From Rhizobium rhododendri (GTDB lineage: Bacteria; Pseudomonadota; Alphaproteobacteria; Rhizobiales; Rhizobiaceae), in contig NZ_CP117268.1 in assembly GCF_007000325.2 (NCBI RefSeq), forward strand, positions 124,001-188,000: 64,000 nt of DNA, written 5' to 3'. Shown here piece by piece: positions 1 to 64,000 of this stretch; the stretch's first letter is position 1, and each line of letters starts with the position of its first letter. Both the position numbers and the translations under genes were made by a program. The notes beneath the pieces were generated by a model. It made no database searches and was not told the origin of the DNA. It worked only from the letters and a program-made list of their open reading frames with translations.

Positions 1-46
1 GGTAAAGCCGGTTCCTCCCCGTTGCACCACTGAAAAGGACATCTCC

Positions 47-460
47 ATGCGTTCGCTTTTCCATCTCGCCTACCATGTCACCGATCTCGATGAGGCGCGT
101 CAGTTCTATGGCGGCGTGCTTGGCTGCGAAGAGGGCCGGTCCACCGACACCTGGGTGGATTTCAACTTTTTCGGACACCAGATTTCACTGCATCTCGGCA
201 AGCCGTTCGAGGTCACCCGCACCGGCAAGGTGGGCGATCACATGGTAATGATGCCGCATCTCGGCGTCGTCCTGCCGCTCGATGCCTGGCTTGCGCTGTC
301 CGAACGGCTGCAGCATGCGGGCATTGCTTTCGACATACCGCCGGTCATACGGTTTGAAGGCGAGCCGGGCGAGCAGCGCACGATGTTCTTCTTCGATCCG
401 AGCGGCAATCCGATCGAGGTCAAGGGGTTCAAGGATTTCGACGGCGTTTTCGCCCATTGA
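47..460 (+). CDS. VOC-family (glyoxalase/dioxygenase-fold) protein
   Basis: 137 aa, one vicinal-oxygen-chelate unit of paired beta-alpha-beta-beta-beta modules. The first module opens with FHLAYHVTDLDEARQFY and the second ends with FFDPSGNPIEVKGF. His10 and the Glu in NPIEVKGF sit where VOC proteins bind their metal. The family includes glyoxalase I, extradiol dioxygenases and resistance proteins, and the substrate cannot be read from sequence. The start is preceded by AAAAGGACATCTCC, an adequate ribosome site. It converges with the M24 hydrolase gene, and a GC hairpin lies between them. Family assignment is firm; the reaction is unknown. Confidence 0.85.
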   Translation: MRSLFHLAYHVTDLDEARQFYGGVLGCEEGRSTDTWVDFNFFGHQISLHLGKPFEVTRTGKVGDHMVMMPHLGVVLPLDAWLALSERLQHAGIAFDIPPVIRFEGEPGEQRTMFFFDPSGNPIEVKGFKDFDGVFAH

Positions 461-470
461 GGCCAAGCCA

Positions 471-490
471 CCGGCGGCTCCGGCCGCCGG
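471..490. terminator. GC-rich hairpin between convergent genes
   Basis: A perfect 8-bp stem, CCGGCGGC (471-478) pairing with GCCGCCGG (483-490), with a TCCG loop. It lies between the stop codons of the convergent VOC and M24 genes. There is no strong T run (CTCTTCC follows), so termination in either direction is an inference from position. Confidence 0.4.
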
Positions 491-514
491 CTCTTCCGTC
501 ATTGCATTAGGCGC

Positions 515-1693
515 TCACCACCAATATGCGGGCGAGCGGGTCAGCAGTTCGTTTTCATGTCCGCCGATAATCAGGATGTCTTCGAAGAACGCGGCCCCGA
601 CCCCATCGAGTGATAGGAATGCTTCGACACCGAACACCATGTTTTCGTCGACGACATCGTCCGGCTGCGACATGACAGTCGAGATCCGCGGCTGTTCGAA
701 GCCGAGGCCTATCCCGTGCCCGTAGAACGGGAAATTCTTCATGATCGGCGAGACCGATCCGCCAAAGGCAGCTGTCAGGCGGTCGCCTTCGGCAGCGACG
801 TCCAGAAGCTTCGTTCCGGGGCGCATCATGTCGGACAGGCGATGGACGATGTTTGCCGCTGCCTCGATCAGCCTCCGCTGGTCGGCGGTCGGCCTGCCGC
901 GCACGCCAGTACGGCCGGGGTCGAGATAGTAACCCTGGTAAAAGGCGCCGTGCAGCGTGCCGGTTACGATATCGCCCGGCTTCGGCGTATCGGCGCTGTA
1001 GCCTGTTAACGGAAAGCGCTGGTCGAAGCCGAGGGTTTCGCCGTGGTTGGTGCCGATCATCTGCAGCCGGCCGCCTCGCCGCACCACTTCGCGGGCTGCC
1101 TCGCCGGCCGCTTCCCGCTCTGAAAGGCCCGACGTCAGACCCTCCATCAGGCGATTGAGCCCGGCCGTGGCCGTCTCGCCGCCGATGCGATAGCACTCCA
1201 GCTCAAGCGGGCTCTTGATCCGCCGCGCGGCGCGCACCAGGTCGTCTGCGGGCACCCAGTCGATACCGGGCGCTACCTCGAGCAGTTGCTGGTAGAATTT
1301 CATCGGGATGAACTGTGTACCGACCAGCGCCACGCGGCCCGTGATGCCCCTGTCGTTCAACGCCTTCGCCACGCTGCGGAAGGGATGGTTCGAACAATGC
1401 GCGTCGGAGATGGAGACGAGATCGGTTCGAACCTCGGGTTCGTCGATGTGGAGCTGCGGCTCCTTGCCCTGTTGAAGAATGATGCCCGAGAACGAACGCG
1501 CCGACCAGATCAGCGAATCCGTGCCGCCGCTGATAGCGTAGTGGTTCGAAAGATAGAGGATGTCGCCGCAATTATCGGTGGTCCCGCCGCCACGTCCGAA
1601 GACGACCGCCGTCTCGAAGTCGTGCGCCCGCATGACCTCCAGCACCCTGTCCCACCGGCTTTGATATTCGTGCAGCGGGAAATAGCGGCTCAT
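515..1693 (-). CDS. M24-family (creatinase / Xaa-Pro aminopeptidase-like) hydrolase
   Basis: 392 aa from the ATG at 1693, which has GGAG seven bases upstream. A creatinase-type N-terminal domain (about 1-150) is followed by a pita-bread catalytic domain. The catalytic half shows YYLDPGRTG (second metal Asp), FYGHGIGLGFEQPR (His), FGVEAFL (Glu) and FFEDILII (Glu). The first Asp ligand of metallopeptidases appears to be Leu in GTLHGAFYQGYYLD, so a metal-independent, creatinase-like hydrolysis of a small amide is possible. It is divergent from an amino-acid-type ABC operon, which suggests uptake and cleavage of a related nitrogen compound. Family confident; substrate not determined. Confidence 0.82.
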   Translation of the reverse strand: MSRYFPLHEYQSRWDRVLEVMRAHDFETAVVFGRGGGTTDNCGDILYLSNHYAISGGTDSLIWSARSFSGIILQQGKEPQLHIDEPEVRTDLVSISDAHCSNHPFRSVAKALNDRGITGRVALVGTQFIPMKFYQQLLEVAPGIDWVPADDLVRAARRIKSPLELECYRIGGETATAGLNRLMEGLTSGLSEREAAGEAAREVVRRGGRLQMIGTNHGETLGFDQRFPLTGYSADTPKPGDIVTGTLHGAFYQGYYLDPGRTGVRGRPTADQRRLIEAAANIVHRLSDMMRPGTKLLDVAAEGDRLTAAFGGSVSPIMKNFPFYGHGIGLGFEQPRISTVMSQPDDVVDENMVFGVEAFLSLDGVGAAFFEDILIIGGHENELLTRSPAYWW

Positions 1694-2045
1694 CGTCAAA
1701 CTCCTGTCGGCGGACCATGGCGCCAGTGGCTGCGTTCGCAGATCCTACGCATTCAGGGCGGCGGCGGATTGGCAAAACGTCGAAACTTCACCGGCACGGA
1801 AATTGGGTACACCAATTGTGTTCCCAAGTCAAACCTCGGAGCTTCTTCAATTGATTATTTAATGGGCCGGGTGAAATTTTAATCAATCAGAACAGTCTGA
1901 TGACGGGCCGGCTGGTAAATGTATGAAATCAGTTCTTGAATTCCAGCGGTATACTGAATACCCTTCCTGTGGGCGGTAAGGCAAAGGCAATCCCGGCAAC
2001 AGGCTTAGAGCCATTCCCGGGGTGAGAGTATTGGGTAACCGAACG
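1694..2045. promoter_or_regulatory. Divergent intergenic region with two inverted repeats
   Basis: This 352-base gap separates the divergent M24 gene and the ABC operon, so both promoters should lie here. Two dyads are visible: AATTGG-GTACA-CCAATT at 1801-1817, and TTGATTA (1851-1857) pairing with TAATCAA (1880-1886). Either could be a regulator site. No confident -35/-10 pair was identified and no regulator gene lies immediately beside it. No convincing coding frame is present. Confidence 0.35.
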
Positions 2046-2900
2046 ATGACAGACATTTCCGAGACGGCAATTGCTGGCCAAGCTACACCGCCCCCCACGA
2101 CACCGCTTCTGGTCCTCAAGGACATCCGAAAGAGCTTTGGCGACAACGAGGTCCTGAAGGGTGTTTCGCTTGCGGTCGAGCCCGGCGAGGTGGTTTCGAT
2201 CATTGGCGCCAGCGGCTCCGGCAAAAGCACTTTCCTGCGCTCGATCAACGGCCTCGAGATGCCGCAATCCGGCTTCCTGAAGTTCGAGGAACTGTCTTTC
2301 GATTTCCGCACGGAATCGCGTTTTCTTCCGACTCCGGCGCAGATGCAGTCGCTGCGGACCCGCGTCGGCATGGTCTTCCAGAGCTACAATCTCTGGCCGC
2401 ACATGACGGTGCTCGAAAACGTCATCCATGCGCCGATGAAACTGTTGAAGCTTCCCAAGGCACAGGCCGTCGAAGAGGCGGAGGCACTGCTGTCGCGCAT
2501 CGGTCTCTACGACAAGCGCCACAGCTATCCGTCCCGGCTTTCCGGCGGCCAGCAGCAGCGCGTCGCCATCGTCCGGGCGCTGGCGATGAAACCGCGTCTG
2601 ATGCTGTTCGACGAGGTGACCTCGGCCCTCGATCCCGAACTGGTGCACGAGGTTCTCGTGCTGATGGCCTCGCTTGCCGCCGAGGGCATGACGATGCTCC
2701 TGGTGACCCACGAGATTGCCTTTGCGCGCGACGTGTCGTCCCGCGTCCTGTTTTTCGACAAGGGCGTTATCGCCGAAACGGGGTCGCGCGATATTCTGCG
2801 CAACCCCGGCAGCGACCGGCTGCGGCAGTTCCTCCATCGCATCCTTCACGATGGCCTGGCCTATGGCTCCGCGCCTGCTGAAACTATCGAGGGAGCATGA
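2046..2900 (+). CDS. Amino-acid-type ABC transporter, ATP-binding protein
   Basis: 284 aa ATPase of the polar amino-acid uptake (GlnQ/HisP) type. Walker A is GASGSGKST, the Q-loop region is [15 protein letters not shown], the signature is [14 protein letters not shown] and Walker B is [14 protein letters not shown]; the usual EPTSALDP is EVTSALDP here. The H-loop is LVTHEIAFA. The start is taken at ATG 2046; a GTG at 2022 in the same frame is possible. The stop overlaps the permease ATG (ATGATGATG at 2897), so the two are translationally coupled. It works with the permease and binding protein that follow at the inner membrane. Confidence 0.92.
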
Positions 2901-3562
2901 TGATGCTGGCTGATTTCCTGGGGGATGTCCGTCTTTACGGATCCGGCTTCCTGATGGCATCCTGGACCGTCTTCTGGCTGACGATCCTCACCATTGTCGT
3001 CAGCTGGATTTGCGGTCTGCTCGCAGCCCTCGGCCAGCGGTCGAAATGGCGTGCCGTTCGCTCGGTCACGGCCTTCTACATCTGGTTCATTCGCGGCACG
3101 CCGACGATCATCCAGATATTCATCGTCTATTTCGGCTTTCCGCAGGTCGGGATCCGGTTGTCGCCGTTTACCGCCGGCGTGCTGGCGCTCGGCATAAACA
3201 GCGGCGCGTATGTGGCTGAAATCATCCGCAGCGGCCTCATGGCGATCCCGCGCGGGCAGACCGAATCCGCACTGGCGATCGGCTTCAGCCAGGCTGCCAC
3301 GATGCGGACGATCGTCTTGCCGCAGGTCTTCCGCATCGTTCTGCCGTCGCTCACCAACGAGGCGATCTCGACGCTGAAGAATACCTCGTTGCTGTCGACA
3401 ATTACGGTTGTGGAATTGACGCTCTACGCCCAGACGCTGATCGCGATGACCTTCCGCCCGTTCGATTTCTACATTGCGGTTGCGGTCATCTACCTGCTGC
3501 TGACGACGATCCTGACCCAGCTTGCCGCCTGGCTGGAGCGCCGCTACGCGGTGAACAGCTGA
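2897..3562 (+). CDS. Amino-acid-type ABC transporter, permease
   Basis: 221 aa HisM/GlnP-family inner-membrane permease with about five hydrophobic segments. The hallmark [14 protein letters not shown] is near residue 70. The EAA-type coupling helix is around [16 protein letters not shown], followed by [14 protein letters not shown]. It overlaps the ATPase stop codon and precedes the binding-protein gene by about 100 bases. Only one permease gene is present, so the channel is probably a homodimer. Substrate is inferred only from family: a polar amino acid or a derivative. Confidence 0.9.
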
Positions 3563-3658
3563 GGCACCCTGCCTATTCCTCGTGCGCCATGCCCGAAGAA
3601 ACTGACCCCGGTTGCAAACGACAGGGGATATCGATCAAGAAAAATGAAGGGAACAGTC

Positions 3659-4447
3659 ATGAAACGCCAGCTTATCGCCCTTGCGCTTGCCGCAGCGGCC
3701 GCCTTTTCCACTCACGCTCCGGCTTCGGCCGCCGATCTCGAACTGCTGCAACCCGGCAAATTGCTGGTGGCTACCGAGGGCACCTTTCCGCCGTTCAGCA
3801 TGCGTGGTGCCGATGGCAGCCTCGACGGCCTGGAAATCCGCGTCATGAAGGAGATTTCCAAACGTCTCGGTCTCGAATACACACCGGTCATCATCAAGTG
3901 GGAATCGCTGTTGATCGGGTTGCAGGCCGACCAGTATGATATCACCAGCGACGCCATGGATATCACGCCCGAGCGCCAGAAGCAGGTCGTCTTTGCCGAT
4001 GGCTGGCTCGAATCCGGCGCGGCTGTGGTCGTTCCGAAGGGCTCCGCCATCAAGACGCCTGCCGATCTCAAGGGCAAATCCGTCGGGGCGCTGGCATCCT
4101 CGACCTTCGCCAAGCTGGCAGAAGACAAGGGCGCCACGGTCAAGGCCTATAAGGCCGAGACGGACGGCATCCAGGATCTCCTCAACGGCAACATCGACGC
4201 CGAGATCACCGACGCCATCGGGGCCGGCTACATGATCAAGTCGGCGAAGATGCCGCTCGAGGTGCTTCCGGAAGCCATCAGCCATATCCAGAAGGGTTTT
4301 GCGGTCAAGAAAGGCAAGCCTGAACTCGTCAAGGCCGTCAACAAGGCTCTGGCCGAGATGGTTGCCGACGGCACCTATGCCAAGCTGACGACAGATCTCG
4401 TCGGCTTCGATCCAGCGCCGAAGAATCCCATCAGGACTATCCAGTAA
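3659..4447 (+). CDS. Periplasmic amino-acid-type substrate-binding protein
   Basis: 262 aa, family 3 solute-binding protein. The start at 3659 is chosen because AAGGGAAC precedes it and it gives a clean Sec signal (MKRQLIALALAAAAAFSTHA, cleaved near ASA-AD). The mature part begins LLVATEGTFPPFSM, typical of this family, with the second-lobe motif YDITSDAMDITPERQKQ. It is the last gene of the ATPase-permease-binding protein operon and delivers the ligand to the permease. The presence of an M24 hydrolase next door hints at a peptide-like or guanidino/amide ligand, but this is inference. Confidence 0.9.
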   Translation: MKRQLIALALAAAAAFSTHAPASAADLELLQPGKLLVATEGTFPPFSMRGADGSLDGLEIRVMKEISKRLGLEYTPVIIKWESLLIGLQADQYDITSDAMDITPERQKQVVFADGWLESGAAVVVPKGSAIKTPADLKGKSVGALASSTFAKLAEDKGATVKAYKAETDGIQDLLNGNIDAEITDAIGAGYMIKSAKMPLEVLPEAISHIQKGFAVKKGKPELVKAVNKALAEMVADGTYAKLTTDLVGFDPAPKNPIRTIQ

Positions 4448-4500
4448 GGCTCACTGCCGACATCGCCTAGCAGGTCGCTGCAGCGGTTTTGCCGTAGCAG

Positions 4501-4538
4501 CGATCTCTATCGTCAATAATTTAAAACAAAAGAGATCG
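4501..4538. repeat. 8-bp inverted repeat upstream of the SARP-type regulator
   Basis: CGATCTCT (4501-4508) and AGAGATCG (4531-4538) form a perfect dyad with a 22-base AT-rich spacer, just upstream of the proposed promoter of the regulator gene. There is no T tract after it, so it is more likely a protein-binding dyad than the terminator of the preceding ABC operon. Confidence 0.35.
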
Positions 4539-4552
4539 ATCATTACCTTGCC

Positions 4553-4583
4553 TTGAAAGCCGTATCGTGTGAACAGGTTATAT
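4553..4583 (+). promoter_or_regulatory. Possible promoter of the SARP-type regulator gene
   Basis: TTGAAA at 4553-4558 and GTTATA/TTATAT at 4577-4583 are spaced 18-19 bases. If used, transcription would start near 4590, downstream of the GTG at 4569, which supports the ATG at 4617 as the translation start. Read by eye only. Confidence 0.3.
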
Positions 4584-4616
4584 ATCCTGACAGACAGAGA
4601 CTTGTGGAAAGCAACC

Positions 4617-6560
4617 ATGAAGTTCAAACTGCATACCTTCGGTCGCTTAAGACTTGTTGATCGCGTCGGTGATGTTTCTTTTCCTGAAAAAGCTCTTTTA
4701 GCGCTCTGTTATCTTCTTGATACCAAGCAGATGGAAGCAAAGCGCGAAGATGTGGCCGCGTTACTGTGGAGTGGCTCAAGTCAATCCGGCCTGCTCGCCA
4801 ACATGCGCAAGCTCATCTCCCGGATCAAGGACAGGCAGCTCGAACTCGGTGTCGAATTCCTGACGTTTACCGACAAGACAATTCGCGTGGAGATCGGCTC
4901 GCTCGATTTCGACCTCACATCCATCGACACTCTGGAAGACGAGGACGCGGTCCGCTCCCTGCACCGGATGTTGAATGTCATTGGTCCGGAGTTTCTCCAG
5001 GACTTCGTGCCCATGGATACGCTGCTCGACGCCTGGGTCGAGGAAAAACGCAAGGGCTGTTCAGACCGGTTGCTGCGGGCGTTCAAACGCGCCTTGCCGA
5101 TGCTCTCGGCCCGGGGCTGCGACGACGTGATGCGGACAGCCGCGCTCCGCCTATTCACGCTCTACCCTCAGGACGAAGAGGTCCAGCGCTTCCTTCTCGA
5201 ATGCTCGGGGAGCGAGGGTAGCCTGGAGGGTTTGTCATCCGGCGCGAGCCTGAAGGAGGAGACGCCATCCGGCTCTGCGGATGCGGGACAAGACCTGCTT
5301 TCGCTGGATCTGGCGGGCCGGATGTTCAACAAGCAGTTTGCGGAGGCCCGCGCGTTGCTGCTGGCTCGCCCGTCGCCGTTCCTGTCTCCCTACGGCGGCG
5401 GCCATCTCAAGCTGCCGCGTCTGGCACTTCTGCCGCCGCAACTCGACGGCGGAAATATTGTCGCGACGCTGCTTGCGGCCTCCCTTGTCGAGGACATCAC
5501 GATCGGTTTCGGCGCCCTGAAAAGCGTGCGCGTGATCGCCCCCCACACGGCCAGCCAGTTTTCCCGCGATCCGGACAAGGCTGCGACATTCGCCCGCCAT
5601 TCCATTTCCTATATCCTCGATACCCGGATCAGCTACGACGAGGAGGTTTCGCTCTTTGCCCAGCTGATCTCCTTTGCCAATGACGAGATCGTCTGGGCTG
5701 AACGTTTCAGCCTCGATGCCTCCAACCTGACGCGGCAAAGGCGGGAAATTTCCAAGCGTATCGCGGTGACCGTTGCCTCGCAGATTGAGCGGGACGAGCT
5801 GTCACGGGCTTATTTCGAGGCCAGCCCGGAGGCCTATCACAGCTATCTGGTTGGGCAGCGTCATCTCAAGGATCTGACATTGCCGAATCTGCGCCGGGCC
5901 CGTCGGGAATTCCGGTCCGCGCTGCAAACCAACCCGCATTTTGCTCCGGCGCTGAGCGGTATCGCGCGCACCTATTCCAAGGAATGGTTGCTCACGGCGC
6001 GCGGCGACCAGGAATTGCTGGCCTCGGCTGCGGAGTTTTCCACCAAGGCGATTGCTGCCGGTGCAGATCTCGGCGGAGGGTATCGCGAGTTGGGAGTGGT
6101 CAGGCTGCTGCAGGGGGACCTCGACGAGAGCGTCGAGGCGATGAAGCTTGCCGAGAAGCTCAGCCCGCACAATGCCGATATTATCGCCGACCATGCCGAT
6201 ACGCTGGTTCATTATTCGCAGCCGGCGGCGGCGATGGAAAAAATAGTCAATGCCATCGACCTCAACCCGCTGACACCTGACACCTACCTTTGGACTGCCG
6301 CCGGTGCCAGCTACTGCCTCTTGAATTTCGAGGCTGCCCTGGCCTATATCGCCATGACGCACGACAAGAGCCTTACCAATAGGCTCTCTGCGGCCTGCTG
6401 GGCGATGCTCGGCGACATCAGGAAGGCGCGTTCCTTCGTGCGCAAGGCGCGGCAGAGCAATCCTGATTTCGATGTGGATAAGTGGCTTTCAGTCATCGCC
6501 ATGAAAGAACAGTGGCAGAAAGATCTGTATCGCGAAGGCCTGCGAAAAGCTGGATTTTAG
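4617..6560 (+). CDS. SARP/BTAD-type transcriptional regulator with TPR-like C-terminal region
   Basis: 647 aa. Residues 1-95 resemble the OmpR-like winged helix of SARP-type activators: MKFKLHTFGRLRL, then FPEKALLALCYLL, REDVAALLW and a recognition-helix-like LANMRKLISRIK. Residues 100-210 resemble the bacterial transcriptional activator helical domain. The middle resembles the TolB/adenylate-cyclase-associated domain of rhizobial regulators (SLVEDITIGFGALKSVRVIA). The C-terminus (about 420-620) is helical with TPR-like units such as NPHFAPALSGIARTY and SPHNADIIADHADTLVHY. The ATG at 4617 has GGAAAG upstream. The target is unknown; it may control the following small gene and hydrolase, or the facing PLP/ATP-grasp operon. 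Confidence 0.75.
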   Translation: MKFKLHTFGRLRLVDRVGDVSFPEKALLALCYLLDTKQMEAKREDVAALLWSGSSQSGLLANMRKLISRIKDRQLELGVEFLTFTDKTIRVEIGSLDFDLTSIDTLEDEDAVRSLHRMLNVIGPEFLQDFVPMDTLLDAWVEEKRKGCSDRLLRAFKRALPMLSARGCDDVMRTAALRLFTLYPQDEEVQRFLLECSGSEGSLEGLSSGASLKEETPSGSADAGQDLLSLDLAGRMFNKQFAEARALLLARPSPFLSPYGGGHLKLPRLALLPPQLDGGNIVATLLAASLVEDITIGFGALKSVRVIAPHTASQFSRDPDKAATFARHSISYILDTRISYDEEVSLFAQLISFANDEIVWAERFSLDASNLTRQRREISKRIAVTVASQIERDELSRAYFEASPEAYHSYLVGQRHLKDLTLPNLRRARREFRSALQTNPHFAPALSGIARTYSKEWLLTARGDQELLASAAEFSTKAIAAGADLGGGYRELGVVRLLQGDLDESVEAMKLAEKLSPHNADIIADHADTLVHYSQPAAAMEKIVNAIDLNPLTPDTYLWTAAGASYCLLNFEAALAYIAMTHDKSLTNRLSAACWAMLGDIRKARSFVRKARQSNPDFDVDKWLSVIAMKEQWQKDLYREGLRKAGF

Positions 6561-6582
6561 GCAGACACGAGAGGGAACATCG

Positions 6583-6801
6583 ATGGCGAAAGTGGTCGTA
6601 TTCGGACTGCCAGGGGAAGACGGCTTGTGGATCGCGGATCTTGCTGCGGGGACAGTGACCGCTCTTGCCGCACCGACTTCCGGAGCGCTCAAGCAAGCGA
6701 ACGATCTAAGGACGGCCGGCGCAACGGTCGTAAAAGAGGTCGATCTGGCTGTTGCCGTCAGCAGCACGGCCGACGTGGCCTCCGGTTTCCTCGACGGCTA
6801 G
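6583..6801 (+). CDS. 72-aa hypothetical protein
   Basis: A small ORF 22 bases after the SARP-type regulator with a good ribosome site (GAGAGGGAAC, then ATG). The product starts MAKVVVFGLPGEDGLWIADL and ends DVASGFLDG. It is rich in Ala, Val and Gly, with no Cys, no signal peptide and no membrane helix. I do not recognise it. The position between a regulator and an exported hydrolase suggests co-transcription with the regulator. A role as a small regulatory or precursor peptide is only speculation. Confidence 0.6.
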   Translation: MAKVVVFGLPGEDGLWIADLAAGTVTALAAPTSGALKQANDLRTAGATVVKEVDLAVAVSSTADVASGFLDG

Positions 6802-6903
6802 GGCCTCGTTTCCCGGGTTGCGCGGCGAGGTGGCAGAGGCTACCACAGTCGGGCAATCACACGCTGCAAGCCTTGAAGGCCATTCGTGAAGAGGAGAACA
6901 CCG

Positions 6904-7788
6904 ATGAAAGCACTTTCACTCCTGGCAATGTTGAGCGCCTCCGTTGCCGGACAAGCCTTTGCGATAGAGACCGGGCCGGTTTCGGCCGAACCTGCGGCCA
7001 AGACATTCACCATCGGCAGCATCAAGGTGACCGCGCTGCGGGATGCTCAGTTCGTTGCAGCCAATGACGGCAAGCTTTTTGGCGTCGGGATCGGACCGGA
7101 GGCCGTTTCCAAGGTGCTGAAGGCAGCCGGACAGCCGACGGACCGCGTTACGCTCAGTGTCGACGGGCTTCTTGTGCAGTCCGGCAGCCAGAAAATCCTG
7201 ATCGATACCGGCCTTGGGCCATCGGCGCACGGTGTTCTGCTGGAAAGCCTCGCCAAGGCCGGGAGCAAGCCGGAGGATATTTCCGACGTGCTGATCACCC
7301 ACGTTCACGGCGATCACATCGGCGGACTGGTAAAGGCAGACGGTTCTCTTGCATTCGCCAACGCGACGATCCGCATTTCAGCGCCCGACTGGACGTGGCT
7401 GCAGACCCAGCCGAAGATGGCTGCGCTGGTGACCGCCATCACGCCCAAGGTGAAGACCTTCGCACCGGGAGACAGCGTTGCCGAGGGCATCACCTCCGTG
7501 CCGATCAAGGGACACACCCCGGGTCATGTCGGCTATCAGATCGTCTCCGGCAATAAACGGCTTCTGGACATCGGTGACACAGCCCATAGCTCCATTGTAT
7601 CGCTAGCCGAGCCCGATTGGGCGATGGGCTTTGACAACGATGCAGTCGAGGGCAAGGTCAGCCGCCGGGAAATCCTGTCGCAACTCGCCAAGGATGACGA
7701 GCTGATCTTTGCACCCCACTTTCCGTTTCCCGGTGTCGGCCACATCGTGGCGGTAGGCGATCACTTCGCCTGGAAGCCGCAAAAGTAA
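6904..7788 (+). CDS. Exported metallo-beta-lactamase-fold hydrolase
   Basis: 294 aa. The start at 6904 follows GAGGAG and opens with a Sec signal (MKALSLLAMLSASVAGQAFA). The zinc motif HxHxDH is present in LITHVHGDHIGGL. Further metal-ligand regions are KGHTPGHVGYQI and LLDIGDTAHS, and the C-terminal APHFPFPGVGHI supplies a late His. This is the periplasmic MBL-fold family that includes lactonase-like and quorum-quenching relatives; its substrate is not known. It is convergent with the PLP decarboxylase operon. Confidence 0.87.
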   Translation: MKALSLLAMLSASVAGQAFAIETGPVSAEPAAKTFTIGSIKVTALRDAQFVAANDGKLFGVGIGPEAVSKVLKAAGQPTDRVTLSVDGLLVQSGSQKILIDTGLGPSAHGVLLESLAKAGSKPEDISDVLITHVHGDHIGGLVKADGSLAFANATIRISAPDWTWLQTQPKMAALVTAITPKVKTFAPGDSVAEGITSVPIKGHTPGHVGYQIVSGNKRLLDIGDTAHSSIVSLAEPDWAMGFDNDAVEGKVSRREILSQLAKDDELIFAPHFPFPGVGHIVAVGDHFAWKPQK

Positions 7789-7843
7789 ACATGTTTAGCC
7801 GGCTCCACGCCTAGGTTTACCAAAAGCCGAGGCGGCGTGGTCT

Positions 7844-7869
7844 GGAATGCGGGTACTTTCCTGCATTCC
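7844..7869. terminator. Hairpin between convergent genes (weak terminator)
   Basis: GGAATGCGGG (7844-7853) pairs with CCTGCATTCC (7860-7869) over a 6-base loop with one G-T mismatch. It sits between the convergent MBL hydrolase and decarboxylase stops. There is no T run on either side, so termination is only suggested by position. Confidence 0.35.
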
Positions 7870-7889
7870 ACCTCGCTCAGACAGCCGTT

Positions 7890-9350
7890 TCAGTAGCCTT
7901 TGCCGGCCAGGTATCTGTCGATGATGTCGATGAAGGCGTCGATATCGGCGGATGTCGTCCTGTGGTTGACGATTGCGCAGCGCACTGCCAGCTCGCCGCC
8001 GACCGTCGTCCAGGACGGGGCAGCCAGGCCGGATTGCTGGAGGTCGAGCACCAGATCCCGGACAAAATCGGAACCTGCCCCGCGAACACCGAAGCAGACG
8101 ATGTTCAAGGCGACCGGTGCCCTGAGTTCCAGCAGCGTGTGCCGCTCGATATGGTGGGCAAGATGGGATGCCAGTTCGCAGGTATGCGCAATGGAACTGC
8201 CGATGCGCTCCGTGCCGAGCGTTTCGATCGTCATCCAGGTCTTGAGCGCTCGAAAGCCGCGCGACAGATCGGGGCCGAGATCGCAGGGCCAGGTCTCACC
8301 GGCCGCAAGGCCGCGATCGGCGCGCTGGAGATAGGCCGCCGGCTGGGCGAAGGCCCGCTTGTGGGCGGCGCCGTCCCTGACCAGCAGAAACCCGGCATCA
8401 TAGGGAACATGGCCCCATTTGTGAAAGTCCAGCGCCACAGAGGCTGATTTCTCGATGCCCGCAAACAGCTCTCGCAGATCGTGCGAAAGCACTGCCAAAG
8501 CGCCGATAGCGCCGTCGACGTGGAACCATAGATTTTCCTGGACAGCGATGTCGGCTATGGCAGAAAGCGGATCGATGGCCCCGGTATTGACGGTGCCGGC
8601 GGTGCCGACGACGAGAAACGGCAGGTGTCCGGCGGCCCGGTCGGCGTCGATCATGGTGCGCAAAACGCTGGTCTGCATTCGTCCGTCAGCGTCGACAGTC
8701 ACCGTTCGCAAATTGGCCGAGCCTATGCCGGAAAGCTCCATCGCCTGGGCAATGCAGCCATGGGCTTCGCTCGAGGTATAGGCGACGAGTTGTCGGTCCC
8801 GATTCCGCAAGCCGTTTTGGCGGACGGAATGGCCGAGCGCCTCCGTTCTGGCGATGATCACAGCCAGGAAGTTGGCCATGGAAGAGCCGGTGAGAAACAG
8901 GCCGCTGGCGCCTTGGGGATAGCCGAGGGCCTCGCTCATCCAGCGGACGATCTGGTGCTCGACCTCCAGTCCGATATGGTCGCGGCCGCCACAATTAAGG
9001 TTCATTCCGGCGGCGACGATCTCGGCCACCATACCGACGGGCGTACCCGCGCCATGGACCCAGCCCATGAACAGCGGATGCAGGTTGCCGGTGGCGAAGG
9101 GAAGGATGTGGGTGCGCACGTCATCGAGGATGTCGCCGAGTTCGCGAGGGTCTGCAGGCAACGGACGGGCAAACCGGGCGCGCGTTTCGGCTGCCGGCGG
9201 TTGCCAAACCGGTCGCTGCCGGACGGTCTCGATATGGCTGATCATGTCGTCCAGCATGCCGTGGGCGAGCGCGCGAAATTCACTCCAGTCCAGCGGGTCG
9301 AGGCTGGAGCGCTCAGCCGTTCTATCGCCGCGCGTATCCGCTTCCGGCAT
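7890..9350 (-). CDS. PLP-dependent group II amino-acid decarboxylase
   Basis: 486 aa, fold-type-I pyridoxal-phosphate decarboxylase of the DDC/glutamate/diaminobutyrate family. Seen: GNLHPLFMGWVHG (substrate-side loop), LTGSSMANFLAV (phosphate-binding region), SSEAHGCIAQA (ring-stacking His), WFHVDGAIGA (Asp contacting the pyridine N), and DFHKWGHVPYD with the Schiff-base Lys near 311. Length is normal. Its ATG overlaps the stop of the upstream PLP gene (TGATG), so the two are translationally coupled, and it is the last gene of a three-gene operon. It probably converts an amino acid to an amine, but which one cannot be read from the sequence. Confidence 0.88.
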   Translation of the reverse strand: MPEADTRGDRTAERSSLDPLDWSEFRALAHGMLDDMISHIETVRQRPVWQPPAAETRARFARPLPADPRELGDILDDVRTHILPFATGNLHPLFMGWVHGAGTPVGMVAEIVAAGMNLNCGGRDHIGLEVEHQIVRWMSEALGYPQGASGLFLTGSSMANFLAVIIARTEALGHSVRQNGLRNRDRQLVAYTSSEAHGCIAQAMELSGIGSANLRTVTVDADGRMQTSVLRTMIDADRAAGHLPFLVVGTAGTVNTGAIDPLSAIADIAVQENLWFHVDGAIGALAVLSHDLRELFAGIEKSASVALDFHKWGHVPYDAGFLLVRDGAAHKRAFAQPAAYLQRADRGLAAGETWPCDLGPDLSRGFRALKTWMTIETLGTERIGSSIAHTCELASHLAHHIERHTLLELRAPVALNIVCFGVRGAGSDFVRDLVLDLQQSGLAAPSWTTVGGELAVRCAIVNHRTTSADIDAFIDIIDRYLAGKGY

Positions 9351-10894
9351 CAGAGAGCCCGGACATGGTGAAGGACGGCCGCCAGCTTGTCGAACACCGC
9401 ATCGAGCCGCGATTCCACCGGATGGAATGCCTGGTGCAACGGCAGAGCAGCTGCCATGCGGGCCGAGACATCAAGCACGTCGGCCGCTGAAGCCGCGACC
9501 CTGAGGACCGTGCGAGATCCAAGCCGGACGGCTTGGCCAAGATGGCAAACCGGACCGTCGTCGCGCTCGCGCATGAGCAGGTGGATCATCTGCGAGTGCT
9601 CGAAGGAGGCAAAGCCGCCGGTGCGGTTGGAGATCGTGAAGGGCACGATCGTTCTTGCGTCGAGATGGGCGCCCTCATCGTTGGCATGCAGGCGGATACC
9701 GGCGACGCTGTCGATACGGGCGCGCACCAGTTTCACGAAATGGGCCTTGATGAGCGCCTGCTCGTCGTCCTGGATGACGGCGTAGCGATCGAGGGCGGCA
9801 GAGGCCGCCACCCATCGAAGGCCGAGACCGAGATTGAAGTGCGAGCCGAATGTGAAATCCATCTTTTCCCGAAGTGCCGATGGCCAGTCATGGGCTGCCG
9901 TGTAGGCCGAGAGGCCGGAAGGAATAGCGCTTCTGGTGGCGAGGGCCTCCCCGAGAGACGTCGGCACGAGGAGAGCGCCGGAAAAGGGTGGGCCCCCGAC
10001 AAATTTCGAGCCAGTCAGTACGACGAGAAAACCGTCGGCAAGATCCTGCCGGATATCGGACGCCGAGCAGCGGAACTGGCAGGCATCGACGATCACATGC
10101 ACGCGGCCGGGGGCAAGCAAAGCCGCATGCCGGGCTGCCTGCCGCGTCACGCCGGACAGGCCTGTCTTCGATGTATCGAGCACATGGACGAGCACGTCGC
10201 GGTCGCGTTTCAGCTCCCGTTCGACGGCGGCGATCATGGCATCGTCGATCTCCTCCTGACGACGCGGTTCGCCTTCGCCGTTGCGGATGGCCACGGTGCA
10301 CACCTCGATCCGCTCGGGATCCAGGCCTTCCAGCGGCTTTCCGGCTTCGACGGTGCTGCCGAGGGCAGCAAGATCCGAATAGTGGCATCCGGATGCAGCC
10401 CGGGGCACGCCGCTGCCGGTCTCTTCCGGCGCAACGAGAATATTGGTGAGGGGCCGCGCGGAAAGCCCTGCAAACAGGCAAAGGGCCATCAACTCCGCGT
10501 CTGTCCCGGAGGCTGCCAGAATGATCGTGGCGTCGGTACAGCCAAGGCTGGTGGCGATGCCCTTACGGATATCGGCAAACCATCGGTCGATCGCAACCGG
10601 ATCTGCTGACTGGCGATCGACGAGCCGCTCGAGAGCGATCCCGGCCGCGCGGAACCCGTCGCCTGATACGTTGCTGGCCGTCGTCGACGAGAACGAAATT
10701 TCGTGCTCGGCGGGCGTCGTCAGTGTGCCGTAGCGGTTCCGTCGATGGACGGGATCGGGCGAAATGCGTTGGTCGCCGCCAGCCCCGAGTAGCAGCGGAA
10801 CGGAGGCGAGCGACTGCCCGAGAAGCGCTGTTTTAGCCGGCCTCGATGACGGGTCGACTGGCATCGGTAGGATTAGACGCTGACTTGCAGCCAT
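9350..10894 (-). CDS. Fold-type-I PLP-dependent enzyme (class V aminotransferase-like)
   Basis: 514 aa. The core shows IILAASGTDAELMALCLF (cofactor-phosphate region), VHVIVDACQFRCSASDI (Asp opposite the pyridine N) and VVLTGSKFVGGPPFSGALL, where the Lys near 297 should form the Schiff base. The layout is closest to class V aminotransferases/cysteine-desulfurase/kynureninase-like enzymes, but I do not recognise a specific enzyme. It has a long N-terminal extension and a C-terminal part unlike the standard families. GGAG lies six bases before the ATG. It sits between the ATP-grasp fusion (34 bases upstream) and the decarboxylase (1-base overlap), so it very probably acts in the same pathway. 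Confidence 0.75.
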   Translation of the reverse strand: MAASQRLILPMPVDPSSRPAKTALLGQSLASVPLLLGAGGDQRISPDPVHRRNRYGTLTTPAEHEISFSSTTASNVSGDGFRAAGIALERLVDRQSADPVAIDRWFADIRKGIATSLGCTDATIILAASGTDAELMALCLFAGLSARPLTNILVAPEETGSGVPRAASGCHYSDLAALGSTVEAGKPLEGLDPERIEVCTVAIRNGEGEPRRQEEIDDAMIAAVERELKRDRDVLVHVLDTSKTGLSGVTRQAARHAALLAPGRVHVIVDACQFRCSASDIRQDLADGFLVVLTGSKFVGGPPFSGALLVPTSLGEALATRSAIPSGLSAYTAAHDWPSALREKMDFTFGSHFNLGLGLRWVAASAALDRYAVIQDDEQALIKAHFVKLVRARIDSVAGIRLHANDEGAHLDARTIVPFTISNRTGGFASFEHSQMIHLLMRERDDGPVCHLGQAVRLGSRTVLRVAASAADVLDVSARMAAALPLHQAFHPVESRLDAVFDKLAAVLHHVRAL

Positions 10895-10928
10895 GATGGT
10901 CTCCGTAATTTGGCTGCGAACGACGGCT

Positions 10929-12707
10929 TCAGAGGATCGGCTCGTCGACCGCCACGGCGCCGGCGATATAGGAGATTTGCATTTCGTGCTGGATCAGCGG
11001 CGCAAGATCACGGGCGCGCTGGGTGAACTCCAGCCCGCAACGGTCGACATATGCGCGGTCGACGCGTGCGCTCGAGCCGGGGTCGATGATCTTCTCGCCG
11101 TCCCAGAAGACCGCATGCCCGGTGTCGGGGACCGTCGGTGAGACGACGCCGATGATCCCGGGCTTGTCCCACAGCATGTAGATACCACTGAGCAGCACGA
11201 GGCCGCATGCGTTGGCGACGCCGCGCATGATGGAGTGGCTCATAGGCCCGCCCAGAGGGAACCGGGGGTCGCTTTTTATCGCCATGTCCTGGATGTCTTC
11301 GTAGGTCCTGCCGGTAAACATCGCCAGCGCGCAGATCAGGCAGTCGTCGTCAGTCCTTTGGTAGACAGCCGGTTTTCCCGTATGGGCACAGGTGACGTCG
11401 GAGGCGGAGGTCGCGCGCAGCATGCGATCTCTCAGGGCGCCTTCGAAGGCTGCGAATAGCTTGGTCGTCGCCTGCTTCTTGTAGGGGAAGACCTTTTCGG
11501 AATCCATCGAGTGGACGATCATGGCGACGTCGGCTTCGAACATCAGCAGACGTCCGTCCGACAACTCGGCGCAATCGATGGCGAAGTAGTCAAGCCCGAA
11601 GCGGCGATGCAGGGCGTCGAAGGCTGCTGCGTGGCGGACGGCGAAGTCGGTGTCGAAATTGGCCATCCAGCGGCCTTCTTCCTCGCGACGCTCCGCATGC
11701 TCAGCCATGCCGGCGCTGAGGTAATGGACCATCCAGTGGTCGGAAATCGCCAGGTGGCTGGCATAGGCCTTGCCATTGATGAACGCGATGCGCTGTTTGC
11801 GGAACTTTCCGTCCTCGTCGCTGTAGTCGATGAAGGGCGTCAGGTAGAATTCGGTGTCGGCGTGCGCGGCGAGATAGCCCGAAAGCTCCCAGCGGGCCGA
11901 GATTTTCTCCATGCCCTTGCCCGCATGCGTGCCGTGTGGCCGGACGATGATCGGAAAGCTCGTTGCGTCGAGGATGGAGCCCAGTTCGATCTCGCCAGCA
12001 GCGAGCCGCTGAAGCTTTTGACGATCGACGCGAACGGTTGCAGGCGCGAGAACCCAGCGCTCGTCCCTGAAGGCATTGGAAACGCCATCCCTGGAAAGAT
12101 CCATGATGGACTGCGGCGCATTGTTCAGGATCGGTCCCGACCAGTCGCGCAAAAGCCGCTTGAGGTTTTCGAGGACCGGGAGATTGTCCGTGGATTCACC
12201 AACCGCGACGAAGGCGACGTCATGTGCCGGGATATCGGAGAGATCCCGGGTTTCCGCGTCGACGTAATAGAGCAGGAGGTTGGTATCCGAATGCTCGAGC
12301 AGAAACTCGATCGGCGTATTTGCCATGAAATCGCCAGCCGTCATGAACACCAGAATGTCCAGGCCTGTGCCCTTGCCATTCTGGATCCGGTACTGGCGGC
12401 TGATATCGAGGGCAGCCTTCTGGCTGATGACGGCCTTTTCCTTCTCGCCCACCGTATGCAGGACGATCGAGGCATCCATGAAGGCGGCAGCGTCGCCGAG
12501 ATCGGCAGAAGCCCGCTCCAGCAGCTGGTTCCAGAGGGGCGTGATGTCTCTCTGTTCATAGATCGCCCGCACGATCGGCGCCTTGCCGATGATCAGGTTG
12601 GGGTCCGCAAATGTCTGGATCTGGGCCGCTGCACCAATCAAACTCTCAAGCCTTCCACTATGCGGCGCGCCCCGCCTTGCCCGGCGTGGTTCCGCTTTCA
12701 GATACAT
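10929..12707 (-). CDS. ATP-grasp domain fused to a papain/C39-like cysteine peptidase domain
   Basis: 592 aa, first gene of the operon. Residues about 1-125 are helical. Residues about 130-400 look like an ATP-grasp ligase: the pre-grasp element LNNAPQSIMDLSRDGVSNAF, the ATP-binding strand FPIIVRPHGTHAGKGMEKI, and the metal region LLMFEADVAMIVH, where Glu is kept but the usual Asn is not. Residues about 430-592 form a papain-like domain with Cys near 456 (TDDDCLICALAM), His near 531 (PDTGHAVFWDG) and Asp near 542 (KIIDPGSS), a plausible C39-type triad. There is no export signal. An ATP-driven amide ligase joined to an amidase/peptidase or acyl-transfer domain is inferred. The start at 12707 is the longest and has only a distant GGGAG. 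Confidence 0.7.
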   Translation of the reverse strand: MYLKAEPRRARRGAPHSGRLESLIGAAAQIQTFADPNLIIGKAPIVRAIYEQRDITPLWNQLLERASADLGDAAAFMDASIVLHTVGEKEKAVISQKAALDISRQYRIQNGKGTGLDILVFMTAGDFMANTPIEFLLEHSDTNLLLYYVDAETRDLSDIPAHDVAFVAVGESTDNLPVLENLKRLLRDWSGPILNNAPQSIMDLSRDGVSNAFRDERWVLAPATVRVDRQKLQRLAAGEIELGSILDATSFPIIVRPHGTHAGKGMEKISARWELSGYLAAHADTEFYLTPFIDYSDEDGKFRKQRIAFINGKAYASHLAISDHWMVHYLSAGMAEHAERREEEGRWMANFDTDFAVRHAAAFDALHRRFGLDYFAIDCAELSDGRLLMFEADVAMIVHSMDSEKVFPYKKQATTKLFAAFEGALRDRMLRATSASDVTCAHTGKPAVYQRTDDDCLICALAMFTGRTYEDIQDMAIKSDPRFPLGGPMSHSIMRGVANACGLVLLSGIYMLWDKPGIIGVVSPTVPDTGHAVFWDGEKIIDPGSSARVDRAYVDRCGLEFTQRARDLAPLIQHEMQISYIAGAVAVDEPIL

Positions 12708-13127
12708 GTTGTCACGATATTCGCTCCCAGCGCTTGCGCGAGCCTTGTCCGGGCTGCCTGAGCTGACGAACGATCGGATCGCCGCGTTTCAAAGCGCGCG
12801 CTCTGCTCGTTCGCGATTCGCAAGGACGGCCTTCCCCCCATGTCCGGTCGGAGGGCTCAAGGGCCCGAAATGCGTCTTCCGGGTGACTATTACAAAACGT
12901 AGTCGTGCTAGCCGTTTTCTAAATGTGTTTTCACAGCCGCGTCGCTGGAAATCGGCTCTTCCAGCGGCCCCGTTTGGCGAGACGGAAGTTGTGCGGCCGC
13001 ACCCTTTCGCCATAGCCTTGGTCCACGGGCGAAAGCTCCGGATAAAACAGGCTCCCACCTAGCAGGCTTCAGACCGTATCGACCCTCTCGATACAAGCGA
13101 CCTGCACCGAAGAAATGGATTTTAAAG
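12708..13127. promoter_or_regulatory. Divergent intergenic region between the ATP-grasp operon and the porin
   Basis: These 420 bases hold no convincing gene; small frames on both strands lack ribosome sites and family signals. Promoters for the leftward operon and the rightward porin should both be here. The clearest element is the dyad at 13076-13094 just before the porin start. I see no confident -35/-10 pair. Confidence 0.4.
13076..13094 (+). promoter_or_regulatory. Inverted repeat just upstream of the porin start
   Basis: GTATCGA (13076-13082) and TCGATAC (13088-13094) form a perfect 7-bp dyad with a CCCTC loop, 33 bases before the porin ATG. It may be a 5' UTR hairpin that affects mRNA stability or translation, or an operator. 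Role not shown by sequence. Confidence 0.35.
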
Positions 13128-14246
13128 ATGATGATTAAGGGTCTTCTCCTTGCATCGGCTGCCGCCCTCTCGGCATTCTCGGCTGCCAATGCAGCGGACG
13201 CAATTGTTGCAGCTGAGCCGGAACCGCTCGAATATGTTCGCATTTGCGATGCCTACGGCGCCGGTTACTTCTACATTCCAGGCACGGAAACCTGCCTGAA
13301 GATCGGTGGCATGGTTCGTACTGAAGGCGAGTGGAAAGATGCCTACCAGCCTGATCACAAGATCGGCACGCTTTGGCACACCCGCGCTGAACTCAGCCTC
13401 GACACTGCCAGCGACACCGAATACGGCGCGCTGAAGACCGACATGGTCATGCGTTGGGATTCGCAGGAAGGCGACAACTCCACAAAGCTGCTGTTTGCCA
13501 ACATCAGCCTCGGCGGCTTCCTCGTCGGCAAGGCCGACTCGCAGTTCTCGTCCTATCCGGGCTATGCTGGCGACATCATCCAGGACGACGTGGTTTCCTA
13601 CGGCCCTGGACCGACGAACACCGAACTCAACCAGCTGACCTACACGTTTGATCCGGGCAATGGCTTCACGGCTCTCGCTTCGATCGAAGACAGCAATTCG
13701 AGCGGCGACACCTACTACGACTCCAGCTTCACCCAGAGCAACGGCAAAAGCTGGCAGATCTCCAAGAACGACCAGTACGTTCCAGACGGCGTTCTGGGCT
13801 TCGGCTTCAAGTCGGGCGCATGGGGCATCAAGGTTGTCGGCGGCTACGACTCGATCGTCAAAGAAGGCGCCATCAAGGCTCGCGTCGATGCCGATTTCGG
13901 CACCTTCTCGGCATTCCTGATGGGCGGCTGGAACACAGACGGCGACAAGCTCAACAAGTACGCTTCGGGCTATGTTACCGACGGTGCTTGCCCTGCGAAC
14001 AAGGAAGAGCTTTGCGGCTGGGGTGACTGGGCAGTCTGGGGCGGTGGTTCTGCAACCATCAACGACAAGCTCAAGGCCAACGTTCAGGTCGCCTACACAG
14101 ACTCGAAGATCTTTGCCGCTGCTGCAAACGTCAAGTTCCAGCCAGTCAAGGGCCTGACCGTCGAGCCTGAAGTCGAATACACCAACTGGGATTCGACAAA
14201 CGAACACTCCTGGGCTGGTATCCTGCGTTTCCAGCGCAGCTTCTAA
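13128..14246 (+). CDS. Outer-membrane porin, Rhizobiaceae RopA/Omp2b-like
   Basis: 372 aa with a Sec signal (MMIKGLLLASAAALSAFSAANAAD). It is followed by the hallmark of alphaproteobacterial porins, EYVRICDAYGAGYFYIPGTETCLKIGGMV with its two Cys (listed here only by end points of the block, residues about 37-65). The C-terminus ends in LRFQRSF with a terminal Phe, as expected for outer-membrane beta-barrels inserted by BAM. It forms a trimeric general diffusion pore by family. ATG at 13128 or 13131 are both possible. A strong terminator follows, so it is a single-gene unit. Confidence 0.93.
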   Translation: MMIKGLLLASAAALSAFSAANAADAIVAAEPEPLEYVRICDAYGAGYFYIPGTETCLKIGGMVRTEGEWKDAYQPDHKIGTLWHTRAELSLDTASDTEYGALKTDMVMRWDSQEGDNSTKLLFANISLGGFLVGKADSQFSSYPGYAGDIIQDDVVSYGPGPTNTELNQLTYTFDPGNGFTALASIEDSNSSGDTYYDSSFTQSNGKSWQISKNDQYVPDGVLGFGFKSGAWGIKVVGGYDSIVKEGAIKARVDADFGTFSAFLMGGWNTDGDKLNKYASGYVTDGACPANKEELCGWGDWAVWGGGSATINDKLKANVQVAYTDSKIFAAAANVKFQPVKGLTVEPEVEYTNWDSTNEHSWAGILRFQRSF

Positions 14247-14273
14247 TAGACAGCTTCTTTAAAGCAGTCTGAG

Positions 14274-14305
14274 CATGGCCCGGCTTTTGTCGGGCCATGT
14301 TTTTT
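14274..14305 (+). terminator. Rho-independent terminator of the porin gene
   Basis: CATGGCCCG (14274-14282) pairs perfectly with CGGGCCATG (14291-14299) around an 8-base loop, followed directly by six T (14300-14305). It is 28 bases after the porin stop. A textbook intrinsic terminator. Confidence 0.9.
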
Positions 14306-14789
14306 GTGGTTCACAACGCATGACCGGCGTGCCACCGCGGCGGCTTTGCTGAACGCCATGACGCACGCCGTTTTATTAATGTGCACAAGCAGCCACGTCT
14401 CGCAGAAGATGTGATCCTGGTCGTGCTGCTAGCGCAGGAATGCGTTGCCGAAAACTTATGCTAGGCTAACAGTAACGATGCTACGCGCGACATTCCCTGC
14501 CGCTCAACGTAGCACACCAATTGGATTGACCTCCAATGGCGGAGGCCTGGTCTCCCTGGCCAGGCCTCTTTCTCCCCGCTAGATCCGGGTGAACCTCGGG
14601 CCTTCTGCAAAGCTGCCTCCAACGGTATGTTGGCTATCGGCGACCAGCTTGCGCCGGAAATGACCATCTTTCTCCGACGAAACACTTTAACCCCGCTGCA
14701 ATATATATTCGGCAAAATGCATAAACAGCGGCGGGAGATGTATTCCGACGATCGGCATGAAGCCATTTTCCGTCTCCGGGAGTAGCTCT
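14306..14789. other. Gene-free stretch with an orphan hairpin
   Basis: About 480 bases between the porin terminator and the GGDEF gene. No convincing ORF was found. The only clear structure is a GC-rich hairpin, GAGGCCTGG (14542-14550) with CCAGGCCTC (14560-14568) and a 9-base loop, followed by TTTCTCCCC. It follows no annotated gene, so it could end a small RNA transcribed from somewhere in 14310-14540. That RNA is a guess. Confidence 0.35.
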
Positions 14790-16333
14790 GTGCAATCACT
14801 GCGCCGAAATCGCGCCAAAGTCGAAGCAATCCTCTGGATTGCGACATTCCTGGTGATCTACGGGCTGGCCGTTCATTACAACGGGCACGAGGCCCTCGAT
14901 ACATTTTTCCGCGAAAACGAGAAATACGATTTCGATGAGGTCTTTACGGCCCTGAATATCGGCGGCGCCCTGGGTCTGATCTATTCGCTGGTCCGCATAA
15001 AGGACATGGCGGAAGAAATTCGCCGGAGACATGCCGCCGAGAAAAATGTCGACTGGATTGCCTGCCACGATCCCCTGACCGAGCTCCCCAACAGGCGTTT
15101 TCTCGGCGCGGATGCGGCGACACGAGAAAACCTTGCCTGCAAGGATGGATACGCAGTCTTCAGCATCGACCTAGATGGCTTCAAGAAGATCAACGACCTT
15201 CTCGGCCACGATTACGGCGATCAGGTACTGAAGATCGTGGCGGAGCGGCTTCGCTACATTTTTCCGGATGCCAACGTCTATCGCCTGGGCGGCGACGAGT
15301 TCCTTGTCATCACGGAGAGGATGGGAAATCCCGATCTTATCGCGGTGGGAAACCGCATCGTCAGCAATATCTCGAAGCCGATATCAATCAACGCTGCAAA
15401 CGTCGACGTGGGTGCCAGCGTCGGCATCGCGCGGATCCCCGAGGATAGCGCCACCTTGGCGGAGGCTATCCAGCAATCCGACTGCGCGATGTATGCCGCG
15501 AAGAAAGCAGGCCGCAACGGCGTCAGGACCTTCGTACCCGCCATGCAGACGGAGCTTGAAAAGCGCGTCCAGATGGAAGCCGATCTGAAGCGCGCCATGA
15601 AGGCGGGAAAATCCGTCCGCATTACCAGCCGCTGGTCGATCTCAAGACCCGGGAGATCGTCGGTTACGAGGCGCTTGCGCGATGGGAGGTCTCGCCGGGT
15701 CAATTCATTCCGCCCAGCGACTTCATTCCGCTCGCCGAGGATAGCGGCCTGATTGTCGAACTGACCGACAGTCTCTTTCGAACGGCCTGCCGGGATGCTC
15801 TGTCCTGGCCCGTTGATACCGTGCTGTCGTTCAACATCTCTCCCGTCCAGCTCAGCGACAGGCTGCTGGGGCTTCGCCTGATGCAAGTTCTAGGAGAGGT
15901 CGGCCTTCCCGTCCACCGGCTGGAACTGGAGGTGACGGAAAGCGCGCTCATCCAGGATCCCGAGGCGGCCCGCTATGTCCTCGATCAGTTCACCAAGGCC
16001 GGCATCAAAATCGCGCTGGATGATTTCGGCACCGGCTATTCCAGCCTATCCCAACTGTCCGCATTTCAGTTCGACAAGATCAAGATCGACAGGAGCTTCG
16101 TCGCGACCTTCGAAAACAGCGACAAGCAGGACAAGGTCGTCAGGGCAATCATCTCGCTGGGAAGCGGGCTCGGCGTCAAGATCACGGCGGAAGGCATCGA
16201 GCAGGAGAGCCAGCTCCAGCGGCTGCAGGTCCTGGGCTGTGACATCGGCCAAGGCTACCTGCTTGGCAAGCCGCAAGCGATAGCCCAGCCCATCCTCGCG
16301 AACGAGCGGCAGGAGACATCGTCTTCCCGCTGA
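14790..16333 (+). pseudogene. GGDEF-EAL cyclic-di-GMP protein interrupted by a -1 frame change
   Basis: The probable start is GTG 14790 (GGGAG seven bases upstream), with ATG 14757 as an alternative. Two membrane helices (AILWIATFLVIYGLAV and the IGGALGLIYSLV region) precede a GGDEF domain with intact RLGGDEFLV. At 15605-15611 the frame reads G GGA AAA, after which the original frame ends at 15752 with unrelated residues. The EAL domain continues in the -1 frame from 15611 as IRPHYQPLVDL, with EALARWE and DDFGTGYSSL intact, to 16333. One A missing from an A run, or a ribosomal -1 slip, would both explain it. Without either, only the diguanylate cyclase half is made. Domain identity is sure; functional status is not. 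Confidence 0.8.
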
Positions 16334-16374
16334 CTTCTGAGATACGATCTCACGGGCACGACGGGGTCATGCTC

Positions 16375-17919
16375 CTAGTTCCGTTTTGTCTCCGAGCGAA
16401 CCCTGATGGCAAAGGGCACGCAGGCCAGGGCGGCGAGGGTCAGGATCGCCACCATTGTCCATGCCTCATTGATGGACTGGGTGAGGGCTGCCTTCTCGAC
16501 CAATGGCTGCAGCATGGATCGGGTGGCGTCGTCGATAGGTCCTGACGGGCGAGAGGTGAACATGTCGAGCGGTATGCCGACATAGGTCGCCGTGGCTACG
16601 TCTCCGGCGGCAAGCTTTTCCATCAATGCCGTACCGTGGCCCGGCGAGCGGCCGTAGATCACCGTGTCGATCAAAGCGAGGCCGATAGCGCCGCCGAGGT
16701 TGCGCATCAGATTGAAAAGACCGCTGGCGTCGGGAACGCGGCTTTCGGGCAGGTTGCCGAGGGCAAGGCGCGTCGGTGGCAGCAGGCAGAACATGATCGC
16801 CACGCCACGGATGACCTGGGGCCAGAACATCGCGGCGGAATCGCTGTCGGGTGTCTGGAACGCGCTCATCCCGAGGCCGACGGCAAACAGTGTGAACCCT
16901 GCTGCGGAGAGAAGTCGCGCCCCGACGCGCTGCTCGAGAAAGACGGCGATCGGCGCTGTCAGCAGTTGGGCCACGCCCGTGACCAGCATGATCGTGCCGA
17001 TTTCGAGCGCATTGTGACCGCGCACGAACGCCAGGAAAACCGGCATCAGATAAACCGATCCAAACAGTCCGATGCCGAGCACGAAGCTCAGGATGCAGCC
17101 GACCAGGAACGACCGGTCGGCGAAGCTTCCGAGGTCGACGATGGACACCCCGGCTTTCAATGTCCGGCGCACGAACATCGAAAGGCTGGCGAGGCTGATC
17201 ACCAGCAGGCCCAGCACGAGGCCGGACAGCCATCCGCGCTGCGGGGCTTCTTTGAGGGCAATTTCGAGGGCCGCGAGTGCCACGGCCATCGCGAGCAGCG
17301 ACACGAGGTCCAGAGGTCTCAACGTGCCCAAGCGCATCGTCGACTTCGGCAGCAGGAAGCCGGCGATACCGGCCGACAGGATGCCTGGAATGATGTTGAT
17401 CAGAAACAGCCAGTGCCAGGAATATGTTTCGGTGATCCAGCCGCCGACGACCGGGCCGACCGTCGGGGCGAGAACGGCAAGAACGCCGGCGATGGTGGTG
17501 GCTATACCCTGCCGCGCTACCGGGAACAGGATGAAGACGGCAGAAAAAACAGCCGGAATCAGCGTGCCTCCGGAAAAACCCTGCAGCACCCGCCAGGCTA
17601 TCAACTCCGAAAAGCTGTCGCTGGCGGCACAACCGGCCGAGGAGAGCGTGAACACCGTGACGGCAAGCACGAACAGCCAGCGCATCGTCAGGGTACGCGT
17701 CAACACGCCGGTCAACGGGATCGCAATCACCTCCGCGATGAGATAGGCGGTCTGCACCCAGCTCATCTGATCCTGAGGAATATCGAGTGCGCTCTGGATG
17801 GTCGGCAGGGATGTCGCCACCACCTGGACATCGAGGATCGCCATGAACATGCCGACACACATGACGATAAAGCCCAGCCAGGTGGCCGTGCCGGTTGCAG
17901 TCACTTGAGATTGGCTCAC
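16375..17919 (-). CDS. MFS drug-efflux transporter, DHA2 (EmrB/QacA) type
   Basis: 514 aa with about 14 hydrophobic segments. The first helix carries the DHA2 motif-D-like FMAILDVQVVATSLP, and the antiporter motif C region is LAPTVGPVVGGWI. The start is GTG 17919, with GGAGGAT six bases upstream. It would export hydrophobic compounds across the inner membrane using the proton gradient. There is no periplasmic adaptor gene beside it. It is divergent from the FAD/NAD(P)-binding protein gene, and their shared 229-base gap may hold linked promoters. Confidence 0.88.
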   Translation of the reverse strand: MSQSQVTATGTATWLGFIVMCVGMFMAILDVQVVATSLPTIQSALDIPQDQMSWVQTAYLIAEVIAIPLTGVLTRTLTMRWLFVLAVTVFTLSSAGCAASDSFSELIAWRVLQGFSGGTLIPAVFSAVFILFPVARQGIATTIAGVLAVLAPTVGPVVGGWITETYSWHWLFLINIIPGILSAGIAGFLLPKSTMRLGTLRPLDLVSLLAMAVALAALEIALKEAPQRGWLSGLVLGLLVISLASLSMFVRRTLKAGVSIVDLGSFADRSFLVGCILSFVLGIGLFGSVYLMPVFLAFVRGHNALEIGTIMLVTGVAQLLTAPIAVFLEQRVGARLLSAAGFTLFAVGLGMSAFQTPDSDSAAMFWPQVIRGVAIMFCLLPPTRLALGNLPESRVPDASGLFNLMRNLGGAIGLALIDTVIYGRSPGHGTALMEKLAAGDVATATYVGIPLDMFTSRPSGPIDDATRSMLQPLVEKAALTQSINEAWTMVAILTLAALACVPFAIRVRSETKRN

Positions 17920-18148
17920 TTTCGATCCTCCGCACGCCGTTCGTGCGCGATGATTGATATGGTCGGATCATGGCCGTTGGCAATGGAGGGGCGGCGATGG
18001 CGATCTGACGCGTCAACGGGGTCCGGGCTATCTTACGGCTACGTCCGGTGGCGGACGGATTTGATTTTCAATCTTGCTAACGGCGGTCGTCGTTCCATAT
18101 CGTCAAGTTCGCGAACCATTTTATCAGCGTTCGCCGTTGAAAGCTTCC

Positions 18149-19837
18149 ATGACGCGCATCGCTATTATCGGCTCCGGCCCGACCGGCATCTATACGCTGA
18201 AGGGTCTGGTAGGCTCGCCCGAGCCGCTGTCCATCACCATCTTCGAGATCGAGCCGGATCCGGGCAAGGGAACGCCCTATCATCCGGCATTGAACGACCA
18301 AGCGATGCTGTCGAATATCGCCAGCATCGAGCTGCCGCCGATCTGCGAGACGCTGGTTGCCTGGCTTCGGCGTCAGAGCGACGCTGGGCTGGAGAGACTG
18401 CACGTGTCGCGAGACGCAATTGACGAGCGCGAGTTCTATCCGCGCGTGGTTCTTGGTGAGTATCTGCAGGCTCAGTTCTCGCAGCTCGTGCAGGCGGGGA
18501 AGGAGCGGGGGCATAGGATCGACATCAAGCCGCGCCACCGCGTCATCGACATCGCGTTGCAGGTTGACGACATTGCCCTCGTGGCTCAGCGGCCGGATGG
18601 GACGCAGGCCGATTACGGGTTCGACCACGTCGTCATGGCGACCGGCCACGACTGGCCTGACAACATCGAGATCAAGCCGGGATATTTCATGTCGCCCTGG
18701 CCGGCAGTCAATCTGAAGTCGATCGGCAATTGCGCCGTTGGCATCCTCGGGACATCGCTGAGTGCAATCGACGCAATGGTGACCGTGGCGACGGCACATG
18801 GCGCATTCTATGTCGATGCCAGCGGTTTGCTCGAATACCAGCAGGCCTCCGATTCAGAGGGCTTCAGCATCACCATGATGTCCCGCAAGGGGCTTCTGCC
18901 GGAAGCCGACTTCTATCACGAGATCCCCTACCTTCCCTTGCAGTTCTGCACGAATGAAGCGATCGACGCCTTGCTGGCGACGAGCCGTGGCAACTTGCTC
19001 GACGATATCTTCGACCTGTTCAAGGCCGAACTGCTCGCCAACGATCCGGAGTATTCGGCGAGTATCGGCCTGTCGCTGCGGACGATCGAGACCATCGGAC
19101 CCGCTTATTTCGCAGAGCGCGAATCCCGCGATCCTTTCGCCTGGGCGGCACTGAACCTTGCCGAAGCGGCGCGCAACAAGCAGCAGCGCCATACCGTGCC
19201 ATGGCGCTATGCGATCCTGCGCATGCACGAGGCGATTGCCCGCGCGGTACCGCAGCTGGACAGCGAGGACCTGAAGCGGTTTCACAAGCACTTTAAAAGC
19301 ATTTTTATCGATGACTATGCCACCGTGCCGCATGAATCCATCAAGAGGATATTGGCGCTGCGGCGCGCGGGAAAGCTGGATATCGTTGCCCTTGGCGACG
19401 ACTACGAAATCGACAACGAGCGGGTCGAGCGCGGAGCAGAGGTCACCTACGACGGCAAGACACTAACCTTCGGCGCCTTCATCGACGCGACGGGGCAGCA
19501 TCCGCTGTCGGTACGGGACATTCCGTTTCCAACCCTCCTGAAGCAGGGCGTCATTCGCAAGGCAGCCACCAGTGCCGCGTCATCGATCATCATGCCGGAC
19601 GGTCACCAGGCCGTGGTGCGGACCGGCGGCATCGACCTGGATGATGCTTTCCGGCCGAAATTCGAAAGCCCGGTGTCGAACAAGCTCTATTGCGCCGCAA
19701 TCTCGTTCCTGCTGCACAAGCTACCCTTCGTCCAGGGCATTACCAGCGCAAACGATATCGGTGGCGTGGTCTCCGCTGCCATACTGGCCGACAGTATGCC
19801 GGGTAGCGCCAAACCGGAGCTGCTGGCCGCCGGCTGA
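18149..19837 (+). CDS. FAD/NAD(P)-binding protein (PF13454-like)
   Basis: 562 aa from the ATG at 18149, which starts a Rossmann dinucleotide fold at the very N-terminus (MTRIAIIGSGPTGIYTL). Other features are the early FEIEPDPGKGTPYHP and a second glycine-rich region (CAVGILGTSLSAIDAM) for the second nucleotide. The C-terminal half has FIDATGQHPLSV. It resembles the FAD-NAD(P)-binding family often annotated as hydroxyacylglutathione-hydrolase-like or HI0933-like proteins, a group with no clear reaction. The longer frame from 18074 is not used because it lacks family sequence. It is a single gene, convergent with a small ORF. Confidence 0.78.
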   Translation: MTRIAIIGSGPTGIYTLKGLVGSPEPLSITIFEIEPDPGKGTPYHPALNDQAMLSNIASIELPPICETLVAWLRRQSDAGLERLHVSRDAIDEREFYPRVVLGEYLQAQFSQLVQAGKERGHRIDIKPRHRVIDIALQVDDIALVAQRPDGTQADYGFDHVVMATGHDWPDNIEIKPGYFMSPWPAVNLKSIGNCAVGILGTSLSAIDAMVTVATAHGAFYVDASGLLEYQQASDSEGFSITMMSRKGLLPEADFYHEIPYLPLQFCTNEAIDALLATSRGNLLDDIFDLFKAELLANDPEYSASIGLSLRTIETIGPAYFAERESRDPFAWAALNLAEAARNKQQRHTVPWRYAILRMHEAIARAVPQLDSEDLKRFHKHFKSIFIDDYATVPHESIKRILALRRAGKLDIVALGDDYEIDNERVERGAEVTYDGKTLTFGAFIDATGQHPLSVRDIPFPTLLKQGVIRKAATSAASSIIMPDGHQAVVRTGGIDLDDAFRPKFESPVSNKLYCAAISFLLHKLPFVQGITSANDIGGVVSAAILADSMPGSAKPELLAAG

Positions 19838-19847
19838 CATTCCAGCT

Positions 19848-20027
19848 TCAGGAGTCGAGCCGGAGCTTCAGTTGCTGTCCCGGCTTTTCAAGATAGTGCT
19901 CGAGCGAACGACCGAATTGCAGGCGGGAGTAGGTTTCCTTGCGCTGTCGTTCGGCATGCTCGCGCGCAGCTCTTGATTTTGCGACGATTTCGAGAGTCTT
20001 CTGAATGACGAGGTTGGCACTGTCCAT
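19848..20027 (-). CDS. 59-aa hypothetical protein
   Basis: The start at 20027 (MDSANLVIQKTLEIV) has GGAGACG upstream; the longer frame to 20081 lacks this. The product is highly charged and mostly helical (KSRAAREHAERQRKETYSRL), with no signal or membrane segment. I do not recognise it. Confidence 0.5.
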   Translation of the reverse strand: MDSANLVIQKTLEIVAKSRAAREHAERQRKETYSRLQFGRSLEHYLEKPGQQLKLRLDS

Positions 20028-20130
20028 CTGCACGTCTCCATTTGTTCTCTTTATGTTCTCATTTTTCGCGAGGTATGTCAATGCATGCCGAAGCAGGCGT
20101 TTCGCACGCCGGTCTTAAGGCTGGAAGGCC

Positions 20131-20439
20131 TTATGCCGACTGCTGCGCCAGGAAGGATTTTGCAGTTTCGATTGCCGGGCGGCAGCTTGGCACTGCGTTC
20201 GACAGGATGCGATCGGGTGCGGTGCCGAGGACCCAGATGTCGAATGCCATGGATACGAGCGGCAAAGGATTTGTGGTGGCGTGGTCGGTGATCACCTGAC
20301 CGGCGCTGGTCGTGCAGGCCCTGACATTGGCAACGACCTCGTAAGGCACGTTGGCCTTTGCAAGGCGGCTGGTAATCTCGGTTTGAAACGGGTCGAGGAT
20401 AAGGAGCTGCACGAAATAAAAAACGAGGGCGCTGAGCAT
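20131..20439 (-). CDS. 102-aa hypothetical protein with N-terminal hydrophobic segment
   Basis: Starts at ATG 20439 (MLSALVFYFVQLLILDPFQ), a possible uncleaved signal or membrane anchor. The rest contains VRACTTSAGQVITDHATTNP and ends KSFLAQQSA. Two Cys lie in the exported part. It is transcribed away from the phosphoethanolamine transferase gene. I do not recognise the family. The longer frame to 20763 is less likely because its upstream part is compositionally unlike a protein. Confidence 0.5.
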   Translation of the reverse strand: MLSALVFYFVQLLILDPFQTEITSRLAKANVPYEVVANVRACTTSAGQVITDHATTNPLPLVSMAFDIWVLGTAPDRILSNAVPSCRPAIETAKSFLAQQSA

Positions 20440-20756
20440 TTTGGTTTCCAGTTGGCCGTGACGTGCGATCCGACATCGCACAAGCAGCCAAAAGCTTGCA
20501 CCAGAGGGGCCCGGATCAGGGTAGTCCCTATGTAGGAAGCCTGGAGCGATCCGCAACACGGGGGCAAGCGTTCCGGCCATCTTGACCGTTCGGCAGGCGT
20601 ACCAGTGCCCATCGGTTTTCATCGTCTGCTCCGAGGTATATAGGACCCTGGCGCTCGTCCCAAGAATGCCTTCGTTCAGGTAGATGTCAGGAAAATCGCA
20701 CATTGTTTTCTGCTGCATTGCCAGGGTGCAGCCGGCCTCGTACCGCACGCCCGGGC

Positions 20757-22439
20757 ATGCCATTTTGGAGACCTTCTTTGAACGATCGTAACACCGAAAA
20801 CGCGCGGCCCTTCGGTCGGCCCGTGCTGGGAAGCGTGACGCTTTGCTTCCTGACGACGCTCTATCTGCTGGTCGTCACAAACTGGACGTTCTGGCAAAAG
20901 GCCCATGGCTACCTGACCGGAAATGCGCTTGCCTTCACCGCATTTGTCATCGGCATCTCCGCGCTTTTCATGGCCGTCGTCACATTGTTCTCGGCGAAAT
21001 ATGTCACGAAGCCGATCCTGATCTTCTTTGTCCTGGTATCGTCCGCCTGTTCCTGGTTCAACGACCAGTTCGGGGTCGTCATCGACAAGGACATGATCCG
21101 CAACGCGGCCGTTTCGACCGGCGCCGAGGCCGGGCACCTCATTACCTTCCGATTTGCCCTTCATCTACTGCTGACAGCCTTGCTGCCGTCGCTGCTGATA
21201 ATCTGGGTGCGTATCCGCCACCGGACAATCCTGCCGAAGCTGGCGCAGAACACGGCGATCATCCTCGGCTGCCTTGCTATCTTTGCCGGCGCCGGCATCA
21301 GCTATTACAAGGTCTTTGCCGGCGTCGGGCGCGCCCACCGCGATATCCTGGCTACCCTCAACCCGTTCATGCCGATCAATAATGCCGTCAGCTACGTCGT
21401 GTCGGCACAGAAGGATGCGCATGTCGTCGCCGAGCCCCTGGGGACGGACGCCCACCGGGTCAACATCGATCCCTCCGGCAAGCCTCGGGTGACGATCATC
21501 GTTGCCGGCGAAACCGCGCGCGCCTCGGATTTCTCGCTCGGTGGATATAACCGCGATACCAATCCCGAGATGAAGAAGCAGGACGTCGTCTATTTCCCCA
21601 ACACGACCAGCTGCGGCACGGCGACGGCGACGTCAATTCCCTGCATGTACTCGATCTACCCGCGCGCCGACTACACCCATCGCAAGGGGCTGCAGACCCA
21701 GAATCTTCTGGATGTCCTCAGTCATGCCAAGGTGGACGTCTCCTGGCTGGACAACGACACCGGCAGCTACAACGTCACCGACAGGGTGGCCTACGAATAC
21801 CTGCCGAATTCCAAGGATCCGCGCTTCTGCAAGGATGGCGAATGCCTGGATGCGATCCTTCTGGACAAGGTCGATGCCTGGCTCGATCACGTCAAAGGTG
21901 ACAGCGTGCTGGTTCTCCACCAGCTCGGCAGCCACGGACCTGCCTATTTCCAGCGCTATCCCGAGGAGTTCCGACGCTTCACACCGGATTGCCGCGCCAA
22001 CGATTTCGGTGCCTGTACGCCGGAGGAGATCACCAACGCCTACGACAATACGATCCTCTATACGGACCACGTCGTCTCGGTCGTCATCGACAAGATTAAG
22101 CAGCGCGCTGCCAAGCTGGATGGTGCCGTCGTCTATGTCTCCGATCACGGAGAGTCACTCGGCGAGAATGGTATCTACCTGCACGGCACGCCCTACTTCA
22201 TCGCGCCGACGCAGCAGACGCACGTGCCGTTCCTGGCCTGGGTATCGGACGACCTGTCGAAATCTGCCGGCTTCGATATGAAATGCCTCGGGCAGCACGC
22301 CGACGGGCAGTATTCGCACGACAATTTCTTCCATTCGATCCTCGGCCTTATGGATGTCTCCACCAAGGTCTACAATGCGAAGATGGATGTTTTTTCCCAA
22401 TGCCGCCGGCCCGCCGGCGCGCTCGCCAGCGCTGGATGA
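20757..22439 (+). CDS. eptA: Lipid A phosphoethanolamine transferase (EptA/MCR family)
   Basis: 560 aa from ATG 20757; a TTG at 20778 with GGAG seven bases upstream may be the true start. An N-terminal membrane domain of about five helices is followed by a periplasmic sulfatase-fold domain. Zinc and catalytic residues are visible: Glu in IIVAGETARASDF, the acceptor Thr near 288 in TSCGTATATSIPCMYS, and Asp-His in VYVSDHGESLGENG, followed by THVPF. By family it moves phosphoethanolamine from phosphatidylethanolamine to lipid A and lowers cationic-peptide binding. One Cys pair expected in the DNxxG loop is absent here (DNDTGSYNVTDRV). A bidirectional terminator follows. Confidence 0.88.
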   Translation: MPFWRPSLNDRNTENARPFGRPVLGSVTLCFLTTLYLLVVTNWTFWQKAHGYLTGNALAFTAFVIGISALFMAVVTLFSAKYVTKPILIFFVLVSSACSWFNDQFGVVIDKDMIRNAAVSTGAEAGHLITFRFALHLLLTALLPSLLIIWVRIRHRTILPKLAQNTAIILGCLAIFAGAGISYYKVFAGVGRAHRDILATLNPFMPINNAVSYVVSAQKDAHVVAEPLGTDAHRVNIDPSGKPRVTIIVAGETARASDFSLGGYNRDTNPEMKKQDVVYFPNTTSCGTATATSIPCMYSIYPRADYTHRKGLQTQNLLDVLSHAKVDVSWLDNDTGSYNVTDRVAYEYLPNSKDPRFCKDGECLDAILLDKVDAWLDHVKGDSVLVLHQLGSHGPAYFQRYPEEFRRFTPDCRANDFGACTPEEITNAYDNTILYTDHVVSVVIDKIKQRAAKLDGAVVYVSDHGESLGENGIYLHGTPYFIAPTQQTHVPFLAWVSDDLSKSAGFDMKCLGQHADGQYSHDNFFHSILGLMDVSTKVYNAKMDVFSQCRRPAGALASAG

Positions 22440-22466
22440 GAGCTCAGTGGCAGGCAAAGCACAGAG

Positions 22467-22495
22467 AGAAACGCCCACGGACAGTGGGCGTTTCT
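22467..22495. terminator. Bidirectional terminator between eptA-like and hydrolase genes
   Basis: A perfect 12-bp stem, AGAAACGCCCAC (22467-22478) with GTGGGCGTTTCT (22484-22495), around a GGACA loop between two convergent genes. The stem carries its own A-rich and T-rich arms, so it can act in both directions. Confidence 0.75.
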
Positions 22496-22513
22496 GGCCG
22501 TTTTGGGGGTGGC

Positions 22514-23485
22514 TCAGGCCTTGAAGAAGGCCAGCAGGTCGGGGTTGAGAACGTCGGCGTGCGTCGTCAGCATGCCGTGCGGAAAGCCCTTGTAGACCTT
22601 CAGCGTACCGTTCTTCAGGAGCTTGACCGACAGCATGGCGGAATCGGCGATCGGCACGATCTGGTCGTCGTCACCATGCATGACGAGGACGGGAACGTCG
22701 ATATTCTTCAGGTCATCGGTGAAGTCCGTCTCGGAGAAGGCCTTGATGCAATCATAATGGGCCTTTGCCCCGCCCATCATGCCCTGACGCCACCAGTTGT
22801 CGATCACGCCGGGATAGGTCTTGGCGCCATCGCGATTGAAGCCGTAGAACGGGCCGGTCGGAACATCCCGGTAAAACTGGGCCCGGTTGGCAACGAGTGC
22901 CGAGCGGAAGCCGTCGAAGACCTCCATCGGCAGGCCGCCGGGATTGTTCTCGGTCTTGAGCATGATCGGCGGTACGGCACCGACGAGCACTGCCTTAGCG
23001 ACCCTGCCGTTTCCGCCATGCTTTGCTACATAGCGGGCGACTTCGCCACCGCCGGTGGAGTGACCGATGTGAATGGCGTTCTTCAGGTCGAGATGTGCAA
23101 CCAGCGCTGCGACGTCGGCAGCGTAGGTGTCCATTTCGTTGCCGTGATCCGTCTGGCTGGAACGGCCGTGGCCGCGGCGATCATGGGCGACGACCCGGTA
23201 GCCCTGGCCGAGGAAGTAGAGCATCTGGGCATCCCAGTCGTCTGCGCTGAGGGGCCAACCATGGTGGAACACGATCGGCTGACCCGTGCCCCAGTCCTTG
23301 TAGTAGATCTGCGTGCCGTCCTTGGTCGTGAAGATGCTGCTGCTCATGGTCGTTCCCTTCGGTTGTGAAGCTTTGGGTGTTGCTGCGTCTGCAGTTGCAA
23401 CCAATGGCATGGTCGCTGCTGCAGCGGCAAGGCCCAACCCGGCGGTCATCACGCCACGGCGTGTCGTGTGATTATTCGAAGCCAT
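22514..23485 (-). CDS. Tat-exported alpha/beta hydrolase (arylesterase/chloroperoxidase-like)
   Basis: 323 aa from ATG 23485, with AGGAG upstream. The N-terminus has a twin-arginine signal ([19 protein letters not shown]). The mature enzyme begins at [20 protein letters not shown], typical of cofactor-free haloperoxidase/arylesterase proteins. The triad is Ser in [13 protein letters not shown], Asp in [10 protein letters not shown] and His in GFPHGML. An internal ATG at 23347 with its own GAAGGGAACG ribosome site would give a cytoplasmic form. It is divergent from a MarR-family regulator across a short AT-rich gap, which suggests regulation by that protein, perhaps in response to oxidants. 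Confidence 0.87.
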
Positions 23486-23573
23486 CGTTCTGCTCTCCTG
23501 ATAAGTGAGATCGCAAGAATATTTATCGCGATAACGAATTTGTAGATAAAAAATTTTGGCTAGTCCAGTCAAA

Positions 23574-23608
23574 ATCGATATCGCGACATTATTTTTAATG
23601 ATATCGAT
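23574..23608. promoter_or_regulatory. Dyad in the hydrolase/MarR divergent promoter region
   Basis: ATCGATATC (23574-23582) and GATATCGAT (23600-23608) form a perfect 9-bp inverted repeat, with a nested CATTA-TTTT-TAATG dyad (23587-23600). It lies within 65 bases of the MarR start in an AT-rich divergent promoter region. A MarR/OhrR operator is inferred from position and symmetry. Confidence 0.45.
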
Positions 23609-23636
23609 ATTTGCTTATAAACGGGAGATGACGATT

Positions 23637-24095
23637 TTGAGCCAAGCGCTCCTGCCATTGGATGACCAGCTGTGTTTCTCGCTGTATGCGGCAAGTATTG
23701 CTGTCAACCGCACTTACAAGCCGATGCTCGATTCCATGGGCATTACATACCCGCAATATCTGGTGCTGAGCGCGCTCGGCCAGGAGGATGGCCTGACGGT
23801 GGGCGCGATCGCCGAGCGGTTGGGGCTGGATTCCAGCACAATCACCCCGCCCGTCAAGCGCCTCGAGGCGGCAGGCCTTGTGGAGCGCCGGCGCAGCAAG
23901 GTTGACGAGCGTCAGGTCCATGTCTGGTTCACCCATGCGGGGCAGGCGCTGCTGAAAAGATGCAGCTGTCTGGCGGAGACGCTCCTGCGGAAGTCGGGCA
24001 TGACGCTTGAGCAGGTGCACGCTCTGAACCGGCAGGTTCGAACCTTGCGCGCCGCACTGGAGGCAGAGGAACAGCTCGGCACAGGCTCGCAGTGA
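23637..24095 (+). CDS. MarR-family transcriptional regulator (OhrR-like)
   Basis: 152 aa from TTG 23637, which has GGGAG nine bases upstream; the ATG at 23628 abuts the same GGGAG and is a poor start. The opening LLPLDDQLCFSLYAASIAV contains the Cys position typical of OhrR-type peroxide sensors. The winged helix covers about 50-115: YPQYLVLSALGQEDGLTVG, then the recognition helix STITPPVKRLEAAGLVERR. By family it is a dimeric repressor of an oxidative-stress gene. The likely target is the divergent hydrolase and its own gene. Confidence 0.85.
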   Translation: MSQALLPLDDQLCFSLYAASIAVNRTYKPMLDSMGITYPQYLVLSALGQEDGLTVGAIAERLGLDSSTITPPVKRLEAAGLVERRRSKVDERQVHVWFTHAGQALLKRCSCLAETLLRKSGMTLEQVHALNRQVRTLRAALEAEEQLGTGSQ

Positions 24096-24258
24096 ATATG
24101 ATGACTTCAGTGGGAATATTGTGACAGCGGTGCATTGCACTATATAAATAGCAGAGCCTTCCGGAAGACGATTTTCAATCTTTCCTGTTGACGGCTGCGC
24201 TGAAACAAAAATTGTCACCCAACGGTCGTTCTTCGTTGTAATATGGTGGAAGAAATGA

Positions 24259-24978
24259 ATGAGGTTTGATTTGTGGCAGTTCTTTCAGACTACGCAGGGC
24301 AGCATCATCCTCGGTGTCCTCTTGGGCGCCGGTAGTATTGCAACAGGCGTCATGCTTTCCAGATCTCTCTTATGGGCGGGTATCCGACGCCCGCAGCGGG
24401 TCAACCGCAGGCGGGAGGAACGTATGCTGGCCATGCGGGTCGTGCTCGCATTGGACGATCTGGTCGGCGGCTGCCACAGTGCAGCAATAGACGCACCTGA
24501 ATTCAACCCGTCCGATGCCGGCGATTTCGTCCTGCACACGGAGGATCCACGCCTGATCTTGCCGAAGGATGTTGACTGGAGCCTCCTTTCTCCAGAGCTG
24601 GCTGAGGAGGTCCTCTGGATGCCGAACCGCCTGCGCAACATACTCGACGCGCTGGAATCGCTCGACGTCAACGCGCCCGAATTCGACGACTTTTTCCTGC
24701 ATCGGCAAGCGGATTTTTCGAAGCTCGGCCTGCGTGCGATGGATATCATCGACACCCTCTGTGCCGAATATGGCATCGAGGCGCCTGAGCGTCCTCTCTA
24801 CTACGATCCGCGCGCGACCTTCGAGGAAGGTGTCGCACTGGCCGTGGACTTCACGGATCGCCGTCGCAAGTCGCAGAAGAATGCCTCGACCGGGCGCTCA
24901 AACGTGACGCCGCTGTTTGGCAATGGCGGTATCGAAGCCAAAACCGTCAAGCCGTCGGACAAGGATCCGATCGCCTGA
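24259..24978 (+). CDS. Single-membrane-helix hypothetical protein
   Basis: 239 aa. One N-terminal hydrophobic helix (IILGVLLGAGSIATGVML, about 16-33) is followed by an arginine-rich stretch (RRPQRVNRRREER), so the C-terminal domain should be cytoplasmic. The body is acidic and helical (SLLSPELAEEVLWMPNRL) and ends with a disordered polar tail. I do not recognise the family. GGAAGAA precedes the ATG, and a strong terminator follows, so it is a single-gene unit. Confidence 0.65.
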   Translation: MRFDLWQFFQTTQGSIILGVLLGAGSIATGVMLSRSLLWAGIRRPQRVNRRREERMLAMRVVLALDDLVGGCHSAAIDAPEFNPSDAGDFVLHTEDPRLILPKDVDWSLLSPELAEEVLWMPNRLRNILDALESLDVNAPEFDDFFLHRQADFSKLGLRAMDIIDTLCAEYGIEAPERPLYYDPRATFEEGVALAVDFTDRRRKSQKNASTGRSNVTPLFGNGGIEAKTVKPSDKDPIA

Positions 24979-25001
24979 GCATCTCATATATGACCATCGA
25001 A

Positions 25002-25054
25002 GAGGCCACCGGCAAAGCATAGTTCATATGCAGCGCCGGTGGCCTCGGCGTTTT
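25002..25054 (+). terminator. Rho-independent terminator after the one-TM protein gene
   Basis: GAGGCCACCGGC (25002-25013) pairs perfectly with GCCGGTGGCCTC (25035-25046) over a 21-base loop, and GGCG then TTTT follows. It is 24 bases after the stop. Confidence 0.7.
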
Positions 25055-25162
25055 CTGGATGGTGTGCCTCAACCTTCCCGGTTGACGCGGAAACTGAAAA
25101 CCTGCAACAGCCTCTTCACAACCGTGCCATCCGGCGCAGCACTCTCTGGACTTTGCCCGACG

Positions 25163-26785
25163 ATGATACGTATCGAGAATATCAGCAAGCAGCTCAGCCA
25201 TCGCATCCTGTTCATCGAGGCATCTGCCGCCCTCAACAAGGGTGAGAAGGTTGGGCTGGTTGGGCCGAACGGCGCCGGCAAGACCACGGTCTTCCGTATG
25301 ATCACCGGCGAGGAACATCCCGACGAAGGTCAGGTCGCCGTCGATAAGGGCGTGACCATCGGCTATTTCAACCAAGATGTCGGCGAGATGCACGGTCGCA
25401 GTGCCGTTGCCGAAGTTATGGAAGGTGCCGGCCCGGTCAGCATCGTCGCCGGCGAACTGCGCGAACTCGAATCTGCCATGTTCGATCCCGATCGTCTCGA
25501 CGAGATGGATGAAATCATCGAACGCTACGGAGAAGTCCAGGCGCGCTACGAAGAGCTGGACGGCTATGCGCTGGAAGGTCGCGCCCGGGAAGTGCTGGCT
25601 GGCCTCAGCTTCAGCCAGGAAATGATGGACGGCGATGTCGGCGGGCTGTCGGGCGGCTGGAAGATGCGCGTGGCGCTCGGTCGCATCCTGCTGATGCGCC
25701 CCGACGTGATGCTGCTCGACGAGCCGAGCAACCATCTGGATTTGGAAAGCCTGATCTGGCTGGAGGAGTTCCTCAAGAACTACGAGGGCGCATTGTTGAT
25801 GACCTCGCACGACCGCGAGTTCATGAACCGCATCGTCACCAAGCTGATCGAGATCGACGGCGGCACGCTGACGACGTTCTCCGGCGACTATGCCTTCTAC
25901 GAGCAGCAGCGGGCGCTCAATGAAAAGCACCAGATGGCGCAGTTCGAACGCCAGCAGGCGATGCTTGCCAAGGAAATCAAGTTCATCGAACGCTTCAAGG
26001 CGCGCGCTTCCCATGCTTCGCAGGTGCAGAGCCGGGTGAAAAAGTTGGAAAAGATCGACCGTGTCGAGCCGCCGAAGCGCCGGCAGGTCGTCTCCTTCGA
26101 TTTCGCGCCGGCGCCCCGCTCCGGTGAAGACGTGGTGAACCTGAAAAACGTCTACAAGAGCTACGGTAGCCGCAGCATCTATGCCGGCCTCGATTTCATG
26201 GTCCGCAGGCGCGAGCGCTGGTGTGTCATGGGCATCAACGGTGCCGGTAAATCGACATTGCTGAAGCTGGTTACCGGCTCTACCGATCCGGACGAGGGTG
26301 CGGTTGCACTCGGCGCCAGCGTCAAGATGGGCTATTTCGCCCAGCACGCCATGGACCTGCTCGATGGCGAGCGTACCGTGTTCCAGTGGCTCGAGGATTC
26401 CTTCCCGCAGGCGGGGCAGGGGCCTTTGCGGGCGCTGGCCGGCTGCTTCGGCTTTTCCGGCGACGATGTCGAAAAGAAATGCCGGGTGCTGTCAGGCGGC
26501 GAGAAGGCCCGCCTTGTCATGGCAGCGATGCTGTTCGACCCGCCAAACCTGCTGGTGCTGGACGAGCCCACCAACCATCTGGACCTCGACACGAAGGAAA
26601 TGCTGATCAAGGCATTGTCCGAGTACGAGGGCACGATGCTGTTCGTCTCGCACGACCGCCATTTCCTCGGCGCCCTGTCGAACCGCGTGCTGGAAGTCAC
26701 GCCCGATGGCGTGCAGCAATATGGCGGTGGCTACACGGAATATGTGGCGCGCACCGGCCACGAGGCCCCCGGCCTGCACGGCTGA
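25163..26785 (+). CDS. ABC-F family ATPase (ribosome-associated, no membrane domain)
   Basis: 540 aa with two ATPase domains and no membrane segment. The start at 25163 (MIRIENISKQLSHRILF) is the family start; the frame extends further upstream without coding signal. Domain 1: GPNGAGKTTVF, LSGGWKMRVALGR, LLDEPSNHLDLESL. Between the domains is the charged helical ABC-F linker (ERFKARASHASQVQSRVKKL). Domain 2: GINGAGKSTLLKL, LSGGEKARLVMA, VLDEPTNHLDLDTK. ABC-F proteins act on the ribosome E site in translation or antibiotic protection. There is no sign of a specific resistance subtype. Its stop abuts the vapC-like stop. Confidence 0.9.
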   Translation: MIRIENISKQLSHRILFIEASAALNKGEKVGLVGPNGAGKTTVFRMITGEEHPDEGQVAVDKGVTIGYFNQDVGEMHGRSAVAEVMEGAGPVSIVAGELRELESAMFDPDRLDEMDEIIERYGEVQARYEELDGYALEGRAREVLAGLSFSQEMMDGDVGGLSGGWKMRVALGRILLMRPDVMLLDEPSNHLDLESLIWLEEFLKNYEGALLMTSHDREFMNRIVTKLIEIDGGTLTTFSGDYAFYEQQRALNEKHQMAQFERQQAMLAKEIKFIERFKARASHASQVQSRVKKLEKIDRVEPPKRRQVVSFDFAPAPRSGEDVVNLKNVYKSYGSRSIYAGLDFMVRRRERWCVMGINGAGKSTLLKLVTGSTDPDEGAVALGASVKMGYFAQHAMDLLDGERTVFQWLEDSFPQAGQGPLRALAGCFGFSGDDVEKKCRVLSGGEKARLVMAAMLFDPPNLLVLDEPTNHLDLDTKEMLIKALSEYEGTMLFVSHDRHFLGALSNRVLEVTPDGVQQYGGGYTEYVARTGHEAPGLHG

Positions 26786-27175
26786 TCAGGGTTCGCGGAC
26801 GTTGTGGGAGCCGGCAGCTTGGGCCGCCTTGATAAACCTGCGGTCGAACGTCATCATGGCTTCACAGCTGCCGATGCTGCCCAGATGGAGGGCATCGGCG
26901 AAATCCATGCCTTGCTCGGTGCGATCGAGCGCCCGCGCCACCAGCGCTGGACTTTCTAGCGTCACCCGACGCAGGCCGGCGAAGGCCCGGAGCGCCGCAC
27001 AAACCTGCTGCGGCTGATAACTGTAGACGCTCCGCAGGACCCATTCGCATTCGAGCATGACAGTTGTTGCCACGAACACATCCTTATTCTCGACAAGGCT
27101 GCGTGCTTTCGTCGATTGCTCTGGATGATCGCCGGTGAGGTAGCGAATGATGATATTGGTATCAATCGCCAGCAT
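26786..27175 (-). CDS. vapC: PIN-domain toxin (VapC-like)
   Basis: 129 aa PIN-domain ribonuclease. The acidic residues are visible: Asp5 in MLAIDTNIIIRYL, Glu in TVMLECEWVL, and the C-terminal Asp group in GMDFADALHLGSI with MTFDRRF. These bind Mg in VapC-type toxins that cut tRNA or rRNA. Its start overlaps the end of the AbrB-type antitoxin by 14 bases, the usual toxin-antitoxin coupling. Its stop codon directly abuts that of the ABC-F gene (TGATCA), with no terminator between them. Confidence 0.88.
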   Translation of the reverse strand: MLAIDTNIIIRYLTGDHPEQSTKARSLVENKDVFVATTVMLECEWVLRSVYSYQPQQVCAALRAFAGLRRVTLESPALVARALDRTEQGMDFADALHLGSIGSCEAMMTFDRRFIKAAQAAGSHNVREP

Positions 27176-27437
27176 GGCGACGCCTTGCCTCGGCGATGAT
27201 GCCCGCGTCCATATCCTCTATCGATTTCGAGGTGCCGGCATAGGCAAGCGATCCGAAAACCTCGTCTGGCTCGGTGGCTGCGAAATGCGGTGCCGCGCGT
27301 AAAAGCACACCGTCGGCGGTTTCCTCGACCACCAGGCGCGTGCCCGGCTCCCACTGCTGGTGCAGACGCACCGCCTTGGGCAGGATGACCTGCCCTTTGG
27401 TGGACACGACGGTTGTCAGTTTTTCCGGCACGGCCAT
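27162..27437 (-). CDS. vapB: AbrB/MazE-type antitoxin (VapB-like)
   Basis: 91 aa from ATG 27437, which has AAGGAG seven bases upstream. The N-terminus is a swapped-hairpin AbrB DNA-binding domain (TTVVSTKGQVILPKAVR, then WEPGTRLVVEE). The C-terminal tail (DEVFGSLAYAGTSKSIEDM) should wrap the toxin. By family it neutralises the PIN toxin and represses the operon. The longer frame to 27491 has no support. Confidence 0.87.
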   Translation of the reverse strand: MAVPEKLTTVVSTKGQVILPKAVRLHQQWEPGTRLVVEETADGVLLRAAPHFAATEPDEVFGSLAYAGTSKSIEDMDAGIIAEARRRHAGD

Positions 27438-27509
27438 CACAAGCTCCTTGTAAGACGGAGGTAAGATAGCACGGCAGGGCGCCAATGCCAATCGGACGAT
27501 AGCGCGGGG

Positions 27510-28588
<1,079 letters not shown>

Positions 28589-28592
<4 letters not shown>

Positions 28593-30862
28593 GGGGTTAC
28601 CGCTTCCTGCTGGGTCGAGTTGACCGCCGTGAGTTCTACCGTGGTGCCGGTAAAGCGGGGCGAGGTGACCTCTATGGTAATATCGCCGCTCTTGCCTGTC
28701 GATTCCAGCCAGAAGCCGGTCGTGCCGCCCTGGAACGGAATGACGTGGGGGCCGACGATCTTTGCCGGACCAGACACCTTTAGTGTCACGACATCGTTGA
28801 TGAACGGGAGGCGCGAGCCGACCTGATCGAGCGCGCGGACGATAACGCGGGTGCTGTCGCGCCCTTCGGCACGGATCGTCTTGCTGTCCGCTTCGACCTG
28901 CAGTGTCGTCGGCAGCGGATCGGCGACCATGTGCAGTTTTGCGACGGCTTCGCCGGCGACAAATCCAGTGAAATGGGCGTCTTCCCACTGCATGCCCCAG
29001 ACGCCGAGTTCGTCCTTGGTGAAATGACGATGGTCGACGACGATGGGCGGGTGCGGCAGGTGTGGAAACGTCTCGCGGTCAGGACCGACGCGCTTGACCA
29101 GCGAGCCGTAACGCAATTCGATCTCGTCGCAGTTGCTGAGGATGATCAGTGGCAGCACGCCGCCGATGTTGCGCTCCCCACGCGCCCAGAAGGTGACTGG
29201 TTTCATCACCACTTCTTCTGATGGCTCGCACTGGCTGGCATAGACATAGGCTGCAAATTTCGGTTCGCGGAACATGTCCATGACGCCATGGTAGCAGATC
29301 CGGTCGCCGGAGCCGAAGTCCTTGTGGGTGTTGTAGTCGAACATGCACCAGCCGATGGCACCGGAAATGTTGGGATCACCATAGGCAGCGTTCAGCACTT
29401 CCAGATGGCGCCGCACATGCTCGGCCTGCCGCTGTTCCTGGTCGTAGATTTTCGTCGGATACATATGGCCGCCGAATTCGGTGATCAGGTATGGCACGAC
29501 CTTCTGCAGGCCCGTGCATTCCTGCTGGCTTCTCAGCGCCGTGCGCGGGCGGTTGCTGCCCGGCAGTTCCTCGTTGCCGAGGATAAAGTCGTTCATCGTG
29601 AAGACGTCTTCGAGGAATTCGCTATCGAGGATGAATCGGACGCCGCCGGTCTGGCGCGTGCTGTCTAACTCATGGGCGAGCCGGTTGGTCTCGAGATAGA
29701 AGTCGTGGCTATCCTTGGATTCGTTGATGCGCACGCCCCAGATGATGATCGACGGATGGTTCCAGTCGCGCTCGATCATGCGGCGGACGTTCTGGATCGA
29801 TTCCTGCTTCCACTCCTCGCCGCCGATATGCTGCCAGCCGGGGATTTCCTCGAACACCAAGAGGCCAATGCGATCGCACCGATCGAGAAACCATTTGGAC
29901 TGCGGATAGTGTGAGGTGCGGACGAGATTGCACTTCAGCGTGTTCTTCATGATGTCGGCGTCCAGCTCCTGGGCGGAGCGGCCGGCGGCATAGCCGACAT
30001 AGGGGTAGGACTGGTGACGGTTGAGGCCGCGGATCTTTAGCTTGCGACCATTGAGCTTGAAGCCTTCGGTCGTGAACTCGGCCGTGCGGAAGCCGAAATG
30101 CGTGCCGACCTGGTCCGAGCCCTGGTCGCTCTCGAGCGAGACGGCGACGGTATAGAGGACAGGGTCGTCGATATCCCAGAGCGACAGGCCTGTGAGGTTG
30201 GCGAAGGCCAGCGTCACGCTTGTGCCTGTCGTTTCGGACGAGGCCGTGGCAATTTCCTTGCCTGCGGCGTCGGTGATGGCGGCGGTCACGGTGCCGTTGA
30301 ACGCCACACCCTGTGGATTGGAGAAGTCGCAACGCACCGTCGCCGACTTTGCCTCGCTGAGCACATGGCCGGTCTCGATCTTGATGTTGCCGATCGACAC
30401 CGTATCGGTGACCTTCAGCCAGACATCGCGATAGATGCCGGCATAGGTGAGATAATCGATCCGGCCACCGAAGGGCGGGATTTCCGGGTTTTCGCTGCCG
30501 TCGATCTTGACGGTGATCAGGTTGTCGCCCTGATGCAGACCGTCGGTCAGGCGCGCCTCGAAGGGCGTGTAGCCATCCTTGTGGGCGACAATCTCCTTGC
30601 CATTGAGATAAACGACGGAGTCGGCCATGGCGCCGTCGAATACCAGCGACACTTCGCGACCGTCGAACTCCGGCTGCCACTTCAGGACGGCCTGGTAGGT
30701 GAAGGCGCGCTGATAGGATTTCTCGTCGAAATAGTTGAACGGCAGGTCTACCGCATTGTGCGGCAGGGTGACCATTTGGCCGGCGGTCAGGGCCTCGGTG
30801 AGACCAGGGGCGAAACCCTCGTGAAAGGTCCAGGTATCGTTGAAGGAAACAACAGAGCGCAT
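28589..30862 (-). CDS. Glycoside hydrolase family 2 (beta-galactosidase/beta-glucuronidase-type)
   Basis: 757 aa from ATG 30862, which has AGGA six bases upstream; ATG 30868 is an alternative too close to that site. Order: N-terminal jelly-roll sugar-binding domain, immunoglobulin-like domain, TIM barrel (about 270-560), then C-terminal beta domains. The acid/base Glu is near 381 (GVRINESKD) and the nucleophile Glu near 462 (LITEFGGHMYP), both intact. There is no signal peptide, so it acts in the cytoplasm on the imported glycoside. It is embedded in an ABC sugar operon, translationally coupled to the ATPase gene. The exact linkage cannot be told from motifs. Confidence 0.88.
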
Positions 30863-30870
30863 TTTCATTC

Positions 30871-31695
30871 CTATTTGACGGAGCCCAGCATGCCCTGGAC
30901 GAATTGACGTTGCATGAGAAAGAAGACGACGAGCGTGGGCAGCGTCGCAAGCACGGTGCCGACCATGACGACACCGAAATCGGGGTAGTAGGCGGAAGCC
31001 AGTGACGAGACGACCAGCGTGATGGTCTTGGTGTCGTTCGACTGCAGCACGATCAGCGGCCAGAGATAGTTGTTCCACGCCGTCATGAAGACGATGATGA
31101 AGGCGGCCGCATAGGTCGAGCGCATCACCGGCACGTAGATGAACAGGAAGATCTGCCATTCCTTCAACCCGTCGACCTTGGCGGCATCGCGCAGTTCGGA
31201 CGGAAAGGCTTTCGTGCTCTGGCGGAAATAGAAGATGATGAAGGCTGAGCTGATTGTCGGCAGAAGAACAGCGATATGGCTGTTGATAAGACCGGCATGG
31301 CCCATCAGCACGAAGAGCGGGATCATAAGGGCGGCAAACGGGATCATCAGCGTCAGGAGGATGGCGCTGTAGACCCGCTCGCGAGCCTTTGACTTGAACA
31401 TCTCGAAGCCATAGCCGGCAAAGGAAGAGATGGCGAGCGTCAGCACGGTGCTGAGAATGGCGATCTTGGCCGAGTTCCAGAAGATCAACGGCACGTCGAC
31501 TTGCGAGAAGAAGCCCTGCACGTTGATCCAGAAAGCCGAACCAATGGTCACGCTACCCTTGACGATGTCGATCGAAGAATTGCTGGTGCTAATGATCATC
31601 CAGAGAAACGGGAAGACCGAGATGAACGACATGACGCCGATGAAGCCATAGGTGAAAACCTGGATGGCGAGTGCCTTGAAACGATCGCCGCTCAT
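30871..31695 (-). CDS. CUT1-type ABC permease (MalG-like)
   Basis: 274 aa with six predicted helices. The coupling-helix EAA motif is ELRDAAKVDGLKEWQIF. The N-terminus (ALAIQVFTYGFIGVMSFISV) is the first membrane helix. It pairs with the MalF-like permease; their genes overlap by four bases (ATGA). The C-terminus QRQFVQGMLGSVK is typical of MalG-type subunits. Confidence 0.9.
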   Translation of the reverse strand: MSGDRFKALAIQVFTYGFIGVMSFISVFPFLWMIISTSNSSIDIVKGSVTIGSAFWINVQGFFSQVDVPLIFWNSAKIAILSTVLTLAISSFAGYGFEMFKSKARERVYSAILLTLMIPFAALMIPLFVLMGHAGLINSHIAVLLPTISSAFIIFYFRQSTKAFPSELRDAAKVDGLKEWQIFLFIYVPVMRSTYAAAFIIVFMTAWNNYLWPLIVLQSNDTKTITLVVSSLASAYYPDFGVVMVGTVLATLPTLVVFFLMQRQFVQGMLGSVK

Positions 31696-32585
31696 TGGTC
31701 TTTCTCCCGTGCCGCGTAGAACTGCACGAAGGCCAGCATCGCCACCAGCACGACGATGACGTAGGAGACCGTCGCGGCATAGCCGAGGTTCGGTATGAAC
31801 TTGAAGGTCAGGTTGTAGATGTAGAGCGACAGGGTCAGCGTCGAATCCGAAGGACCGCCCTGGGTGATGTTCATCACCTCATCGAACAGCTGCAGCGTGC
31901 CGATGGTCGAGATTACTGAGGTGAACAGGATAACCGGCTTCAGCAGCGGGATGGTGATGTAGACGAACCGTCCCCAGGCATTGATTCCGTCGATGCGCGC
32001 CGCCTCATAGATTGACTTGTCGATGTTCTGCATGGCGGAGAGGTAGAAAATCATATTGTAGCCGGTCCACCGCCAGGTGATGGCAAGAATGATCAGCACC
32101 TTGGCCCAGAAACCGTCGGTCAGCCACGGGATCGGCGACGCGATGATGCCGATGGCCTCCAGCGTGCTGTTGACCACGCCCTGCTCGGCGAACATCCCTT
32201 TGAAAAGCGCGGAATAGGCCACCAGCGAGGTGACGCACGGCAAGAAGATCGCGGTACGGAACAGGCCCCGTCCGACGAGCTTCGGCATGTTCAGCACGGC
32301 CGCCAGCGACAGGGCCAGCAGGATCATGATGGGAACCTGGATGATGAAGAACGTCACCGTATTGGTCAGCGCGTGCAGGAAGACCGGATCGTTGGCGAGG
32401 CGGACGATATTGCCGAAACCGACGAATTTTACCATCGCTCCGCGGCCGGACTGGGACGACATGAACAGCGACCAGAGGATCGGATAGACCATGAACAGGC
32501 CGATCAGCACCAGCGCCGGGGCAATGAAGAGCCATCCGTTGACATTATAGAAGCGGCGAACGCCGCTGGGACGCGCAGAAGCCAT
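31692..32585 (-). CDS. CUT1-type ABC permease (MalF-like)
   Basis: 297 aa with six predicted helices. It begins with a short cytoplasmic tail, then LFIAPALVLIGLFMVYPILW. The EAA motif is YEAARIDGINAWGRF. It lies 67 bases after the binding-protein gene, separated by a very stable hairpin that probably sets lower expression for the membrane parts. It forms the heterodimeric channel with the MalG-like protein. Confidence 0.9.
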   Translation of the reverse strand: MASARPSGVRRFYNVNGWLFIAPALVLIGLFMVYPILWSLFMSSQSGRGAMVKFVGFGNIVRLANDPVFLHALTNTVTFFIIQVPIMILLALSLAAVLNMPKLVGRGLFRTAIFLPCVTSLVAYSALFKGMFAEQGVVNSTLEAIGIIASPIPWLTDGFWAKVLIILAITWRWTGYNMIFYLSAMQNIDKSIYEAARIDGINAWGRFVYITIPLLKPVILFTSVISTIGTLQLFDEVMNITQGGPSDSTLTLSLYIYNLTFKFIPNLGYAATVSYVIVVLVAMLAFVQFYAAREKDQ

Positions 32586-32615
32586 CGATCGCCCTCGAAG
32601 CTGCAGAAAGAGATG

Positions 32616-32637
32616 GGGGCGGCTCGAAAGCCGCCCC
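32616..32637 (-). repeat. Stable hairpin between binding-protein and permease genes
   Basis: GGGGCGGCT (32616-32624) and AGCCGCCCC (32629-32637) form a 9-bp stem; in the mRNA the loop is UUCG, an extra-stable tetraloop. It lies 15 bases after the binding-protein stop. No T run follows on the transcribed strand, so it more likely protects the upstream mRNA from 3' exonucleases than terminates. Confidence 0.7.
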
Positions 32638-32652
32638 TTCGGGGAGGAAGTC

Positions 32653-33927
32653 CTACTGGATCTGGGTCTTTGCCTGGGCGTCGATGGCCTTCAGCGCTTC
32701 GTCGACGGAACCGCCCTTGGCAATCGCCGGGATCTGCGCCGTTACAGCCGCATCGACTTCGTTTGTGTAGATGCCGTAATTGACCGGGGGAACCTTGGCC
32801 AGCCAATCGGCAAAGCTCTGCCACACCTTCTGGCCGCCGAAGAACGCGTCGGCCTGTTCATAGGCAGCACCGGTGCGGGCGGCCGTCAGTGAGCCGACAG
32901 CGCCACGATCGGTCAGGATCTTCTGGTAGAAATCGATGTCCTTTGCGTATTCCGCATTGAGGAAGTCGATCGCCTCGTCCTTCTGCTTGGACGCAGACAG
33001 AACGTACCAGCTGGAACCACCGAGGTTCGATGCATGCGTTGCGCCCTCGACGTTCAATGCCGGGATCGGGGCAACACCCCATTTGCCGGACTGGTCCTTC
33101 TGGGCCTTGATTGTGCCGGTAATCCACACCCCGGTCACTGTCGAGGCAACATCGCCCGAGGTGAACGTGTTGACGTAGTTCGACCAGCCGACAGCCTGCT
33201 TGGCAATGCCCGAGGCCATGATCTTGCCGAAGGTTTCAAGCGATGCCTTGAGCGCCGGATTGTTGAGGATGTTGGGGTTGCCATCCTTGTCGAAATACCA
33301 GCCACCAGCCGACTGCATCAGGATGCGGACGAGACCGGCGTCGTTCGGGTCGGTGCCCATCATTTTCTTGCCGGTCTTGGCTTCGACCTGCTTGCCGATC
33401 TCGATGAAACGGTCCCAGGTGATGTTGTTGAGATCTTCTGCCTTGAAGCCAGCGGCTTCCAGATAGTCCTTGCGATAGTAGAGGCCGGTGACGCCGGAAT
33501 CGAACGGCATGCCGTAGACCTTGCCGTCGACCGTCATCAGTTCGACCTTGTAAGGGGCGAACGCCTTGTAGTCGACCTTGTCAGACATCGGCGCAAATGC
33601 ACCCGGGAAGGACTGGAGATATTTCTGTGCGCCGTAGTCCTCTATGAGGACGATATCCGGCAGGCCGCCGCCAGCACCCGACGACAGGCCGGTCTGCAGC
33701 TTCTGCTCGACGTCAGCCTTGGCAAAGTCGACGACGTTGAAGGTGGTGTCCGGGTGTGTCTTGGTGTAGCGGGCGCCGGCTTCCTTCATGATTGCGACGT
33801 TGAAGTTCGGATCCCAGCACCAGACGGTGATTTCTTTTGCCTCGGCGGCTGTAACCGCCAAAAGGCTGACGCCGGCCAGAGCCAGAGCGATGATGCGCGG
33901 CGCGCGGGCGCGCAGAAAATTATCCAT
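32653..33927 (-). CDS. CUT1-type extracellular solute-binding protein
   Basis: 424 aa, family 1 binding protein. The start at 33927 follows GGGAGGAAG and gives a Sec signal (ARAPRIIALALAGVSLLAV, cleaved after AEA). The mature N-terminus KEITVWCWDPNFNVAIM and SGVTGLYYRKDYLEAAGF are family hallmarks. As first gene of the five-gene operon it captures the glycoside later cut by the GH2 enzyme. A LacI-type operator lies about 90 bases upstream. Confidence 0.92.
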   Translation of the reverse strand: MDNFLRARAPRIIALALAGVSLLAVTAAEAKEITVWCWDPNFNVAIMKEAGARYTKTHPDTTFNVVDFAKADVEQKLQTGLSSGAGGGLPDIVLIEDYGAQKYLQSFPGAFAPMSDKVDYKAFAPYKVELMTVDGKVYGMPFDSGVTGLYYRKDYLEAAGFKAEDLNNITWDRFIEIGKQVEAKTGKKMMGTDPNDAGLVRILMQSAGGWYFDKDGNPNILNNPALKASLETFGKIMASGIAKQAVGWSNYVNTFTSGDVASTVTGVWITGTIKAQKDQSGKWGVAPIPALNVEGATHASNLGGSSWYVLSASKQKDEAIDFLNAEYAKDIDFYQKILTDRGAVGSLTAARTGAAYEQADAFFGGQKVWQSFADWLAKVPPVNYGIYTNEVDAAVTAQIPAIAKGGSVDEALKAIDAQAKTQIQ

Positions 33928-34015
33928 TGCTTCCTCCCAGAAGTCACGTTGACGAGACAAGCCTCCTGTCTCCGAAACGCAGTATTCCTCATAAAAGAAA
34001 AAGAAGCAATATTTT

Positions 34016-34031
34016 CAGTAAATTTTTACTG
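34016..34031 (-). promoter_or_regulatory. LacI-type operator of the glycoside operon
   Basis: CAGTAAATTTTTACTG is a near-palindrome (AGTAAA, TT, TTTACT). It lies about 90 bases upstream of the binding-protein start and its 14-base core recurs exactly at 35200-35213 in front of the lacI-type gene. Two copies flanking one LacI gene are strong evidence for its binding site. Confidence 0.75.
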
Positions 34032-34072
34032 CGCCGCACAAAGAGCCCCTTTGTCGGCACCGTTTTGGCCCG

Positions 34073-35098
34073 TCAACGCGTGCTTTCCCGCCAGATAATG
34101 TCTGTGGATAAGATCACCGTCTTGACGATATCGCGGCCGGCAAACCGCTCCAGCAGCAGGTCGACAGCGGTCTCGCCGATCAGTTCGGCCGGGATACGCA
34201 CGGTCGACAGCGGCGGATTGAGCAGCTGCGCCACCGGAATGTCGTTGAAGCTGGCAATAGCCACATCGTCCGGGATCTTGAGGCCGAGTTCCAGCATTGC
34301 CCGGTATGCGCCGATGGCCATGTTGTCGTTACAGGCGACGATGATGTCTGGCGGCGACGCGATCTGCATCAGGGATTTCGCAAGGGTGTAGCCACTGTTG
34401 GGGGTGAGGTGTTCGGTAACGCAAAGCTCCGGGTCGAAAAGGTCGTGCTGCTTCATCCACTCGATATAGGTCCTGCAGCGCCGCTCGGTGAAATGATTGG
34501 GGACCTGGTTGATATGTTCGAGCCAGCCAATGAAGCCGATGCGCCGGTAGCCGCGGTCGCGGAGTGCCGAAAGCAGCTTGCGCATGGCCAGCTGGATGTT
34601 GCTCTCGACACTGTCCTCGAGGTCGATCTGCGGTGAAAAGTCCGCAAAAACCACCGTACGGCTGTGTTCGCGCAGCCATTCCACCTCCTCGTCGGTGTGG
34701 CGGCCGATGGCGATGACGCCCGAGGCCTCGCGCAGGAGTGTGGCATCCGGCAGGCTGTCGGCGTGGTAGACCTTGACCACATCGATCTGCAGCGCGCGAC
34801 AGCGGTTCTCGATGCCGAGGCGAACGCCGATATAGTAGGGATCTGTCAGCTCCTGCGGCGGCCGCAGGAAGTGGACGAGGGCAATCCGCCCCGCACCGGA
34901 GACCAGTGCTTGCGCGCCATTGAGGCCGTTTGCCCGGTTGCGGCTGCGCGGCGTCGCGTAGTTCAATGCCTCGGCGGTTTCGATGACGGCCTGGCGCTTG
35001 GACGCGGAAATCGACAAGGTCGCATCGTAGTTCAGGACGCGGGAAACCGTAGCCGAGGAGACGCCGACCGCATTTGCTATTTCCTTGATCGTCACCAT
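34073..35098 (-). CDS. LacI-family transcriptional regulator
   Basis: 341 aa. The N-terminal LacI helix-turn-helix (MVTIKEIANAVGVSSATVSR, then hinge VLNYDATLSISASKRQAV) is followed by a periplasmic-binding-protein-like effector domain, with motifs such as ACNDNMAIGAYRAML and IASFNDIPVAQLLNPPLSTVRI. It should repress the downstream glycoside uptake operon until its sugar is present. A matching operator in its own upstream region predicts autoregulation. Confidence 0.92.
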   Translation of the reverse strand: MVTIKEIANAVGVSSATVSRVLNYDATLSISASKRQAVIETAEALNYATPRSRNRANGLNGAQALVSGAGRIALVHFLRPPQELTDPYYIGVRLGIENRCRALQIDVVKVYHADSLPDATLLREASGVIAIGRHTDEEVEWLREHSRTVVFADFSPQIDLEDSVESNIQLAMRKLLSALRDRGYRRIGFIGWLEHINQVPNHFTERRCRTYIEWMKQHDLFDPELCVTEHLTPNSGYTLAKSLMQIASPPDIIVACNDNMAIGAYRAMLELGLKIPDDVAIASFNDIPVAQLLNPPLSTVRIPAELIGETAVDLLLERFAGRDIVKTVILSTDIIWRESTR

Positions 35099-35198
35099 TC
35101 TACTGATTGCCTATCACTGCATCGCCGCAGTGCCGAGTCTGCCCCAAGATTATATTCATATTTGCGCTTGCGGCACCGCAATGGGAAGCCTTTTCCAT

Positions 35199-35214
35199 CA
35201 GTAAATTTTTACTT
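35199..35214 (-). promoter_or_regulatory. LacI-type operator upstream of the lacI-type gene
   Basis: CAGTAAATTTTTACTT shares 15 of 16 bases with the operator at 34016-34031, including the whole palindromic core. It lies about 100 bases before the regulator start, so autoregulation is likely. It is also about 150 bases before the rightward gene at 35367. Confidence 0.7.
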
Positions 35215-35366
35215 CCTGTATGGGGTGCGATGCAGCAAGGTCCGAATTTTACTCCGCGCGGCTTGGGGGGGGCGACAATCGCCGGCAGGTTAGCAGCCCA
35301 GGAATGAACTCTGGATATCGGATTTCTCTTCCGTTAGCCTGCTCCCTGTCTCGAGAGGAGTCCTTC

Positions 35367-35831
35367 ATGCGCCTGCCTGCCTTCGTTTTCGCCGTTCTTG
35401 CTGCCGTCGCCGCCGGTCCAGCCTTTGCTAGCAGTTTCGAAACACCGCAGGCGCTTTTGAAGGCGCTCTATGACGACAAGGTCGGCTCGTCCGATCCCGC
35501 CTCCGTGACCCGGTACCAGGACTACTTTTCGGATCATCTGAACGGTCTGTTCAAGGCCGATGCGGCAAAGACCGACCCCGGGGATTCGCTGTCTCTAGAC
35601 TTCGATCCCGTCATTGCGGGTCAGGACGGGGAGGCCGAGCACCTGAAGATCGGCAAGCCGGACATCAAGGGCGACAGGGCGATGGTCGAGGTCAAGTTCA
35701 TCAACGGTGTGCCGGTGACCTTGCACTACAGCCTCGTTCATCAGGCTGACGGCTGGAAGGTCGACGACATCGAGGACAAGGGGGCGCAGTTTCCCTGGAA
35801 GGTCAGCGCTATCTTTGCGGATGCGAAATAG
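35367..35831 (+). CDS. Exported DUF3828-like hypothetical protein
   Basis: 154 aa from ATG 35367, which has GAGAGGAG upstream. It has a clean Sec signal (MRLPAFVFAVLAAVAAGPAFA). The mature part resembles DUF3828/SnoaL-like exported proteins: TPQALLKALYDDKVG at the start, then VTLHYSLVHQADGWKVDDI at the end. No catalytic motif is apparent. Function unknown; periplasmic location is inferred from the signal. Confidence 0.72.
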   Translation: MRLPAFVFAVLAAVAAGPAFASSFETPQALLKALYDDKVGSSDPASVTRYQDYFSDHLNGLFKADAAKTDPGDSLSLDFDPVIAGQDGEAEHLKIGKPDIKGDRAMVEVKFINGVPVTLHYSLVHQADGWKVDDIEDKGAQFPWKVSAIFADAK

Positions 35832-35958
35832 CATCTCGGGCGCCACGCAGATGTGTATCGCAGCTTGAAGTCGGGACGCCGATCAGTCATGCCGTTCGCC
35901 ACGCTGGATGCCGCCGGTCAGCCGTGCGATATCATGGCGCCAAAACAAGGAGGCCGCG

Positions 35959-36213
35959 ATGGCTCTGGACCCGATCAAAGTTCTGAACGACTACGCCATG
36001 GCCGATTGCTCCGTGCAGTTCTGGGTTCCGGGCGCGACGGCCGTGCAATTCCGTGGCCTGAAGGCGGCCGTCAGGTATGCCAAGGAAAATGCCGGCCGCT
36101 GGAACGAAGTCGAGATCACAGTCCACCTGCCGCAGGAAGACATTGTCTACGCGACTGACAAGGTCCACCGCCTGATAGACGCTCTACGCCCGCCCCGTCG
36201 CTCGAAATCCTAG
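35959..36213 (+). CDS. 84-aa hypothetical protein
   Basis: Starts at ATG 35959, with AAGGAGG upstream. The sequence MALDPIKVLNDYAMADCSVQ contains a short helix, then VQFRGLKAAVRYAKENAGRWNEV and a basic C-terminus. No membrane segment or signal. I do not recognise the family. It is convergent with the TetR gene. Confidence 0.6.
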   Translation: MALDPIKVLNDYAMADCSVQFWVPGATAVQFRGLKAAVRYAKENAGRWNEVEITVHLPQEDIVYATDKVHRLIDALRPPRRSKS

Positions 36214-36343
36214 CAATTTCGCTCGACCCCAAAAAGGCAATCGCGTGGGCGATGGCGGATAGCGTTGTAAACTACGGGCCCGTCTGTTCTCGTGTTCAAA
36301 CAGTGGGAAGCCTGCCGGCGAAGTTGCAGGGTTGCTCGGAAAT

Positions 36344-36931
36344 TCAACTCGTCCGTATTGTTCCCGCTGCGATGGTAAGCACGAACTGGTCGACCTCGCG
36401 TTCGAGGCGTTCGAGTGGGAGGCCGACGAAGCGGCCTGCCAGGCTGATGCTGATGACGCCGTGAACGGCGCCGAAGAGTGTCCTCGCCCGGATCGATCTT
36501 TCTTCCGCCGACAAACCGGTCTGGAGTCCGGCAACCGGTTCGGCGATGACTTCCATCAGGGCCAGGTGCTCGTCGAGATGCCATTGCGGGGCAAGGCGTC
36601 CATCGGCAAAAACATGGTCGAAGAGCGCGCTCCAGAGATTGCGATGGGCGACGGCAAACTTCAGATAGCCTCGCGCCAAGTTGCGCAGCCGGTCCGTCGG
36701 AGAGCGATCCCCGACTTCGCCAAGGACCAAAGTCTGCTCAAGCATCCGCAAGGTCGCGGAGTTCACGTGGATGACCAGGTCGTCCAGATCCTTGAAGACC
36801 GTATATAAACCACCGAGCGCGCAGCCTGCATCGAGAGCGACATCGCGGGCCCTCAGGTTTGAAAGCCCTTCCGCTTCGATCCGGCGCCTTGCGGCCTCTA
36901 TCAGCCGCACCTTCAAATCCTCGCGCTTCAT
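36344..36931 (-). CDS. TetR-family regulator of the pspA-yiaAB module
   Basis: 195 aa from ATG 36931; the frame is open to 37000 and the true start is uncertain. The N-terminal helix-turn-helix is LRARDVALDAGCALGGLYTVFKD (helices about 27-49), and the C-terminus is a helical TetR_C-type ligand domain. It is divergent from the pspA-like gene. Three copies of TGAACnnnGTTCA lie between the two starts, and they should be its operators. This would make pspA-yiaAB derepressible by an unknown ligand. Confidence 0.85.
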   Translation of the reverse strand: MKREDLKVRLIEAARRRIEAEGLSNLRARDVALDAGCALGGLYTVFKDLDDLVIHVNSATLRMLEQTLVLGEVGDRSPTDRLRNLARGYLKFAVAHRNLWSALFDHVFADGRLAPQWHLDEHLALMEVIAEPVAGLQTGLSAEERSIRARTLFGAVHGVISISLAGRFVGLPLERLEREVDQFVLTIAAGTIRTS

Positions 36932-36970
36932 CTCTCTTTTGCCGGCCAAGCGACTATCTCTCTCTAAAAG

Positions 36971-37042
36971 TGAACGACGTTCATTTTTATTCTTGAACAA
37001 TGTTCATGTATGTGTCACATAGATATTCATGAACATTGTTCA
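36971..37042. promoter_or_regulatory. Three TetR-type operators, TGAACnnnGTTCA
   Basis: Perfect half-site dyads are at 36971-36983 (TGAACGACGTTCA), 36994-37006 (TGAACAATGTTCA) and 37030-37042 (TGAACATTGTTCA). Centres are 23 and 36 bases apart. All are within the divergent tetR/pspA promoter region. The shared symmetry and position make them the likely binding sites of the adjacent TetR protein. Confidence 0.8.
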
Positions 37043-37059
37043 TAAACGGGAGAGTGAAA

Positions 37060-37746
37060 ATGATCAAACAAATTCGTACCTTGATCCGCGGCAGGCTTTT
37101 CGAAGCACAAGAGGCTGTCGTCGACCGGAATGCAGCGGTGTTGCTGGACCAGCAGATACGGGATGCGGCAGGCGACATACAGTCAGCACGGCGGGCCGTG
37201 GCGGTTGCCACCGCCCAGAACGAGCAGGAGAAGAGCCGGCGCGCACTTGTCGTCTCGCGGATCGCCGATCTCGAGGCGCGGACCATGGCGGCTCTTGAAA
37301 CGGGGCATGATGTGCTGGCCCGGGAAGCGGCCGAGGCGATCATCCAGCTGGAAGCGGACAGGGATACATCAGAAAAGGCCGAAGCCCAGTTCACAGCTTC
37401 TATCGGCAAATTAAAGAGCCTGGTCCGGGCGGCAGAAGCGAGGTTGCAGGAACTGCAGCGCGGCCAGCGCATCACACGTGCGACAGGCCAAGTGCAAAAA
37501 CTCAATAGCCTGATCCATGGTGTCGGCTCAGCCTCGCTCGACGAGGCCGAACAGACGCTGGCCCGGCTCAGCGAGCGCCAGATGCGGAATGACATGGCCA
37601 CCTCGGTCCTGCGGGAATTGGATGGCACGAGAAACACCGCTTCTGTCCTCGAAAAACTCGCGGATGCGGGTTGCGGCGCGCCGCTGCGTGTTTCCGCTGA
37701 CGAGGTACTGGGCCGCCTGCGCACTCGCATGAACTCCGCCGCTTAA
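37060..37746 (+). CDS. PspA/IM30-family membrane-stress protein
   Basis: 228 aa, almost entirely helical, with GGGAGAG before the ATG. An amphipathic N-terminal helix (MIKQIRTLIRGRLFEAQEAV) precedes long coiled coils (ARRAVAVATAQNEQEKSRRA), as in PspA/IM30. By family it binds stressed inner membrane as ESCRT-III-like oligomers. It is the first gene of a two-gene unit with a YiaAB-type membrane protein, under TetR rather than the PspF control known from enterobacteria. Confidence 0.83.
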   Translation: MIKQIRTLIRGRLFEAQEAVVDRNAAVLLDQQIRDAAGDIQSARRAVAVATAQNEQEKSRRALVVSRIADLEARTMAALETGHDVLAREAAEAIIQLEADRDTSEKAEAQFTASIGKLKSLVRAAEARLQELQRGQRITRATGQVQKLNSLIHGVGSASLDEAEQTLARLSERQMRNDMATSVLRELDGTRNTASVLEKLADAGCGAPLRVSADEVLGRLRTRMNSAA

Positions 37747-37776
37747 ATCAACATCAACTGACAAAGGACGACGACA

Positions 37777-38058
37777 ATGAACGACAGTTTCCAGAAGCAC
37801 TCGTCAAGCTGGATCAGCTTTTCTTATGTCTCATTCGCTTCTGCTGCCATCATGCTGGCGGTCGGGCTTTACATGATGCCCCTCGATCTCTGGGGGAAGG
37901 GATACCTGACGATGGGTATCGTCATGCTGGTCCAGACAACCGTCAACATCACCAAGACCCTCCGCGACAATTCCGAAGCTGAAAAGCTGATCCGCAAGGT
38001 CGAGGATGCCCGCACCGAGAAGCTCCTGGTCAATTTCAACCGGTCTGGCGAGAACTAG
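37777..38058 (+). CDS. YiaA/YiaB-family two-helix inner-membrane protein
   Basis: 93 aa with two hydrophobic helices (YVSFASAAIMLAVGLYMMP and YLTMGIVMLVQTTVNITKT), matching the YiaAB two-helix domain, followed by a charged tail. It follows the pspA-like gene by 30 bases with AAAGGACGACG as ribosome site. A partner that anchors the PspA-like protein at the membrane is inferred. Confidence 0.83.
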   Translation: MNDSFQKHSSSWISFSYVSFASAAIMLAVGLYMMPLDLWGKGYLTMGIVMLVQTTVNITKTLRDNSEAEKLIRKVEDARTEKLLVNFNRSGEN

Positions 38059-38150
38059 TTTCGTTAACTACACGACAGAGTTGTTAGGTGCGGAAACCGT
38101 TGCGTAACAACTCTGTGGCCCTCTCTCCACTCATCTCCAGGAGTACCGAC

Positions 38151-41100
38151 ATGCAACGCAATCTGATGACCTCAAGGAAATTCGCGCCACTTTTCTGGAC
38201 GCAATTCCTGACCGCGTTCAACGACAATTTTCTCAAGCAGACGCTGGTTTTCGTGATCCTCGTGCAGATGGCGGCAGAGGGGGCCTCGCTGGTCACCTTG
38301 GCCGGCGGCATCTTCATCGTGCCGTTCCTGCTGCTTTCCGCCATTGCCGGCGAACTGGCGGATAAATACGACAAGGCGAAAATGGCGGAGCTTCTGAAAC
38401 GCTGGGAGATTGCCGTCGCTGCCATCTCGGTCGTCGGCATTGCGTTCTCCTCGATCTCGATCCTGATGATCGCCCTTCTCGGCTTCGGCATCATCTCAGC
38501 TCTGTTCGGGCCCATCAAGTACGGCATTCTGCCCGATCATCTTCATCGCAACGATTTGCCCAAGGCCAACGCCTGGATCGAGGGCGGCACCTTTATCGCC
38601 ATCCTGACCGGCACCATCGTTGCGGCGCTCGCCTTTACCAAGGGCGATAATGTCTGGGTGTTCGGGCCGATGATGATGGGCCTGTCGTTGCTTTGCTGGT
38701 TTTGCGCCCGCCTCATCCCGCCAACAGGGGCAAAGGCGCCGGATCTGGTTGTCGACCGGAATGTCCTGCGCTCGAGCATCCGCCTGATCAACGAACTGCG
38801 CGCCGATACACGGATCTGGCGCTCCGCCCTGATGAACTGCTGGTTCTGGTTTGTCGGCGCCTTCGTCATGTCGATGCTGCCGGTCATGATCAAGGAGATC
38901 CTCGGCGGGTCGGAAATTATCGTTCCGGTCTATCTCGGCGTCTTTGCAATCTCCATTGCCATCGGCTCCGCTATTGCCGGCTGGATGTCGGCCGGCCGCG
39001 TGGTCCTTTTGCCGGCTCCGATCGGCACGCTGATCATCGCTCTGTTCGGCCTCGATCTCGCATGGAACCTCTGGGGCCTCACCTCCATAACCCAGGCCGA
39101 GACGATTTCCGCATTCTTCGCCGGGCCGAACACCATCCGCGTGGCCATCGATCTTGCCGGCATGGCAATCGGCGGTGCCTTCCTCGCTGTTCCGACCTTT
39201 GCCGCCATGCAGAGCTGGGCAGACGAACATCGCCGTGCCCGCGTCATAGGGGCTGCAAATGTGCTGTCCGCGCTGTTCATCGTCGTCGGGCTTGGACTCG
39301 TTGCCCTCCTGCAGGTGGTCGGCATGTCGATCCCGGCCATCATCCTGACGCTGTCGATCATCAACGCCGGCGTTGCCTGGGTGATGCTTAGAACGCTGCC
39401 CACCAACGCTTTTCGGGATTTGATCTCAATCCTCTTCCGTGCCTTCATGCGCCTTGAGGTCGAAGGGCTGGAGAACATCAAGAAGGCTGGACCCGCGCCG
39501 ATCATCGCCTTGAACCATGTTAGCCTGCTCGACGGCGCCCTGGCGCTTGCCATCACCGAGGAGGAACCTGTCTTTGCTATCGATACCAATATTGCCCAAG
39601 TGTGGTGGGTGAAGCCATTCCTCAAAATGTGCAAGTTCCTGCCGCTCGACCCGACCAAGCCAATGGCGACGCGGTCGCTCATCAAGGTCGTTCAGGACGG
39701 CAACCCGATCGGCATTTTCCCCGAAGGTCGGCTGACCGTTACCGGTAGCCTGATGAAGGTCTATGACGGCGCCGCCATGGTGGCCGACAAGACCGGGGCG
39801 ATGATCGTGCCCGTGCGCATCGATGGCCTCGAAAAAAGCTACGCCTCCTACATGAAGGACAACCACGTCCGCCGCCGTCTCTTCCCGAAGGTCAAGGTGA
39901 CCATTCTGGAGCCGGTGAAGCTTGAAGTCGCCGCTGATCTCAAAGGCAAGAAACGCCGCGTTGCTGCTGGTGCGGCGCTCTATCAGATCATGTCGACGCT
40001 GATTTTTCGCACGACGAATACGGATGCTACGCTTATCGAACGCGTCATCCAGACAGCAATCACCATGGGCGGAAAGACGCTGGCGGTCGAGGATCCGATA
40101 GCTGGAAAGCTTTCCTATTCCAAGCTTTTGACGGGGGCTGCCGTTCTCGGTGCGCGCTTCAAGACCATGTTTCCGAATGAAACTACGCTGGGCATCATGC
40201 TGCCCAACGCCAACGGCACGGCAGCCACCCTGCTCGGCGTCATGTCAGCGGGCAAGGTTCCGGCCATGCTGAACTTTACAGCGGGTGCGGCTAATGTCTT
40301 GTCCGCCTGCAAGGCTGCGGAGGTCAAGCACGTGCTCTGTTCGCGGGCCTTCGTAACCCAGGGCAAGCTCGGCGCCCTCGTCGAGGAAATGCAGCGCGAG
40401 GTGAAGTTCGTCTGGCTGGACGAACTCCGCACGACGATTTCAACCTTCGAAAAAATCCGTGGGCTGTTCAACAAATATCGCCCGCTCGTCCGTCGTTCGC
40501 CAGAAGACCACGCCGTTATCCTGTTCACGTCGGGCTCTGAGGGCTCGCCGAAGGGCGTGGTCCTCACTCACCGCAATATCCTGTCGAACGCAGCACAGGC
40601 AGCAGCGCGCATCGACTTCCACCCGGGCGACAAGGTTTTCAATGTCTTGCCTATGTTCCACTCGTTCGGGCTGACGGCGGGAACCGTGCTGCCGCTGATT
40701 TCCGGCGTACCGGTGTTCTTCTACCCGTCGCCGCTGCACTACAGGATCGTGCCGGAACTGGTCTACGTCTCCAACGCCACGATCATCTTCGGCACCGATA
40801 CCTTTCTCAACGGCTATGCCAGAACGGCGCATCCCTACGATTTCCGGTCCATTCGCTATATCTTCTCCGGGGCAGAACCGGTGAAGCCTTCGACCCGCGA
40901 GACGTATACCGAGAAGTTCGGGCTCCGGATTCTCGAAGGCTACGGCGTCACCGAGACTGCACCGGTGATTTCGCTGAACACCCCGATGTACAATCGCTCC
41001 GGAACGGTCGGTAAAATCCTCCCCGGCATGGAATGGAAACTGGAGCCTGTTCCCGGCATCGACGAGGGAGGCCGTCTTCACGTGCGCGGCGCCAATGTCA

Positions 41101-41546
41101 TGGCCGGCTATCTCAGGGCTGAAAACCCCGGTGTCCTCGAGCCCCTGAAGGACGGCTGGCACGATACCGGCGATATCGTCACCATCGACGACGACGGTTT
41201 CGTCAGGATCCGCGGCCGCGCCAAGCGCTTTGCAAAGATCGCCGGCGAAATGGTTTCCCTGGCGGCTGTCGAAGCACTGGCCGGAGAATTGTGGCCCACC
41301 GCGCTTTCCGTTGTCTCGGCGCTGCCGGACGAGAAGAAAGGAGAACGGCTGGTCTTGCTGACAGATGCGCCTGCCGCCAGCCGATCGGCCTTCTCGGCGT
41401 TCGCGAAGTCCAAAGGAGCAATGGACATGATGGTTCCGGCCGAAGTCACCATCGGCGTGGTCCCGGTGCTGGGCTCCGGAAAAGTCGATTTCGTGTCCGC
41501 GCGGAAGCTTGCCGAGCAGAGGTCACAGCCGCAGCAGGTCGCTTAG
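38151..41546 (+). CDS. Three-domain LplT-PlsC-acyl-ACP synthetase fusion (Aas-like)
   Basis: 1131 aa from ATG 38151, with AGGAG seven bases upstream. Residues about 1-400 are an MFS lysophospholipid transporter (FLTAFNDNFLKQTLVFVIL opens it). About 420-620 is a PlsC-type acyltransferase with NHVSLLDGALAL (HxxxxD) and FPEGRLTVTG. About 640-1131 is an AMP-forming acyl-ACP synthetase with VILFTSGSEGSPKGVVLTH and EGYGVTETAPVISL. By family it flips lysophospholipids inward and re-acylates them. In enterobacteria LplT and Aas are separate; here all three activities are one protein. It may serve membrane repair with the neighbouring PspA module. Confidence 0.9.
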   Translation: MQRNLMTSRKFAPLFWTQFLTAFNDNFLKQTLVFVILVQMAAEGASLVTLAGGIFIVPFLLLSAIAGELADKYDKAKMAELLKRWEIAVAAISVVGIAFSSISILMIALLGFGIISALFGPIKYGILPDHLHRNDLPKANAWIEGGTFIAILTGTIVAALAFTKGDNVWVFGPMMMGLSLLCWFCARLIPPTGAKAPDLVVDRNVLRSSIRLINELRADTRIWRSALMNCWFWFVGAFVMSMLPVMIKEILGGSEIIVPVYLGVFAISIAIGSAIAGWMSAGRVVLLPAPIGTLIIALFGLDLAWNLWGLTSITQAETISAFFAGPNTIRVAIDLAGMAIGGAFLAVPTFAAMQSWADEHRRARVIGAANVLSALFIVVGLGLVALLQVVGMSIPAIILTLSIINAGVAWVMLRTLPTNAFRDLISILFRAFMRLEVEGLENIKKAGPAPIIALNHVSLLDGALALAITEEEPVFAIDTNIAQVWWVKPFLKMCKFLPLDPTKPMATRSLIKVVQDGNPIGIFPEGRLTVTGSLMKVYDGAAMVADKTGAMIVPVRIDGLEKSYASYMKDNHVRRRLFPKVKVTILEPVKLEVAADLKGKKRRVAAGAALYQIMSTLIFRTTNTDATLIERVIQTAITMGGKTLAVEDPIAGKLSYSKLLTGAAVLGARFKTMFPNETTLGIMLPNANGTAATLLGVMSAGKVPAMLNFTAGAANVLSACKAAEVKHVLCSRAFVTQGKLGALVEEMQREVKFVWLDELRTTISTFEKIRGLFNKYRPLVRRSPEDHAVILFTSGSEGSPKGVVLTHRNILSNAAQAAARIDFHPGDKVFNVLPMFHSFGLTAGTVLPLISGVPVFFYPSPLHYRIVPELVYVSNATIIFGTDTFLNGYARTAHPYDFRSIRYIFSGAEPVKPSTRETYTEKFGLRILEGYGVTETAPVISLNTPMYNRSGTVGKILPGMEWKLEPVPGIDEGGRLHVRGANVMAGYLRAENPGVLEPLKDGWHDTGDIVTIDDDGFVRIRGRAKRFAKIAGEMVSLAAVEALAGELWPTALSVVSALPDEKKGERLVLLTDAPAASRSAFSAFAKSKGAMDMMVPAEVTIGVVPVLGSGKVDFVSARKLAEQRSQPQQVA

Positions 41547-41573
41547 CTGCTCATTCGTCCCTCCAGTGAAGAC

Positions 41574-41600
41574 GCGGGGCAGGTCTCACTCCTGTCCCGC
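41574..41600 (+). terminator. Hairpin after the acyltransferase fusion gene
   Basis: GCGGGGCAGG (41574-41583) pairs with CCTGTCCCGC (41591-41600), with one G-U pair and a 7-base loop, 28 bases after the stop. No T run follows, so it may be a weak or factor-assisted terminator. The remaining bases to 41836 hold no convincing gene and should contain the promoter of the next operon. Confidence 0.4.
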
Positions 41601-41836
41601 ACATCCTGCCCGCTGATTTGAAGCCGCAAATTCGAAGAGCGTAAAACGGCGTCAGGACGGCTAATTAGCGGCCATGCATCGCCTAAATAATATGCGCAAC
41701 ATGAGAGGCGCGATTTTTTAGGCATAAATCTACAATAAATCGTGTGGCTTGCGACAATCGCTCCCATCGGCAACATCGCTAAGCTTCCCTCCGTCGAGTG
41801 CAGAACACTGCACCACTCACAAGAACGGAGCGGGAA

Positions 41837-42760
41837 ATGATGAAGCTGAAAAATGGGAGCCGCAAGGCACTGAAGCCATGGCTGGGCCTGTGCATCATGG
41901 CGCAGTTGTTTGTAGCGACGGTGACCGGCGCAACGCTGGTTTCAATGGGAGGTGCCGAGGCGGCTTCCGCGACGCCTGCCGCCTGCGCCGATCTGCAAGC
42001 CAAATACCCGGCCCTGAAAGGCAAGACGCTCGTCAATGCCATCAATCCGCATACGCCCGGCTACGAGACGATCGACCCGAACAATCCGGACGCCTATATC
42101 GGCTTCGACGTCGATTTTGGCGAAGCCATCGGTGATTGCCTCGGCTTCAAGCTGACTTACAAGCCGGTGACCTTTGCCGCGTTGCTGACCACGGTCCAGG
42201 CCGGCCAGGCTGATATCGTCATCTCCGACATCTACGCAACGAAGGACCGTGCCAAGGCCGCCGACTTCGTGACTTACCTGAAGGTCGTCGACGGCGTGCT
42301 CGTCGCCAAGGACAATCCGAAGAAGATCACCGGCATCAATATCTCGCTGTGCGGCGCGGTCGCGGCTGAAAACACCGGTTATGTCGAGGTGCCGCTCATC
42401 CAGGCGCTGGAAGCAGAATGCAAGGCTGCCGGCAAGCCGGCGCCTGAAATCCAGCTCTACGACAATAACGACAATTGCATCCAGGCGATCCTCGCCGGCC
42501 GTGCCGATACTTACATCAACGACGCCAACACCGTCGATGGCGCGGTCAAGGCCTATCCGGACAAGCTCAGCAAGGCCACCGCAGTGACGCTGCCCTATTC
42601 GGTCGGCATCGCTGTGCCGCGCAACAATGTCGCATTTCGCGATGCAGTCGTTGCGGCCGTGACGGAGATCCAGAAGTCGGGCCTGCAGCTGGAGCTGATG
42701 AAGAAGTGGAGCCTGCCGGCAGACCAGATCGAAGCGCCTTCGCTCATTCTGGCCGACTAA
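41837..42760 (+). CDS. Amino-acid-type ABC substrate-binding protein
   Basis: 307 aa from ATG 41837, with GGAGCGGG upstream. The signal region is long (LGLCIMAQLFVATVTGATL, cleaved near GAEA-A). The mature part has IGFDVDFGEAIGDCLGF and ADIVISDIYATKDRAKAADF, hallmarks of family 3 binding proteins. Cys residues in the mature part (CADLQ, CLGF, SLCGA, AECKA, DNCIQ) suggest disulfides. It opens an operon with a fused permease-ATPase and two amidase genes, so the ligand may be an amide or amino-acid amide. Confidence 0.88.
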   Translation: MMKLKNGSRKALKPWLGLCIMAQLFVATVTGATLVSMGGAEAASATPAACADLQAKYPALKGKTLVNAINPHTPGYETIDPNNPDAYIGFDVDFGEAIGDCLGFKLTYKPVTFAALLTTVQAGQADIVISDIYATKDRAKAADFVTYLKVVDGVLVAKDNPKKITGINISLCGAVAAENTGYVEVPLIQALEAECKAAGKPAPEIQLYDNNDNCIQAILAGRADTYINDANTVDGAVKAYPDKLSKATAVTLPYSVGIAVPRNNVAFRDAVVAAVTEIQKSGLQLELMKKWSLPADQIEAPSLILAD

Positions 42761-42772
42761 TGCACCTTCTCC

Positions 42773-42801
42773 CGGCCGGGCTCATTGGCCCGGCCGCTTT
42801 T
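42773..42801 (+). terminator. Attenuator-like hairpin between binding-protein and permease-ATPase genes
   Basis: CGGCCGGGC (42773-42781) pairs perfectly with GCCCGGCCG (42788-42796) around TCATTG, followed by CTTTTCCC. It lies 12 bases after the binding-protein stop and before the permease-ATPase start. It probably causes partial termination or mRNA protection. Confidence 0.65.
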
Positions 42802-42824
42802 CCCTGGACATTGCGAAGGCCATC

Positions 42825-44441
42825 ATGGATCTTTTCCTCCACTATCTCAGCCAGCCCTACCTCATGACCGGGATCGTCTACACCCTCCTGATCACGGTTT
42901 TCGGTCTCGCCGGCGGCTTGGTCATGGGCCTTCTTCTGGCCGGCATGCAATTGAGCCGGTTTCGCGCCCTTTCGCTGCTTTCCCGCACCTACGCCATCAT
43001 TTTCCGCGGCACGCCGCTCATTCTGCAGATGATCTTCTGCTACAACGTTTTGCCGATGATCGGCATCAAGCTGACGGCCATCGAGGCAGCCAGCCTTGCC
43101 CTTGCTCTCAATGAAGCGCCGTTTATCGCCGAAATCATCAGGGCCAATGTCATCGGCGTCGATCGCGGCCAGGTGAGTGCCGCGCAGGCCTTGGGCATGA
43201 CGCCAGGTGCCATCATGTGGCGCGTGATTGCGCCGCAGGCGATGCGATCAATGGTGCCGGCGCTCGGCAACGAAGCCGTCAGCGCGCTGAAGAATTCGTC
43301 GCTTGCCTCTGTCGTCTCCGTGCAAGAACTGACGCTTCGAAGCACACAGCTGGCGTCTGCAACGTTCGACTTCTTTTCGATCTTCTGCGCCTCCGGGCTG
43401 ATGTACCTCATACTGACCGGCGCAATTGCGATCATCCAGATTGTCGTCGAAATGCTTCTGGATCTCGATCGCCCCAAACCCAAGGAACAGATAGCACGGT
43501 TTTTCCGCGCGCTATCCCCGGGCCGCGCTGTGATAGCCACCACCGCGACGCCGGCTGCTGTGGGCACGGATATTCTGGCAGCGGAACGCGATCCGCTGCC
43601 GCCGGCCTCGCCGAAAGTGACGGCGGCGGCGCGCGGCATCGATCGACAGGCCCGCGCCGCACGGCTGGCCGGAAACCAGGTCGCGGTGGACGTGCGCGGC
43701 CTGCACAAGGCCTATGGCCCGAATGTTGTTCTCGACGGCATCAATCTGACAGTCAAGGCCGGCGAAGTCGTGGCCCTGCTCGGACCAAGCGGCTCCGGCA
43801 AGAGCACCTTGCTCCGCTGCATCAACCGTCTCGAAGGCTGGGAGGAGGGCTCCATCGAGGTCGGGGGAAGGTCTCTGGCGTTGAATGAAAGCGGCAGGAC
43901 CCTGTCGCCACGGGCAATCGCGCAGATGCGGGCCAGTGTCGGTGTCGGCATGGTGTTCCAGCAGTTCAATTTGTTCGCCCATCTCACGGCCAGGGAGAAT
44001 GTTGCCGATCCGCTGCAATGGGTTCAGCGGCTTTCACGCCTCGACGCAAATCGTCGGGCCGAAGCGCTGCTGCAGAGAGTGGGTCTGTCACACCGAGCCG
44101 ATGCCCTGCCGCGCCATCTGTCCGGCGGCCAGCAACAGCGTGTCGCCATTGCCCGCGCCGTTGCTCCCGGTCCGACCGTCCTTCTGCTGGACGAACCGAC
44201 TTCGGCACTCGATCCGGAACTGGTCAACGAAGTGCTCGAAGTCATTCGCCGCCTTGCTGTCGAAGACGGCCTGGCGATGATCATCTCCACCCATCAGCTC
44301 CGTTTTGCTGCCGAAGTCGCAGATCGCGTTGTCTTTCTCTCCGGCGGCTCCATCGTCGAGGAAGGACCGGCCGAGGAAATACTGAACAGGCCCCGGCATC
44401 CGCTGACGGCGCGCTTCCTTAGTAAGATGGAAGGCGAGTGA
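42825..44441 (+). CDS. Fused amino-acid ABC permease and ATPase
   Basis: 538 aa. Residues 1-225 are a HisM/GlnP-like permease (FRGTPLILQMIFCYNV near 62; EAA-type region LGMTPGAIMWRVIAPQAM; NEAVSALKNSSLAS). About 230-285 is a polar linker. Residues about 286-538 are a complete ATPase: [51 protein letters not shown]. The two genes are usually separate, so a homodimer of this protein would form the whole transporter with the binding protein upstream. Confidence 0.92.
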   Translation: MDLFLHYLSQPYLMTGIVYTLLITVFGLAGGLVMGLLLAGMQLSRFRALSLLSRTYAIIFRGTPLILQMIFCYNVLPMIGIKLTAIEAASLALALNEAPFIAEIIRANVIGVDRGQVSAAQALGMTPGAIMWRVIAPQAMRSMVPALGNEAVSALKNSSLASVVSVQELTLRSTQLASATFDFFSIFCASGLMYLILTGAIAIIQIVVEMLLDLDRPKPKEQIARFFRALSPGRAVIATTATPAAVGTDILAAERDPLPPASPKVTAAARGIDRQARAARLAGNQVAVDVRGLHKAYGPNVVLDGINLTVKAGEVVALLGPSGSGKSTLLRCINRLEGWEEGSIEVGGRSLALNESGRTLSPRAIAQMRASVGVGMVFQQFNLFAHLTARENVADPLQWVQRLSRLDANRRAEALLQRVGLSHRADALPRHLSGGQQQRVAIARAVAPGPTVLLLDEPTSALDPELVNEVLEVIRRLAVEDGLAMIISTHQLRFAAEVADRVVFLSGGSIVEEGPAEEILNRPRHPLTARFLSKMEGE

Positions 44442-44487
44442 ACCTGCGGTTCCTGCCTTCCAGTCTGTATTCTCAAAGAGGTCTTCC

Positions 44488-45729
44488 ATGACGAACCATC
44501 ATTTGCCAGCGACGTCTTCCACCGTCCACTGGGGCTATTTCAGCAAGACGCTTGCCCCCGTGCTGACGCTGAAATCCCATGACCGCGCCACCATCGAAAC
44601 CATCACCCACCATGCCAATGACGACTATGATCGCATGATTGCCGGAGATGCTGAGGCAGAAGAGATTTTTCGCTGGACGAGCGAGGAGAAGACCATGGGC
44701 CGTCGTGGCGCCGGCGCTACCGAGGGTCCGTTCACCCATGGCGCCGGCGAAGGCCTCGGCGTGCATCTGCTGACGGGTCCGATTGCCATTGAGGGTGCAG
44801 AGCCCGGCGATGTGATCGAAGTCCGGATCCTGAATGCCTATCCACGACCCAGCGCCAACCCCGCCTATGAAGGCCGCTATTTCGGCTCCAACCCATCGGC
44901 AAACTGGGGCTTTCAGTACAATGATTTAGTCGAGGAGCCGAAGCAGCGGGAAGTGGTGACGATCTACGAGCTCGATATGAAGGAGCCCGCCACCGTCTCG
45001 GCCGTATACTCCTACCTTTGGACGCCGCAGACCGATCCGGATGGCATTGTCCATGCGACGATCGATTATCCTGGCGTCAGGGTGGACCACAATACCGTTG
45101 TCAAGAAAGACGGGGTTCTCGCAGGTATCAAGGTGCCGGCCCGCCTGCATTTCGGCACGATGGGGCTGGCTCCGGCCGAAGCCGATTTCGTCAGCACGAT
45201 CCCGCCGAACTATACCGGCGGCAACATGGACGATTGGCGGATTACCTCAGGCGCTCGGATGTATTATCCGGTCGCGGTGCCCGGCGGCCTGTTCTCCGTC
45301 GGTGATGCCCATGCCTCACAAGGCGATAGCGAGTTGAGCGGCACCGCGGTCGAGATATCGCTGACGGGAGAGTTCGAGTTCATCCTGCATAAAAAGGCAG
45401 ACCTGCCCGGCACCGTGCTCGAGGGGCTGAACCATCCGCTGCTGGAGAATGACGACGTCTGGTCGGTCTACGGTTTCAGCTACGCCAACTATCTGTCCGA
45501 GCTCGGTCCCGATCACCAACAGGAAATTTTAAAGCGGTCCAGCCTCGATCTCGCCATGCGCGATGCCTTTCGCAAGCTCCGCCGCTTCCTGATGACGGCG
45601 CATAATCTGTCGGAGGACGAGGCAATTTCGCTGATGTCGGTGGCTGCGGATTTCTCGGTGACGCAGGTCGTCGATGCCAATTGGGGGGTCACCGGTTCGA
45701 TCCGGAAATGCGTGTTCGCCAGCAAATGA
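44488..45729 (+). CDS. Acetamidase/formamidase family protein (FmdA_AmdA)
   Basis: 413 aa of the FmdA/AmdA zinc amidase family. It has TVHWGYFSKTLAPVLTLKS at the start, the GRRGAGATEGPFTHGAGEG motif, EPGDVIEVRILNAYPRPS, and GDAHASQGDSELSGTAVE near the end, where conserved Asp/His residues bind metal. It should hydrolyse short amides to acid and ammonia in the cytoplasm. It lies 46 bases after the transporter and its stop overlaps the start of the AraC-amidase fusion by four bases. It is clearly a paralogue of that fusion's C-terminal domain. Confidence 0.88.
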   Translation: MTNHHLPATSSTVHWGYFSKTLAPVLTLKSHDRATIETITHHANDDYDRMIAGDAEAEEIFRWTSEEKTMGRRGAGATEGPFTHGAGEGLGVHLLTGPIAIEGAEPGDVIEVRILNAYPRPSANPAYEGRYFGSNPSANWGFQYNDLVEEPKQREVVTIYELDMKEPATVSAVYSYLWTPQTDPDGIVHATIDYPGVRVDHNTVVKKDGVLAGIKVPARLHFGTMGLAPAEADFVSTIPPNYTGGNMDDWRITSGARMYYPVAVPGGLFSVGDAHASQGDSELSGTAVEISLTGEFEFILHKKADLPGTVLEGLNHPLLENDDVWSVYGFSYANYLSELGPDHQQEILKRSSLDLAMRDAFRKLRRFLMTAHNLSEDEAISLMSVAADFSVTQVVDANWGVTGSIRKCVFASK

Positions 45730-48128
45730 CGAGCAGGCTGGCATTCTCTTCTTCGCATGTGCAATATGGATCCGAAGGGATCCAGGCGGGGGCTGTTGCA
45801 GACCCTGCCGCCACTGCAGATCAAGGGATGACCATTAGGCAATTTCTCAGCGAAGCCTATCCGACACGCTCTCGTAAAGGGGCGTGGCAGGATATCCTGT
45901 CCGAGTTCGGCCTTAGATCCGATGCTGCCGATCAGGGGCTGGAAAGCTTTGCCACTGCCTCGCTGAGGGGCGATCGTCAGTCGTTGCTCCTGGCGCGCCT
46001 GACCGCCGGCGACCAGACGTTGTCACCGCTCGTCCGGCGACCCGGCGGCCCGATTGCACTGATCTCCCTCGACGAAAGCCTTGAGATGCGGCTCGGCAGC
46101 GAGACGCTGTTGATCGAGGCTGGTTGTCTGGTGATCGTGCCGGCTGTCGGCGAGTGGCAGCTATGCCTTCGCAAGAGCGCCCGGATGATCGTTCTTTCCA
46201 TTGCGGACAGCCTGTTTCCCGGCCACAAGGCCGGCCTGCAGACCTTGAAGGCGCCGCGGCATTACGTGGCCACAGGGATTGCGGCAATCTTCATAAAGAC
46301 TGTCGAGACGGCCGCTGGCGAGATGGATAGCGTCTCGGAGTTGGAATGGCGATCGCTCGAAGGCGCCCTTGCGGATCTGTTTGTTGCCATCGTGCTGCAG
46401 GCCGAGACACATGACGCCGCCGCAAGCCCCGGTTCAGCGGCGCTATTTCATCGCGTCACGCTGGGTATCGAGCGCCATCTTCACGAGCCGGAATTGACCG
46501 CACTGCGCATTGCGCGCCTCGAAGGCATTTCGGAACGCTACCTGCAAAAGCTGTTCTTGCAGAACGGCGAAAGCGTCAGCAACTATATTCGTGAACGCCG
46601 TCTCCAGCGTGCGAGGGCAGCGCTCGTCGCCCCCGGCGAGATCCGTCTGCCGATTGCCGAAATCGCCTATAGCTGCGGTTTCGGAGATGCAGCCAATTTC
46701 AACCGTCTGTTCAAGGAGCGCTTCGGCCTGCCGCCGGGCGCATTTCGCAGCCGGCACCTGGAGAAGCTGGCTGCCAACACGAATGCAGAGCAGCGTGGCT
46801 GGCCGTTGAGCGCGCTGGTCGCCAAGCGGCTCCAGCAACGATCTATCGACACGGGCGATGCATTTGCCGATAGCGATGGCAGCGAGGCCGAGGCAGGCTC
46901 ATCGGTCCATCACGTTCTCGCCGCCTCTGCTGCGACCGTGCACTGGGGCTATTTCAGCCGGGCGCTGCCGCCTGTCCTCGAGATCCGCTCGGGCGATACC
47001 GTTGAAATCCAGACGTTGACGCAGCACGCCTCCGACGCGCCGGAACTGATGATCCACGGGGATGCGGGGGCCGAGGACGTGTTTTACTGGACTGCCCAGA
47101 AAAAGTCCGTAGATCGCCGGGGTGCGGGTCCGATCGACGCCTCGATTTACGGCCGCGGTGCGGGCGAAGGCTTCGGGGTCCATATCTGCACGGGGCCGAT
47201 CTATATGAAGGACGCGGAGCCGGGCGACGTCATCGAGGTCCGCATCAATTCGATTTCGCCACGACCGTCCAACAGCCCCGGCTATGAAGGACGAGCTTTC
47301 GGCAGCAGCGTCGCTGCCTGGTGGGGTTACCATTATAACGAGTTCATTCAGGAGCCCAAAGCGCGTGAAAATATCACGATCTACGAAGTCTTCGCAGACG
47401 AAGGCTATGCCGAGGCGCTGTATTCCTATCGCTGGCAGCCGCAGGCCGATCCCTTCGGGGTCGTTCACCGAACCTATGATTATCCGGGCGTTCCGGTCGA
47501 TCGAAGCTCGGTCGAGATTTGCTCGCCTGTTCTGGAGGGCGTCCGCATCCCGCTCAGGCCGCATTTCGGCGTAATCGCAGTGGCACCACGCGAAGCGGAG
47601 CTGGTCGATTCCGTGCCACCCTCCTATTTCGGCGGCAATCTCGACAATTGGCGGCTCGGCCAAGGATCCGCCGTCTACCTGCCGGTATCGGTGCCGGGTG
47701 CGCTGTTGTCGATCGGCGATCCCCATGCGGCGCAGGGCGATGGCGAACTCGGCGGGACAGCCATCGAGTGCTCGATGACCGGCGACGTCACCGTCATCCT
47801 GCACAAGAAGGGCGAGCTCTTTGTGGAGTTGAGCTATCCCTTGCTCGAAACGCCGACGGAATGGATTTTGATCGGTTTCAGCCACCCGAACTATCTCGCG
47901 GAATTCGGCAAGAAGGGACAGGGAGAGGTCTACGCAAACTCTTCGCTCGATCTGGCCATGAAGGACGCGTTCCGAAAAAGCCGGCGTTTTCTCATGGAAA
48001 GCAAGGGACTTACGGAAGACGAGGCGATCGCTCTGATGTCTGCAGCGGTCGATTTCGGCGTGACACAGGTCGTCGACGGCAACTGGGCTGTCCATGCAAT
48101 CATCAGGAAATCCCTCTTCAGGGTATAA
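45726..48128 (+). CDS. AraC-family regulator fused to an acetamidase/formamidase domain
   Basis: 800 aa from ATG 45726 (ATGA overlap with the preceding gene). Residues about 90-230 look like an AraC_binding_2 (FeaR-like) domain. About 250-345 carry two AraC helix-turn-helices: ALRIARLEGISERYLQKLF, then LPIAEIAYSCGFGDAANFNRLF. About 394-800 repeat the FmdA/AmdA domain of the neighbouring gene: TVHWGYFSRALPPVLEIRS, DRRGAGPIDASIYGRGAGEG, GDPHAAQGDGELGGTAIE. Catalytic residues look intact by comparison, so the domain may be active or may sense the amide. The frame is open across the junction. The fusion is unusual and suggests an amide-responsive autoregulator. Confidence 0.82.
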   Translation: MTSRLAFSSSHVQYGSEGIQAGAVADPAATADQGMTIRQFLSEAYPTRSRKGAWQDILSEFGLRSDAADQGLESFATASLRGDRQSLLLARLTAGDQTLSPLVRRPGGPIALISLDESLEMRLGSETLLIEAGCLVIVPAVGEWQLCLRKSARMIVLSIADSLFPGHKAGLQTLKAPRHYVATGIAAIFIKTVETAAGEMDSVSELEWRSLEGALADLFVAIVLQAETHDAAASPGSAALFHRVTLGIERHLHEPELTALRIARLEGISERYLQKLFLQNGESVSNYIRERRLQRARAALVAPGEIRLPIAEIAYSCGFGDAANFNRLFKERFGLPPGAFRSRHLEKLAANTNAEQRGWPLSALVAKRLQQRSIDTGDAFADSDGSEAEAGSSVHHVLAASAATVHWGYFSRALPPVLEIRSGDTVEIQTLTQHASDAPELMIHGDAGAEDVFYWTAQKKSVDRRGAGPIDASIYGRGAGEGFGVHICTGPIYMKDAEPGDVIEVRINSISPRPSNSPGYEGRAFGSSVAAWWGYHYNEFIQEPKARENITIYEVFADEGYAEALYSYRWQPQADPFGVVHRTYDYPGVPVDRSSVEICSPVLEGVRIPLRPHFGVIAVAPREAELVDSVPPSYFGGNLDNWRLGQGSAVYLPVSVPGALLSIGDPHAAQGDGELGGTAIECSMTGDVTVILHKKGELFVELSYPLLETPTEWILIGFSHPNYLAEFGKKGQGEVYANSSLDLAMKDAFRKSRRFLMESKGLTEDEAIALMSAAVDFGVTQVVDGNWAVHAIIRKSLFRV

Positions 48129-48162
48129 AATTCAAAGTCTTCAAGGATAAAGGAAATCGATC

Positions 48163-48549
48163 ATGCAGTTCCACATGATAGCCGGCGGCCCCAAGCCCGT
48201 TGCACCGTTTAGCCATGCCGTCGAAGTCGATGGCACGGTATACGTAACAGGGCAGATGCCCGACACGCCGGGAACGCCCGGCCAGCTACCGGAGGGCATC
48301 GAAGCCCAGACGCGCAACGTCATGGCAAATTTGCTCACCGTTCTCTCCGGACTCGGCCTCGGTCTGGAGCACATTGCGATGGCGCGCATCTACCTGACGC
48401 ATTTTGACGACGACTATGCCGCCATGAACGAGGTTTATCGCAGCTATTTTCCAGAAGGCCGCCTTCCCGCCAGAACATGCGTTGGCGTGACGGGCCTCGC
48501 CTACAACGCCCGCATCGAGATCGACCTCGTCGCCAAGCGGCCGTCTTGA
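48163..48549 (+). CDS. RidA-family (YjgF/YER057c/UK114) protein
   Basis: 128 aa with AAGGAAA before the ATG. Features are FSHAVEVDGTVYVTGQMPDTPG, IEAQTRNVMANLLTVLSGLG and the RidA arginine motif near the end, LPARTCVGVTGLAYNARIEID. RidA proteins hydrolyse reactive enamine/imine intermediates to ketone and ammonia and form trimers. Its place at the end of an amide-uptake and amidase operon suggests nitrogen-compound catabolism. Confidence 0.88.
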   Translation: MQFHMIAGGPKPVAPFSHAVEVDGTVYVTGQMPDTPGTPGQLPEGIEAQTRNVMANLLTVLSGLGLGLEHIAMARIYLTHFDDDYAAMNEVYRSYFPEGRLPARTCVGVTGLAYNARIEIDLVAKRPS

Positions 48550-48709
48550 TGGGATAGCGCAGGAGGGTGGGGTAGGGGGCTACCTACATGTGATGCAACA
48601 GGGTGACAGACCATTCCCTTCATTGATTGGAATGAATCTTGCATCGTCATCCGTCATCAGGTGCCGACCTCTTTGCTCGAGCACCAAAATTGATGGGAAG
48701 AGATATTTT

Positions 48710-49477
48710 ATGAAGTTTTCGATTGCGATGGCTTTTGTCGGCCTGATGGCGGCGGCGCCTGTTTGCCATGCGCAGGATGGTGCATTGGCTGCCATCAAGC
48801 AGGCTGGTGTGCTCAAGGTAGGTACGACGGGCGACTATAAGCCGTTCAGCTACAAGGGTGCGGATGGCGCGCTGGTCGGTGCCGATATTTCCATGGCAAA
48901 GGACCTGGCGGCAAGCCTCGGCGTCAAGGTGGAATTCGTGACGACCACCTGGAAAACCATGCTGGACGACTTCAAGGCGGGCCAGTTCGACGTTGCCGTG
49001 GGCGGCATTACCGTCAATCCGGCACGCGCCGAGGTGGGCGACTTTTCATTGCCAAACGTCAGCGACGGCAAGCGACCCATCGCTCGTTGCGCCGACAAGG
49101 ACAAATACACGACGATCGAAGCCATCGACCAGCCTTCGGTGAGGGTGATCGTCAATGCCGGCGGCACCAATGACAAATTCGCCCATGAGCACTTTACCAA
49201 AGCCGCGATTGACGTTCTTCCCGACAACAAAATGATTTTCGACGAGATTGCTGCCGGCAAGGCCGATGTCATGGTAACGGACGGAATTGAAGCCGACCTG
49301 CAATCGAAATTACACAGCGGCGTCCTTTGCCCGGCGGCAGTCAAGGAGCCTTTCACGCACTTTCAAAACGCCTATTTGTTGCGCAAAGATCCTGAGTTGA
49401 AGGCGGCTGTCGATGCTTTTGTAAACAAGGAACTGGCGAGCGGAGCATGGAAGCAGAAACTTGACGCCGCCATGTAG
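48710..49477 (+). CDS. PheC-like periplasmic cyclohexadienyl dehydratase
   Basis: 255 aa from ATG 48710 (GGGAAGAG upstream) with a Sec signal (MKFSIAMAFVGLMAAAPVCHA). It has the binding-protein fold, but with PheC features rather than transporter ones: VGTTGDYKPFSYKGADG, IDQPSVRVIVNAGGTNDKFA and VTDGIEADLQSKLH, with the catalytic-type Glu near 194. PheC enzymes convert prephenate or arogenate to phenylpyruvate or phenylalanine in the periplasm. There is no permease beside it, which fits an enzyme. An ordinary amino-acid binding protein remains possible. Confidence 0.75.
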   Translation: MKFSIAMAFVGLMAAAPVCHAQDGALAAIKQAGVLKVGTTGDYKPFSYKGADGALVGADISMAKDLAASLGVKVEFVTTTWKTMLDDFKAGQFDVAVGGITVNPARAEVGDFSLPNVSDGKRPIARCADKDKYTTIEAIDQPSVRVIVNAGGTNDKFAHEHFTKAAIDVLPDNKMIFDEIAAGKADVMVTDGIEADLQSKLHSGVLCPAAVKEPFTHFQNAYLLRKDPELKAAVDAFVNKELASGAWKQKLDAAM

Positions 49478-49516
49478 GCAAAGGCGATGCAAGTTCGCCC
49501 CCCGTTTGCCTGTTTT
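49476..49516. terminator. Composite hairpin between convergent PheC-like and M20 genes
   Basis: AGGCAAA-GGCGA (49476-49487) pairs with TCGCC (49495-49499) and TTTGCCT (49505-49511), with a 5-base bulge. GTTTTA follows on the + strand. It overlaps the PheC-like stop codon and lies between two convergent stops. Confidence 0.5.
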
Positions 49517-50903
49517 ACGAAGAAGATCGGGTCCAGTTCTGGGCTTTCTCAAAAAGCCGCCCATAGACTTGCTGGCCTCGGCGAAAAACGTCGAGGCGGA
49601 AGAATTCATTAGGGGCATGCAGGTTCTCGTCGCCGTGGGAAAAGCCGAGCATGACCGCATGTAGCCCCAGAATATCGACAAATGGCGAGAATGCCGGGAT
49701 CGAGCCACCGGCCCAGATACGGTAGGGGGCCTTACCATAGACTTCCTCGAGCACCTCCCCTGCTAGTCCGCTTGCAGGGTGGATGTCCGGAATGCTGAAA
49801 GCGCGGGCTTCCCGCTCGGTCGCGGAGAACTCCACGGCAACCCCCGGCGGGCAATGGGCTTCGACATGCTTGCGGATCGCCTCCGTAAGTTTCTCCGACG
49901 ATTGTGCATGAACGATCCGGCAGGTGAGCTTGGCACTGGCTGAGGCAGGCAGGACGGTCTTTGCGCCTTCGCCCTGCCAGCCGGATGTCAGGCCATTCAC
50001 ATCCAGCATAGGCCGTGCACCGATGCGCTCCAGCACGGAGTAGCCGGGCTCCCCGTGGGTCGAAGGGGCGCCCGTTGCGTCGAGATAGTCATGCTCGTCG
50101 TAGGGCAACAAGGCTATGGCGTTCCGCATTTCCTGCGTCAGGGGAACGACGTCATCGTAGAAACCTTCGATCGTCACCAGCCCATCCGGTGATTTCATCG
50201 TTGACAGGATCTGCGCCAGTGCCATGGCCGGGTTGGCTATCCCGCCGCCGTGCAAGCCGGAGTGCTGGTCTGCCTTCGGCCCGGTGACCTTAATTTCAAA
50301 AGCCAGCGTTCCCTTCATCGCCTGCATGATCTGCGGCTGGTCCGGTGCCCATTGCAGGCCGTCGGCCGAAAACGCCATGTCGGCCTCAAGACGCGCAGCG
50401 TTCTCCGCGATGAATGCCCGCAGCGAAGCCGAGCCGACCTCTTCCTCGCCTTCGAACAGGAATTTCACATTCACTGGCAGGGTGTTGGTGGTCTTCAGCA
50501 TGGCTTCGACCGCGAGGATCGGGGTCAGCATGCCACCCTTGTCGTCGGATACGCCACGTCCCCAAAGCTTGCCGTCTCTCAGCGTCGGCTCGAAGGGAGG
50601 GTTGTCCCAGAGATCCAGCGGTTCGGCAGGCTGTACGTCGAAATGACCGTAGATCAATACTGTCGGCTTTCCCGGACCCGCATCCAGCCATTCGCCATAG
50701 ACGACGGGGTGCCCTTTGGTCGGCATCACCTCGGCCTTTTCGACACCTGCCGCCTTGAGGCGGGAGACGACCCATTCGGCGGCGCGATAGACATCGCCCT
50801 TGTTTTCCGGCTTGGCCGAAACGGACGGAATGCGCACGAACTCCGTGAGTTCGTCGATAAAACGAGACTGCTCTTGATCGAGGTAGGACGACCAGTCCAT
50901 CAT
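49515..50903 (-). CDS. M20-family metallopeptidase / dipeptidase
   Basis: 462 aa from ATG 50903, with GGTGGAG upstream. Metal ligands are visible in order: His in LIYGHFDVQPAEP, Asp in GVSDDKGGMLTP, the catalytic and metal Glu pair in FEGEEEVGSASL, and a later Asp in MAFSADGLQWAP. A dimerisation lid is about residues 190-350. By family it cleaves dipeptides or acyl-amino acids in the cytoplasm. It lies 57 bases downstream of the flavoenzyme gene on the same strand and is probably co-transcribed with it under the TetR site. Confidence 0.88.
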   Translation of the reverse strand: MMDWSSYLDQEQSRFIDELTEFVRIPSVSAKPENKGDVYRAAEWVVSRLKAAGVEKAEVMPTKGHPVVYGEWLDAGPGKPTVLIYGHFDVQPAEPLDLWDNPPFEPTLRDGKLWGRGVSDDKGGMLTPILAVEAMLKTTNTLPVNVKFLFEGEEEVGSASLRAFIAENAARLEADMAFSADGLQWAPDQPQIMQAMKGTLAFEIKVTGPKADQHSGLHGGGIANPAMALAQILSTMKSPDGLVTIEGFYDDVVPLTQEMRNAIALLPYDEHDYLDATGAPSTHGEPGYSVLERIGARPMLDVNGLTSGWQGEGAKTVLPASASAKLTCRIVHAQSSEKLTEAIRKHVEAHCPPGVAVEFSATEREARAFSIPDIHPASGLAGEVLEEVYGKAPYRIWAGGSIPAFSPFVDILGLHAVMLGFSHGDENLHAPNEFFRLDVFRRGQQVYGRLFEKAQNWTRSSS

Positions 50904-50959
50904 TTTTTGCTCCACCTTCACATATGCCTGTCATTCGCTCGTTAGCCGGGGTGTGTGCA

Positions 50960-53374
50960 TCAGCTGCGCATCGCGCGCCCGGCTGGATCGTAAGGCGAGT
51001 TGGGAATGATCCGCGCCGCGCGGGGCTGCCCGACGACGTGGACCACAAGCTTCATGCCTTCGGCTGCAAACTGCCGATCGACGAGGGCAAGGGCGATGCT
51101 CTTTCCAAGTGTATGGACGTAGCCGCCGGAGGTGATGTAGCCGATCAGGCTGTCTTCCTTCCAGACCGGTTCGTAGCCGCTGGCATCGGCATCGGTCGCG
51201 TCGACTTCGAGCGTGACGAGCACCCTGGCAGCTCCACCGGCGTTACGCTCCGCCAGCGCCGCCTCCCGGCCGACGAAATCACCCTTGTCGAACGCTATGA
51301 AGCGTTCCAGCCCGGTCATTGAAGGCGTGTAGGCCTGGGTAAATTCGCGCGACCAGATGCCGAAGCTTTTCTCCAGACGCAGGGCATTTGTCGCGCCATA
51401 GCCGATCTCGCGAAGGCCGGCATCTTTGCCAGCGTCCAGCAGGATGCGGCGGAGCGTGGCGTGTTCGAAGGCCCGGCAGTTGATCTCGTAGCCCAGTTCG
51501 CCGGTAATCGAGAGCCTTGCCACCCGGGCCCGAATAAGGCCGATATCGATTGTATCGCAGCCCATGAAAGGCAGCGCGGAGCGCGCTATATTTTGATGGG
51601 TGAGACTTTGCAGGATCTCCCGGGAGGCGGGACCGGATAGCGCGAAACCGGTGAAGTCGTCCGAGATGTCATCTACGGTCACGTCGCAGGAAAGATGGCT
51701 CTCGAACCAGCGCATGTGCCAGTGCCTGAGGTAATAGGAGCCCATGATCCACCAGCTGCCATCGCCCCAGTTGAACAGCGTCAGGTCGCCCTTCAGCTTG
51801 CCGCTGTCCGAGAGCATCGGTGCAAGCCTTGCCTGCCCCGGTTTGGGCAGGCGACATGCGAAGGTCCTGTCGAGCCAGCCCTGCGCGCCCGGACCCGATA
51901 CGCGGTAGCGGGAGAAGGCAGACGTATCCAGGAGCCCCGCTTTCTGACGGACCGCTGCGACTTCGGCGCCGATGATAGTATCTGCGTTGGAGCGCTTGAG
52001 GCTTGGCTTTTCGACGAAGTCGGGGTCGGCGAAATAAAGCGGGATTTCAAGGCCCCAGCTGGTGCCCCAGCGGGCGCCGGCCGCAGTCATCGCGTCGAAC
52101 GCGGGTGGCGTGCGCAACGGTCTTCCGGCCGGCAATTGCTCGTTCGGGTAGCTCATGACGAAGCGGCGCGAGTAGAACTGTCCTGTCGTCTGGCGAATAT
52201 ATTCGCGGTTGGAGGCGAAATCGCCGTACCGGGCGATATCCATACCGAAGATGTCCGCCTCGGGCTCGCCGTGCACCATCCACTCGGCCAGCGACTTGCC
52301 GACGCCGCCGCCCTGCAGGAAGCCCGCCATCACACCGCAGGCAACCCAGTAGTTCGGCACGCCGCGCACCGGCCCGACAAGCGGGTTGCCGTCCGGAGAA
52401 AAGGTGAAGGCGCCGTTGACCCATCGCTTGATGCCTGCCGTCTGCAGGCACGGGAAACGCTCGAAGCCGAGTGTCAGCTCGCTGGCAATGCGGTCCGTAT
52501 CCTCCTGAATAAGCTCAATGCCGAAATCCCATGGCGCGCCGTCCATGTTCCAGTGCCGGTAGTCGGTCTCGTATATCCCCAGTAGCAGGCCTTTCTGCTC
52601 CTGTCGCATGTAGGTGAAGCCTTCGAGATCGACGATCATCGGCAGTTCGTGGTCGAGAGCCGCAATTTCCGGGATAGACTCCGTGACCAGATAGTGATGC
52701 TCCATCGGCGTCACCGGCAGGTCGATGCCGGCCATGCGGCCGATCTGCTTGGCCCAGAGACCGCCTGCATTCACCACATGCTCGGCGATCACGGTTCCTT
52801 TTTCCGTCACGACGTTCCAGGATTTGTCGGGACGTTGCGTCAGTTCCAGCACCCGGTTGTGCTCGATGATCGTGGCGCCGCGTTTTTTGGCGCTGCGTGC
52901 ATAGGCATGCACAACGCCCGACGGGTCGATATGCCCCTCGCGCCCGGCATACAGGCCACCCAGCACGCCTTCGATACTGACGATCGGGCAAAGCTTCTTG
53001 ATCTCTTCGGGGCCGACGAGGTGGACGTCGGATATGCCCATGGTCTGGAAGACGCGGTAAGTGGATTGCAGCCATTCCCAGCGTTCGGGAGCGGACGCAA
53101 TGGAAATGCCGCCGGTCATGTGCATGCCGATATTCTGGCCCGATTCAGCCTCTATCTCCGACAGAAGGTCGATCGTGTAGGATTGCAGCGCAGCGATATT
53201 GGGATCGGCATTGAGGGCGTGAAAGCCACCCGCCGCATGCCAGCTCGATCCCGCCGTCAGTACGTTCCGCTCGAAGAGCGCCACATCCGTCCAGCCGAGC
53301 TTCGCCAGATGATAGGCCACAGAGGCGCCGACAACCCCGCCACCGATAATGGCAACTCGGTAATGGCTTTGCAT
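50960..53374 (-). CDS. Dimethylglycine/sarcosine dehydrogenase-like flavoprotein with GcvT domains
   Basis: 804 aa from ATG 53374, with GGAAAGGA upstream. The N-terminal FAD domain begins RVAIIGGGVVGASVAYHLAKL. TAGSSWHAAGGFH carries the His that is usually covalently joined to FAD in this family. About 430-804 is an aminomethyltransferase (GcvT-type) folate domain (LLDTSAFSRYRVSGPGA, then YGATNALRLEKSFGIWSREF and GCV_T_C). By family it oxidatively demethylates N-methylated glycines and passes the C1 unit to tetrahydrofolate. The exact substrate is not determined. It is controlled, by inference, by the upstream TetR site. Confidence 0.9.
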   Translation of the reverse strand: MQSHYRVAIIGGGVVGASVAYHLAKLGWTDVALFERNVLTAGSSWHAAGGFHALNADPNIAALQSYTIDLLSEIEAESGQNIGMHMTGGISIASAPERWEWLQSTYRVFQTMGISDVHLVGPEEIKKLCPIVSIEGVLGGLYAGREGHIDPSGVVHAYARSAKKRGATIIEHNRVLELTQRPDKSWNVVTEKGTVIAEHVVNAGGLWAKQIGRMAGIDLPVTPMEHHYLVTESIPEIAALDHELPMIVDLEGFTYMRQEQKGLLLGIYETDYRHWNMDGAPWDFGIELIQEDTDRIASELTLGFERFPCLQTAGIKRWVNGAFTFSPDGNPLVGPVRGVPNYWVACGVMAGFLQGGGVGKSLAEWMVHGEPEADIFGMDIARYGDFASNREYIRQTTGQFYSRRFVMSYPNEQLPAGRPLRTPPAFDAMTAAGARWGTSWGLEIPLYFADPDFVEKPSLKRSNADTIIGAEVAAVRQKAGLLDTSAFSRYRVSGPGAQGWLDRTFACRLPKPGQARLAPMLSDSGKLKGDLTLFNWGDGSWWIMGSYYLRHWHMRWFESHLSCDVTVDDISDDFTGFALSGPASREILQSLTHQNIARSALPFMGCDTIDIGLIRARVARLSITGELGYEINCRAFEHATLRRILLDAGKDAGLREIGYGATNALRLEKSFGIWSREFTQAYTPSMTGLERFIAFDKGDFVGREAALAERNAGGAARVLVTLEVDATDADASGYEPVWKEDSLIGYITSGGYVHTLGKSIALALVDRQFAAEGMKLVVHVVGQPRAARIIPNSPYDPAGRAMRS

Positions 53375-53431
53375 GGGTCCGGTCCTTTCCATGTTGGCGG
53401 GCAACGTTCTCTATTTCCAACCTGCCAATAA

Positions 53432-53447
53432 TGGACACTAATGTCTA
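53432..53447 (-). promoter_or_regulatory. TetR-type operator in front of the flavoenzyme gene
   Basis: TGGACACTAATGTCTA contains the palindrome GACACTAATGTC, about 60 bases upstream of the flavoenzyme start. Its reverse complement occurs at 54243-54258 in front of the binding-protein gene, so the same regulator should bind both. Confidence 0.75.
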
Positions 53448-53492
53448 TGAATTTCAAGGCTTGAATTTCTCTCTGCCTAGCCGCTCGGCTGC

Positions 53493-54194
53493 TCAGACGT
53501 CCGGGTGAAAGCGACGAGCGAACCGCCTGAAGGCCTCCATCTCATCCTCCGTCACATGCTGTCCGCTGAACGCCAGGACGTAGGATTCCACATAGGTAAA
53601 CCTGACCTTCATGCTCTCCGGTACATCGAGCGCATAGTGACCGATCTGCGTGAAATAGAGGACCCGTGCCCTAACAAGAGCTTCCTTGGCGGGGTAGCCG
53701 TGGCGAATGAACATCTTCTGTAAAGCGTCTACGCGCTGATCGTCTGCCTGTACCACCACGGCGTTCACGGACGAGGAACGCTTAGCCCAAAACCGCACCG
53801 CCATATCGAGCTGGAAGTCGAAAAGGCTGGCGTCCACCCAGCATTCGAAGACGTTGAGGATTGCCTGCGTTATCGTGTCTGCCGGTCGCATGGCACGCTC
53901 GATGATGGGGCCCGTGTTCTTGCGGAGCCACAAATCGAGCATCTGGGCGTGAAGGTCCTTGGTGTTCTTGAAGAAGAAATAGAAGCTCGAGCGGGACACG
54001 CCGAGTGTCTTGGCAATGATCTGAACCTTGACACGATCTATCCCGTCGCTGATCAGCGCCTGGATGGACAGGTCGAGCCATTCCTCCTTCGTCGTGCGGC
54101 CAACCCTCTCTGGGGCATCGGCCTTTACCCTGGTGTTGCTGCTACTCATGCCTGCACCCGTAGTTTCATCTTCGCTCATTATCAAATAGCCCAT
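53493..54194 (-). CDS. TetR-family transcriptional regulator
   Basis: 233 aa in the longest frame; ATG 54179 or 54149 (GGGTGCAGG upstream) may be the true start. The helix-turn-helix is KVQIIAKTLGVSRSSFYFFF (about 57-76), followed by a helical ligand domain. It sits between the flavoenzyme gene and the divergent peptide-type binding protein, and identical palindromes precede both. It is therefore a probable local repressor responding to the transported or oxidised compound. Confidence 0.87.
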   Translation of the reverse strand: MGYLIMSEDETTGAGMSSSNTRVKADAPERVGRTTKEEWLDLSIQALISDGIDRVKVQIIAKTLGVSRSSFYFFFKNTKDLHAQMLDLWLRKNTGPIIERAMRPADTITQAILNVFECWVDASLFDFQLDMAVRFWAKRSSSVNAVVVQADDQRVDALQKMFIRHGYPAKEALVRARVLYFTQIGHYALDVPESMKVRFTYVESYVLAFSGQHVTEDEMEAFRRFARRFHPDV

Positions 54195-54242
54195 GCGCCG
54201 GATAAAGTTCTGGCGAAATGCAGGATTGACGAGCCGTTATAA

Positions 54243-54258
54243 TGGACATTAGTGTCTA
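54243..54258 (+). promoter_or_regulatory. TetR-type operator in front of tetR and the binding-protein gene
   Basis: TGGACATTAGTGTCTA contains GACATTAGTGTC, the exact reverse complement of the core at 53434-53445. It lies between the divergent tetR and binding-protein starts, so it could control both. Confidence 0.75.
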
Positions 54259-54320
54259 TGGAAACTGCTCGTCTAGAGATGATCCGTCCGTTGTGCACTT
54301 TATCGAAAAGGGGATGCCGA

Positions 54321-55913
54321 ATGACGTCGAAGTTTGGAAATGAGAACCGGGACCCCCTTTCGACGGTTCAGTCTGCCGAAGGCGTGACTAGGCGTACCGT
54401 CTTGCAGGGTTCGCTCGCAGGCGCCGCATTGATGTTTACGGGCAGCGGCGCATTTGCACAGGCTGCAACACCCAAGAGCGGCGGCCATCTGAAGATCGCC
54501 ATGAACGGCGGCGCGTCGACCGATGCGCTCGACCCGGCAAGCTACATCAGCGCCCTGCAATTTGTGCTGGCCCGCAGCTGGGGCGATACCCTGGTCGAGA
54601 CCGACCCGACGACCGGCAAGGCGGTTCCGGCTCTGGCTGAATCATGGGAGACGACCGATGGCGGAACGACCTGGTCGTTCAAGATCCGGAAGAACGTGCG
54701 CTTTCATAATGGCGATGCGCTGAAAGTCGAGGACGTCGTCGAGACGCTGCGCCGCCACAGCGACAAAGCCTCCAAATCAGGCGCGCTCGGCTACCTCGCC
54801 AGCATCAAGTCCGTAGAGGCTTCGGGCGAGAATGTCGTCGTGACGCTGACCGAGCAAAACCGCGACCTGCCGCTGATCTTCAGCGTCTACAACCTCGTCA
54901 TCCAGCCGAACGGTGGCAGGGGCGATCCCAATGCCGGTATCGGCACCGGTCCCTTCAAGATCGTCCGCAACAATCCCGGCGTCCAAATCCTGCTTGAGAA
55001 GAACAAGGACGACTGGCATCCCAACCGTGGCTGGGTCGACAGTGTCGAGATCCTGGCGATTGCCGACGTATCGGCGCGAACGGCCGCTCTGGCATCAGGG
55101 CAGGTTCATTTCATCAATGCAATCAACCCCAATACGATCCCACTGCTGGGGCGAATGAAGAATATCACCATTCACAACACGCCCGGGCGCAGCCACTATA
55201 CGATGCCCATGCTGGTCGACCAGAAACCGTTCGACAACGTCGATCTTCGCCTTGCTTTGAAATACGCCATCGATCGCAAATTTCTGCTGAAGCAGGTCCT
55301 TGGTGGATACGGGACGCTCGGCAACGACTTTCCTGTGAATGCTGCCTTCGACATGTTTCCCGGCGACATTCCGCAGCGTGAATTCGATCCGGAGAAGGCT
55401 GCCTTCCACTACAAGAAGTCCGGTTTCGACGGGGCCGTTCCAATCTATGCTGCCGACGTCATGCAGGGCGGCGTCGATATGGCGGTCATCCTGCGGGATG
55501 GCGCGGCGAAGGCCGGCATCAAGGTCGCCGTCAACCGCGTTCCGACGGACGGCTACTGGAGCGGCGTCTGGCGCAACAAGCCTTTCTGCGTCTCGTTTTT
55601 CGGAACGCGCCTGACGCAGGACCTGATCTATTCGCTCGAATTCTATTCGAAATCAGCAAGCAACGAGTCGAAGTTCGACAATGCGAAATTCGACACGCTG
55701 CTGCTGGCCGCACGGGCCGAAGCAGACGAAGCGAAGCGCAAGGAGATGTACCGTGATATGGCACTCCTCGTGCGCGACGAGTCGGGTTCGATCATTCCCG
55801 TGTTCAACAACTACCTGAATGCGTCGAGCCCCGCCCTGAAGGGCTTCGTACCGGACGTCGGCAACGATCTCAGCAACGGATACATCGCATCACGCGTCTG
55901 GCTGGAGAGCTGA
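54321..55913 (+). CDS. Tat-exported peptide/nickel-type (family 5) solute-binding protein
   Basis: 530 aa from ATG 54321, with AAGGGGA upstream. A twin-arginine signal (VTRRTVLQGSLAGAALMFTG) precedes the mature protein. Family 5 hallmarks are LVETDPTTGKAVPALAESWE, TWSFKIRKNVRFHNG and ALKYAIDRKFLLKQVLGG. No peptide-type permease or ATPase genes lie nearby, so it is an orphan that must use a transporter encoded elsewhere or act otherwise. It shares an operator with the dehydrogenase region, so its ligand may be linked to N-methylated amino acids. Confidence 0.88.
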   Translation: MTSKFGNENRDPLSTVQSAEGVTRRTVLQGSLAGAALMFTGSGAFAQAATPKSGGHLKIAMNGGASTDALDPASYISALQFVLARSWGDTLVETDPTTGKAVPALAESWETTDGGTTWSFKIRKNVRFHNGDALKVEDVVETLRRHSDKASKSGALGYLASIKSVEASGENVVVTLTEQNRDLPLIFSVYNLVIQPNGGRGDPNAGIGTGPFKIVRNNPGVQILLEKNKDDWHPNRGWVDSVEILAIADVSARTAALASGQVHFINAINPNTIPLLGRMKNITIHNTPGRSHYTMPMLVDQKPFDNVDLRLALKYAIDRKFLLKQVLGGYGTLGNDFPVNAAFDMFPGDIPQREFDPEKAAFHYKKSGFDGAVPIYAADVMQGGVDMAVILRDGAAKAGIKVAVNRVPTDGYWSGVWRNKPFCVSFFGTRLTQDLIYSLEFYSKSASNESKFDNAKFDTLLLAARAEADEAKRKEMYRDMALLVRDESGSIIPVFNNYLNASSPALKGFVPDVGNDLSNGYIASRVWLES

Positions 55914-56097
55914 GGCAATCGGCGTGATCGTTGTCTGATCGATTATCGCGCCGACCGTTCATCCCGCAATACTTCCGCGTTCGCCTCTCAGCGGACGACG
56001 AATTTCTATTGCTGTGGCTTTCCGCGGGTCGCACGAAAAAAAGATTGACCTGATAGCAGATGTCAGACCAATCTATCGGCAACAAGGGAACGAACGT

Positions 56098-56793
56098 TTG
56101 CTGACACCATTGCCTACTCAGGATCGGACGCGCCAGGTCATCGATGCGTTGTCCGATTTCATAGAGAAAACCAACCTCCAATCCGGCGACCAACTGCCGA
56201 CCGAGCGCGAGATGATGGGTGCCTTGTCCGTCGGTCGCTCGACCATTCGCGAGGTCATGACCCACTTCCAGGCGCTTGGGGTCGTAGAGACGCGCAAGGG
56301 GAGTGGCACCTACCTGCTGAAGCCGGTTTCCAAGGCAACGATCCATATGCCGCTGTCAATGGACACCACGCATTTGCGCGACGTCCTGTTGCAGACACTC
56401 GAGGTTCGGCGCGGTATCGAATGCGAAGCTGGGATGGTGGCTGCCAGGAAGCGCACTCCGGAAGATCTTGCGATCATCGAGGAAAAGCTCGACGAGATGG
56501 AGCGCGTCCACATCGCCAAGGGCGCCTCCGGCCCCGAAGACCTGGCGTTTCACCTCGCCGTCTATGACGCCACCCACAATCCACTATTCAAGCAGTTGCT
56601 GGAGCAGATGCGGGGCACCTTCGAGCGCTTCTGGACCCATCCTTTCGACCGGGAAGACTTTGCGCGTCGGTCGTTTCCGTTCCACCGCACCCTGTTCAAC
56701 ACGATCGTGGCACAGGATCCGGAGGCAGCGCGCCTCGAAACATTGAAGATTCTCGACGTCGTCGAGGAAGACATCAAGGAAATGTCAAAATGA
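56098..56793 (+). CDS. GntR-family (FadR/FCD-type) regulator
   Basis: 231 aa from TTG 56098, chosen because AAGGGAA lies seven bases upstream; a longer frame from GTG 56014 exists. The winged helix is LPTEREMMGALSVGRSTIRE, then FQALGVVETRKGSGTYL. The C-terminal FCD domain (about 90-225) is helical with metal-binding His (FHLAVYDATHNPLFKQL). A half-palindrome TGTCAGACCA lies 28 bases upstream at 56061-56070 and resembles FadR-type sites. Its stop overlaps the next gene by four bases, so it is part of the operon it probably controls. Confidence 0.85.
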   Translation: MLTPLPTQDRTRQVIDALSDFIEKTNLQSGDQLPTEREMMGALSVGRSTIREVMTHFQALGVVETRKGSGTYLLKPVSKATIHMPLSMDTTHLRDVLLQTLEVRRGIECEAGMVAARKRTPEDLAIIEEKLDEMERVHIAKGASGPEDLAFHLAVYDATHNPLFKQLLEQMRGTFERFWTHPFDREDFARRSFPFHRTLFNTIVAQDPEAARLETLKILDVVEEDIKEMSK

Positions 56794-57956
56794 CCGCAGA
56801 GCTCGGGCCATTCGATCTCACATCACTGATTACCGCTCATGACGAAGGCAATTATGCCGAAGCGGTGGTGCCTCCGATCTTCCAGACATCGCTTTTCACC
56901 TTCTCCGATTACGACGATATGATCGCCTCCTATCGCGGCGAAAAGGTCCGGCCCATCTACACCCGCGGCCTGAACCCGACGGTCCGGATGTTCGAGGAGA
57001 TGCTGGCCAAGCTCGAGGCGGCCGAGGATGCGCTCGGATTTGCCAGCGGCATGTCGGCGATCTCGTCAGCCGTGCTCACATTCGTCGAACCGGGCGACCG
57101 GATCGTCGCCGTCAAGCATATCTACCCCGATGCCTTTCGCCTGTTCGGCACGATCCTCAAGCGCATGAAGGTCGAGGTGACCTATGTCGATGGTCGCGAC
57201 GAGGAGGCCGTCGCAAAGGCGCTTCCGGGCGCCAAGGTATTCTACATGGAAAGCCCGACCAGCTGGGTGATGGAAGCCCACGACGTCGGCGCCCTTGCAA
57301 CGCTCGCCAGGCAGCACGGTGTCGTTTCGATGATCGACAACAGCTGGGCCAGCCCCTTTTTCCAGCAGCCGCTGACGCTGGGCGTCGATCTGGTCATTCA
57401 TTCCGCCTCCAAATATCTCGGCGGCCATAGCGATGTCGTCGCTGGCGTTGTCGCGGGCTCGAAGGCGCTGATCGCAAGGATAAAGGCCGAGGCCTACCCC
57501 TATCTCGGCGGCAAGCTTTCGCCTTTCGATGCCTGGTTGCTCATCCGCGGCATGCGCACATTACCGCTGCGCATGAAGGCGCACGAAGCCGCAGCCATGA
57601 CGATCGCCAGACGGCTGCAGAACCTCGACGTCGTCGAGGAGGTCTGCCATCCCGGCCTTGCCAACCGATTGCCGGCAGGCCTCAACGGCACGTCCGGCCT
57701 GTTCTCTTTCATTTTCCGCGAGGGCGTCGATATCCGGGCCTTCTCCGACCATCTCAGGCTTTTCAAGCTGGGCGTGAGCTGGGGTGGCCACGAGAGCCTC
57801 ATCGTGCCCGGCGAAGTCGTCCTGCAGCAGAAGGCCCAGCCCAATTCCGCGCACACCTTCGGGATCAGCGCGCGGTCCGTCCGCCTGCATGTCGGTCTCG
57901 AAGGAAGCGAGGCCTTGTGGAGAGATATCGAGGAAGCAATCGCTGCAGCCTCGTAG
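56790..57956 (+). CDS. Cys/Met-metabolism PLP enzyme (cystathionine beta-lyase/gamma-lyase family)
   Basis: 388 aa. The family N-terminus has VVPPIFQTSLFTF and IYTRGLNPTVRMFEEMLAKL (phosphate-binding Tyr/Arg). The cofactor Tyr-equivalent region is GFASGMSAISSAVL. The Schiff-base Lys is near 208 in IHSASKYLGGHSDVVAG, and the C-terminal SWGGHESLIVP is diagnostic of cystathionine beta-lyase-like members. It cleaves or forms C-S or similar bonds on amino-acid substrates. It lies between a GntR regulator and a CUT1-type transporter, an unusual partner, and overlaps the regulator stop. Confidence 0.88.
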   Translation: MTAELGPFDLTSLITAHDEGNYAEAVVPPIFQTSLFTFSDYDDMIASYRGEKVRPIYTRGLNPTVRMFEEMLAKLEAAEDALGFASGMSAISSAVLTFVEPGDRIVAVKHIYPDAFRLFGTILKRMKVEVTYVDGRDEEAVAKALPGAKVFYMESPTSWVMEAHDVGALATLARQHGVVSMIDNSWASPFFQQPLTLGVDLVIHSASKYLGGHSDVVAGVVAGSKALIARIKAEAYPYLGGKLSPFDAWLLIRGMRTLPLRMKAHEAAAMTIARRLQNLDVVEEVCHPGLANRLPAGLNGTSGLFSFIFREGVDIRAFSDHLRLFKLGVSWGGHESLIVPGEVVLQQKAQPNSAHTFGISARSVRLHVGLEGSEALWRDIEEAIAAAS

Positions 57957-57996
57957 GAACCATCAACAGGAAGAAAAACCGAAAAGGGGGAATAGC

Positions 57997-59256
57997 ATGA
58001 AAAGACTGATAACAGCGGCACTCTTTACCGCGATGATGGCGGGAACCGCGTTCGCCGATACGACACTCAAGCTCGTCGAAGTCATCACCAGCCCCGAGCG
58101 TACCGAGACGCTCAAATCGCTCGTTGGCAAGTTCGAAGCGGCCAACCCCGGCACCAAGGTCGATATCATTTCGCTGCCCTGGAACGAAGCCTTCCAGAAA
58201 TTCGCAACGATGGTCTCGGCCGGCGATACGCCCGATGTCATGGAGATGCCGGATACCTGGCTGTCGCTCTATGGCAATAACGGTATGCTCGAAAGCCTCG
58301 AGCCCTATCTGGCGAAATGGGAGCACACCAAGGAACTGACGCCACGTGCGCTGGAACTCGGCCGGGACGTCAAGAACACCGCCTACATGCTACCCTACGG
58401 CTTCTACCTGCGCGCGATGTTCTACAACAAGAAGCTGTTGGCACAGGCCGGCATTTCCGAGCCACCGAAGACCATGGACGATTTCGTCAAAGCCTCCGCG
58501 GCGGTCTCGAAGATCCCCGGAAAATACGGCTACTGCATGCGCGGCGGCCCCGGCGGCCTTAATGGCTGGATGATCTTTGCGGCCTCCATGGCGGGCGACA
58601 ACACGTATTTCAAGCCGGACGGCACGTCGACCATGAACGACGAAGGCTGGGCCAAGGGCATTGAGTGGATGGTCGATCTCTACAAAAGGGGATATGCGCC
58701 AAAGGATAGCGTCAACTGGGGCTTCAATGAGGTCGTAGCCGGCTTCTATTCGGGCACCTGCGCCTTCCTCGACCAGGATCCGGATGCACTGATCGCCGTT
58801 GCCGAGCGCATGAGCAAGGACGATTTCGGCGTCGCGCCCTTGCCGAAGGGACCGTCCGGCAAGTCTTTCCCGACGATCGGCTATGCTGGCTGGTCGATGT
58901 TTGCGACAACCCAGAACAAGGACCTGTCCTGGAAGCTGATCGCCACCCTCGAGGGCCAGGAAGGCAACCTCGAATGGAACAAGAAGATCGGTGCGCTGCC
59001 GGCCTATACATCGGCAGAGAAGGATCCGTTCTATGCCGGTGACCAGTTCAAGGGCTGGTTCGAGGAACTGGCCGACAAGAACACGGTGCCGACTGTCATG
59101 CCGACCTATCTGGAGGAATTTGCCTTCTTCAAGGATTCGCTGGCCATCAAGACCTCGCAGCAGGCTTTGCTGGGCGATATCTCCGCCAAGGATCTTGCCG
59201 ATCAATGGGCCGACTATCTGACCAAGGCGCAGCAGAAATTTCTCTCCAAGAAATAG
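57997..59256 (+). CDS. CUT1-type extracellular solute-binding protein
   Basis: 419 aa from ATG 57997 (AAAAGGGGG upstream) with a Sec signal (MKRLITAALFTAMMAGTAFA). It is a family 1 binding protein: VDIISLPWNEAFQKFATMVS, AGDTPDVMEMPDTWLSLYG and LPYGFYLRAMFYNKKLL. It is the third gene of the operon and first of the transporter genes. The family usually binds carbohydrates, but the PLP lyase next door suggests an amino-acid-sugar or sulfur compound. Confidence 0.9.
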   Translation: MKRLITAALFTAMMAGTAFADTTLKLVEVITSPERTETLKSLVGKFEAANPGTKVDIISLPWNEAFQKFATMVSAGDTPDVMEMPDTWLSLYGNNGMLESLEPYLAKWEHTKELTPRALELGRDVKNTAYMLPYGFYLRAMFYNKKLLAQAGISEPPKTMDDFVKASAAVSKIPGKYGYCMRGGPGGLNGWMIFAASMAGDNTYFKPDGTSTMNDEGWAKGIEWMVDLYKRGYAPKDSVNWGFNEVVAGFYSGTCAFLDQDPDALIAVAERMSKDDFGVAPLPKGPSGKSFPTIGYAGWSMFATTQNKDLSWKLIATLEGQEGNLEWNKKIGALPAYTSAEKDPFYAGDQFKGWFEELADKNTVPTVMPTYLEEFAFFKDSLAIKTSQQALLGDISAKDLADQWADYLTKAQQKFLSKK

Positions 59257-59265
59257 GGCTTGATG

Positions 59266-59293
59266 CGGCGACGGAGCAATCCGTCGCCGTTTT
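59266..59293 (+). terminator. Attenuator-like hairpin after the binding-protein gene
   Basis: CGGCGACGGA (59266-59275) pairs perfectly with TCCGTCGCCG (59280-59289) around GCAA, followed by TTTTC. It lies within an operon, ten bases after the binding-protein stop, so partial termination or 3' protection is likely rather than full stop. Confidence 0.75.
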
Positions 59294-59349
59294 CGCACAC
59301 ACTGTTGCTAGCCGCATTGCCGCTGCAAACCTGAACGGACCTTTGGCCG

Positions 59350-60285
59350 ATGACCATGACCGCCTATACCGATGACAGGCGTCGAGACCGCAGGCCCTGG
59401 AAAAAGCGGCTCGCCGATGCCTCGGAACCCTATCTCTACAGTGCACCGGCACTGATCCTGATCGTCGCCGTCATGCTGGTGCCGCTGGTGATTGGCGTCT
59501 CTTATGCCTTCCGGGATGTCCAGCTGCTGAAACCGTTTTCCGGCGGCTTCATCGGCCTCGATCACTTTCGCGATCTTTCCAAAGATGCAGCCTTTTACGG
59601 CGCGCTGAGAAACACCCTGTGGTGGACCGGCGCATCGGTCGTCCTGCAATTTGCCTTCGGGCTGATCCTTGCCCTGCTGCTGGACAAGCCATTCTGGGGG
59701 CGTGGCCTCGTCCAGGCCCTGGTGTTCCTGCCCTGGGCCGTGCCCTCCTTTCTGGCCGGTCTCAACTGGGCCTGGCTCTTCAATCCGGTGATCGGACCGA
59801 TCCCGCATTGGCTGTTCGCACTCGGCCTGATGGATCAGCCCGACAACATCCTGTCCAACCCGCATTATGCGATGTGGGGGCCGATCGTTGCCAATGTCTG
59901 GTGGGGGATTCCGTTTTTCGCGATCACGCTTCTGGCCGCGCTGCAGGCAATCCCGCGCGATCTCTACGAGGCGGCCTCCATCGATGGGGCCAGCTGGTTC
60001 CAGCGGTTCCAATCGATCACGCTTCCATTCCTGGCACCGACCATCGCCATCACCGTCCTGCTGCGAACGGTCTGGGTCTCCAATTTCGCTGACCTCATCG
60101 TCGTCATGACCGGCGGTGGCCCTGCTGATCGTACGCAGATCGTCGCCAGCTACATCTTCACCCAGGCCTTCAAGCGGCTGGATTTTGGTTATGCGTCGGC
60201 CATCGCGCTGGTGCTGCTGGTGCTGTTGCTCGCCTATTCGATGGTGATCATTCTGCTCCGGCAGACATTGCTGAACAAGGACTAG
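59350..60285 (+). CDS. CUT1-type ABC permease (MalF-like)
   Basis: 311 aa with six predicted helices. The first is YSAPALILIVAVMLVPLVIG. The EAA motif is YEAASIDGASWFQRFQ. A basic N-terminal tail (DDRRRDRRPWKKRL) sets the inside-positive orientation. It follows the binding-protein gene after a hairpin and precedes the second permease by four bases. Confidence 0.9.
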   Translation: MTMTAYTDDRRRDRRPWKKRLADASEPYLYSAPALILIVAVMLVPLVIGVSYAFRDVQLLKPFSGGFIGLDHFRDLSKDAAFYGALRNTLWWTGASVVLQFAFGLILALLLDKPFWGRGLVQALVFLPWAVPSFLAGLNWAWLFNPVIGPIPHWLFALGLMDQPDNILSNPHYAMWGPIVANVWWGIPFFAITLLAALQAIPRDLYEAASIDGASWFQRFQSITLPFLAPTIAITVLLRTVWVSNFADLIVVMTGGGPADRTQIVASYIFTQAFKRLDFGYASAIALVLLVLLLAYSMVIILLRQTLLNKD

Positions 60286-60289
60286 GCCC

Positions 60290-61120
60290 ATGAGACGATC
60301 TTTCCTGCCCATCATCGCCCATCGGCTCGCTATCCTCGTCTACATCGTATTCGCCCTGTTTCCGCTGTTCTGGCTGTTGAAAGTTTCGCTGACGCCGAAC
60401 GACCTCCTCTATACCGAGGGGGTGCGGATGTGGCCTTCGCGCACGACCTGGGAGCACTACGCGTTCGTGCTGGAGCACAGCGATTTTCCGACGTTCTTCA
60501 AAAACAGCGTGATCGTCTCGGCCTCTACCGCCATTGCCGTGACGATCTGCGCGTCATTGGCCGGCTATGCGCTGTCCCGCTTCGATTTTCGGGGCAAATA
60601 CTGGATCGTGGCGCTCATGCTGCTGACGCAGATGTTTCCGCTGGTCATGCTGGTGGCGCCGATCTTCAAGATCCTCTCGCCTCTGCACCTGACAAACAGC
60701 CTGACCGGCCTGGTGATTGTCTACACGGCGTTCAACGTGCCCTTCGCGACCTTCCTGATGCAGTCATTCTTCGACGGCATTCCGAAGGAACTAGAAGAAG
60801 CCGCGATGATCGACGGCGCAACGCAATTCATCGCCTTCCGGCAGATCATCCTGCCGCTGACCTTGCCCGGCATTGCGGCAACGCTCGGCTTCGTTTTCAC
60901 CGCAGCCTGGAGCGAGCTGCTCTTTGCCCTGATGCTGATCAACGGCAACCAGGCGGCCACCTTCCCGGTCGGGCTCTTGACCTTCGTTTCCAAATTCTCG
61001 GTCGATTTCGGTCAGATGATGGCGGCGGGCGTCATGGCACTCATTCCGGCCGGGCTGTTCTTCCTGCTCATTCAACGTTACCTCGTCCAGGGCCTGACGG
61101 CCGGCGCGGTCAAGGGATAG
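60290..61120 (+). CDS. CUT1-type ABC permease (MalG-like)
   Basis: 276 aa with six predicted helices (ILVYIVFALFPLFWLLKVSL first). The EAA motif is LEEAAMIDGATQFIAFRQ. The C-terminus IQRYLVQGLTAGAVKG is typical of MalG-type subunits. Spaced four bases from the MalF-like gene and five from the ATPase gene, so strongly co-translated. Confidence 0.9.
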   Translation: MRRSFLPIIAHRLAILVYIVFALFPLFWLLKVSLTPNDLLYTEGVRMWPSRTTWEHYAFVLEHSDFPTFFKNSVIVSASTAIAVTICASLAGYALSRFDFRGKYWIVALMLLTQMFPLVMLVAPIFKILSPLHLTNSLTGLVIVYTAFNVPFATFLMQSFFDGIPKELEEAAMIDGATQFIAFRQIILPLTLPGIAATLGFVFTAAWSELLFALMLINGNQAATFPVGLLTFVSKFSVDFGQMMAAGVMALIPAGLFFLLIQRYLVQGLTAGAVKG

Positions 61121-61125
61121 TCACC

Positions 61126-62184
61126 ATGGCATCGATCGATATCCAGAACGTCAGGAAGGCCTACGGCCATGTGCAGGTGCTACACGACGTAGACCTGCAG
61201 ATCGAGGACGGCGAATTCATCGTGTTGGTCGGTCCCTCCGGATGCGGAAAGTCCACGCTGCTGCGCATGATCGCCGGTCTCGAGGACGTCACCGGTGGTG
61301 AAATCCGAATCGCCGGTCGCCGGGTCAACGAATTGCACCCGAAGGACCGCGACATCGCCATGGTGTTCCAGTCCTATGCTCTCTACCCGCACATGAATGT
61401 CGCCGGCAACATGAGCTACAGCCTGAAAATCCGGAAGATCGCCAAGGAGAAGATCGCCGCGGCGGTGTCGCTGGCGTCTTCCAAGCTGGGTCTCGATCCG
61501 CTCCTCGAGCGGCGCCCCAAGGCACTGTCCGGCGGACAGAGGCAGCGTGTCGCCATGGGTCGGGCAATCGTGCGGGAGCCAAAGGCGTTTCTCTTCGACG
61601 AACCGCTCTCCAACCTCGATGCGCGTCTGCGCGAACAGATGCGTGCCGAAATCAAGAAACTGCATGCCGATCTGAAAGCGACTTCGATTTACGTCACCCA
61701 TGACCAGATCGAGGCGATGACGCTGGCGGACCGGATCGTCGCCATGCATGGAGGCGTTGTCCAGCAGGTCGGAAGCCCGCTCGAACTCTATGACCGCCCC
61801 GCCAATCTTTTCGTCGCGGGTTTTATCGGCTCTCCCGGCATGAATTTTCTCGAGGCCAGCTACGACGGGCACCAGATGATCCTCGGGGATGGCACTCCAG
61901 TTCCGCTTGCCTCAACACCAATCGTCACGACCGGCGAAAAGGCAACGCTCGGCATCCGCCCGGAACACGTGGTCGTGACACGGAATGGATCTGGTATCAG
62001 TGCCGACGTGGACCTGATAGAGCCGACCGGTTTCGGTATTATCCTCCACCTGAAGCTGCACGGCCTGCCATTCAAGATCTTCACACTCGATCGCGAAACC
62101 ATGTCGATGGGCCCGAAAGTCTCCGTCGCCTTCCCGACCCAGCATCTGCATGTGTTTGACGGCGAAGGAAACAGAGCGACCTGA
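61126..62184 (+). CDS. CUT1-type ABC ATPase (UgpC/MalK-like)
   Basis: 352 aa from ATG 61126; the longer frame is a shadow of the permease. Walker A is GPSGCGKST, the signature LSGGQRQRVAMGRA, Walker B FLFDEPLSNLDARL and the H-loop YVTHDQIEAMT. A TOBE-like C-terminal domain (about 240-352) carries GIRPEHVVVT. It completes the transporter encoded by 57997-62184 and is convergent with the next ABC operon. Confidence 0.92.
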   Translation: MASIDIQNVRKAYGHVQVLHDVDLQIEDGEFIVLVGPSGCGKSTLLRMIAGLEDVTGGEIRIAGRRVNELHPKDRDIAMVFQSYALYPHMNVAGNMSYSLKIRKIAKEKIAAAVSLASSKLGLDPLLERRPKALSGGQRQRVAMGRAIVREPKAFLFDEPLSNLDARLREQMRAEIKKLHADLKATSIYVTHDQIEAMTLADRIVAMHGGVVQQVGSPLELYDRPANLFVAGFIGSPGMNFLEASYDGHQMILGDGTPVPLASTPIVTTGEKATLGIRPEHVVVTRNGSGISADVDLIEPTGFGIILHLKLHGLPFKIFTLDRETMSMGPKVSVAFPTQHLHVFDGEGNRAT

Positions 62185-62230
62185 TCGGCTGTTATGCCGG
62201 AATCCGAGAAGGCGCTGCTGTGTCAACGAC

Positions 62231-63301
62231 TTAAAGGGCGATCCCGCTGATGCGATCGAAGACGTAAACCTGGTCAGGGTTGATGTTGACGTTGAGCGCG
62301 GCGCCGTAGCTGACAGGGAACTCGCCATCCACAACGGCTGTCATTTGTTGGCCGGCAATCTCGAACAACACATGTGTCTGCGCACCGGTTGGTTCAACAA
62401 GCAGGGTCCGACCGCTGAGTGGTGATCCCTTTCCTGCCGGGTTCAAGTTCTCTGGACGCAAGCCGATCGTAACCTCCTGTCCCGACGTGACCCGCCTCTC
62501 GGCGGCAATGCGCAGCGCAGTCCCGTCCTTCAGCCGGACAACTGGCTCGCCCGCCAGACCCTCCACCACGCCGTCGAGCACATTCATGGCAGGCGAGCCA
62601 ATAAAGCCCGCGACGAACAGGTTGGCGGGGGTTCGGTAAAGTTCCAGGGGCGTGCCGTGCTGCTCTATCCTGCCCTGGTTGAGCACGACGATCCGGTCGG
62701 CAAGCGTCATGGCTTCGATCTGGTCATGGGTGACGTAGATGGACGTCGTCTGGACCTTCTGGTGGAGCGTCTTGATCTCGGCACGCATCTGGACACGGAG
62801 TTTGGCGTCGAGATTGGACAGGGGCTCGTCGAAGAGGAAGACGGAGGGATTTCGCACGACGGCCCTGCCCATGGCCACCCGCTGGCGCTGGCCTCCGGAG
62901 AGCTGGGCCGGTTTCCTCTCAAGAAGCGCGGTCAGATCCAGCATCCGTGCCGCCTCGTTGACGCGCTGGTCGATCACAGTCTTCGGCTGCCCTGACAATT
63001 TGAGATTGAATGCCATGTTCTGCGCCACTGTCATGTGCGGATAGAGCGCGTATGACTGGAACACCATGGCAATGTTGCGCTCGCGGGGCGTCAGCGCGTT
63101 GACGATGTCGCCACCGATCAGCACATCGCCGCCGGTAACCTCCTCCAGCCCGGCGATCATCCTCAGCAATGTCGACTTGCCACAACCGGATGGACCGACC
63201 AGAGCGATGAATTCCCCGTCGCTGATCGAGAGCGAGATGTCATGAATGACATCGAGCGCACCATAGGATTTGCGGAGGTTCTGAAGCTCGACGGATGCCA
63301 T
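62231..63301 (-). CDS. CUT1-type ABC ATPase (UgpC-like) of the next operon
   Basis: 356 aa. Walker A is GPSGCGKST, the signature LSGGQRQRVAMGRA, Walker B FLFDEPLSNLDAKL and the H-loop YVTHDQIEAMT. C-terminal regulatory domain with IGLRPENLNPAG and LVEPTGAQTHVLFEIAG. It is the last gene of a leftward operon that begins beyond the window and follows the MalG-like permease by 25 bases. Clearly related to, but different from, the ATPase at 61126. Confidence 0.92.
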   Translation of the reverse strand: MASVELQNLRKSYGALDVIHDISLSISDGEFIALVGPSGCGKSTLLRMIAGLEEVTGGDVLIGGDIVNALTPRERNIAMVFQSYALYPHMTVAQNMAFNLKLSGQPKTVIDQRVNEAARMLDLTALLERKPAQLSGGQRQRVAMGRAVVRNPSVFLFDEPLSNLDAKLRVQMRAEIKTLHQKVQTTSIYVTHDQIEAMTLADRIVVLNQGRIEQHGTPLELYRTPANLFVAGFIGSPAMNVLDGVVEGLAGEPVVRLKDGTALRIAAERRVTSGQEVTIGLRPENLNPAGKGSPLSGRTLLVEPTGAQTHVLFEIAGQQMTAVVDGEFPVSYGAALNVNINPDQVYVFDRISGIAL

Positions 63302-63326
63302 GCTTTGGATGCTCCAGTTGCGCCTG

Positions 63327-64000
63327 TCAGGACTTCACCGCACCGGCTGTCAGGCCAGCGATGATGTGTTTTTGCGCGAGGAAGAAGACGATGATGGTTG
63401 GCAGGATGGTCAGCGTGATGAAGGCCAGCACCAGCTGCCACTGTGTCCCGAACTCGCCGCGATAGACCATGATCCCGAGTGGCCAGGGATAGATCGATTC
63501 CGAGTTCAGCATGATCAGCGGCAGGATGTAGCTATTCCAGCTGCCGACGAAGGAAATGATGCTGACAGTGGCGATGATCGGTCGCGAAAGCGGAAGGGTG
63601 ATGTACCAGAAGAAGCGCATGTAGCCGCAGCCGTCGACCAGCGCTGCCTGGAACAATTCCTCCGGCAGGTTTTTGAAATAATTCCGCAGGAGCAGGATGC
63701 TCATTCCAAGTCCGAACGCGACCTGCGGCAGAACGACGCCCCAATAGGTATTGAGAAGGCCAAGATCGCGGATGCGGATGAACAGCGGCAGTATGGCTGT
63801 TGCCGCCGGGAACATCAGGCCGATCAGGAAGTAATTCAGCAGAAAATCCGAGCCGAAGAAGCGCACGTGGGCAAAGGTGAAGGCGGCCATCGCCGAGACG
63901 CTGACGGTCAGGAACACCGTCAGCAGGGCGATGATCAGCGAATTCATCATCTGTCGCCAGTAGCGATCGCCAAACAGGATGTCGGTGTAGTTTTCGACAT
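63327..64000 (-). CDS. CUT1-type ABC permease (MalG-like), partial
   Basis: The reading frame stays open to the window edge, so the N-terminus is missing; visible upstream residues VENYTDILFGDRYWRQ fit a MalG-type first periplasmic loop. The rest shows five helices (LLTVFLTVSVSAMAAFTF among them), the EAA motif FQAALVDGCGYMRFFWY, and the C-terminal AQKHIIAGLTAGAVKS. It serves with the adjacent ATPase. The first permease and binding protein should lie beyond 64000. Confidence 0.9.
   Translation of the reverse strand, partial: VENYTDILFGDRYWRQMMNSLIIALLTVFLTVSVSAMAAFTFAHVRFFGSDFLLNYFLIGLMFPAATAILPLFIRIRDLGLLNTYWGVVLPQVAFGLGMSILLLRNYFKNLPEELFQAALVDGCGYMRFFWYITLPLSRPIIATVSIISFVGSWNSYILPLIMLNSESIYPWPLGIMVYRGEFGTQWQLVLAFITLTILPTIIVFFLAQKHIIAGLTAGAVKS

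Follow-up and report, generated by a model that had tools for sequence, protein, structure and literature searches.

A conserved operon of an ATP-grasp ligase, a PLP enzyme and a PLP decarboxylase in Rhizobium rhododendri with relatives in rhizobial flagellin loci

Introduction

Flagellin ranks among the main triggers of immunity and also serves phages as a receptor. The flagellins of rhizobia are already suspected of carrying modifications. An excerpt of a 2021 review (PMC8429497) says of the subpolar flagellum in Bradyrhizobium diazoefficiens that it "may be similarly glycosylated", and the flagellins of R. leguminosarum run heavy according to an excerpt of PMC2936354. In the flagellin glycosylation of Caulobacter, the tetratricopeptide repeat (TPR) part of FlmG binds flagellins (PMC7591256, in excerpt). 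Amidation has been described for the Campylobacter capsule, where amide bonds attach serinol and ethanolamine phosphate to glucuronic acid (PMC12409886, in excerpt).

The operon described here is located in a stretch of 64,000 nucleotides from Rhizobium rhododendri, which is called the window throughout. It encodes an ATP-grasp ligase (GRASP), a PLP enzyme (PLP2) and a PLP decarboxylase (DEC). GRASP is similar to FlmG in having an N-terminal TPR-like region and a catalytic domain in one protein. Unlike FlmG, the catalytic part of GRASP is an ATP-grasp ligase instead of a glycosyltransferase, and its TPR-like helical part is short. Compared with the RimK, LysX and ArgX protein- and peptide-carboxylate ligases, GRASP adds the TPR-like N-terminus and an optional C39-like C-terminus, keeps different gene company, and does not have Pfam RimK (PF08443) among its matches at E≤1. 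The trio is also similar to Cj1436, Cj1437 and Cj1438 of Campylobacter capsule amidation (PMC12409886, in excerpt) in that it would combine decarboxylation and amidation with another PLP-type step, a likeness of putative reaction steps. Those three proteins act on capsule glucuronic acid, unlike our reading of the trio.

Our main reading, to which we assign a probability of roughly 0.48, is that DEC makes an amine and GRASP bonds this amine as an amide to a protein carboxylate. In the flagellar relatives this protein is likely to be flagellin, which may be the target of the window operon too.

Results

Organisation of the operon

The three genes are read leftward on the minus strand in the order GRASP, PLP2 and DEC. 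GRASP (10929..12707) has 592 aa as called, or perhaps 570 aa if translation begins further downstream. PLP2 (9350..10894) has 514 aa and DEC (7890..9350) has 486 aa. A 34-bp spacer (10895..10928) separates GRASP from PLP2 and contains CGGAGA ahead of PLP2, which we take to be a ribosome-binding-like sequence. The stop of PLP2 and the start of DEC overlap by one base in TGATG (9350..9350). The initial annotation had described this tight leftward arrangement, with its 34 bases and its one-base overlap, and the coordinates confirm it. It had also correctly named the enzyme classes as an ATP-grasp/C39-like fusion, a class V-like PLP enzyme and a decarboxylase. The scan for promoters and terminators gave nothing above chance level.

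Domains of the ligase

GRASP consists of TPR-like helices, a RimK-like ATP-grasp core and a C39-like domain, in that order (10929..12707, minus strand). The N-terminal helical part (residues about 40-102; 12402..12590) is TPR-like in its model secondary structure. TPR matches in the relatives of GRASP are weak, and several of these relatives carry the source name "tetratricopeptide repeat-containing". This region suggests a protein partner. The ATP-grasp core (residues about 114-432; 11412..12368) is nearest in fold to RimK, LysX and ArgX, with 10-17% identity in comparisons that cover residues 114-449 only. Pfam RimK reaches 16.5 bits in one relative (L159) against a cut-off of 21.

The optional papain/C39-like domain (residues about 440-584; 10956..11390) exhibits the Gln-Cys-His-Asp order of papain/C39-like cysteine enzymes. 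The residues Q450, H531 and D542 are each kept in 43/43 cases and C456 in 41/43. Pfam C39 matched one relative of GRASP only, below the cut-off (11.2 bits against 22), and the profile of the domain gave three irrelevant matches only (E 0.8-0.97) in the search by sequence against solved structures in the PDB. The domain was reached by tblastn in 10 of the 28 named trio loci and in none of the 48 flagellar loci.

Cleavage of leader peptides is a common task of C39 domains, and ATP-grasp ligases are familiar in the same pathways. The trio could belong to a pathway for a ribosomally made peptide, with the C39-like domain taking off the leader while the ligase and the PLP enzymes modify the core. 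However, the domain is optional across the trio loci, and among the ORFs of at least 80 aa called next to the trio none stood out as a precursor gene, a weak argument given this length limit. We consider such a pathway highly improbable. The presence of a ligase and a papain-like amidase in one chain also follows the architectural idea of glutathionylspermidine-type enzymes (Gss), to which GRASP is presumably alike. The ATP-grasp domain would then couple a small peptide with a polyamine-like amine, and the product would be hydrolysed again by the papain-like domain. This is very unlikely, as no Pfam model of the Gss ligase or the CHAP amidase matched the trio proteins at E≤1 and the C39 domain was unreached in 18/28 named trio loci and in 48/48 flagellar loci.

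Families of PLP2 and DEC

PLP2 is a fold type I enzyme with the class V arrangement, in which K297, D270 and Q273 are the presumed PLP lysine, aspartate and glutamine. It matched no Pfam family at E≤1 (Aminotran_5 included), no NCBIfam model and no solved structure at E≤0.01 by profile. PLP2 therefore differs from the class V enzymes (SufS/NifS, alanine-glyoxylate and aminoethylphosphonate transaminases, and C-S lyases) in being without a sequence-family match. HH-align comparisons with class V enzymes of the same genome were not significant for SufS-like L306 (probability 0.5%, E 0.11), L307 and L308, and gave 20.6% with E 0.0011 for L309. The Asp-Gln and Lys motifs of PLP2 coincide with those of L306 and L309 in these alignments. 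A Cys-Arg spacing of 15 in PLP2 is the same by eye in L306, which we take to be SufS and whose catalytic residues were likewise assumed. PLP2 may do sulphur chemistry.

DEC is similar to the group II PLP decarboxylases of the tryptophan, DOPA and diaminobutyrate types in belonging to PF00282 (189.7 bits against a cut-off of 27). Unlike them, it is too distant from each type to give its substrate, and reading a substrate from it was unproductive since the best solved relatives are split among tryptophan (4obu), DOPA (7xin) and diaminobutyrate (2qma) decarboxylases. DEC missed every NCBIfam equivalog cut-off tested. Among these models it scores best with the diaminobutyrate decarboxylase RhbB, presumably a siderophore enzyme (173 bits against an equivalog cut-off of 900). 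A siderophore pathway was rejected because this cut-off was missed and no IucA/IucC-type Pfam match was found in the trio at E≤1.

Co-occurrence of the trio

PLP2 was found in 19 of the 397 genomes of the order. GRASP was also present in 17 of these 19 genomes and all three genes were adjacent in 15. Of 32 named loci in which PLP2 is at least 49% identical, 28 contain the full trio; the close relatives L078, L080, L092 and L117 are without the normal trio. Among 148 Rhizobium genomes, GRASP was found in 53, PLP2 in 53 and both in 50. These searches scored only some of the first-look candidates (e.g., 12 in one search and 9 in the PLP2 search), and the counts of co-occurrence and mutual exclusion are plain tallies over genomes, related ones included. 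The trio is a conserved module. The shared pathway that had been proposed for the three genes is supported in part, in that the counts of 15/19, 28/32 and 50 given above place them in one module, and the suggested check in Rhizobiales did not find that the three families rarely co-occur. Several loci count against our main reading. PLP2 occurs without GRASP in three Rhizobium genomes, DEC and GRASP were found without PLP2 in genome G811, six of the 53 Rhizobium loci have a lone GRASP, and two lone GRASPs are located in a metal-resistance plasmid of Cupriavidus.

Relatives in flagellin loci

In 37 of the 148 Rhizobium genomes, the flagellin arrays contain a DEC-GRASP pair whose ligase is without the C39 domain. 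These 37 loci are the 38 of 53 that were flagged as flagellar minus L247, which was counted as non-flagellar because a single weak match to FlgG was its only flagellar sign. PLP2 is elsewhere in 34 of the 37 genomes, linked in one, and not found in two incomplete ones. The 34 unlinked cases among the 35 array genomes having PLP2 count against our main reading. Nevertheless, PLP2 is present in 35/37, so the lack of linkage no longer argues that PLP2 is dispensable. The trio of Bradyrhizobium is located between hook-type genes and flagellins (10 flagellar loci), and two Bradyrhizobium loci in which PLP2 is lost or only a fragment is left also count against this reading.

A flagellar gene was found in none of 20 control decarboxylase loci, drawn from the 24 weakest DEC places; the queries were flagellar genes of the rhizobia studied here, which would not pick up flagellins that are highly divergent. 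No flagellar match was obtained either for four stronger loci with DEC only (L162, L163, L164 and L173). The GRASP tree was constructed from 104 of the 123 loci, namely those above 160 bits and non-identical. L170 is unlabelled in this tree because its contig ends just inside flagellin. Three flagellar rows of the tree are long branches, which is a further point against our main reading.

The window operon is not flagellar, as no flagellar Pfam match was found among the neighbours tested. It is located on contig C2, and the flagellins of the same genome are on contig C1. None of the 10 window-type loci is flagellar either, and both points count against our main reading. No Rhizobium genome showed both the array form and the window form.

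The location of relatives of the DEC-GRASP pair, or of the whole trio, inside flagellin loci points to a flagellar protein as the target more than to a free metabolite. The initial annotation had proposed an amide-linked amine or a modified peptide as the product. The amide-linked amine still appears to be the natural chemistry, while the flagellar context, which favours a protein target, had been missed.

Gene neighbours and alternative products

We also weighed a metallophore, a signal or another diffusible metabolite of amide or peptide type, for which DEC would supply the amine and PLP2 a modified amino acid, GRASP would couple them and the C39-like domain would trim the product. In two genomes of genus g155, GRASP has MFS and TonB-receptor genes as neighbours; TetR and DEC were seen in one of the two. 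In Sinorhizobium medicae, R. leguminosarum and R. jaguaris, distant relatives of PLP2 come immediately after NRPS genes, and a relative in L043 adjoins an NRPS-type protein. RhbB as the best NCBIfam match of DEC would fit as well, but its score is far below the cut-off. In R. tumorigenes, as in the window, the trio is directly flanked by porin and MBL hydrolase genes and not by a receptor, although the window does contain an MFS gene (16375-17919). A metabolite would also leave the repeated placement inside flagellin arrays unexplained, and we regard it as unlikely.

The module might instead amidate a surface polysaccharide or glycan as in the Campylobacter capsule, which on flagella would be a flagellin glycan. 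C. jejuni has two PLP-type enzymes and an amidoligase (PMC12409886, in excerpt), and R. leguminosarum flagellins stain as glycoproteins (PMC2936354, in excerpt), which indicates sugar and not an amide and counts against our main reading. PLP2-DEC of Bordetella petrii adjoins an asparagine-synthase-like protein and KpsS/capsule export genes, and PLP2 (with DEC in Methylovirgula) is found next to proteins related to PF14397, the "sugar-transfer associated" ATP-grasp. However, the window ligase is RimK-like in fold and has no match to PF14397 at E≤1, the genes directly beside the window trio have no sugar-transfer Pfam match, and the TPR-like region argues for a protein. A glycan target is rather unlikely.

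Discussion

The amidation of a protein by the trio is our preferred reading. The operon, its conservation, the co-occurrence, the folds and the flagellar linkage of the relatives are observed, and from them we infer the amine, the amide, flagellin as the target, and the roles of PLP2 and the C39 domain. Relatives are located among the flagellin genes of many root-nodule bacteria, and the trio may therefore decorate the flagellum in an undescribed way. Candidate modification genes are now placed among the flagellin genes of genetically tractable genera, and the PLP2-type enzyme family, which is without a Pfam or NCBIfam model, acquires its first functional lead. The trio had not been recognised as a known pathway in the initial annotation. 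The literature searched, with most subscription journals outside its coverage, likewise gave no such pathway, no connection of the three genes with flagella or with one another, and no flagellar description of PLP decarboxylase and RimK-type ligase enzymology.

In the proposed mechanism, DEC would convert an amino acid to an amine, and PLP2, as a class V-type enzyme, would prepare or reshape that amino acid. GRASP, as a TPR/RimK-type ligase, would activate the carboxylate of the target protein with ATP and join the amine as an amide. The most likely target in the relatives from flagellin loci would be flagellin, which would imply a non-glycan or mixed flagellin modification. More tentatively, and below even odds, DEC, GRASP and PLP2 (linked or not) could form an undescribed flagellin modification in Rhizobium and Bradyrhizobium that uses TPR-guided amide bonding of a decarboxylated amino acid without a glycosyltransferase, with the window trio as a relocated form that carries the C39 domain and stands in for the array form. 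Such a replacement would explain why the two forms are not seen together in the Rhizobium genomes examined. In our main reading, the window trio probably carries out this amidation as well, although it lies outside the flagellar loci; its target would be either flagellin, reached in trans, or a different exported protein. The extra C39-like cysteine domain of its GRASP would trim or reverse the amide.

Operon in the window and its closest copies

The operon is located on contig C2 of the 5.96 Mb genome. As the initial annotation had proposed, the three genes form a true operon in which all are leftward (minus strand). The gene of GRASP, a ligase with TPR-like helices, a RimK/LysX-like ATP-grasp fold and an optional C39-like domain (10929-12707), is 34 bp from that of PLP2, a PLP enzyme of class V fold (9350-10894), which has a one-base overlap with that of DEC, a group II PLP decarboxylase (PF00282; 7890-9350). 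The third codon position is the G+C-richest in all three frames. Rhizobium sp. L51/94 carries the trio on its chromosome 2 (PLP2 and GRASP 100%, DEC 99% identity), and Rhizobium tumorigenes has it on a plasmid (GRASP 98%, PLP2 and DEC 95%).

The GGDEF-EAL gene at 14757-16333 is broken into two ORFs (14757-15752 and 15821-16333). Rhizobium sp. L51/94 has a single 529-aa ORF at this position and R. tumorigenes a single EAL-domain CDS; the split is a frameshift of this copy, either real or sequencing-derived. The product of 4569-6560 is a TPR protein of 663 aa that matches BTAD weakly and has no DNA-binding hit in Pfam. It may regulate the module, since a relative is directly downstream of DEC in locus L062.

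Co-occurrence of the three families

Each of the three proteins was searched against 397 genomes of the order. PLP2 is present in 19 genomes, of which 17 also contain GRASP (E<=1e-30; 24 genomes in total) and 18 contain DEC at 52% identity or more. All three genes are adjacent in 15 of the 19, in keeping with a conserved module. The association of PLP2 with GRASP gives 2e-22 in Fisher's test with kinship ignored. Among 148 Rhizobium genomes, GRASP (E<=1e-60) and PLP2 (E<=1e-30) are each found in 53 and both in 50 (Fisher's test 6e-32, kinship ignored). The genomes with GRASP only are G784 (82% complete), G808 (73% complete) and G811, and those with PLP2 only are G772, G782 and G818.

Where a named locus has a PLP2 of at least 49% identity (32 loci: L054-L083, L092 and L117), the trio is adjacent in 28. 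The exceptions are L078 and L092 (neither GRASP nor DEC), L117 (DEC only) and L080 (DEC and a GRASP-like gene of 35% identity). Gene order varies between lineages (GRASP-PLP2-DEC, PLP2-GRASP-DEC and DEC-GRASP-PLP2), which argues that the linkage is maintained by selection. The ligase seems exchangeable, because PLP2-DEC adjoins a relative of a PF14397 ATP-grasp in Methylovirgula, while in Bordetella petrii it lies amid capsule genes next to an asparagine-synthase-like protein; in Paraburkholderia a SerC-family transaminase gene comes after GRASP.

Flagellar placement of relatives

The new result is that flagellin loci in both Rhizobium and Bradyrhizobium contain relatives of the module, so that the idea of an unknown flagellin modification becomes directly testable. 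The Rhizobium GRASP loci examined number 53 (51 fetched for this purpose plus L039 and L157). In 37 of them, one per genome, DEC and GRASP are neighbours within a flagellin array and run on the other strand from the flagellins, which were confirmed by Pfam in L039 and L157. PLP2 is present in 35 of these 37 genomes, on another contig in 34 and in place in L039; the two without it are the incomplete ones. The remaining loci are six lone GRASP genes and ten of the window type; none of these ten has flagellar placement. In three array genomes (L042, L041 and L053), the unlinked PLP2 converges tail to tail on a gene pair that encodes a histidine kinase with a Cache domain and a sigma-54 response regulator, both possible regulators.

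The genus g41 is Bradyrhizobium by sequence relationship, since, of the 120 nearest GRASP proteins, those with a species or genus name belong to Bradyrhizobium, including B. diazoefficiens and B. japonicum. Ten loci, some of them truncated at the edge of a contig, have PLP2-GRASP-DEC between FlgE-FlgK-FlgL and large flagellins on the same strand (Pfam for L051). PLP2 is found in eight; L154 has a fragment and L155 has none. A 277-aa protein between FlgL and PLP2 (L051:11116-11946), without a match in Pfam or NCBIfam, has a counterpart at 77-95% identity in eight of the nine other loci.

Further cases are G489, where flagellin and FlaF are surrounded by PLP2, GRASP and DEC, and G087, where DEC and GRASP adjoin flagellin pieces, FlgK, FlgL and hook genes. 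GRASP of G139 adjoins FliI- and FlhB-type genes, which on Pfam alone might also belong to a type III secretion system. No flagellar gene was found within the fetched 12-20 kb of 20 loci of DEC paralogues without GRASP.

The flagellar label requires five changes on the 104-row GRASP tree, in which three flagellar rows are long branches. The chance of at least five of 18 lineages near flagellar genes is 2e-5, where both the 18 lineages and the 2% of the genome near such genes are our estimates. The window trio falls in a clade of 37 rows, none with the flagellar label, and the flagellins of its genome are on a different contig.

The 53 GRASP-bearing Rhizobium genomes comprise 37 with the array form and 16 of the window type (15 with the trio, plus G811, which has the DEC-GRASP pair), five of the latter from a separately fetched set. 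None showed both (expected overlap 4, P 0.0075, kinship uncorrected). The pattern agrees with two variants of a single function, but common descent could give it as well.

Proposed mechanism

PLP decarboxylases split off CO2 from an amino acid and leave an amine. ATP-grasp ligases turn a carboxylate into an acyl phosphate and then into an amide, and RimK, LysX and ArgX do so on proteins. The initial annotation had reasoned that the trio could build an amide-linked amine or modified peptide, and this reasoning is sound. By established chemistry, DEC would release an amine and CO2, and GRASP would convert a carboxylate through an acyl phosphate to an amide. PLP2 plausibly supplies the amino acid used by DEC; almost all genomes that have the DEC-GRASP pair also have PLP2, whether linked to it or elsewhere, and this speaks for a shared pathway. 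Flagellin may be held by the TPR-like part of GRASP, just as it is by the TPR region of FlmG (PMC7591256). The C39-like domain, seen in none of 48 flagellar loci, may trim or reverse the product.

The main rival is a diffusible metabolite as the product, which is favoured by GRASP adjoining MFS/TonB genes in the genus g155 and by distant PLP2s with NRPS neighbours. The other rival is amidation of a polysaccharide or flagellin glycan, for which the Campylobacter capsule is a precedent (PMC12409886). A literature search of partial coverage found nothing on these genes.

Other relatives and PLP2 residues

In L201 (Neorhizobium), a D-aminopeptidase and a D-alanine aminotransferase precede PLP2, and DEC and GRASP were not found in that stretch. 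Plasmids of Sinorhizobium and Rhizobium carry PLP2 relatives directly 3' of NRPS genes (L202, L203 and L204). GRASP relatives occur in nickel/cobalt resistance regions of a Cupriavidus plasmid (L199 and L205), one of them split across two ORFs. PLP2 of Acetobacteraceae (L095-L132) is about 700 aa, and a histidine-phosphatase-type gene belongs to the cluster in 22 loci, mostly just downstream. The cysteine C450 of the window PLP2 is conserved in 64 of 73 rows and the arginine R465, 15 residues later, is near-invariant (72 of 73); read by eye, this spacing equals that in the genome's own SufS-like enzyme.
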